Shown piece by piece: positions 1 through 35,500 of a stretch of 35,500 bases of DNA; position 1 is the stretch's first letter; each line of letters opens with the position of its first letter. Below the pieces are notes generated by a model. That model saw only the letters and a program-made list of their open reading frames with translations, searched no databases and was not told the origin of the DNA. A program made the translations under genes and the position numbers. The stretch is from an uncultured Holophagaceae bacterium (GTDB lineage: Bacteria; Acidobacteriota; Holophagae; Holophagales; Holophagaceae): the NCBI GenBank assembly GCA_903868115.1, contig CAIPUA010000265.1, positions 1 through 35,500 on the forward strand, read 5' to 3'.

Positions 1-138
1 CATCTCGACCAGGGGACCCACCGGAACCCGGATCCGCCCGTTGGACACCACGAAGACCTTGAAGCCATAGCGCTTCGCCACCCGAAAGACCTCGTCCTTC
101 ACGGGACAGGCATCGGCATCCACATAGATCTGAATCAA
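1..138 (-). CDS. YaiI/YqxD family protein (DUF188), N-terminal part only; runs off the window
   Basis: Reverse strand from TTG at 138 reads LIQIYVDADACPVKDEVFRVAKRYGFKVFVVSNGRIRVPVGPLVEM, the typical DUF188 N-terminus (YVDADACPVK). Confidence 0.85.
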   Translation of the reverse strand, partial: MIQIYVDADACPVKDEVFRVAKRYGFKVFVVSNGRIRVPVGPLVEM

Positions 139-474
139 GGGTGGTCCTTTCGGTGGTCGCTATCTGTCCGGGGCAGTTTTCCGAAGAAGCCCCAGGGCCA
201 GCACCTTCTGTGCAAGGAAACTTTCGACCGCTTCGTGCCGGGTCATGGCGACTCCGTTCCATGAGAGTGACAGCCTTATCCTCTCAGCCCATCCACCTCC
301 GGGCGAGGGGGCCTCGCCACACCCACCGATAATTCTCCCGCATTGGCCGATACCTGCCGGCGTGTTGGCCGATTCGCAGATGCCGCTGCCGTGGGCCTCG
401 GGCTAGCCTTGCGGGGAAGGATCATTTCCCCCCAACTTCCATATTCATCCTGTTCGCCCCGGAGAACCCCAGCC

Positions 475-1689
475 ATGAAGACGCGATTCCTGAACTCCCT
501 TTTCGCTCTGGCAGCGATGGTTCTGCTCCAGGCCAACCCCCTGCATGCAGGCAATCCGGGCACCGACGATGCCATCGAGTTCGTGAATGCAAGACTGTCC
601 CATTCCTACCTGATGAGGATCGATCCGAATGGTGGGGCCAAGATCAAGGCTCCCGGCGGCCAGACCTTCACCTTCAACATCAAGGATGTGGCCTTCAGCT
701 TCAACGACCGGAACGATGATGCGCGGATTCGCGTGGCGAGCGATCAGGGCATCGGTCTGCAAAACGAGGACCGGGACAAAGATGACCGCTTTCGGCAGTC
801 CTTCGTCTGCCGTTCTTCGAAGGCCGCTCGCGAAGCCATCGACTCCCTGCGGAAGCTCAAGAAAACCTTCACCGAAAGGGATGACCGCTTCAAGCACCTC
901 GACAGAAAGCTCGTGTCGGGGGACGCCGAACTGACCTTCACGACACTGGGCGAGGCCATCGACTTCGTGAATGACCGTCTCGCCATCTCCGTCGTCACCC
1001 GCGTGGACACGAAGGGGTTTCTCTTCATCAACGGTCCGGACAAGGTCTATCAGGTGGATCTGCGCAAGGCCGAATTCGGGTTCAACCCCCTGAGCGATGA
1101 CCCCAAGGTCAGAATCTACGGGGACTGGTGCCTGGCTCTTCTGCACCACGGAAAAATGGATCGGGAGATCGCCCGGGAATCCTTCACGACCGGATTCCGA
1201 CAGGATGCCTACCAAGTCATCAAGGCCCTGTATTTCATTCAGGGGGCCTTCACCGGCATGGACGCCGCCCAGATCAAGACCCTGAGGAACGTGACCCGCA
1301 GCCAGACCAAGGAGTATTCCACTATCCAGGGCGCCCTCGACGCGATCAACGACCGGCTGGCCATTTCCATCGTGCTGGGAATCGATCCCAAGGGACTGCT
1401 CACCATCAACGCCTCGGAGCACATCTACCGCCTCGATATCGCGAAGTGCTCGTTCGAGAAGGCGCGCCCGAAGCGCACCTTCCAAGGCTGGCTGCAGCGC
1501 ACCTTCAGCTTCGACGATCAGGAAGGCGTAACCATCACCTGCCCGGATGGCATCCAGAAGTGCGCCGATGCCCAGTCCTCCAGGACCGTCGAGGAAGAAA
1601 CCTTCTCCTGTGAATCAGCCTTTGATACCCGCGAAATCATCAAGGCCCTGGAGTTTATCAAGGACAAGGTGCGCGCGGGAAACCGCTGA
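475..1689 (+). CDS. Secreted hypothetical protein with three ~125-aa internal repeats
   Basis: ORF from ATG 475 (MKTRFLNSLFALAAMVLLQANPLHAG) has a signal peptide. Repeat heads are AIEFVNARLSHSYLMRIDPNG, AIDFVNDRLAISVVTRVDTKG and ALDAINDRLAISIVLGIDPKG. Confidence 0.8.
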   Translation: MKTRFLNSLFALAAMVLLQANPLHAGNPGTDDAIEFVNARLSHSYLMRIDPNGGAKIKAPGGQTFTFNIKDVAFSFNDRNDDARIRVASDQGIGLQNEDRDKDDRFRQSFVCRSSKAAREAIDSLRKLKKTFTERDDRFKHLDRKLVSGDAELTFTTLGEAIDFVNDRLAISVVTRVDTKGFLFINGPDKVYQVDLRKAEFGFNPLSDDPKVRIYGDWCLALLHHGKMDREIARESFTTGFRQDAYQVIKALYFIQGAFTGMDAAQIKTLRNVTRSQTKEYSTIQGALDAINDRLAISIVLGIDPKGLLTINASEHIYRLDIAKCSFEKARPKRTFQGWLQRTFSFDDQEGVTITCPDGIQKCADAQSSRTVEEETFSCESAFDTREIIKALEFIKDKVRAGNR

Positions 1690-1695
1690 ATCCAC

Positions 1696-3204
1696 CTACT
1701 CCAGACGTGCCCTCATCACGGACGACAATTCCAGTGCTGGGGATGGGACCTCCAGTTCGTCATAGAACTCGCAACGGTCCACGAAATCACCGAGGACTGC
1801 GGAAAGCACTGCCAGCATAGGGTTCCACGACATCAGGAGGAAGGGACTGATGAAGCCGAGGCTCAGGCGCAGAATGCTGAGTATGGGGCGAATGGGCCGC
1901 CCCTTGCGGGCGAAGTGATGTTTGCGATGAACATAGAGGGCGATCTTGAGCGCCGCCGTGCCGAAGGCAAGCAGCGGCAAACCCCCCAGCAAGCCCAGGA
2001 GGTAATGCCCATTGAGCAGGGTCTGGCCGCTGTGCAGACTCCGGCGGCCGCGCTTCAAGGCCACCCGGTAGATGCGGTCGATGGCCAGCAGTCCCAGGAA
2101 ACCGGCAAAGGCAGCAGCCCAGGCCAGGCTTTTCACCCAGGGCAGATAGACCAGATACAAACCGCTGAATCCAAGGAAAGCCCCCGTAAGAAATATCTCG
2201 CGGCTCAGCCAGCTTGTACGGAGGTTCAGGATGGCCCGCCAGGCCCGCTCCCGGTGCCCCAGATGCCAAGCGGAGAGCAGCATGGCACCGAGACCCAGCC
2301 CCAGAAAAAGCCATACGGGTAACGCTGGACCACCGATCAGAGAAGCTATGAACCAGGCGGAGAGAACCGTCATGACCGTGGTGAAGAGCACCAGCGTCCA
2401 TTCGCCTTGCAACGTGATCTTGGCCTCGGAAACCTGGAGCAGCTGGCCCAGGAAACCTGCCATCGCACGCGGTTCGGGCGCAAAGCCGAGTTCCGGCGGC
2501 GCGTTCCGCCTCAAGGGCACGAAGCGAATGGAGGGATCCATTCCTGAAGACGGAAAGCCCGGAATATCGTGGTGCTTGTCGCCTTCATTCCGCGCCTCGA
2601 AGCCCAACGCCCCCACTGGACAGCGCGCGACACAGGCGGGCTCGAGGCCCTGGGCGATCCGCTCGGGACAGAAGGTGCACTTCTCGATGGTGCCCAATGT
2701 CGCATCGAACTTCGGTGCATCGTGGGGACAGGCCCAGGTGCAATAGCGACAGCCCATGCAGCGCTCGGCATGAACGGCAACGGCGCCGGTAGCCGGATCC
2801 TTCGTGTAGGCATTCGCCGGACAGTTGTGCAGACAGGCTGGGTCCTCGCAATGGTGGCAGGCCAGCGAGAGATGAAAGCACGGCAGATTCGGGTGATGGA
2901 AGGCGTTGAAAGTGTGAACCTGGCGCCAGTTCGGGCCGGATTTTTGGCCTGGACCCACACCACCGAAAAGCTGAACCACAGAGGGCGCGGAGGAATACGG
3001 AGGGCACAGAGGTATACCACAAGCGGGTTCGCCCGGCGCCTTCTCTGTGCTCTCTCTCTCTCTTTCTCTGTGTCCTCTGTGGTTCTCCATTTCGTTTCCA
3101 GGATCTTCCGAATTACGCGCACGGTGCTCCATCCAGCACCCCACCACGCAGGCCTGACAGCCCGTGCAGCGGTTGAGATCGAAGACGAACTGGAACGCCA
3201 TCAC
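1696..3204 (-). CDS. Fused 4Fe-4S ferredoxin (DmsB-like) and membrane anchor (DmsC/NrfD-like) subunit of a molybdopterin oxidoreductase
   Basis: 502-aa ORF with CTGCQACVVGC, CHHCEDPACLHNC, CMGCRYCTWAC and CTFCPERIAQGLEPACVARCP clusters, followed by multiple hydrophobic helices. Its start overlaps the end of the upstream DmsA-like ORF. Confidence 0.85.
   Translation of the reverse strand: MMAFQFVFDLNRCTGCQACVVGCWMEHRARNSEDPGNEMENHRGHRERERESTEKAPGEPACGIPLCPPYSSAPSVVQLFGGVGPGQKSGPNWRQVHTFNAFHHPNLPCFHLSLACHHCEDPACLHNCPANAYTKDPATGAVAVHAERCMGCRYCTWACPHDAPKFDATLGTIEKCTFCPERIAQGLEPACVARCPVGALGFEARNEGDKHHDIPGFPSSGMDPSIRFVPLRRNAPPELGFAPEPRAMAGFLGQLLQVSEAKITLQGEWTLVLFTTVMTVLSAWFIASLIGGPALPVWLFLGLGLGAMLLSAWHLGHRERAWRAILNLRTSWLSREIFLTGAFLGFSGLYLVYLPWVKSLAWAAAFAGFLGLLAIDRIYRVALKRGRRSLHSGQTLLNGHYLLGLLGGLPLLAFGTAALKIALYVHRKHHFARKGRPIRPILSILRLSLGFISPFLLMSWNPMLAVLSAVLGDFVDRCEFYDELEVPSPALELSSVMRARLE
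2951..3090. repeat. Dispersed AACCACAGAGG...CCTCTGTGGTT inverted-repeat element within the FeS-subunit gene
   Basis: AACCACAGAG (2974-2983) and CTCTGTGGTT (3075-3084) are inverted. The minus-strand translation reads ENHRGHRERERESTEK...LCPPYSSAPSVVQLF. Confidence 0.8.
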
Positions 3205-5240
3205 CCACGCTCCACTTCAACCCGGTTGTCGTGGAAGGCCGCGCCATGACCCATGTCGGTCTCCCGACCCTCGGAGAGCAGGTTGACGGAGCCGCCATCC
3301 TGAGCACTCCAGCCGTTGAAGACCACCACCACGCCGGGGCGGAGGCCGAAGTCGAGGCACACGGGCAGCCGCAGTTCGCCGCGGTCATTGAAAATCCGCG
3401 CCTGATCGCCCGGACGGAGACCACGGCTCTGCGCATCCTCCGCGCCGATGAGAAGGGCAGGCCCGGCCTCGAACTGGCGAATGACAGAAAGTGTCAAGAA
3501 CTGGCTGTGGATACCGTTCTTGGTGTTGGGAGTCAGGAGGTGGAGGGGATATCTCCCCGGCGAGCTGGCCGCACTTTCTACCGGCTCACGATATTCCGGC
3601 AGCGGCCCGACCTGCCAGCGCCGCGCCGCCTCCTCGGACCAGAGTTCGATCTTGCCAGAGGGCGTGGCAAAGCGCAGCTCGGCGAAAGCCACCTCGGGCG
3701 TGCCCGGCACCAGCACGGGGCCTTCCCGCAGCTGGTCCAGCGAAATCCCGAAGGGATCCAGCCGCTTCTGCAGCCAGGCCTCCACGCCCGCATCCGTGGG
3801 TTCCGGCAGGAACTCGCGCAGTTCAGTTTCCGTCATGCCCAGCCGCTGACCCAAGGCCCAGTATATTTCCGTCTCGGGTTTCACCTCACCCGGAGGTTCG
3901 ATCACCTTCTGCCGGAGTTGCAGGTAGGCGTGCCAATACGCGCCGATCACATCACTCTGTTCGAAGAGGCTCTTGCTGGGCAGGATCAGATCCGCCTCAC
4001 GGGCGGTATCGGTCATCCGCTCATCCACCACCACGCGGAAATCCAGGCCCCGGAGGGCCTCGAGCACCTTCGAAGTCTCGGGGTTCTGGCTCACGGGATT
4101 GCCCCGCTCGATCCACGCGAAGGCCAGCGGGGGTTCCTGCTGCGCCAACATGTCCCTGCCGAGCCGAGCCGTGCTGATGGAAACCCGGGCGATACCGTCG
4201 GGTTGTGCCGGCGGGAAGAAGCCCAGCGGATCCTTCACGGGCCCGAAGATCTGCGTGGCGAGATTCGCGTAGACCCAGCCCGCACCCGGCTTCCCGATGT
4301 TGCCGGTAATGGCCAGCAGCGCCTGCATGGCCCGCATACTCTGGCCGGCGTTCGTGTAGCGCTGCATGCCGAAGCCCGCGCATATCGTCATGGGCTTCAC
4401 GCGGCCCATGAGCTCCGCCAGATGCTGGAGCTGCGTTTCGGGTACCCCCGTCACCTCTGCCGTGCGCGCAGGCGTCCAGGACTTCAGGCTTTCAGCGAAG
4501 GGTTCGAAGCCTTGCACATGGGTTTCAATGAATTCGGAATCGGCCTGGCCCGCCTCCAGGATCAGCTTGACCACCCCCAGCGCCAGTGCACCATCGGTAC
4601 CGGGTTTCGGTTGAAGCAGCAGATGCGCCCGCTCCGAGGTCTGGGTCCGGCGCGGATCGATGACCACGAGGGTGGCACCCTGGTCCAGCGCCTGTTCCAC
4701 GAAGCGCATCTGGTGGATGTTGGTCTCCGCCGCGTTCTTGCCCCACAGCACGAGGAGACGCGCGTTGGCCAAATCCCAAGGCGCGCTGTGGGTATTCTCC
4801 CCCAGCGTGAGGCGCGTGGCCTCCAGTCCCGCGGGCCAACAGAGATCCCCGTAGGTCGTGGTGCAGCCGCCGAAGGCCCGCCAGAACGCCAGCCCACAGC
4901 CGTTCAGCAGACCCTTGGTGCCGCTGGCCGCGTAGTAGAGAACGCTCTGGGGGCCATGCCTGGCGGTGGCTTGCAGCAGTTTTTCCACTATGAGATCCAG
5001 CGCCGCCTCCCAGCCGATAGGCTCGAAAACGCCCTCCTGCACCCGCCGCAGGGGCTGCAGGATGCGGTCGGGGCTGTAGACCCGCTCCAGGTAGCTCAGG
5101 CCTTTCAGGCAGGCGCCTTCGGGCGTGGCGAGGTTGCCCGGATGCGGATCGATGGCCGTCACGCGCCCATCCGCCACCGTCACCCGCAGGGCGCAGGTGC
5201 TGTAACAGTTGCGGGGACAGGCTGTGGTGAAGACGGGCAT
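3201..5240 (-). CDS. Molybdopterin-dependent oxidoreductase catalytic subunit (DmsA/thiosulfate reductase-like)
   Basis: 679 aa; N-terminal CPRNCYSTC FeS motif; motifs LWGKNAAETN, VVIDPRRTQTSERA, GNIGKPGAGW, WIERGNPVSQNP, and a C-terminal molydopterin dinucleotide-binding region. Confidence 0.9.
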   Translation of the reverse strand: MPVFTTACPRNCYSTCALRVTVADGRVTAIDPHPGNLATPEGACLKGLSYLERVYSPDRILQPLRRVQEGVFEPIGWEAALDLIVEKLLQATARHGPQSVLYYAASGTKGLLNGCGLAFWRAFGGCTTTYGDLCWPAGLEATRLTLGENTHSAPWDLANARLLVLWGKNAAETNIHQMRFVEQALDQGATLVVIDPRRTQTSERAHLLLQPKPGTDGALALGVVKLILEAGQADSEFIETHVQGFEPFAESLKSWTPARTAEVTGVPETQLQHLAELMGRVKPMTICAGFGMQRYTNAGQSMRAMQALLAITGNIGKPGAGWVYANLATQIFGPVKDPLGFFPPAQPDGIARVSISTARLGRDMLAQQEPPLAFAWIERGNPVSQNPETSKVLEALRGLDFRVVVDERMTDTAREADLILPSKSLFEQSDVIGAYWHAYLQLRQKVIEPPGEVKPETEIYWALGQRLGMTETELREFLPEPTDAGVEAWLQKRLDPFGISLDQLREGPVLVPGTPEVAFAELRFATPSGKIELWSEEAARRWQVGPLPEYREPVESAASSPGRYPLHLLTPNTKNGIHSQFLTLSVIRQFEAGPALLIGAEDAQSRGLRPGDQARIFNDRGELRLPVCLDFGLRPGVVVVFNGWSAQDGGSVNLLSEGRETDMGHGAAFHDNRVEVERG

Positions 5241-5408
5241 GGGCCTCCGATGGAGCTAGTCTAGCGGCCCCGTGGACACTGAGGTCAGGAAGGCCCCCGA
5301 GACCCGACCCCACTCCACTGAAATTTGTGTGGGAAATGTAAAGCGCCTTCGCTTTGCCTGGGTGGTCTGCGCCGGATGTTTGATGATGGGTTGCATGAAT
5401 GCCCCACG

Positions 5409-6134
5409 CTACCGCCGTTCTGTCTTCTCCTGAACCGGATGTCCCGTCCACCCAGGAATGGCGTTGAGAAAGCGGCGGAATTCCTCTGGTGGGGCCAGTT
5501 CTTCCAACCTCAATAGCTCTTCACCGCCTTTGGATCGGAGCGATAGGTGGCGGCTCAGGAAGTCTCCGCCGGTGTGGGTGCTGCTAACACGTCTCGCCTC
5601 GACCATGGTCACCGAGGCGACATCCTTCCAGGCTACCCGTTGGGTGGCCTGCCATCCGCGGACCTCGATTCCATCCGCATCCGCTCTGAATCGCTCCCTC
5701 CTTTCTCCCCTGACGGCAAAGACCATCCCAGTCGCCAGGACCAGCAAAACCGCCGCAACCGGATAGGCCAGCCACCGACTCCGCAGCAGGTCCGGGTAGA
5801 AAGCCAGGCCAATGGCGGCGATCAGGAAACCGATCGGCCATGTGGCGGTGTTGCCGATGTCCCGACTGGTTCGCCGCATCTCGATCGGAGCGGCGGGGGG
5901 CGCCGTCACTTCAGCAGGCGCCCGGACGACCGCCGCCTGCCGCCTTTCTTCTTCCAACTTCCCTTGCCACCAGCCGATGGAAAACCATATGCCCATCGCC
6001 AGCAGGAACCCGAACAGCGCCATCATGCCAAGAGGCGCAGCGTCACGGACTTTTCCTCTGATCGCCTTGGCGATCGCGAACGCGACCAGCGTTGCGCCCC
6101 ACAAAAGGCACAGGAGTGTCAAACCGATTCTCAT
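5409..6134 (-). CDS. Membrane protein of unknown function with several TM segments
   Basis: Internal ATG at 6134 gives a hydrophobic N-terminus (MRIGLTLLCLLWGATLVAFAIAKAIRGK). The C-terminal half contains GIEVRGWQATQRVAWKDVASVTMVEA, which looks PH-like. Confidence 0.65.
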   Translation of the reverse strand: MRIGLTLLCLLWGATLVAFAIAKAIRGKVRDAAPLGMMALFGFLLAMGIWFSIGWWQGKLEEERRQAAVVRAPAEVTAPPAAPIEMRRTSRDIGNTATWPIGFLIAAIGLAFYPDLLRSRWLAYPVAAVLLVLATGMVFAVRGERRERFRADADGIEVRGWQATQRVAWKDVASVTMVEARRVSSTHTGGDFLSRHLSLRSKGGEELLRLEELAPPEEFRRFLNAIPGWTGHPVQEKTERR

Positions 6135-6179
6135 GGGCGAGAGTTTACCGAAAATCGCGTTTGGCAGTAGGATCACGCC

Positions 6180-6695
6180 ATGGAATCCACTATCAGGATG
6201 GTGCAGTGGGTCATCTACGCCCTGGGCGTCATGATCGGATTGGGAGCGGTCGGCTTCGTCGGGTTCCGCTTCCACCAGATGAACACGCTCGTGGCCGTGA
6301 GCGCCGAAGTCATGGATGCCAAGACGAGTGCTTATACATCAAAGAGCTACGTGAGGGACGCCACGGGGCATAGCAGAGAATCCCGTTCCCGCATGTACTC
6401 CGCCGACGCGACGGTGCGCTATATTTTCCAGGGACAGGAGTACACCGCCGAGGCCAGTCACGATGTCGGGGTTTCGTCACAGTGGTTTCAGGATCGGCTC
6501 ACCCGCCAGTGGAAATCGGGAACCCGCATTCGCATTCACGTGGATCAGGCCAAGCCGGACAAGCCACTGGTGGGTCTCGGGTTCAACCTGAACACCTTCG
6601 CTCCCGGCGTTGGGATGGTCATCTTCGGGTGTTTCATCCTGGGCGTTGGGTATGGGTTTGGCCGACTGCTGGCGGTGCTGGTGCGGTTCCGCTAG
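6180..6695 (+). CDS. DUF3592-like membrane protein
   Basis: 171 aa with N- and C-terminal TM segments; central VSAEVMDAKTSAYTSKS...YIFQGQEYTAEAS...GTRIRIHVDQAKPDKPLV resembles DUF3592. Confidence 0.7.
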   Translation: MESTIRMVQWVIYALGVMIGLGAVGFVGFRFHQMNTLVAVSAEVMDAKTSAYTSKSYVRDATGHSRESRSRMYSADATVRYIFQGQEYTAEASHDVGVSSQWFQDRLTRQWKSGTRIRIHVDQAKPDKPLVGLGFNLNTFAPGVGMVIFGCFILGVGYGFGRLLAVLVRFR

Positions 6696-6775
6696 GTCTC
6701 GCGCCTAAGCCCCATACTTGTTTTTTGTCCTTCGCCTTGAGACCAAAAATTCCGTGACTTTCGATTCTGGATGGG

Positions 6776-7474
6776 TCAACGCCCCCACGTCCCGGCGACG
6801 CTGAGCACCAGCCGGTGACCCAGGCGGGTCTCGACAGATCCTGTCTCCATCGTGCGAAGGCCTCTCTGCTGGTAGCGCTGATAGGGCGCCACGAGGTAGC
6901 GTAGCTCCAGGGAACACCGGTCGGAGAAACGCCATCCTGCGCCGACATTGGCATAGGCGGAAAACCGGTCAAGGGCGGTGCTCTTGGTGCTGTAGCGAGC
7001 GCTTCCGCTGGTCGCGCCTTCCGACCAGGCAAGGGCAAGAAGGGTCACTTCCAGCAGGGAACCTTCAGTCCGATTCACCCAGGATTCCTGGATGCCGGCC
7101 CCGTAGAACATGGAATACCGTTTACGTTTCCCAAGGGTAATCGCATGTTCTAGCCCCAGGCGCATCTCCCGCCAGATGTCCTGATACTCGATGCGATCAG
7201 CCTGATTCGGAAACGTGTAGTACCAGGTGGCAACCTGGGTTCCAGTGAAGTCGAAGGTCAGGCGAACGGAGTTCATGTTCGAAACCTGGGCGCCCAAAAA
7301 TAGCCCGGTCCCTAAGCCCAGGTGGCCATTGAGATCCCTGCCCAGCGATGGATCTGCCCCGTAGAGCCCCCAGGATGTCTGCAGCTTGACGCCTGCAAAC
7401 AAATCCCAGTCCTGTGCCGTTGCATGGAATTGGGTGGAGGCCAGGATGATAAAAAAGAAAACCTTGATGGGCAT
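6776..7474 (-). CDS. Secreted/outer-membrane beta-barrel-like hypothetical protein
   Basis: 232 aa with signal peptide MPIKVFFFIILASTQFHATAQ and alternating aromatic/polar beta-strand-like segments. Confidence 0.6.
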   Translation of the reverse strand: MPIKVFFFIILASTQFHATAQDWDLFAGVKLQTSWGLYGADPSLGRDLNGHLGLGTGLFLGAQVSNMNSVRLTFDFTGTQVATWYYTFPNQADRIEYQDIWREMRLGLEHAITLGKRKRYSMFYGAGIQESWVNRTEGSLLEVTLLALAWSEGATSGSARYSTKSTALDRFSAYANVGAGWRFSDRCSLELRYLVAPYQRYQQRGLRTMETGSVETRLGHRLVLSVAGTWGR

Positions 7475-7599
7475 TGGGAATCCCGAAAAGAAACACGCTG
7501 CGGGGAAGCATACCGCCCCGCGCAGAAGTGCCCTACTCGAAAAGATCAGCTTCGATTACTCCCAGATGCAGTGAGAATACATCCAGCTCTGGAACCCTC

Positions 7600-9624
7600 A
7601 TGCAGACCCCCTCGCTCAAATACCTTCGACTGCTGTCGGAAAAGTACCCTTCGATCCAGGCAGCCTCGACGGCGATCATCAACTGCTCCGCCCTGCTGCA
7701 ACTGCCCAAGGGTACGGAGCACTTTCTCTCCGATATCCACGGCGAACACGAAGCGTTCCAGCATGTGGTGAGGAATGGTGCGGGATCGATCTGGCGCAAA
7801 ATCGAGGAGATGTTCGGCAACTCGATGTCGCAATCGGATCGACGGAACCTGGCCACCCTCATCTACTACCCGGAGCTGAAAACCCCGCTAATGCTTCAGT
7901 CCGTCCCCGACAAAGACGCGTGGAGCCGGCTGACGCTGGTCCGACTCGCTAAATTCTGCCGAAGTCTCAGCGCGAAGTACCGACGGGAAACGGTCAGGAA
8001 CTTTCTTCCGAAGCTCATCGCCGAGACCATCGAGGAATTGTTGTATGACCAGGAAGGCGTGGAGCACAAGGCCGCCTACTACCAGAGTCAGATCGACACG
8101 ATTGTCTCGACGGGCAGCACCCAGACCTTCATCACCTGTTTTGCCGAGCTGATCCAGCGGCTGGCCGTGGAAAGGCTCCATGTCATCGGCGACATCTATG
8201 ATCGCGGGCCCGGTGCCCACCTGATCCTGGATGCCCTGATGGCGCATCACCAGGTGGATATTCAGTGGGGCAACCACGACATCCTGTGGATGGGTGCGGC
8301 GGCCGGCAGCGAGGCCTGCATCGCCAATGTCATCCGGACCTGCCTGCGGTACGGAAACATGGAAACACTGGAAAACGGGTATGGGATCAGCCTCCTGCCC
8401 CTCGCCTCCTTTGCCCTTGAAACCTACAAGGACGATCCCTGCGAGTGTTTCATTCCCAGGGTTTCAGCGGAGGCCTCCTTCACCACCCAGGAGATCCGGC
8501 TCATGGCCCAGATGCAGAAGGCCGTAACCATCCTTCAGTTCAAGCTGGAAGCCCAGGTCATCAAGCGGCGTCCCCACTATCAAATGCAGGATCGCCTATT
8601 GCTGAACAAAGTCGACTACCCGCGGGGTGTCATCGAACTGGGGGGTGTCGAGTATTCCTTGCGGGATCAGTTCTATCCAACCATCGATCCCGGGAACCCC
8701 GACCTCCTGACGGCAGAGGAACTGGTCGTGGTCGACAAACTGCGACTCTCCTTTGCCAACAGCCGCAAGCTCCAGCAGCACGCCCGATTCCTTTTTTCGG
8801 CGGGAAGTCTCTACCTTGTCCATGACGGCAACCTGCTCTACCACGGGTGCATCGCCATGAACGATGACGGCACCTTCCGATCCTTCAATGTGGACGGCCA
8901 GTCCTTTGCCGGAAAGGCCTTCCTCGATCGGGCGGACCGCCTTGCGCGGCAGGGTTATTTCGACACGGACAATCCGGCCCAGAAACAGTACGGCATGGAT
9001 GCCATGTGGTTCCTATGGTGCGCGCCCCAATCGCCGCTCTTCGGCAAGGAGAAGATGGCCACCTTCGAGCGCTACCTGCTTGACAACAAAACCACCCACT
9101 CCGAAAAGCGCAACGCCTATTACAGGCTCCGGGACACCGAAGCCACCTCCCGAAACATTCTGGAGGAGTTCGGCCTGGACCCGGACACGGGCTGCATCAT
9201 CAACGGCCACATGCCAGTCAAGGTGATGAAGGGCGAGCGCCCCATCAAGGCCAACGGCAAACTGCTCGTCATCGATGGCGGCTTTTCCAAAACCTATCAT
9301 CGGGATACGGGCATTGCGGGATACACCCTGATTTCAAATTCCCGGGGATTGCTCCTCGCCGCTCACCAACCTTTCGAGTCCACCCAGAAAGCAGTGTCCG
9401 AAGAACTGGATATCGATACCGAAACAGAGATCATCCGCACGCACCCATTCAGGATGCGGGTGTGCGACACCGACCGGGGACGGGAAATCCAGGAGCACAT
9501 CGATGAACTGCAAGCCCTGCTGCACGCATACCGCGAAGGCCTAATCAAGGAACACAGCCTGGGGGATTCCTTCATTCATGGAGCGACTTGCACGGGATGG
9601 ACGGAACTATCATCTGGCAATTAA
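7600..9624 (+). CDS. fbp: Fructose-1,6-bisphosphatase class III (Firmicutes type)
   Basis: ORF from ATG 7600 (MQTPSLKYLRLLSEKYPSIQAAS) with FLSDIHGEHEAFQHVV, VIGDIYDRGPGAHLILD, WGNHDILWMGAA and INGHMPVKVMKGERPIKANGKLLVIDGGFSK. Confidence 0.92.
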   Translation: MQTPSLKYLRLLSEKYPSIQAASTAIINCSALLQLPKGTEHFLSDIHGEHEAFQHVVRNGAGSIWRKIEEMFGNSMSQSDRRNLATLIYYPELKTPLMLQSVPDKDAWSRLTLVRLAKFCRSLSAKYRRETVRNFLPKLIAETIEELLYDQEGVEHKAAYYQSQIDTIVSTGSTQTFITCFAELIQRLAVERLHVIGDIYDRGPGAHLILDALMAHHQVDIQWGNHDILWMGAAAGSEACIANVIRTCLRYGNMETLENGYGISLLPLASFALETYKDDPCECFIPRVSAEASFTTQEIRLMAQMQKAVTILQFKLEAQVIKRRPHYQMQDRLLLNKVDYPRGVIELGGVEYSLRDQFYPTIDPGNPDLLTAEELVVVDKLRLSFANSRKLQQHARFLFSAGSLYLVHDGNLLYHGCIAMNDDGTFRSFNVDGQSFAGKAFLDRADRLARQGYFDTDNPAQKQYGMDAMWFLWCAPQSPLFGKEKMATFERYLLDNKTTHSEKRNAYYRLRDTEATSRNILEEFGLDPDTGCIINGHMPVKVMKGERPIKANGKLLVIDGGFSKTYHRDTGIAGYTLISNSRGLLLAAHQPFESTQKAVSEELDIDTETEIIRTHPFRMRVCDTDRGREIQEHIDELQALLHAYREGLIKEHSLGDSFIHGATCTGWTELSSGN

Positions 9625-9632
9625 GGTAGCGT

Positions 9633-9818
9633 GGTACGGCGAAGAGCTTCATGGTCAACTACCGGGTCGAAGACCTGCATGCCTTGCTTGCCGTGCTGCG
9701 TGAGGAGGGGTGCGAGGTCGATGAAAAGATCGATGAATCGGAGTTCGGGAAGTTCGGATGGGTCATGGACCCCGAGGGCAACCGCATCGAGTTGTGGCAG
9801 CCACCCGAAGGACGATAG
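9633..9818 (+). pseudogene. C-terminal remnant of a VOC/glyoxalase-like protein
   Basis: Reading AKSFMVNYRVEDLHALLAVLREEGCEVDEKIDESEFGKFGWVMDPEGNRIELWQPPEGR* (ATG 9651, stop 9816-9818) matches a VOC C-terminal half. The N-terminal half is absent. Confidence 0.7.
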
Positions 9819-9980
9819 GAACCAAACGGGGCTCTGACCCCAGGCAAGAAACCAGACGGAAGATCGAGGCATACCCAGGGTCACGGCCGCCCGCGTGTCC
9901 GGTTCATTGGGTGTTGGTGACGGATCCGACAAGGGAACACGCAGCAGACCGTGTCGCGGTTCAAGCTGTAGGTCCACACA

Positions 9981-10015
9981 ATCACGGGGCCTCCCAAGTG
10001 GAGGCCCCGTGATTC
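9981..10015. terminator. Perfect 15-bp inverted repeat between convergent genes (terminator-like, no clear U tract)
   Basis: AATCACGGGGCCTCC-CAAGT-GGAGGCCCCGTGATT. Confidence 0.5.
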
Positions 10016-10157
10016 AAATAAAGGGATCAACCCACTGAACGGTGAAAAAGCATAGGGTGGTCGCAAGGGGTCTGGTCAGTTTGGTGGAAAGCCTGAACCG
10101 GGTCAGATTGGCTACCCATCGATGAGCTTGCCCTCGTGGATGTGTGGATAGTCAGGC

Positions 10158-11600
10158 TCAGCGGACGTGCTTCTCCCACAGCGCACGGGAGTCGATGGCC
10201 TGCATCTGCTCGCCGGTTCGGGCGTTCCGGCCGTCGAAGTGAACGTAGTCGTAGGGGGACCCCGAGGCATAACCTCCTGTGGCTAGGTTCTGGGTGCCCC
10301 AGCTGTCCGAACGGTAGATGGCCCCTCCCTCCTGCTGGGAGATCCAGTCCTGCTGGCCCCGGATGTAGCTGGTGCGCTGGTAGTCAATGTAGTCCTGGCT
10401 CCGGGCCCGCTCGTTGTACGCGGCCTGCATCATGGTCCGGATTTCCTGGGCGTTCCGCGCCACGAGGGCCGCGGTCTGCTGCTGCATCTCGCGGAGCCGC
10501 TGGGCGCCGCGGGCGACGTAATCGGCGGCCCATTTTTCGTTGATGCGGTAGGACTCCAGCATGGCGGCGAAGGTGCCGGCCAAGGCCCCGAAGCGGTTGG
10601 CAGGGGCGGTCACCGTCAGGTGATGGAAGCTCCAGTTGGTGCCCAGCCGGTCCCCGAAGGAAAAGGCGAAGGTGAAGCCCCGTGAGGGCACGCCTTCCTT
10701 CGAATCGAACTCGTACGTGAACTCCTCAGCCTGCACCTGGCCTGCAGTGTAGACCTTGGCGACGGAGCGGGTCATCTCGACCAGCGGCTTCACGCCATCG
10801 AAGCGCAGGTTACGGGCCAGCCCCGTGCTGCCCGTGATGAAGCGCCAAGCCTCGCTGGGGCGCAAGTAAGGAGACACCAGAGTGCCGGGCACGCGCACGC
10901 CGAGCTTGGGCGTGATGAGGTTCACCCCGCCCGAAATGAAGGCCGAGCCGGCTCCGTCGCCGGAGAGGAACTTGCCCCGGCCCACGTCCTGGCAGCGCCA
11001 GTTGGAGGGCAAGAGGAAGGAGGCCGATCCATCACCCATGCGGTGGGTCACCAACGACACGCGGGGGGTGCCTCCCCCGGCCTGCATCGCGCCCTTAATG
11101 AGGCGGATGTTGGCAAGGATCGTCAGGAGTGGGGCGCGCTGCGCCTGGAACTGGGAGGCGGGCGCCTCGATCCGGGCCACGGTGCATTCGCCGCCCTTGA
11201 GGGCGACCCAGGAACGGAACTCGGTGAGTCCACCCGGTCCGTCGAAGGTGCCCTCGAACACGAGGCGTGCGCCGTCGTGGCTGGCGGATGCGGAGCGGAG
11301 TTCCAACCCTCGTCGTTCCCGGGAGAGGGTGGACATAGCCTGTCTCGCCAGGGACTGCGCCGTGGCGCCCTGCGGGGTTACGCCCACGGAGAAGATCACC
11401 CTCGACTGGTTCGCGGGATCGTTGGCGGTGAGGGTCCGGAACATGCCCTGGACATCTTCTGTCGACTTCCAGCCCGCAGGGACGTAAAGCACGAAGGAGG
11501 CGTGGGAAGTCACCACCTTCTGCATCCCGGAAGCGGACAGGGGAAGGGCCGCCGAGGCCAGCAGCAGGGTCCAGAGGGAGTGGATGCGGAGTGAGAGCAC
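10158..11600 (-). CDS. Secreted hypothetical protein
   Basis: 480-aa ORF with signal peptide (MLSLRIHSLWTLLLASAALPLSASG). No family recognised with confidence. Confidence 0.7.
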   Translation of the reverse strand: MLSLRIHSLWTLLLASAALPLSASGMQKVVTSHASFVLYVPAGWKSTEDVQGMFRTLTANDPANQSRVIFSVGVTPQGATAQSLARQAMSTLSRERRGLELRSASASHDGARLVFEGTFDGPGGLTEFRSWVALKGGECTVARIEAPASQFQAQRAPLLTILANIRLIKGAMQAGGGTPRVSLVTHRMGDGSASFLLPSNWRCQDVGRGKFLSGDGAGSAFISGGVNLITPKLGVRVPGTLVSPYLRPSEAWRFITGSTGLARNLRFDGVKPLVEMTRSVAKVYTAGQVQAEEFTYEFDSKEGVPSRGFTFAFSFGDRLGTNWSFHHLTVTAPANRFGALAGTFAAMLESYRINEKWAADYVARGAQRLREMQQQTAALVARNAQEIRTMMQAAYNERARSQDYIDYQRTSYIRGQQDWISQQEGGAIYRSDSWGTQNLATGGYASGSPYDYVHFDGRNARTGEQMQAIDSRALWEKHVR

Positions 11601-11933
11601 GGGAACACCTCAGGGGTCTAGACGGATGCGGGGTATGGTTCCCACGAGTATATGCCTTGGCTGGACTTACCGCTCGAACCCTGCATCTAGCACTTCGTGC
11701 AGGTATATGGTCGAAAGTACGGGGCTCAACGGCGTGGGCCACGTGGCCCGGGGCATGCGTGTCCGGGCACACCAAGACACGATGCGATACCGAGTCTAGT
11801 TGGCTGGTGTGGCCCTGGCTCGGTTCCAGGCCATCAAGGATGCCGTGGTGTAGCTGCCACCATCGCGCCAGGCACGCCAGGGCGGTATTCATTGTCGGCA
11901 TTCAACCAGGATGGAGTGATCCTGGAGTAACCA

Positions 11934-11962
11934 AGAAAAACGCCCCGAGGTCTTCGGGGCGT
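11934..11962 (-). terminator. Rho-independent terminator downstream of tRNA-Gly/tRNA-Cys
   Basis: On the minus strand CGCCCCGA-AGACC-TCGGGGCG is followed by TTTTTC. Confidence 0.85.
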
Positions 11963-11977
11963 AAGTGTTGCAATTAC

Positions 11978-12052
11978 TGGAGGCGCCGATCGGAATCGAA
12001 CCGATGAATGGCAGATTTGCAGTCTGCGGCCTTACCACTTGGCTACGGCGCC
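11978..12052 (-). tRNA. tRNA-Cys (anticodon GCA), CCA encoded
   Basis: Minus strand GGCGCCGTAGCCAAGTGGTAAGGCCGCAGACTGCAAATCTGCCATTCATCGGTTCGATTCCGATCGGCGCCTCCA folds as a cloverleaf. Confidence 0.95.
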
Positions 12053-12096
12053 CTGTTTCTCAAAATAACACGAGCCGCTGGAAGCGGCTCGGTGTC

Positions 12097-12171
<75 letters not shown>

Positions 12172-12383
12172 GTGGAACCTAGATCCTACCATCGCTGGTG
12201 AATGCGTCAAGAGCCCATTTCCCACCCAAGGTGGCCAGGGCTGGGCTCAAAGGCAGTCCAGTCCAAGCCACCCAACTTAGGGTCCATCCAAAAAATATAC
12301 TCGACGAGCTTATGTTTGAACGGACCCGAAGCGACTCGAAGACCGGATCTGGACAGGCTCCACACTTGGGGCATCCTGGTCTC

Positions 12384-14060
12384 ATGCACCCCAAGCCCAA
12401 AGTTCCCCTTGCCGTCCCGGCCTCGGGAGCCCCTTTCCTCCCCCTGGCCTTTCGCTTCGCCGCCTCCTTCGGGCTCGCGGTCCTACACCTGGCCCTGCCG
12501 CTGGATCCCGTCCGCCCTCCCGTGGGCGAGCTTTTGTACCTCGCCTGCCTCGCGCTCTTTTTCGCCGAGAGCGCGTGGGAGGCCTCGAGGATCCTTGCCC
12601 TCAAGGGTCAGCCATTCGCCACGCCAAGCGTTGGTTGGATCCGCTTCAATCTCCTCTTCGACATTCTGTTTGTTGCCTTCATCATCTCCTTCCAAGGCGT
12701 CGACCAGGAACGCTTCGCCACCGTTTATCTCTTTCCGGTGCTCGCTTCCGCCTTCTATCTCCGAATCCCGGAAATTGTCGGCATCGGTACTCTCTCCGCA
12801 CTTGCTCACGTAGCCACGGTGCTGCTCTTCACCTCGGGCCTGCTGCCTTCCTTCGGTCGCTCGGGCCCCGATCTGGATCCGGAAGCAGCCCAGCGCACCT
12901 TCATTCTCGGTTTCGCCTCACTCCAGATCTTCGCCGCCACGCTCGTGGTCGTGCTCATCCGCAAGCATCTCGAAACGCTGCGCCAGACCCTCTCACAATC
13001 TGAAGCCACCGTTGATGTGCTGTCGAACCTCTACCGCCGTGTGTTCGAGTCGATGTTCTCGGGCCTCATCACCACCGATCTGGACGGGCGCATCACATCG
13101 GCCAACCCCGCCGCCGAATTCATCCTGCAACGCAACCTCGTGCCCGGAACTGCGCTGGATCAACTCGATATCGTGAATCTCAGGCTGCACGGGAACCTAC
13201 CCAAGGAACAGCGTTTCGAGCGGACCTTCACCTCACCCGACGGACAGTCCAGGATCATCGGCGGCAACGTCGCGCCGCTGAGGGATGCCGAAGGCTTCCA
13301 GACGGGCCATCTCCTCCTCTTTCAGGACCTCACGGAATTGAAGGCTCTGGAGGAAAGAACCCGCATGAGTGAACGCCTCGCCGCAGTCGGCGAACTATCC
13401 TCCGAACTGGCCCACGAGATGCGCAACCCCCTCGCGTCGATTATGGGCTGCGTCCAGATTCTGAAACAGGGTGAACAACCCCCGCCTATGATGGAGCGCG
13501 TACTGGCCATTCTGCGCCGCGAATCGGAACGCGTGAACGACCTGGTCTCGGGTTTCCTGGATTTCAGTAAACCCCGACCGGTCCGGCTTCAACCGCTTTG
13601 GCTGCCCGCCCTCGTGGAAGAAGCTAAGGCCAGCTTCGAGATCGATCCCCGAAATGAAGCGCTCCTGCTCCGGATTGAAGAGGCTCCGCCCCTCTGGATT
13701 CAGGGAGATCCCGTCTGCGCGCACCAGGTATTCGGCAATCTGCTGAGCAACGCTCGCAAGGCCCTCCGAACCCAGGCTTTCCCGACTCTCAAACTGAATT
13801 TCCGACAGGAACAGGCCTGCGTGGTGGGGGAAATCTCGGATAACGGATGCGGCATGGGGCCCGATCAACTCCGGTCCATCTTCCTGCCCTTTTCTAGCGG
13901 TTTCGATGAAGGGACTGGACTCGGGATGAGCCTCGTCTTTCAGTTTGTGCAGAGAATGGGCTGGGACATCGCGGTCGACAGCGAACCGCAGGAGGGAACG
14001 ACCATTCGCCTGCGCATTCCGGTGCTGCCGCCGCCCCTCGAATCGGACGAGGAGACCTGA
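12384..14060 (+). CDS. PAS-domain sensor histidine kinase (PilS/NtrB-like) with N-terminal TM region
   Basis: Likely ATG at 12384; TM region, then LSNLYRRVFESMFSGLITTDLDGRITSANPAAEFIL (PAS), SELAHEMRNPLASIMGCVQILKQ (DHp) and DNGCGMGPDQ...GTGLGMSLVFQFVQRMG (HATPase). Confidence 0.88.
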   Translation: MHPKPKVPLAVPASGAPFLPLAFRFAASFGLAVLHLALPLDPVRPPVGELLYLACLALFFAESAWEASRILALKGQPFATPSVGWIRFNLLFDILFVAFIISFQGVDQERFATVYLFPVLASAFYLRIPEIVGIGTLSALAHVATVLLFTSGLLPSFGRSGPDLDPEAAQRTFILGFASLQIFAATLVVVLIRKHLETLRQTLSQSEATVDVLSNLYRRVFESMFSGLITTDLDGRITSANPAAEFILQRNLVPGTALDQLDIVNLRLHGNLPKEQRFERTFTSPDGQSRIIGGNVAPLRDAEGFQTGHLLLFQDLTELKALEERTRMSERLAAVGELSSELAHEMRNPLASIMGCVQILKQGEQPPPMMERVLAILRRESERVNDLVSGFLDFSKPRPVRLQPLWLPALVEEAKASFEIDPRNEALLLRIEEAPPLWIQGDPVCAHQVFGNLLSNARKALRTQAFPTLKLNFRQEQACVVGEISDNGCGMGPDQLRSIFLPFSSGFDEGTGLGMSLVFQFVQRMGWDIAVDSEPQEGTTIRLRIPVLPPPLESDEET

Positions 14061-14198
14061 ACAGGTCTGCCATATCCCACGGAAATCCTTGCGCAGGGAG
14101 GAGAAAGCTGGCACCTTTTCCATACCTCAGCGCATTCCAGAGACAGTCCGCTCCACTCGGCCCGGGGCCGAATTCGTTTGCCACACTCAGGATTCTTC

Positions 14199-14681
14199 AT
14201 GAACCGCAAGCTCATCCGTCCAAATTTTGGAGAGATCAAGGAGCAACTGGGGCGCAACCCTAAGCCCCCAGTGCCCCAGGAGCTCTCTTCCGTGTCCCAG
14301 CCGGCGGTGGAACTCACTCCAGCCGGCCGGACCACCGATCCCAACGCCCCAAGCCTTCCCCAGGGCATGGGCAGCCCTCGCCGCAAGATTGCGCCGCCTG
14401 AGCAGACCAACGCCGAGAGCTTCTACTATCTGAAGCAGATGCAGTCCAAGACGCCCATGGTCATCGTCCTCCAAAACGACGAGAAGCTCCGCGGCGTCAT
14501 CGAGTGGTACGACAAGCACTGCCTCAAGATCAACCGGGTGAAGGAACCCAACGTGCTCGTGCCCAAGCACAATATCAAATACATCTACAAACAGGACGAG
14601 GAACCCCGCATCCGCCGCAGTCGCACGGGCAAGAAGGACGATTCCGCCTCACCGGACGTGGACCTGCCTCTCTTCGATTGA
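14199..14681 (+). CDS. hfq: Divergent Hfq-like RNA chaperone with long N-terminal extension
   Basis: 161 aa. The Sm-like core ESFYYLKQMQSKTPMVIVLQNDEKLRGVIEWYDKHCLKINRVKEPNVLVPKHNIKYIYKQ is preceded by ~70 proline-rich residues. Confidence 0.7.
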   Translation: MNRKLIRPNFGEIKEQLGRNPKPPVPQELSSVSQPAVELTPAGRTTDPNAPSLPQGMGSPRRKIAPPEQTNAESFYYLKQMQSKTPMVIVLQNDEKLRGVIEWYDKHCLKINRVKEPNVLVPKHNIKYIYKQDEEPRIRRSRTGKKDDSASPDVDLPLFD

Positions 14682-14719
14682 GACAGAAAGCAGGCATGGG
14701 CTGATACGCTAGGGTCGTT

Positions 14720-16036
14720 ATGAGCAGACACCCCCGAATCGTCATCACCCTGGGAGATCCTTGCGGGATAGGGCCGGAAATTCTTGTGCGCACCCTGCGG
14801 GCCGTCAATCGGTGGGCCGAAGTCGTGGTGGTGGGTGCCCGGGCCGGCATGGATCTCCTTCAGCAGGGCGGCGGCCCCTCGGGGTCCGTCTTTTGGCGGT
14901 TCCAGCAGGCTCCCACAAACGGGCCCGAAGTCCCTGGGGCCCAGAGTTTCCTGTTCCAGACGAATTCCCAGCCCGAATGGACGCACCTGGAACACGCTCT
15001 GACAGGTGCTGCGCGATGGCTCGATCCGACACCGGAAATCGAGGCCAGGCAACTGCGCCTCGGTCAGGGTTCTCCGGAATCCGGCCGCTGTGCGGTGGAG
15101 GCCGTGCGCGTGGGGGCGCAACTCGTCATGGACGGGATGGCCGATGCCCTGGTCACCCTGCCCCTCTCCAAGAACGCTGCCCATCAGGCCGGCTACGACA
15201 TTCCCGGTCACACGGAATTTCTCCAACGGCTTTCGGGATCGCCCATCACCCGCATGGCCTTCGTGAGTCCCAGCCTTTCAGTGGTGCTGCATACCGTGCA
15301 TCAGAGCCTGCGCTCGGTGGTAGAGGAACTCAATGCGGAAGCCGTGGCGGAGACCCTTTCGTTCGCTGCGGACCGCTTCATCCAGTTGACCGGCAAACTC
15401 GATCTCCGGGTCGCCCTCTGCGCCCTGAACCCTCACGGGGGCGAAGGCGGGGCCTTCGGCGTGGATGAGATCCTACTTGGAGAAGCGCTCACCATGGCCG
15501 AAGGTTCCTTCCTGAATTTCGGAGGAGACACTGCGATCGGTCCCTTCGCGGATCTGCCCTCACCCTTCATTCCTGGCCCTGTGCCCCAGGGCTGGGAGGT
15601 CTTTCCGACCAAGGCCCAGCCAAAGTTTTCCGTGCTGCGCGGTCAGGGGGATCTCGAGGTGGTCTCCCTCGGCCCGGGACCGGAGGCCCAGCCCCCACCC
15701 GGCCACCCTTCGCCCCGATTCTTCGGCCCCCTGCCTGCGGACACTCTGTTTCAGAGAGCCGCCCGGAAGGAATTCGATCTGGTCGTGGCGCTTTACCACG
15801 ATCAGGGGTTGATCCCGCTGAAGGTCCTGGAACCCACCCGAGCGGTCAACCTGACCCTGGGCCTGCCTTTCATCCGCACCTCGCCGGACCATGGCACCGC
15901 CTTCGACAAGGCCGGTCGTTGGGCTGCCGATCCCACCAATTTCCTCGAGGCCACGGCCCTGGCCGTGCGGCTGGCCGGACGAGCTCGGCAGGAACCCTGG
16001 CAGGCCGAAGTCACAGACCCTGGATCGTCTCGATGA
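14720..16036 (+). CDS. pdxA: 4-hydroxythreonine-4-phosphate dehydrogenase PdxA (with internal insertion)
   Basis: TLGDPCGIGPEI, LVTLPLSKNAAHQAGYDIPGHTEFLQ, ALNPHGGEGGAFGVDE, GPLPADTLF, VALYHDQGLIPLK and RTSPDHGTAFDKAG. Confidence 0.93.
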   Translation: MSRHPRIVITLGDPCGIGPEILVRTLRAVNRWAEVVVVGARAGMDLLQQGGGPSGSVFWRFQQAPTNGPEVPGAQSFLFQTNSQPEWTHLEHALTGAARWLDPTPEIEARQLRLGQGSPESGRCAVEAVRVGAQLVMDGMADALVTLPLSKNAAHQAGYDIPGHTEFLQRLSGSPITRMAFVSPSLSVVLHTVHQSLRSVVEELNAEAVAETLSFAADRFIQLTGKLDLRVALCALNPHGGEGGAFGVDEILLGEALTMAEGSFLNFGGDTAIGPFADLPSPFIPGPVPQGWEVFPTKAQPKFSVLRGQGDLEVVSLGPGPEAQPPPGHPSPRFFGPLPADTLFQRAARKEFDLVVALYHDQGLIPLKVLEPTRAVNLTLGLPFIRTSPDHGTAFDKAGRWAADPTNFLEATALAVRLAGRARQEPWQAEVTDPGSSR

Positions 16037-16039
16037 ACC

Positions 16040-16082
16040 GGACCCACACCCGCGAAAAGCTGAACCACAGAGGGCGCGGAGG
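16040..16082. repeat. Partial second copy of the dispersed AACCACAGAGG-type repeat
   Basis: GGACCCACACCCGCGAAAAGCTGAACCACAGAGGGCGCGGAGG is nearly identical (2 mismatches in 43) to 2951-2993. Confidence 0.8.
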
Positions 16083-16132
16083 GGAAATTCGATGCGACAT
16101 GTCCCTGAGATTTTGATGATCCTGGAGGTCCA

Positions 16133-17524
16133 ATGTCGACAGTTGCGGTGATTCTCGCGGCGGGTCTGGGAAAACGCATGAAATCCTCCCTGCCGAAGGT
16201 CCTCCATCCGGTGCTCGGTGATCCTTCGCTCCTTTGGGTCCTGAGATCACTCCCCTCCGAGATATCTGCGGCCGTGCTGGTGCTGCACTTTGGCAGGGAA
16301 CAGGTGGAAACCGCCCTGGCCGAATGGAGGAAGGAGGGTCTGCTCCCCTGCCCCGTCCATACGGTGGATCAGAGAGAACCAAGGGGCACCGGACATGCGG
16401 TGCAGCAGGCGGTTCCCGAACTCGATCGCCTCGCCCCCCGGCGCGTGATCATCCTCTCCGGGGATGTGCCTCTCCTGGGCAAGGAGAGCGTCGCACGACT
16501 CACCGCCCTGGATTCGGCCATGCTGGCCATGGACCTGCTCGAGCCCAGGGGCTACGGCCGCGTGATGCAGAATTCGGACGGCACCCTTCGGGGCCTCGTG
16601 GAAGAGAAGGATGCCTCATCCGAGATTTTGGCGATCCGTCGCGTGAACGGAGGCGCCTACGCGCTCCCCTGGTGCGAGTTGAAACCCGCGCTGGCAGGTC
16701 TTTCCAACGAGAACGCCCAGCGAGAGTACTACCTCACCGATGCCGTCGTGGCCGTAGCCGCCAAGGTACCTACCCATGTCGAACTCTGCGATGCCTCCGA
16801 ACTGCTGGGCATGAACTCCCGCGCCGACCAGGCCCAGCTGCAGTCGCTAGCCCGGCGCCACATCAATGCCCGGTGGATGGAGGCCGGGGTCACCTTCCTC
16901 GACCCCGAAACCACGAGCGTGGGCCCACGGGTCGAACTCGCCCAGGATGTGCTGTTGGAGCCTACCCTGCGCCTCGAGGGCCAGGTCCAGGTTGGAAAAG
17001 GCACCCGCATCGGCCAGGGCTGTGTATTCCGGGATTGTCGCATCGGTGCGGGCGCGGAGATCCGCCCCTACTGCGTGGGGGTGGACGCCGTTATTGGTGA
17101 CCACGCCAAGGTCGGTCCCTTCGCGCACCTCCGGCAGGGCACACGCCTGGATGAGAAAGTGCACGTAGGCAACTTCGTCGAGACCAAGAAGGCCCACCTG
17201 CACGCAGGCGCGAAGGCCAATCACCTGAGCTACCTCGGCGATTGCGAAGTGGGCGAGCGCACCAACATCGGTGCGGGTCTCATTACTTGCAACTACGACG
17301 GCTTCCACAAACACCAGACCCTCATCGGCCAGGATGTCTTCGTGGGCTCGGACTGCCAGCTCGTCGCGCCGATCCAACTCGGGGACGGCTGCCTGATCGG
17401 CGCGGGCAGCACGATCACCCAGGACGTTCCCGCCAATGCCATCGCGCTCTCACGCACCGCCCAGGTCACCCGGGAAGGCGCCGCCCGGCGATTGCGAGAC
17501 CGGCTCAAGGGCGGCATGAGTTAA
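16133..17524 (+). CDS. glmU: Bifunctional UDP-N-acetylglucosamine pyrophosphorylase / glucosamine-1-phosphate N-acetyltransferase
   Basis: VAVILAAGLGKRMKSSLPKVLHPVLG N-terminus; left-handed beta-helix C-terminus with GNFVETKKAHLHAGAKANHLSYLGDCEVGERTNIGAGLITCNYDG. Confidence 0.95.
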   Translation: MSTVAVILAAGLGKRMKSSLPKVLHPVLGDPSLLWVLRSLPSEISAAVLVLHFGREQVETALAEWRKEGLLPCPVHTVDQREPRGTGHAVQQAVPELDRLAPRRVIILSGDVPLLGKESVARLTALDSAMLAMDLLEPRGYGRVMQNSDGTLRGLVEEKDASSEILAIRRVNGGAYALPWCELKPALAGLSNENAQREYYLTDAVVAVAAKVPTHVELCDASELLGMNSRADQAQLQSLARRHINARWMEAGVTFLDPETTSVGPRVELAQDVLLEPTLRLEGQVQVGKGTRIGQGCVFRDCRIGAGAEIRPYCVGVDAVIGDHAKVGPFAHLRQGTRLDEKVHVGNFVETKKAHLHAGAKANHLSYLGDCEVGERTNIGAGLITCNYDGFHKHQTLIGQDVFVGSDCQLVAPIQLGDGCLIGAGSTITQDVPANAIALSRTAQVTREGAARRLRDRLKGGMS

Positions 17525-17559
17525 TCTGATCTCCTGGCTGCACGCTTCCTGGAAACTCC

Positions 17560-18336
17560 ATGCTGAATTCGCTGCTCGAACGCCTTGGCGTCCACATTCT
17601 CCGGTTCCTCGACCAGGCCGGAGACTTCGCGGTCGTTTCGGGACGGGCCTTCCGCGCGATCTTCCGGCGCCCCTTCGACGGGGCGAGCCTGATGCACCAG
17701 TTCCAGGCCGTGGGCGTGAACAGCATCCCCGTCATCATGCTGACTTCCCTCGCGGTGAGCATGGTGTTCGCGGTGCAGCTGGCCTACGGTTTCAAGCAGT
17801 TCCAGGCCGAAGGACTCGCCTCCCAGGTCAACGGCCTGGCCATCGTGCGCGAACTGGCCCCGGTCATCACGGGCCTGATGATGGCAGGCCGCGTGGGTAG
17901 TGCCATGGCTGCGGAATTGGGCACCATGCAGGTAACGGAGCAGATCGACGCTCTGGAATGTCTGGCCACGGATCCCGTGCACTACCTCTTCGTGCCCAGA
18001 CTCCTCGCAGCGGCCGTCATGCTGCCGCTGCTGGTGGGCCTTAGCATCTATGTGGGCTACTGGGGCGGCTACCTCCTGCTCGTGGGCGTGGAGGGCCAGA
18101 GCGCCTTCGTCTACGCCAACGACTTCTACAAGCTCCTGGCCTTCAGGGATGTCCGCATCGCCCTCTACAAGGCCTTCGTGTTCGGCCTCATCATCGCCCT
18201 GGTAGGCTGCTGGCGCGGCTACCGCACCCAAGGCGGCGCCGAGGGCGTGGGCAACGCACCTACTAGCAGCGTGGTGACGAGCAGCCTCTGGATCCTGATC
18301 TCTGATTTTTTCCTCACCAAGCTTTTGCTCGTCTGA
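17560..18336 (+). CDS. mlaE: MlaE-family ABC transporter permease
   Basis: Hydrophobic 258 aa; VIMLTSLAVSMVFAVQLAYGFKQF, ELAPVITGLMMAGRVGSAMAAELGTMQVTEQIDALE and GCWRGYRTQGGAEGVGNAPTSSVVTS. Confidence 0.92.
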   Translation: MLNSLLERLGVHILRFLDQAGDFAVVSGRAFRAIFRRPFDGASLMHQFQAVGVNSIPVIMLTSLAVSMVFAVQLAYGFKQFQAEGLASQVNGLAIVRELAPVITGLMMAGRVGSAMAAELGTMQVTEQIDALECLATDPVHYLFVPRLLAAAVMLPLLVGLSIYVGYWGGYLLLVGVEGQSAFVYANDFYKLLAFRDVRIALYKAFVFGLIIALVGCWRGYRTQGGAEGVGNAPTSSVVTSSLWILISDFFLTKLLLV

Positions 18337-18349
18337 GGCCACCCGCAAC

Positions 18350-19167
18350 ATGCCTATGGAACCCGTCATCGATGTCGTCAATCTCTCCAAGGCCTTCGGG
18401 CCCAAGGTAGTTCTGTCTAATGTGAACCTGCAGGTCCAAGAGGGCGAAAGCCTCTGCGTGATGGGCGGTTCCGGCACGGGGAAGACCGTGCTCCTGCGCA
18501 ATATCATGGGCCTGCTGACGCCGGACGCGGGCCATGTGGCCGTGGAAGGCAAGATCATCCAGCAACTCGACCGGGACGAACTTTTCGAAGTGCGCCAGAA
18601 GATCGGCATGTGCTTTCAGATGGCGGCCCTCTTTGATTCCATGTCGGTGGAACAGAATGTGGGCTTCGCCCTCAAGCGCCACACGCCCATGACCAAGGCC
18701 GAGATCGCCGACCGCGTGGACGAATGCCTGAACATGGTGGGCCTGAAGGGAACCAACAAGCTGAAGCCCTCCGAACTCTCCGGCGGCATGAAGCGCCGCG
18801 TGGGCTTCGCCCGAGCCATTGCACTGAAGCCCAAGATTCTCCTTTTCGATGAACCGACCACAGGGCTCGATCCCGTGATGACCGATGTGATCGGGCGCAT
18901 CATCCTGGACCTGAAGGCGGAGCTCGGCGTGACGAGCATCACCGTCACCCACGATCTCAAGAGCGCCTTCGAGATTGCGGATCGCATCGCCCTGATTTTC
19001 CGCGGCGAGTGCATCGCCTGTGAACCCCAGGGAACTTCAAGGCCAACCCGCATCCGGTCGTGCAGCAATTCCTCCGCGGTGACGCGGACGGCCCCTTCCT
19101 CCAGGATCCTCCGCCACCCAAGCGGGCCCTGGATCGAACGCTCTTTCATCCTGTCCACATCGACTGA
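18350..19167 (+). CDS. mlaF: MlaF-family ABC transporter ATP-binding protein, apparently frameshifted near its 3' end
   Basis: Walker A GGSGTGKTVLLRNI, signature LSGGMKRRVGFARAIALKPKILLFDEPTTGLDP. The frame is lost near 19031-19040; the expected tail FKANPHPVVQQFLRGDADGPFLQDPPPPKRALDRTLFHPVHID* lies in the next frame and stops at 19165-19167. Confidence 0.88.
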
Positions 19168-19184
19168 CCTTCTTCGGATATCCC

Positions 19185-20651
19185 ATGAAACTCGAAAGCA
19201 AAGTCGGCGCCTTCTTCATCGGGACCATCCTGATTCTCGGCGTGCTCATTCTGCGCACCGAAAAACTGGAGATCTTCGGCAAGACCGGAGAGCACACCTA
19301 CCGCACGGAATTTCCTCAGGTGGCGGGCCTCAATGTCCAGGGGCATGTCCGGATCGCGGGCGTAAAAGTTGGAAACGTGAAGGAGATCGGCATCGAGAAT
19401 GGCCGTGCCGTCATCATCTTTGGCGTCGAGGAGAAGTTCGCCGTGAGCAAGGGCGCCGTCGCTTCCCTCAGCAGCATCGGCATCCTGGGTGAGAAATTCA
19501 TCGAGTTGGATCCCGGGAAACCCTCTGAGGGAAAGCTTCCCGAAGGCAGTACGATTCCCAGCAAGATCGGCGTGAGCCTCGACAATCTGATGGAGACTCT
19601 CGGCGCCATCGGCACGGATGTGAAGGGCATCACCTATGCCCTGAACCAGTCCATCGGCGGTGAGGTCGGTCGGCAGAAACTCGACGAGATCGTGGACAAC
19701 ATCCGCCTCCTCACCGCCGAGTTCCGTGCGATGTCCCAGGAAAACCACGCGGCCATCAATAACACCATGGCCAATGTCGAGTCCATCAGCGCTGATCTGC
19801 GAGACCGCCTGCCCAAGCTGGCCAAGCAGTTCGAGGACCTGGGGAAGAACCTCAACGAAATGGTCGATCAGGGCAAACCCGAGTTGAAGGGCCTCATGGG
19901 GGATGTGCGCAAACTGGCCCAGGGCTTCCAGTCCACCTCCGAGAACATCCGCTCCATCACAGACAAGATGAACAAGGGAGAAGGCACCATCGGCAAGCTG
20001 CTCAATGACGACAGCACCGTCCAGAAGCTGAATATCGCCGTGGACAATGTGAACGAGATGCTGGGCGGCCTCAAGAACATGGATCTGCGACTCGACCTGG
20101 GCGGCGCGCGCTGGACCAGTCGCGGCGACAGCCAGATCGGCCTTGGCGTTGAAATCGCACCTAGCAAGGACTACTGGTATTCCCTTGCGATCAACTCGAC
20201 CCCGGATGGGAAAATTTCCGACAGCACCCGCACGACCACGAAGCTTGACCCCTTCAGCGGGTTGCCCGTGAGTACCGTGGACAAGGTCCGCACCGTCACC
20301 TCCGATCAGGTGATGGCGCTCTCGGCCGAGTTCGTCAAACGCATGGGCGACCACTTCGTCATCCATGCCGGCCTCATTGATGGCAAGGGCGGGGCCGGGG
20401 CCGAACTGCGCTTCCTGGACGACCGCTTTCGCTTCGGTGGCCTGGCCTACGATTTCACCAAGCGGGATGACAAACCCAACCCCCGCTACCGTGCCACCGC
20501 GAGCTACCAGTTCTGGAAGGGGCTCTACCTGCAGGCCGGAAGCCAGGACATTGGCAACAAGGATCTCCGCACCTTCTTCGCAGGTGGCGGCGTCCGCTGG
20601 AAGGATGAGGATTTGAAGAAGCTCGTAGGCCTAGTCGGAGCTGGCAAGTAG
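19185..20651 (+). CDS. mlaD: MlaD/MCE-domain substrate-binding protein with long C-terminal region
   Basis: MKLESKVGAFFIGTILILGVLILRTEK (TM), TEFPQVAGLNVQGHVRIAGVKVGNVKEIGIENGRAVIIFGV (MCE), coiled-coil region, then a beta-barrel-like C-terminus. Confidence 0.9.
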   Translation: MKLESKVGAFFIGTILILGVLILRTEKLEIFGKTGEHTYRTEFPQVAGLNVQGHVRIAGVKVGNVKEIGIENGRAVIIFGVEEKFAVSKGAVASLSSIGILGEKFIELDPGKPSEGKLPEGSTIPSKIGVSLDNLMETLGAIGTDVKGITYALNQSIGGEVGRQKLDEIVDNIRLLTAEFRAMSQENHAAINNTMANVESISADLRDRLPKLAKQFEDLGKNLNEMVDQGKPELKGLMGDVRKLAQGFQSTSENIRSITDKMNKGEGTIGKLLNDDSTVQKLNIAVDNVNEMLGGLKNMDLRLDLGGARWTSRGDSQIGLGVEIAPSKDYWYSLAINSTPDGKISDSTRTTTKLDPFSGLPVSTVDKVRTVTSDQVMALSAEFVKRMGDHFVIHAGLIDGKGGAGAELRFLDDRFRFGGLAYDFTKRDDKPNPRYRATASYQFWKGLYLQAGSQDIGNKDLRTFFAGGGVRWKDEDLKKLVGLVGAGK

Positions 20652-20656
20652 GACCC

Positions 20657-21427
20657 ATGAATACCCGCCCCTTTTCCCCTGCGCGAGCCTGGCCCTTCCT
20701 GGTCATCCGCCGCGGCATTCCCCTCGGCTTCGCCTTGGCTGGACTGGCCTCGGCCCTGCTGCACACGAGCGGCCGTGGCTGGTTGTTGCTCTTCACGGTG
20801 GCCTGCCTGGCTGCAGTGGGACCAACCTACAAGCGAGGTGATTCCTACTTGAAAAACCGTCGAGCCATCATCCGCTGGGATGGCTTCTGGGCCACCGCCT
20901 TCCGCCCCTTCGCGCGGTTTCTCGGTCAGGAGGATGCCTGGGTCCTCGCCTTCTGCGCCTGGAACAATCGCCGGGTCAAGGAGGCCTTCGAGCTGCGCCC
21001 AGCCCGGAAGGCCTTGGTGCTGTTGCCCCATTGCATCCAGATGGCCCGGTGCAAGGCCGAGATCCTCGAGGAGTTCACGAACTGTTTTGAATGCGGTCTC
21101 TGCACCGTGGGGGATTATCTCCGCGCCAGCCTCCTGGCCCGCTGGGATGCGCGGATCACCAACCGCAGCCACAAGGCCTACCGGGAGGCCCGAGAGTTTC
21201 GCCCCGACCTCATCGTGGCGGTAAGCTGCGCGGATCGGTTGCTGAAGGGGCTCATCAAGCTGCCCGAGGTGCCTGTCTACGCCATCCCGCTCCAGCTTCC
21301 GCACGGGATGTGCGTGGATACGGCCTTCAGCGTGCCTCACTTGCAGGCAGTGATGGAGGCCCTTGTAAAGCCGAAGCGTGATGCCGAAGGCAAGGTGACC
21401 CCCCTGCGACACGAGGAGAGCGCGTGA
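20657..21427 (+). CDS. DUF116-domain membrane protein
   Basis: N-terminal TM segments followed by ALVLLPHCIQMARCKAEILEEFTNCFECGLCTVGDYL and IVAVSCADRLLKGLIKLPEVPVYAIPLQLPHGMCVDT. Confidence 0.8.
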   Translation: MNTRPFSPARAWPFLVIRRGIPLGFALAGLASALLHTSGRGWLLLFTVACLAAVGPTYKRGDSYLKNRRAIIRWDGFWATAFRPFARFLGQEDAWVLAFCAWNNRRVKEAFELRPARKALVLLPHCIQMARCKAEILEEFTNCFECGLCTVGDYLRASLLARWDARITNRSHKAYREAREFRPDLIVAVSCADRLLKGLIKLPEVPVYAIPLQLPHGMCVDTAFSVPHLQAVMEALVKPKRDAEGKVTPLRHEESA

Positions 21428-22338
21428 AGGCTCCGCATTCCGACGCCGCCGCGCCCTTCCGTCTGCGCCGCACCTTCCAACGGATCTTCGGCCCCACGTT
21501 GCTGGCTTATGTCCTGCACCTCCGGCCATTGGAATGGCCGATCATGACGGCCCACTTCATCCTCGGAACGCTGCTGGCCGCAGGTTTCCAGGTTCCCGTG
21601 AAGACGGTGCTCCTGGGCTGGTGCGTGTTCGTGGTCCTGATGAACGGAGGCACCCTCGCGATCAACAGCGCCTTCGATCAGGATGACGGTGACATCGGCT
21701 ATCTGAAGCAGCCGCCCAAGCCGCCCCCGCATCTTCTCCAGGTCTCGGCCGTGATGCTGCTCCTCAGCCTGGGGCTGGGCTTCCTGCTGCCACCCACCTT
21801 CGCCTGGAGCAATGCGCTCTGCGTGCTCATGGCTGTCCTCTATTCCGTTCCGCCCATCCGCCTCAAGGCGCGGGCTGGCTGGGACCTCCTGATCAACTGC
21901 CTCGGCTTCGGACTGCTCACCCCGCTCGCGGGCTGGGGCCTCACCGGCCGCCCGGTGACAGCCGCCTTCCTGGCCGTGGCCCTCGGCTTCGCCTTTCTCT
22001 TTGGCGCCCTCTATCCCCTGACGCAGATCTACCAGATCGAGGAGGACCGGGCCCGGGGCGACCGCACCCTGGTCATCAAGCTGGGCGAAACCCGCAGTCT
22101 CGCCTTCGCGCTGCTGATGATGGTCGCGGCCCACGCATGCTTCGCCTGGGGAGTTTCGAACCGCCTGCTGCTGGGACTGATCCCATCGCTCGCCATCTGG
22201 GGTGCCGTGCTGATTCCCTGGCTGGTCCGCTGGCGAAAGTGGACCCCACGACAACACGAAGCGGGGATGTACCGGGCTCTTATCGCCTGGGCCGTGACGG
22301 ACCTCAGCCTGCTCTGGCTGCTGTGGCCCACTAGGTAG
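21424..22338 (+). CDS. UbiA-family prenyltransferase
   Basis: Polytopic; LRPLEWPIMTAHFILG, GGTLAINSAFDQDDGDIGYLKQPPKP and YPLTQIYQIEEDRARGDRTLVIKLGETRSLAFAL. Confidence 0.82.
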   Translation: MKAPHSDAAAPFRLRRTFQRIFGPTLLAYVLHLRPLEWPIMTAHFILGTLLAAGFQVPVKTVLLGWCVFVVLMNGGTLAINSAFDQDDGDIGYLKQPPKPPPHLLQVSAVMLLLSLGLGFLLPPTFAWSNALCVLMAVLYSVPPIRLKARAGWDLLINCLGFGLLTPLAGWGLTGRPVTAAFLAVALGFAFLFGALYPLTQIYQIEEDRARGDRTLVIKLGETRSLAFALLMMVAAHACFAWGVSNRLLLGLIPSLAIWGAVLIPWLVRWRKWTPRQHEAGMYRALIAWAVTDLSLLWLLWPTR

Positions 22339-22340
22339 CC

Positions 22341-22979
22341 ATGCTCGTTCCCACCATTCCCGCACCCTTCCCTTTGCGTTGGGGCTTCACGACCCGCCAG
22401 GATCACCCCGCGGACGCCCCGCCCATCCATCTGCGCCAGATCCATGGAGGCCAAATCCACCCCGCGACCGATGCTGTCCAGGCGGGAGACGGCCTCTGGA
22501 CCATGGAACCGGGTCGGCCCATTGGCGTGCGGGTGGCCGATTGCGTCCCCGTGCTGTTGGCGGGCCTCGTCAGGGGCAGCCCCTGGGTGGCAGCCCTGCA
22601 CGCAGGGTGGCGTGGCACTGTGGCGGGCATCCTGCGCAACGGCGTTGCTCTTTTCCGCGAACAGGGCGGCCACCCGGAGGCACTCGTCTGGGCCCTTGGC
22701 CCCGGCATCCGCAAGTGCCACTTCGAGGTGGGCCCTGAAGTCATCGAGGCTGCCCGACTGGACCCAGCCTGGCACGAGGGGCTCGCCGAACCGGGACCGA
22801 CCGGCAAGTTCCATTGCGATCTGCACGGCCTCCTGCGCGCCCAGGCCCTGGATCTGGGACTCGATCCCGCCAAGGAAGGTTCTGCCCCCCGGTGCACGAT
22901 GTGCGAGCCCGAACTCCTCTTCAGCTACCGCCGCGGCGATCTGGAAGGGCGGCAATGGGGGTGGGTGGAGATCCTGTAA
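22341..22979 (+). CDS. pgeF: Peptidoglycan editing factor PgeF / YfiH laccase-domain protein
   Basis: RWGFTTRQ, VRVADCVPVLLAG, VAALHAGWRGTVAGILRNGV, ALGPGIRKCHFEVGPEV and CTMCEPELLFSYRRG. Confidence 0.9.
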   Translation: MLVPTIPAPFPLRWGFTTRQDHPADAPPIHLRQIHGGQIHPATDAVQAGDGLWTMEPGRPIGVRVADCVPVLLAGLVRGSPWVAALHAGWRGTVAGILRNGVALFREQGGHPEALVWALGPGIRKCHFEVGPEVIEAARLDPAWHEGLAEPGPTGKFHCDLHGLLRAQALDLGLDPAKEGSAPRCTMCEPELLFSYRRGDLEGRQWGWVEIL

Positions 22980-22980
22980 G

Positions 22981-24795
22981 TCAGTGCAGCGGAAACCAAA
23001 GGTGTACAGCCGTGCCCTCGCCTTCGTTGCGGATCTCGATCTCGCCGTGATAGGACGCCAAGAGCTGCTTGCAAAGGGGAAGGTATTGCCCTGAACTGCG
23101 GATCCCGATGACCGCCTGCTGGTGCAGTTCCCTGAAGGGCTCGAAGGCGCCCTCCAGTTCCGTGGGAGGGATGGGCTCACCCTCGTCCAGAACCTCCAGG
23201 TGGAAGACCTCCGATTCCGTCCAGGAACGCAGCCTCAGCTTGACGGAAGGGGTCGGCCCACTGAAGCCATGGAGGACGAGATTCTGCAACAACTTCGAGA
23301 AGTCTCCATAGACTCCGTAGATCCTTGGCATCAGGGCGACGAGTTCGGTTTCCACATCGGCCTTAGCCGGGACGACGCCCTCCGCGCTCAGAAGTTCCAG
23401 TTCCTGGAGCACCAGATCATGGAGGTCCAACCATTCCGGGATTGAAGGGCTGTCCTTGTCGACTCTCCGCATCAGAGCCTTCAAGAGCCCCTCGATCTTG
23501 GAAACCGCATTGAGGATTTCAGCGATCGCAATCGGAGCCTGCTCACAGAGCACTGTTCCCACCGAGTCTCGAGAACTCACCAAGCGGCCGAGTTCGTGGC
23601 TCTGGTGAGTGAGGGTCTGCACGGGGGCAACTAGGCGATGAGTGATCTTGTAGAAGAGATCCGCCAGGATCACCTGGCGATCCTGACGGCCAAGTTCGGC
23701 TTTGGCGTGCTGAAGATCCTGGAAGGCACCCTCCATATGTTCGTAGCTGGAAGCGAGGGCCCGGCTACTCTCATCGAGACTGTGGATCAGCTCCGCGTTT
23801 TCAATACTTACCAGCGCCAGGCCCGCGTGGAGCGCGATCAGTTCCAGTTCCAGGGAAACGAAGGGCTCGGTACCCTCTCGCGCGAAGACCCAGAATCCCC
23901 AGATTTCGTTTTCCCCTTGGCGATCCTTCAGCACCTGAAGACTCATCTCGGCCGTGGGTCCCCAGAACCCAAGGGCAAGGCCTTCCTCCCAGATCCGGTG
24001 GGCCCGTAGCTTGGCTCCGTGAATGAGCCCGACCTCAGCCAGGGTGCGCAACCGTTCGCAGAACATGTGATCTCGCGACAGTGTCGGTGCAGCTTCGAAA
24101 CGTTGGCCCTGCCAGTGGAACCCCTCCCAGTATCCGCCGCTCGGATGGAGTCGATAGGCGGCAAGGTGCTTGGCACCCACGAGCGGCCGGACCTGTTCGA
24201 GCACTCGAAGGACAAGGGAACTCGAGTCATGCTCGAGCAGGAGAGACTGGCCTAGGCTCACCAGCAAGGAAAGGCTCCGGTTGCGAGCCTCCAACTCCTG
24301 CTGGGTCGCCGTCAGCTTCCGGTTGGCCTCCTCGGCTTCCTTCAGTTGGACTTCGAGATGCTCCAGCATCTGGGCGTTGAAATTGCGGAGTACGGCCCCT
24401 TCCCGGGACTTTTCGAGGTGTTCCCGCTGGCCGCCCAGATAGCCCTCCACCTGCCGGACGAAGGCAAAGGGGTCGATGGGCTTGGGAATGAATCCGTCGC
24501 AGCCCGCTACCAGAGCTGTTTCGCGATCACTCTTCATCGTCTTGGCGGTAAGGGCGACAATGGGCGTGTTTTTCAGTTCCGGCTGCTGCCGAAATTTCGT
24601 GGCGACCTCGAAGCCGGAGAGACCCGGCAGATTGATGTCCAGCAGCACCAGATCCGGCTTGAGTTCCAGGGCCATCTCGAACCCCTTGAGGCCCTCCTCC
24701 GCCCAGTGAATTTCGTAGCCCGCCTGGACCAGCAGGCGCTGCACCAGGCGGTAGTTGACCGGGTTGTCCTCGATGCACAGGATTCTGGTGTTCAT
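22981..24795 (-). CDS. Response regulator receiver plus GAF-like plus degenerate kinase-like C-terminus
   Basis: ATG 24795: MNTRILCIEDNPVNYRLVQRLL...LVLLDINLPGLSGFEVA...PIVALTAKTM. Coiled coil, GAF-like region, then FYKITHRLVAPVQTLTHQSHELG and a divergent HATPase-like tail. Confidence 0.8.
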   Translation of the reverse strand: MNTRILCIEDNPVNYRLVQRLLVQAGYEIHWAEEGLKGFEMALELKPDLVLLDINLPGLSGFEVATKFRQQPELKNTPIVALTAKTMKSDRETALVAGCDGFIPKPIDPFAFVRQVEGYLGGQREHLEKSREGAVLRNFNAQMLEHLEVQLKEAEEANRKLTATQQELEARNRSLSLLVSLGQSLLLEHDSSSLVLRVLEQVRPLVGAKHLAAYRLHPSGGYWEGFHWQGQRFEAAPTLSRDHMFCERLRTLAEVGLIHGAKLRAHRIWEEGLALGFWGPTAEMSLQVLKDRQGENEIWGFWVFAREGTEPFVSLELELIALHAGLALVSIENAELIHSLDESSRALASSYEHMEGAFQDLQHAKAELGRQDRQVILADLFYKITHRLVAPVQTLTHQSHELGRLVSSRDSVGTVLCEQAPIAIAEILNAVSKIEGLLKALMRRVDKDSPSIPEWLDLHDLVLQELELLSAEGVVPAKADVETELVALMPRIYGVYGDFSKLLQNLVLHGFSGPTPSVKLRLRSWTESEVFHLEVLDEGEPIPPTELEGAFEPFRELHQQAVIGIRSSGQYLPLCKQLLASYHGEIEIRNEGEGTAVHLWFPLH

Positions 24796-26168
24796 GGGTG
24801 CTCCCAGGCGTGCAGAGGCATCTCGACGGTGAAGGTGCTGCCCCTTCCCTTCTGGCTTTCGACCAGGATAACCCCACCCATGAGGGCCATCAGCCGCTGG
24901 GACAGCGCCAAGCCGAGCCCGGTGCCACCGAAGCGCCGCGTGATGCTCCCGTCCACCTGCCGGAAGGGTTGGAAGAGGCGGCACATTTCCTCGGGGCCCA
25001 TGCCGATGCCCGTGTCCTGGATGGCGATGCGCAGCAACTTCCGATCCCGCTCGAAATGGACTCGCACCTCACCACGCTCAGTGAACTTGATGGCGTTGCC
25101 CACCAGGTTGGTAAAAACCTGTTTCAGCCGAACCGGGTCACCGAGCACCCGAATGTCCCAGGCAGGCGGGACACAGTGGAACTGCACCGGGCGGTCGAGG
25201 ATCAGGCCCGCGGCCAACAGCTTGACCTCTCCAAGCACCCGGAGCGGATCGCATTCCATCAGCTCGAGTTCGAAATGGCCAGCCTCGATTTTCGACAGAT
25301 CCAGAATGGAATCGATCATCGCCAGCAGGCTGCGCCCACTCATCAGGATGATCGAGAGATCGTCTTTCACATCCTCGGGTATGCGGTCCGCGCTCTCCTG
25401 AAGCAGGAGACCCGAGAACCCGATCACCGCATTGAGGGGAGTCCGCAGTTCGTGGCTCATGTTGGCGAGAAACTCGTTTTTGAGCCGATCAACCTGCTGC
25501 AGCTTCTGGTAGCTCGTCAGGAGATTCTCGTTCAGTTCCATGAGTTCCCGAGTCTTTTCGCGCACCTTGGCCTCGAGTGTTTCGGCCCAGGCACGGAGTT
25601 CGGCGCGGCTCTCTTCGAGCCCCTTGGTGCGGTCCTGCACCAGCTGTTCGAGGCTGCCCCGGATCTCCTCCAATTCCCAGATGGTTTCCATCAGCTGACG
25701 CGTGCGCTCCTGCACCCGAAATTCCAGCAGCCGATTCTGGCGCTCAATTTCGTCACGGGAGACGCGGAGTTTGTTCGTCATCAGATCGAAGCTCCGGCTC
25801 AGGTCCTCCAGTTCGTCCCGGCTATGAACCCGCACGGGCGCCACTTCGAGATTTCCCTGGGCCACCTGCTGAGCGCTGGCAGTGAGTTGCTCGATGGGTC
25901 GGATGTAGCGCCGGTCGATGAAGGCCGAAGCCGCCGCGCCAATCCCCAGCAGCACCAAACCTGTGGCAAGGCCCATCCAAACGTTATCGTCCGCTGTCTT
26001 CTGGGGGTCCGACTGGTCCGCAGTCGCCTGCCGAAGGCCGGCCTCGGACTGTTCGCCGCCCTGGCGCTGGACTCTTCGCGGATAGACGAAGGGATTGAAG
26101 AGGAGGAAGGCGACCACCAGGATGCCTACGACCGCCATGAACTTGGCCTTGATGGGAACGCGGAGCAT
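24792..26168 (-). CDS. HAMP-domain sensor histidine kinase
   Basis: TM segments, HAMP RPIEQLTASAQQVAQGNLEV, coiled coil, FLANMSHELRTPLNAVIGFS, GNAIKFTERGEV, DTGIGMGPEE and GGTGLGLALSQRLM. Overlaps the following gene by 4 nt. Confidence 0.93.
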   Translation of the reverse strand: MLRVPIKAKFMAVVGILVVAFLLFNPFVYPRRVQRQGGEQSEAGLRQATADQSDPQKTADDNVWMGLATGLVLLGIGAAASAFIDRRYIRPIEQLTASAQQVAQGNLEVAPVRVHSRDELEDLSRSFDLMTNKLRVSRDEIERQNRLLEFRVQERTRQLMETIWELEEIRGSLEQLVQDRTKGLEESRAELRAWAETLEAKVREKTRELMELNENLLTSYQKLQQVDRLKNEFLANMSHELRTPLNAVIGFSGLLLQESADRIPEDVKDDLSIILMSGRSLLAMIDSILDLSKIEAGHFELELMECDPLRVLGEVKLLAAGLILDRPVQFHCVPPAWDIRVLGDPVRLKQVFTNLVGNAIKFTERGEVRVHFERDRKLLRIAIQDTGIGMGPEEMCRLFQPFRQVDGSITRRFGGTGLGLALSQRLMALMGGVILVESQKGRGSTFTVEMPLHAWEHP

Positions 26169-26177
26169 GGGAAGAGT

Positions 26178-26708
26178 CTATCCCGCCTGGAAGAAATGAA
26201 AACGGGCAGCCCCGTAGCGCCGAGAGTCCACCGGCGACCATCCTTCGAGCACGGGAAGCTCCTCCCGCTGCTCCGTTTCCCAGACCAGAAGGCCTCCGGG
26301 CGCCATCCAGGCGCGGATGCGTGGAGCCATGCGCTGAAACAGCTCCTCGGAGCTCGTGTAGGGCGGATCCCCGAAGACCACCGTCAGATCATGGAAGGCC
26401 TCGGCACCAAGCCGGAGGGCATCCTGGCGAAGCACCCGTACGTCGGTGCCGCGCGCGTTGGCCTGGGCCATGGTGCAGGCCGCAGCGTTCTGCTCCACAC
26501 AGGTGACCGGAGAAAACCCGCGGGACCAGGCCTCCAACCCCACCGCGCCGGTGCCGGCGAACAGATCCAGAAAGGCGCCCTGGGGCCAAGCCTGCAGGAT
26601 GGAGAAGAGGGCCTCCCGAGCGCGGTCCGAGGTGGGACGAATCGCGTTTTCGCCCTCAGGTAACGAGTGCAGGCGACGACCCCTGATCAAACCGGCGATG
26701 ATGCGCAT
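26178..26708 (-). CDS. rsmD: 16S rRNA (guanine(966)-N(2))-methyltransferase RsmD
   Basis: MRIIAGLIRGRRLHSLP, IRPTSDRAREALFSIL, FLDLFAGTGAVGLEAWSRG and VVFGDPPYT. Confidence 0.93.
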   Translation of the reverse strand: MRIIAGLIRGRRLHSLPEGENAIRPTSDRAREALFSILQAWPQGAFLDLFAGTGAVGLEAWSRGFSPVTCVEQNAAACTMAQANARGTDVRVLRQDALRLGAEAFHDLTVVFGDPPYTSSEELFQRMAPRIRAWMAPGGLLVWETEQREELPVLEGWSPVDSRRYGAARFHFFQAG

Positions 26709-26740
26709 GAGGGAACGCTACCAGCTATCGACGGGAGCGC

Positions 26741-27757
26741 TCAGTAGGCCCACTTCAGCAGCATCCCGCCCCAGGTGAAGCCCGCACCGAAGGCGGCGAA
26801 AACCACGTGGTCGCCCTTCTTCACTCGACCTGCCTCCAGGCACTGGTGCATGGCCGTGGGAATCGTGGCGGAGGTGGTATTGGCGAAGTACATGATGTTG
26901 TTGGCCATCCGGTCCAGCGGCAGTTCCAGTCGCTTGGCAGCCGCCTCCATGATGCGGTTGTTGGCCTGGTGCGGCACGAACAAAACGAGATCCTTGGGGT
27001 CAAGGGCATTGCGATCCAGCATGAGTCGGCTCACCTCGGCCATCTCGCGCACAGCCCTTTTGTAAACTTCCTGGCCCTGCTGGTGGATGAAGTGCTCTTT
27101 GGCCGCCACCGTCGCCGCCGTGGCCGGCTTCAGGGAGCCACCCGCGGGCATGCAGAGGTAGGGCGCTCCGGATCCATCAATTTTCTGCTCGAAATCCAGG
27201 ATCCCGAAACCCTCTTCTACTTCCTCGACGATCACCGCACCCGCACCATCGCCGAAGAGCACGATGGTGTTGCGATCTGTCTTGTCTGTAATGGAGGTCA
27301 TGACGTCGCAGCCCACCACCGCGATCCGCTTGTAGGCGCCGGAGGCCACCATGCTGGCGGCGGCACTGAGGCCAAAGAGGAAACTGGAACAGGCGGCGTT
27401 CAGATCGAAACCGAAGGCCTTCGAGGCTCCGACTTTGTGCTGGATCAGCGCCGCCGTGCAGGGGAACAGCATATCGGGGGTAACGGTGCAGGCGATGATG
27501 GCATCCAGTTCATCCGCGGCGATGCCACGGTTCTTCAGGGCCATCTGGAGAGCCTCGGCCCCCAGGTCCGAAGACCCGACTCCGGGTTCCACCCAATGGC
27601 GTTCCTTGATGCCAGTGCGGGAAATGATCCATTCGTCGCTGGTATCCACCATCTTGGCCAGATCATGGTTCGTGACAATGCGGTCGGGGTAGAACTGCCC
27701 GGTGGCTGTGATACCCACGGACTTGGCAAGGCGTCGACTCAAGGGAGCCTCCTTCAT
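26741..27757 (-). CDS. fabH: Beta-ketoacyl-ACP synthase III
   Basis: ITATGQFYPDRIVTNHDLAKMVDTSDEWIISRTGIKERHW, NAACSSFLFGLSAA, VPHQANNRIMEAAAKRL and YFANTTSATIPTAM. Confidence 0.93.
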   Translation of the reverse strand: MKEAPLSRRLAKSVGITATGQFYPDRIVTNHDLAKMVDTSDEWIISRTGIKERHWVEPGVGSSDLGAEALQMALKNRGIAADELDAIIACTVTPDMLFPCTAALIQHKVGASKAFGFDLNAACSSFLFGLSAAASMVASGAYKRIAVVGCDVMTSITDKTDRNTIVLFGDGAGAVIVEEVEEGFGILDFEQKIDGSGAPYLCMPAGGSLKPATAATVAAKEHFIHQQGQEVYKRAVREMAEVSRLMLDRNALDPKDLVLFVPHQANNRIMEAAAKRLELPLDRMANNIMYFANTTSATIPTAMHQCLEAGRVKKGDHVVFAAFGAGFTWGGMLLKWAY

Positions 27758-27910
27758 TTCTTCAGAGGGTCAAACCAATGATTATGCCAGTAACGAATGC
27801 GAAGGTCCACCCTGGAAGCCGCGCCGGGCGCGGGCCTCCACCGCATGAGCCTCGCCTTGCTTGGCTTTGCTATGATCAAATCAGCTTCAAACCCGAAGGA
27901 AAGATCCCCC

Positions 27911-28693
27911 ATGCGAACCCTGGCCGTCCTCCCCAGCCGATATGCAGCGACCCGTTTTCCCGGCAAGCCGCTCGCACTCATCGCAGGGAAGCCCATGATC
28001 CAGTGGGTGTGGGAGGCCGCGTCGCGCGCTGCGGGCGTGGACAAGGTCGTAGTGGCCACCGACGACGAGCGCATCTGCAGCGCCGTGCACGACTTCGACG
28101 GCCAGGTGGTCATCACGGACCCCGCTCTGCCTTCAGGCACGGATCGCGTGGCGGCGGCCCTGGAGATGCTGGGCGAGCCTTTCGATGTAGTGCTGAACAT
28201 TCAGGGTGACGAGCCCGCCATGCACCCCGAAACCATCGCCGCCGTCGTGGCACTCATGGCCGCCAACCCCGAACTGCCCATGGGCACGGCCGCGTGCCCG
28301 TTCGCGAACATCGACGAACTTTTCAATCCCAATGCCGTCAAGGTGGTGACCGACGACCGGGGCCACGCGCTCTACTTCAGCCGCAGCCCCATCCCCTACC
28401 TGCGTGACAGCTCGCTCTTCGCACCCGATTTCAGGCCCTGGATGCGGCCTGAGCAGTTGCGGCTCTTCAAGCGGCACCTGGGCCTCTACGCCTACCGGCC
28501 CGCAACCCTGCGGGCCTTCACCCAGCTACCGCCCCACCCGCTCGAACAGGCCGAGATGCTGGAGCAGCTGCGCGCCCTCGCTGCGGGCATGGCCATCGGT
28601 GTGGCCGAAACGCCCCACCTGAGCCTGGGCGTCGATACGCCCGCCGATGTTCAGGCTGCGGAGCACCTCTTGAAGGAACGAAACCTGGCTTAA
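27911..28693 (+). CDS. kdsB: 3-deoxy-manno-octulosonate cytidylyltransferase
   Basis: ATG 27911: MRTLAVLPSRYAATRFPGKPLALIAGKPMIQWVWEAA; VVATDDERI, LNIQGDEPAM, YFSRSPIPYLRD and LGVDTPADVQAAE. Confidence 0.95.
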   Translation: MRTLAVLPSRYAATRFPGKPLALIAGKPMIQWVWEAASRAAGVDKVVVATDDERICSAVHDFDGQVVITDPALPSGTDRVAAALEMLGEPFDVVLNIQGDEPAMHPETIAAVVALMAANPELPMGTAACPFANIDELFNPNAVKVVTDDRGHALYFSRSPIPYLRDSSLFAPDFRPWMRPEQLRLFKRHLGLYAYRPATLRAFTQLPPHPLEQAEMLEQLRALAAGMAIGVAETPHLSLGVDTPADVQAAEHLLKERNLA

Positions 28694-28751
28694 GGGGCCT
28701 GCGCGGTTTCCGACGAACCCTCCCCGCGTCGGGACCCATCTCACGGGGACG

Positions 28752-29765
28752 GTGGAGCCAATCTTGTTCGATCAACCCACACCGCGCGAGGCCCAGGCGT
28801 TAATCGAATCCCAGGGTCTGCGCTTCGAACCCGCCTTCGATGACCTCGTGGGCCTCTACGAGGAGGGCCGCCTGATCGCCTGTGGTGCCCGTGCCGGCTA
28901 TGTCCTCAAGATGCTGGCCATCGCGCCCAGCCACCAAGGTACGGACGTCCTCGGCGCTCTGGTGACCCGGCTCGTTCAGTCGGGCCTGGCTGCGGGAGAG
29001 GACACACTGTTCGTCTTCACCCTTCCGCAAAATGCCGCCAGCTTTCAGGCTCTTAATTTTCGCCTGCTGGCCACCCACGGAAGAGCCGCGCTCCTGGAAC
29101 ACGGCCCTGGGCTGGAAGCCTATTTCGCGGCCCATGCCTCCCAGATCACCCCAGGGCGCAACGGAGCCGTCGTTGTCAACGGGAATCCCTTCTCCCTGGG
29201 GCATCTGCGGCTCGTGGAATTTGCGGCAGAGCGGGTGGATCGCCTGTATCTCTTTGTCGTGCGCGAGGACCGTTCGGTCTTTCCCTTCGAGGTCAGATAC
29301 CGTTTGGCCGCCGAGGCCACCGCCCATCTCCGCAACGTGACCGTTCTGGATACCTCGCGCTATGCGGTGAGTGCCGGCACCTTTCCAGCCTACTTCTTGA
29401 AGCAACTCGATGAAGTCGCAGTCGCCCAAATGCAGATCGATCTGCGTCTTTTCGCTCTGCGCATCGCCCCCCGCTTCCATATCGTTGCCCGGTTCGTGGG
29501 CCATGAGCCCCTGTGCGTGACCACAGCCGCCTATAATCAAACGATGGCCGAAGTTCTCGAGGCGCATGACCTCCAATGGGTCGAAGTGCCCCGCGTGGAA
29601 GCGGGGGGTTCACCGATCAGCGCCACCCGCGTGCGTGCGGCCTTCGCGGCGGACGATACCGAGACTCTCAGGAGCCTGGTGCCGTCCACCACCTTGGCCT
29701 TCCTGCAATCGCCGCCTGCGCGTTCTATTGCAGAGCGCCTTCGAACTCAGCTGAAGGGAGCCTAG
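28752..29765 (+). CDS. citC: [Citrate (pro-3S)-lyase] ligase
   Basis: GTG start; N-terminal GNAT-like region, then GAVVVNGNPFSLGHLRLVEFAAERVDRLYLFVVREDRSVFPFEVRYRL. Confidence 0.9.
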   Translation: MEPILFDQPTPREAQALIESQGLRFEPAFDDLVGLYEEGRLIACGARAGYVLKMLAIAPSHQGTDVLGALVTRLVQSGLAAGEDTLFVFTLPQNAASFQALNFRLLATHGRAALLEHGPGLEAYFAAHASQITPGRNGAVVVNGNPFSLGHLRLVEFAAERVDRLYLFVVREDRSVFPFEVRYRLAAEATAHLRNVTVLDTSRYAVSAGTFPAYFLKQLDEVAVAQMQIDLRLFALRIAPRFHIVARFVGHEPLCVTTAAYNQTMAEVLEAHDLQWVEVPRVEAGGSPISATRVRAAFAADDTETLRSLVPSTTLAFLQSPPARSIAERLRTQLKGA

Positions 29766-29768
29766 CTC

Positions 29769-30032
29769 ATGCAAATCCGACGGAAGGCCAGTGCAGGCAC
29801 CATGCAGTCCAGTGATGCGATGGTCGTCGTGGAACCTAGTGACACCCTTCGCGTCGCGATCGAGTCGACCGTGAAGAAACAGTTCGAGCACTTGATTCGC
29901 GCCCGGATCACCCTGACCCTCGAACAACTCGAGGTCACCACGGGTCATATCCAAGTCTCAGACCGGGGCGCGCTCGATTACGCCCTTGCTGCCCGCATTG
30001 AAACTGCGATCTGTCGAGCCTCCGAGGAGTAA
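29769..30032 (+). CDS. citD: Citrate lyase acyl carrier protein (gamma subunit)
   Basis: 87 aa; RKASAGTMQSSDAMVVVEPSD...ARITLTLEQLEVTTGHIQVSDRGALDYALAARIETAI. Confidence 0.93.
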   Translation: MQIRRKASAGTMQSSDAMVVVEPSDTLRVAIESTVKKQFEHLIRARITLTLEQLEVTTGHIQVSDRGALDYALAARIETAICRASEE

Positions 30033-30034
30033 GC

Positions 30035-30505
30035 GTGGAAAAACTCTGGTACCGAGAATGCACTATCGGGCGGCGCTTCATCATCAAGCTCGAGCCAGGA
30101 GCCAAGATCACCGCGGCCTTGCTGGATTTCGCCCGCTCCCAGAACCTTGCTTTCGCATCCATGGTTTCGGCCGTGGGCTCGGTACGCGAGGTCGAGTTCA
30201 CAGACATCCAGGCGGGTGCCCATCTGCCCATGACCGGGCCGCGCATCAAGACGCACCGCCTTGAAGGCCCACTGGAACTGATGGGCCTCGCCGGGAACAT
30301 CGCCCCCGATGCCGAGCAGCAACTCGGTGCCCAGTTCTATATCCTCGGGTCCAAATCCAGTGGTGAAGTGGTGGGAGGACGCTTGGTCGAAGCGGAAGTC
30401 TTCGCCACCTGCGAGATCGTCCTGGCCGAATACATCGTGGACGGCATCGAACGCCACTACTCCGCCACCAGCGGAGTTGACACCCTTTACATCGAAGAGA
30501 AGTAA
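30035..30505 (+). CDS. PPC/DUF296-domain protein inside the citrate lyase operon
   Basis: 156 aa from GTG; FIIKLEPGAKITAALLDFARSQNLAFASMVSAVGSVREVEF...LEGPLELMGLAGNIAPD...GEVVGGRLVEAEVFATCEIVLAEY. Confidence 0.8.
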   Translation: MEKLWYRECTIGRRFIIKLEPGAKITAALLDFARSQNLAFASMVSAVGSVREVEFTDIQAGAHLPMTGPRIKTHRLEGPLELMGLAGNIAPDAEQQLGAQFYILGSKSSGEVVGGRLVEAEVFATCEIVLAEYIVDGIERHYSATSGVDTLYIEEK

Positions 30506-30523
30506 ACCCAGGGGAGCGCCATC

Positions 30524-31435
30524 ATGAAGCTGCGCCGATCACTGCTCTATGTGCCGGGCAACATGCCGGGCATGCTGCAAAACATTCCGGTCTTCGAGGC
30601 CGACGGCGTCATGATCGATCTGGAAGACGCGGTGCCACTCGTGGAGAAGGATGCCGCCCGCCTGCTCGCGCGCAACTTCCTGCACAGCTATCAGAACCGC
30701 AACAAGGAGATGTTCGTGCGGATCAATCCGCTCGATACACCCTATGCTGCCGCGGATCTCCGGGAGATCCTGCCCGCCCTGCCCGATGGCATCCGCCTGC
30801 CCAAGGCCGAGAACCCGGAACTCGTGGAAAGGCTGGATACGCTGCTCACGGAACAGGAAGAAAAGCTGCATCTCGAAATCGGCCATTTCAAGATCATCCC
30901 TTCCATCGAAAGCGCCCAGGGCGTGCTCAACTGCGTGGAGACGGCCCGCGCCTCCTCGCGCATCGTGGCCCTGGCCTTCGGGGCGGAGGACTATACGGCC
31001 TCCATGGAGATCGATCGCACCCGGACGGGCGAGGAGCTCTTCTCGGCCCGCACCCAGGTCGTCTGGGCCGCCAAGGCCGCCGGTGTGCAGGCGATCGATA
31101 CGATCTTCTCGGACGTGAACGATATGGAGGCCCTGCGGGCCGAAACGGCCCTGATCAAGCGCCTTGGCTTCACGGGCAAATCCCTGGTCAACCCACGCCA
31201 GATCGAAGTGATTCACGAAGTGTTCCGCCCCACGGCCGACGAGATCCAGAACGCCGTGGAGGTCATGGAAGCCATCAAGCGGGCCCGGGAGATGGGCACG
31301 GGCGTCATTTCCCTGAAGGGAAAAATGGTGGACGCCCCCGTCGTCACGCGTGCGGCCCGCACGCTCCGCACGGCCGTGGCCTTCGGCATGATCGAATACG
31401 CCCTTTCCGATGAGGTGATTCATGGCCAGAAATAG
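30524..31435 (+). CDS. citE: Citrate lyase beta subunit
   Basis: RRSLLYVPGNMPGMLQN, DGVMIDLEDAVPLVEKDAAR, VRINPLDTPYAAAD and ALAFGAEDYTASM. Confidence 0.95.
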   Translation: MKLRRSLLYVPGNMPGMLQNIPVFEADGVMIDLEDAVPLVEKDAARLLARNFLHSYQNRNKEMFVRINPLDTPYAAADLREILPALPDGIRLPKAENPELVERLDTLLTEQEEKLHLEIGHFKIIPSIESAQGVLNCVETARASSRIVALAFGAEDYTASMEIDRTRTGEELFSARTQVVWAAKAAGVQAIDTIFSDVNDMEALRAETALIKRLGFTGKSLVNPRQIEVIHEVFRPTADEIQNAVEVMEAIKRAREMGTGVISLKGKMVDAPVVTRAARTLRTAVAFGMIEYALSDEVIHGQK

Positions 31436-32960
31436 CCTCGGACGAGAGATTCCGGCCCAATGGCGCGGGCGCACGCTGGATCCCTACCTGGACCCCTGGA
31501 ACAAAAAGCCGGAAGTGCTGCGGGCCACCCGGCCCCTGGTGCGGCGCAGTCCCGGCGACAGCAAACTGCTGCCTTCCCTGCGCGCCGTCCTTGAGAAGTG
31601 CGAACTCCGCGACGGCATGAACATCTCCACCCACCATCACCTGCGCAACGGGGATCTGCTTCTCAACCTGCTCGTCAAGGAACTCGATGCCATGGGCCTG
31701 CGGGATATGGGCCTCGCGTGCAGTTCGGTCCACGCGGTTCATGCCGAGATCATCCCTTACATCCAGAAGGGCGTGATCACCCGCATCGAGACCGGCGTCA
31801 ATGGCCTCATCGGCGAGATGGTCAGCAAGGGCGAACTCACCTGCGACATCATCGTGCGCAGCCACGGCGGGCGGGCCCGCTCCCTCGTCACCGGGGAGGT
31901 CGAAGTGGATGCCGCCTTCATCGCGGCCCCCTGCTGTGATATCACCGGCAACATGAACGGCGTCCATGGTCCCTCGGCCTGCGGTTCGCTGGGTTATGCC
32001 TACACCGATGCCCGCTATGCCAAGAAGGTCATCGCCGTCACCGATAATCTGGTCCGCTACCCCGCCGCACCCATCAGCATTTCCCAGAGCGATGTTGATT
32101 ACGTCGTCCAGATTGAATCGCTCGGGGACCCGAAGAAAATCGTTTCGACCACCACGCGCATCACCCGGGATCCTGCCGGGCTGCTGATCGCGAAGTATGC
32201 CGCCGAGGTCATCGAAACTGCGGGTTTCCTGAAGGATGGTTTCTCCTTCCAGACGGGCGCTGGCGGCACCTCACTAGCCGTGGCCGACAACATCCGCCGA
32301 AAAATGGCCGATGGCAAGATCAAGGGCAGTTTCGGCTGCGGGGGCATCACGGGCTATTTCGTGGACATACTGGAGCAGGGTTATTTCGAGACCCTCTTCG
32401 ATGTCCAATGTTTCGACCTGAAAGCCGTGGAATCCATCCGCCGCAACGCCGGGCATCGGGAAATCAGCGCGGATCTGTACGCCAGCCCCTTCAACCGCGG
32501 TTCGGTCGTCAACATGCTCGACTGCGTGATCCTGGGTGCCACGGAGGTGGATGTCGATTTCAACGTCAACGTGAACACGGAGTCCAGCGGCTATCTCCTG
32601 CACAATACCGGGGGACATTGCGATGCTGCGGCGGGCGCGAAACTCGCCATCGTCGTGGCGCCTTCCATGCGCGGCAGGCTCCCCATCGTCCGGGATGCCG
32701 TCACCACCGTCACGACACCGGGGGAAACCGTGGATGTCATCGTCACCGAGCGGGGCATCTGCGTCGCCGACAAACACGTCGACCTGAAAAAGGAACTCGT
32801 GCGGCGCAATCTGCCCGTCAAGGAGATCCACCAGTTTCACGAGGAGATCACCCAACTCACAGGCAAGCCGAGAGCCGTGGAATTCGAAGACGAGATCGTG
32901 GCCCTCATCGAATACCGCGATGGTTCCATCATCGATGTGGTTCGCCGCGTCCGTGAATGA
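31422..32960 (+). CDS. citF: Citrate lyase alpha subunit
   Basis: ISTHHHLRNGDLLLNLV-type motif (NISTHHHLRNGDLLLNLL), VRSHGGRARSL, SFGCGGITGYFVDILEQGYF and NTGGHCDAAAGAKLAIVVAP. Confidence 0.95.
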   Translation: MARNSLGREIPAQWRGRTLDPYLDPWNKKPEVLRATRPLVRRSPGDSKLLPSLRAVLEKCELRDGMNISTHHHLRNGDLLLNLLVKELDAMGLRDMGLACSSVHAVHAEIIPYIQKGVITRIETGVNGLIGEMVSKGELTCDIIVRSHGGRARSLVTGEVEVDAAFIAAPCCDITGNMNGVHGPSACGSLGYAYTDARYAKKVIAVTDNLVRYPAAPISISQSDVDYVVQIESLGDPKKIVSTTTRITRDPAGLLIAKYAAEVIETAGFLKDGFSFQTGAGGTSLAVADNIRRKMADGKIKGSFGCGGITGYFVDILEQGYFETLFDVQCFDLKAVESIRRNAGHREISADLYASPFNRGSVVNMLDCVILGATEVDVDFNVNVNTESSGYLLHNTGGHCDAAAGAKLAIVVAPSMRGRLPIVRDAVTTVTTPGETVDVIVTERGICVADKHVDLKKELVRRNLPVKEIHQFHEEITQLTGKPRAVEFEDEIVALIEYRDGSIIDVVRRVRE

Positions 32961-34263
32961 CCGAGACTTGAAAACGGCCCTACTCCAGGCACGGGACATT
33001 CGCCAGCTCGAGCTCCAACGCGCATTGGATCGAGCCAGCGCGCAGGGAGCGGCGGCGGTGATCACGATAAGCACCAACGTTCCCGGGCAGGAGAAGCATC
33101 AACCGGGTCTCACCCGCCTGCTTCACGGGGCGGAGCAATCTCTGCCTGAGGCCATCGGCCTGGAACGGCTGTTCACCGGCAGGGATCTCCTGGGCCCTTG
33201 GCACGTCGCCGCCTCGCGCGCATCGCCCCTCGACGCCAAGCGAGCCGCCGTGGCCATCGAGACGGATTTCCCCGCTGGCCGCCTTCTGGATTTGGACGTC
33301 TATCGGCTGGATGGTGCTCAGATCGACCGCGCCGCACTCGGGCTCCCGCCTCGCGTGTGTTTGATCTGCCTCGAACCCGCCCGGGAGTGCATTCTGCTCC
33401 AGCGTCACGCTGTAGCGGAACTCCGCGCCCGGGTGAATGCGCTCCTCCAGCCATTTGTGCCATCCCCGGCGCGTTGCCTTCCGCACCTTCTCGCCACCAA
33501 CCTGGTGCGCGGCGCCCACCTCGAACTGGATCTGACCCCCAAGCCTGGGCTGGTGGACCGTCACGACAGTGGCTCGCATACCGACCTCACCCATGAGGGT
33601 ATGCGCGCTTCCGCAGATCTTCTTCCCCGCTACTTCGATGGCATTCTTAGATGTTTCAGGGAGCAAAGCCCGCTGGAGGATTTCGTCCAGGCCGGCATCG
33701 ATGCTGAGAGTCGCATGATTCGCACGATCCACTCCAATGCCCACAGGGGTTTCATCTTTCTGTCAGGCCTCGTGCTCATGGCCGCCTGCGAAGTCGATGG
33801 CCGGATTCCCCTCCTCCGCCCCGCGATCTCAGACCTCGCCACCCGCTTTTTCGCGCGCCATGCACCCTCTGATTCGCATGGCGCAGGCATCCGGAACCGC
33901 CATGCCCTGGGCGGCATCCGGGCTGAAGCCCAACAAGGTCTTCCTGCCGTTTTCGAACATGGCTGGCCGAGGTACCGGGAAGCCCTGGAAGCGGGCTGGG
34001 GTACCGAGCACGCCAGCTTCTACCTCATGGCGATTCTGATGCAGCGAGTGGAGGACACCACCGCCGTTCGCCGCTGTGGGCTTGCGGGCCTGGCCCACCT
34101 GCGCACCGATGGCGCACGCCTCCAGAGGCTCCTGGAACAGGGGCAGGCCCCGGAGCCCACCCTGGCCGCCCTCAACGCGGAGTACCGCCAGATGGGCCTG
34201 ACCATGGGCGGCGTCGCCGACTGCATGGCCCTGACCTTTGCCTTGCAGGGAGCGGCCTCGTAA
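32920..34263 (+). CDS. citXG: CitX-CitG fusion: holo-ACP synthase plus triphosphoribosyl-dephospho-CoA synthase
   Basis: N-terminal CitX-like GRLLDLDVYRLDGAQIDRAALGLPPRVCLICLEPARECILLQRHAVAEL; C-terminal CitG-like LVRGAHLELDLTPKPGLVDRHDSGSHTDLTHEGM...GGIRAEAQQGLPAVFEHGWP. Start codon uncertain; a GTG at about 32952 is an alternative. Confidence 0.88.
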   Translation: MVPSSMWFAASVNDRDLKTALLQARDIRQLELQRALDRASAQGAAAVITISTNVPGQEKHQPGLTRLLHGAEQSLPEAIGLERLFTGRDLLGPWHVAASRASPLDAKRAAVAIETDFPAGRLLDLDVYRLDGAQIDRAALGLPPRVCLICLEPARECILLQRHAVAELRARVNALLQPFVPSPARCLPHLLATNLVRGAHLELDLTPKPGLVDRHDSGSHTDLTHEGMRASADLLPRYFDGILRCFREQSPLEDFVQAGIDAESRMIRTIHSNAHRGFIFLSGLVLMAACEVDGRIPLLRPAISDLATRFFARHAPSDSHGAGIRNRHALGGIRAEAQQGLPAVFEHGWPRYREALEAGWGTEHASFYLMAILMQRVEDTTAVRRCGLAGLAHLRTDGARLQRLLEQGQAPEPTLAALNAEYRQMGLTMGGVADCMALTFALQGAAS

Positions 34264-34367
34264 GCCTCATGCCAAGTTGCGTTAAGTAAACATAAGTCGG
34301 GAGGGCGTGGACGAATGCGGCTAACGCCTTTGGAAATGAAGGGGGGCAAAAATCCCCATGGACGGAT

Positions 34368-34383
34368 GTTAACCATGGTTTAC
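34368..34383. promoter_or_regulatory. Palindrome upstream of toxin gene, candidate autoregulatory operator
   Basis: GTTAACCATGGTTTAC (7 of 8 pairs symmetric; core AACCATGGTT perfect), 9 nt before the ATG at 34393. Confidence 0.4.
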
Positions 34384-34392
34384 ACTTTAGGC

Positions 34393-34683
34393 ATGAGGAC
34401 GATTCTTACCACAGAGGTCTTTGACGCTTGGTTCGCCGACTTGAAAGACGCGCAGGCGAGGGCTCGACTCAATGCCCGGATTCGGCGAGCCGAAGAGGGC
34501 AACCTGGGGGATTGCGGTTCCGTGGGTGAAGGGGTTTCCGAAATGCGGATTCATTACGGTCCAGGCTACCGGGTCTACTTCATCCAGCAGGGGTTGGAGA
34601 TCGTCATCCTCCTCGCTGGAGGGGACAAATCCACGCAGAGCAAAGACATCAAGGCAGCGTTGGAACTGGCAAAACAGGTCTAG
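34393..34683 (+). CDS. Type II toxin, RelE/ParE (HigB-like) family
   Basis: 96 aa: FDAWFADLKDAQARARLNARIRRAEEGNLGDCGSVGEGVSEMRIHYGPGYRVYFIQQGLEIVILLAGGDKSTQSKDIKAALELA. Confidence 0.92.
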   Translation: MRTILTTEVFDAWFADLKDAQARARLNARIRRAEEGNLGDCGSVGEGVSEMRIHYGPGYRVYFIQQGLEIVILLAGGDKSTQSKDIKAALELAKQV

Positions 34684-34692
34684 GAGAACAAG

Positions 34693-34983
34693 ATGGGTAT
34701 CAAGCTGAACAAATGGGACGTCGTAGAGCACATCAAGAGCGAGGAGGATATGAACCTCTATCTTGAAGCCTGCTTTGAGGAAGATCCTGGAGATGGAAGC
34801 CTGATCCGTGCGGCGCTGGGCGACATCGCCCGTGCGCAGGGTATGGCACAGCTCGCACGAGATACGGGGCTGAGCCGTGAAGGGCTCTACAAGGCACTTT
34901 CCCCCGAAGGGAATCCAGAGTTCTCGACCGTTGTGAAGGTTATCCATGCTCTGGGTTTGAAGTTACGCGCTGTTCACGCCTGA
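34693..34983 (+). CDS. Type II antitoxin (HigA-like addiction module antidote, HTH)
   Basis: 96 aa: DPGDGSLIRAALGDIARAQGMAQLARDTGLSREGLYKALSPEGNPEFSTVVKVIHALGLKL. Confidence 0.92.
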   Translation: MGIKLNKWDVVEHIKSEEDMNLYLEACFEEDPGDGSLIRAALGDIARAQGMAQLARDTGLSREGLYKALSPEGNPEFSTVVKVIHALGLKLRAVHA

Positions 34984-34986
34984 AGC

Positions 34987-35017
34987 CCAATTGTGCAGAC
35001 ACCGTCTGCACAATTGG
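34987..35017. terminator. Perfect 14-bp inverted repeat just downstream of the antitoxin gene
   Basis: CCAATTGTGCAGAC-ACC-GTCTGCACAATTGG. Function as a terminator is not proven; no U tract. Confidence 0.4.
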
Positions 35018-35084
35018 AAACCGCATCCGGGAAGGCCCGCTCCGCCAGCTCCGGGAGGTTTGGGGCCTTTATGGCGTCGTTGCT

Positions 35085-35254
35085 CGGGTGTATACCGCGT
35101 GCGCAACGCCATCCTGGACCGGAACGTGACCCTCCGGGAAGGCACCACCATCGGCTACGACCGTGAGAAGGACCAGAGCCGGGGACTCAAGACCGTGTCT
35201 ATTCCAGGCAGGGATGACTACGTGGTGGCCGTGGGCCGGGGGACCGTCCTTTAG
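35085..35254 (+). pseudogene. 3' remnant of a glucose-1-phosphate adenylyltransferase gene
   Basis: Reads YRVRNAILDRNVTLREGTTIGYDREKDQSRGLKTVSIPGRDDYVVAVGRGTVL*, resembling the GlgC C-terminus. No catalytic domain upstream. Confidence 0.65.
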
Positions 35255-35300
35255 GGCCTGTTTTCAGGACAGACCCCAGCTCACCCTGACCTTTTCAGGG

Positions 35301-35500
35301 TCAGTCTCGGTAGATATATCCCCCGAGCAGCGCCGCCAAGGGTGCTTCCGCCAGGGTCCAGAGCAGGGCTAGGGCGATGGCGTTCCAGGGTGACATCCCC
35401 ATGAAGCCCGAACCCAGATTGGGGAACGCGTAGGCCAGGACCCAGACCACCAATCCGGCCCGGATGGCGGTATTGGGTCCTGGCCCGAAGTGGCTGCGGA
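35301..35500 (-). CDS. C-terminal part of a hydrophobic membrane protein; runs off the window
   Basis: Minus strand reads RSHFGPGPNTAIRAGLVVWVLAYAFPNLGSGFMGMSPWNAIALALLWTLAEAPLAALLGGYIYRD*. Confidence 0.7.
   Translation of the reverse strand, partial: RSHFGPGPNTAIRAGLVVWVLAYAFPNLGSGFMGMSPWNAIALALLWTLAEAPLAALLGGYIYRD

Follow-up and report, generated by a model that had tools for sequence, protein, structure and literature searches.

The iron-sulphur subunit gene and its insertion

The window, that is, the whole stretch of 35,500 nucleotides that was analysed, contains two adjoining reading frames for subunits of a molybdopterin oxidoreductase, one of which carries a palindromic insertion. The features referred to below are as follows.

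1696 to 3204, minus strand: open reading frame of 502 aa for an FeS (DmsB/NrfC-like) subunit joined with a membrane part resembling DmsC; the carrier of the insertion
3201 to 5240, minus strand: intact open reading frame of 679 aa for the catalytic subunit of the molybdopterin oxidoreductase; adjoins the FeS subunit frame
2938 to 3109, no strand assigned: inserted segment; compared with ten orthologues the net gain is 171 nt / 57 aa, with ends uncertain by about 10 nt
2974 to 3084, no strand assigned: core palindrome, 111 nt, with outward ends AACC...GGTT
2974 to 3012, plus strand: left arm, iteron-like units CACAGAGG / CGCGGAGG / ACGGAGG / CACAGAGG
3043 to 3084, minus strand: right arm, the same kind of units, inverted
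2962 to 2973, plus strand: outer end kept among the genomic copies, consensus RRnAAA(A/C)(A/T)G(A/C)TG before AACCACAGAG
3085 to 3096, minus strand: the opposite outer end, which follows this consensus less closely
16055 to 16082, plus strand: second copy in the window, a single arm, with 28 nt identical to 2966-2993

By domain assignment, the product of the frame at 1696-3204 combines 4Fe-4S dicluster domains with a DmsC-like stretch, and its place beside the molybdopterin oxidoreductase is that of a DmsB/NrfC-type subunit. The frame is open through the whole insert, with zero stop codons, and the cysteine motifs are intact despite the insertion. In ten of ten orthologues from relatives, two of which belong to the same genus, the distance from the codon before the start methionine to the CHHC motif is exactly 183 nt; the gene in the window is longer than these by 171 nt (57 residues), and the extra residues fall between the first and second cysteine clusters. 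The earlier note had seen in the segment an inverted-repeat element of a dispersed kind that had entered the gene in frame, and in this lineage alone, and both the alignment of relatives and a BLAST search of the genome (45 matches) bear this out: the insert is missing from all ten orthologues, and its genomic copies are many. Two observations had been named as speaking against that description, namely orthologues carrying the same residues and a genome free of further copies; both were looked for and neither was made. The arms AACCACAGAG (2974-2983) and CTCTGTGGTT (3075-3084) lie where the note had put them, and its span of 2931-3112 is correct to within about 7 nt, the insert being nearer 2938-3109. 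The roughly 60 extra residues it had counted are a real insertion, whose size comes down to 57 on comparison with the orthologues. An open frame without stops is also consistent with a plain loop expansion or divergence inside the gene, with no mobile insertion, but the copies by the dozen elsewhere and the insert-free orthologues already refute this explanation, to which we attach practically no credence.

The arm 10-mer AACCACAGAG occurs 60 times in the 3.42-Mb genome, against 0 occurrences of the reversed control. About half of the family loci are true pairs 90-123 nt long and the remainder are single arms; the single-arm copy in the window sits upstream of a nucleotidyltransferase-like ORF. 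Some 12 nt beyond the arms are also conserved among the genomic copies, so that the unit comes to about 131-135 nt. With its 171 nt, the DmsB insert exceeds the ~135 nt of core and conserved ends by 36 nt, which may represent longer ends, as in a subset of copies, or filler. A second in-frame copy of the family (L035, C263:14906-15012) lies in an ORF for what we take, from reading the sequence, to be a DUF3516-type helicase (the names thl, hbd and pyrG for neighbouring genes were assigned in the same way), and the 41-45 residues missing at this site in 13 relatives fit a unit of ~131 nt. As single-stranded DNA, the palindrome of the DmsB insert folds with -35.3 kcal/mol, compared with -21.8 kcal/mol when shuffled (z = -4.4). 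A search of Rfam returned no family above its cut-off, the only matches being to miRNAs at chance level.

GxxExxY genes between inverted iteron arms

The description of the insert as a mobile repeat that landed in frame stands, but it had overlooked the relation of the repeat to units that enclose a GxxExxY gene. One such gene in the same genome (L052, C163:19668-20018) is flanked by single AACCACAGAG arms of the family, being bounded by AACCACAGAGAGCGCAGAGG on one side and by the inverse of AACCACAGAGGGCGCAGAG on the other, and its outer ends, AAAAAAAGATG / AAAAAAGCTG, are the same as in the DmsB copy. Both in their 8-10-bp iteron type and in their outer ends, the gene-less copies match this unit of the same genome, and the DmsB insert very probably belongs to the GxxExxY-type class of palindromes as a gene-less member. 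Further GxxExxY genes in this genome are enclosed by other repeats built in the same way, CACGAAGGACACGAAGG for L051 and AACCGCTAATGAACGCGGATG for L054, and L053 has a related arm on its upstream side only. Next to the GxxExxY unit on contig C163, a stretch of ~152 bp that includes one arm has been duplicated in tandem (L026 / L052). Truncated or stop-containing GxxExxY genes are common, with L055, L056 and L057 in this genome and L062, L076, L094, L098, L101, L103 and L129 as further examples; such frequent breakage is as expected for decaying selfish genes.

A scan of contigs for GxxExxY (PF13366/TIGR04256) yielded 80 loci, one per contig, and 79 of these were tested with 150-nt flanks; they are the closest matches to the query rather than a random draw, and the control consisted of 1,792 random intervals, matched in length, from the same contigs. 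An inverted repeat with a score of at least 14 spans the gene at 57 of the 79 GxxExxY loci, compared with 5 of the 1,792 random intervals, and the iteron motif points outward on both sides at 43 of the 79 (1 of 1,792 at random), as against 3 loci when the motif is read in the wrong orientation. The arm-bearing loci span 12 named phyla. Their arms consist of successive units of 8-10 bp, ACAGAGGRC for example, show self-repetition at 8, 9, 10 and 19 bp (with z from 6 to 12), and are matched in pairs, a left arm resembling its own right arm more than it does 98.7% of foreign right arms. Arms and proteins also co-vary. Arm similarity tracks protein similarity (Mantel rho 0.235, with 1 of 999 permutations as high), and the protein tree requires 17 changes of arm class, whereas 2,000 shuffles required 27.3 on average and never fewer than 22, the tree being short and poorly resolved and its loci picked by similarity to the query. 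Over 59 relatives, the presence of the arm motif and that of PF13366 are associated (24/10/5/20; Fisher p = 1.8e-4). These patterns suggest that the repeats and the GxxExxY nuclease-like gene form one selfish system. Carriage by phages or plasmids was considered and set aside, since GxxExxY was present in none of 50,697 records from phages and in 8 of 72,556 from plasmids, and 1 relative was seen among IMG/VR contigs.

Within 74 GxxExxY sequences, the G, E and Y of the name-giving motif, the E and K of an ExK motif and the Q and Y of a QxxxY motif are invariant and D78 is near-invariant, a set that we take to be the PD-(D/E)XK pattern of the RecB/Cas4 branch. An AlphaFold2 model of the protein (pLDDT 90.5, pTM 0.84) has Cas4 SSO0001, Hjc resolvases and lambda exonuclease as its nearest folds in the PDB, at weak E values of 0.006 to 0.3, and tRNA-splicing endonucleases are also among the weak matches; the fold search of the PDB gave no match at E <= 0.001, and no solved structure is related to GxxExxY by sequence. 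The fold search, weak as it is, is consistent with the E, D, ExK and QxxxY motifs, and the protein is predicted to be a Cas4/RecB-like PD-(D/E)XK nuclease. The same resemblance is apparent in an RT survey whose pipeline labelled a gene in the cas4 position as GxxExxY (PMC8934634). In the open-access literature, to which our search extended (subscription journals and preprints being outside its scope), two papers mention GxxExxY by name and none connects it with repeats.

Mobility of whole units and its possible drivers

Empty sites were examined in genus g4 of the same family, using seven near-complete genomes. G034 and G006 carry units of 424-470 bp, comprising arms and gene, each of which has an empty counterpart at the orthologous intergenic junction in 2-5 sister species, and contiguous alignments cross these empty junctions. 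Presence and absence at orthologous sites are thus seen for gene-bearing units as well as for the DmsB copy. The g4 units are positioned immediately 3' of stop codons. At the site after a thiolase-like gene, G034 carries a gene-bearing unit and G031 and G016 carry gene-less palindromes with different arms, so that this site is a repeated target. On the pyrG side, a unit common to G034, G031 and G016 shows the change ACCAAG -> GCCAAG in both arms together, alongside divergence of the protein. No clear target-site duplication was seen in the flanks or the empty sites, although the divergence of the spacers is such that a short one could have been missed.

Several further observations concern the same and related sites. 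The spacer after the thiolase-like gene forms an insertion hot spot behind the stop codon, with palindromes that differ by species (L248, L302, L303 and siblings). At a site occupied in G034 by a GxxExxY unit, g4 siblings (L298, L300, L301) have other dispersed direct-repeat palindromes, GCTATCAGC and CTGGAGTCTGGAG, which are similar to the 7-bp arms around PF05635 genes described below. Where G006 carries a 72-bp element, G023 has a 26-nt mini-palindrome, TTCACCACCAAAGTATTGGCGGTGAA (L284), possibly a remnant of an element minus its middle. In G024 (L208-L214) and G008 (L228-L244), many near-identical GxxExxY cassettes, intact or truncated, lie downstream of transposases that we take, from reading their sequences, to be IS630-like and IS5-like. 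These bursts were considered as proof of self-mobility and rejected as such; the copies are carried inside the insertion sequences and are therefore uninformative on this point.

The rule that arms need a matching gene is true in the genome of the window and fails in G012 and G031, whose gene-less families have no gene with the same arms, and in G043. Any PF13366 gene is missing alongside the gene-less families of G043, G045 and G023; in G043 (L328-L351), 24 CCGCAGAGG arms occur in composite repeats, often close to contig ends, in a genome that is 94% complete and has no GxxExxY gene. In addition, genes of PF05635 (the four-helix-bundle, 23S rRNA IVP family) in relatives (L353-L382) lie between inverted arms with strict 7-bp direct repeats at 18 of 25 loci, compared with 1 of 448 control intervals. 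We know of no evidence that the PF05635 protein is a nuclease, and its presence in analogous units therefore means that a nuclease may not be the common mover: either elements of one kind are served by different proteins, or the palindromes spread by other means and the proteins, while binding the arms, are carried along as passengers.

We consider it rather probable that the DmsB insert derives from a palindromic mobile unit with iteron arms, of which it would be a non-autonomous copy that has no gene; the plan would be that of REPIN/RAYT, with a nuclease replacing the tyrosine transposase. A complete unit would consist of two inverted arms (each of 3-4 short direct-repeat units, 8-10 bp apart) around one ~130-aa GxxExxY gene. 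The protein would recognise the iterons of its own arms, probably on an extruded hairpin or cruciform, and its cutting would lead to the palindrome, with or without the gene, being copied or moved, usually to a position directly after a stop codon; gene-less copies would be mobilised in trans. Because the arms, read as NHRGHRE..., hold few stop codons, the frame can survive a landing inside a gene, as it did in both the DmsB-like gene and the DUF3516-type helicase gene of this genome. We infer arm binding, cutting and a nuclease that drives movement; that GxxExxY takes part in movement at all is, going by sequence comparison, an evenly balanced proposition.

The palindromes might instead be spread by a host process, such as fold-back replication, template switching or uptake of hairpin DNA, with GxxExxY and the four-helix-bundle proteins acting as arm-binding passengers or regulators. 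The common architecture of two unrelated protein families fits such a process, as do the gene-less families without any such gene, the lack of a visible target duplication in the (diverged) spacers and the concerted change of left and right arms, as from fold-back copying. However, arm type tracks protein lineage across phyla, and the invariant catalytic residues of a nuclease are unexpected in a plain passenger; we judge this explanation unlikely. A role of the palindrome at the RNA level is not favoured and seems less probable still. The hairpin would be cut from transcripts, like the 23S rRNA intervening sequences, or would serve as a terminator or mRNA stabiliser, and GxxExxY would act on RNA. 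A hairpin needs no direct-repeat iterons, and mismatches between the arms are of the G:U type and the A:C type in a ratio of 75 : 70, so that G:U-tolerated mismatches are not in excess and there is no sign of selection for RNA pairing; these observations weigh more with us than the insertions directly after stop codons, the strength of the hairpin and the occurrence of PF05635, named for rRNA intervening sequences, in similar units. The closest folds of GxxExxY are likewise DNA nucleases, although the tRNA-splicing endonucleases should be kept in mind.

Mobilisation of a REPIN-type element by a RAYT (HUH, Y1 transposase) would account for an identical anatomy, since REPIN/RAYT systems combine gene-flanking with gene-less palindromes (PMC3116915) and the family here likewise includes dispersed gene-less hairpin doublets. 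It is nevertheless highly improbable as the mover in this genome (93.65% complete), in which a search for RAYT (Y1_Tnp, PF01797) gave 0 matches, the controls being positive in 5 of 14 genomes. Moreover, the flanked genes are PD-(D/E)XK-like, and the arms are iterons with the consensus RRnAAA(A/C)(A/T)G(A/C)TG-AACCACAGAG and lack a GTAG or CGTC end tag.

Returning to the iteron-armed mobile unit, we propose tentatively, at somewhat less than an even chance, that bacteria harbour a general class of selfish DNA made up of such units, in which every type is paired with an arm-recognising protein of its own (GxxExxY for 8-10-bp iterons, four-helix-bundle proteins for 7-bp iterons), arms and proteins evolve together, and the scattered CACAGAGG, ACGCGAATGA, CACGAAGGA and GATGAACACC strings in bacterial genomes are gene-less offspring. 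If so, GxxExxY would be running a REPIN-like system, which no other PD-(D/E)XK enzyme is so far known to do. The PF05635 units, with the same plan and another iteron length, speak for a whole class and not a single oddity. The GxxExxY family, for all its wide distribution, has no known role, and the repeats are common, unexplained strings of bacterial genomes; linking the two provides a testable function for both, as a selfish palindrome and a nuclease expected to target its own arms. Palindromic elements can, in addition, lengthen an enzyme gene by tens of residues with the frame kept.

Comparison with known systems

GxxExxY shares the D..ExK..QxxxY motifs and the predicted fold with the Cas4/RecB-like PD-(D/E)XK nucleases, and differs from them in its size of ~130 aa, in an invariant set without Fe-S cysteines and in forming a family of its own (PF13366/TIGR04256). 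As regards the repeats, the Rickettsia palindromic elements (RPEs) are palindromic repeats of 100-150 bp that lie in frame inside protein genes. The DmsB insert is like them, by description, in being an in-frame palindrome in a protein gene; the family here, however, has gene-bearing relatives, and we know of no such gene for RPEs. RPEs have been described as a class of repeats (PMC2694212). MITEs are similarly short, have terminal inverted repeats and are gene-less derivatives of a larger unit, but here there is no DDE-type transposase, no clear target-site duplication was seen and whole units measure only ~430-480 bp. The 23S rRNA intervening sequences with S23/IVP (PF05635) also consist of a palindromic insertion enclosing one small gene, whereas the GxxExxY units occupy sites between or in protein genes, encode a protein of unrelated fold and have iterons of 8-10 bp as opposed to 7 bp.

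The likeness to REPIN/RAYT systems covers palindromic units of ~100 bp that are mostly intergenic, a full form of two inverted copies around a small gene, gene-less copies that outnumber the full forms and a gene type that matches the repeat type. What sets the present family apart is a PD-(D/E)XK nuclease-like GxxExxY protein in place of an HUH tyrosine transposase, together with arms built of 8-10-bp iterons.
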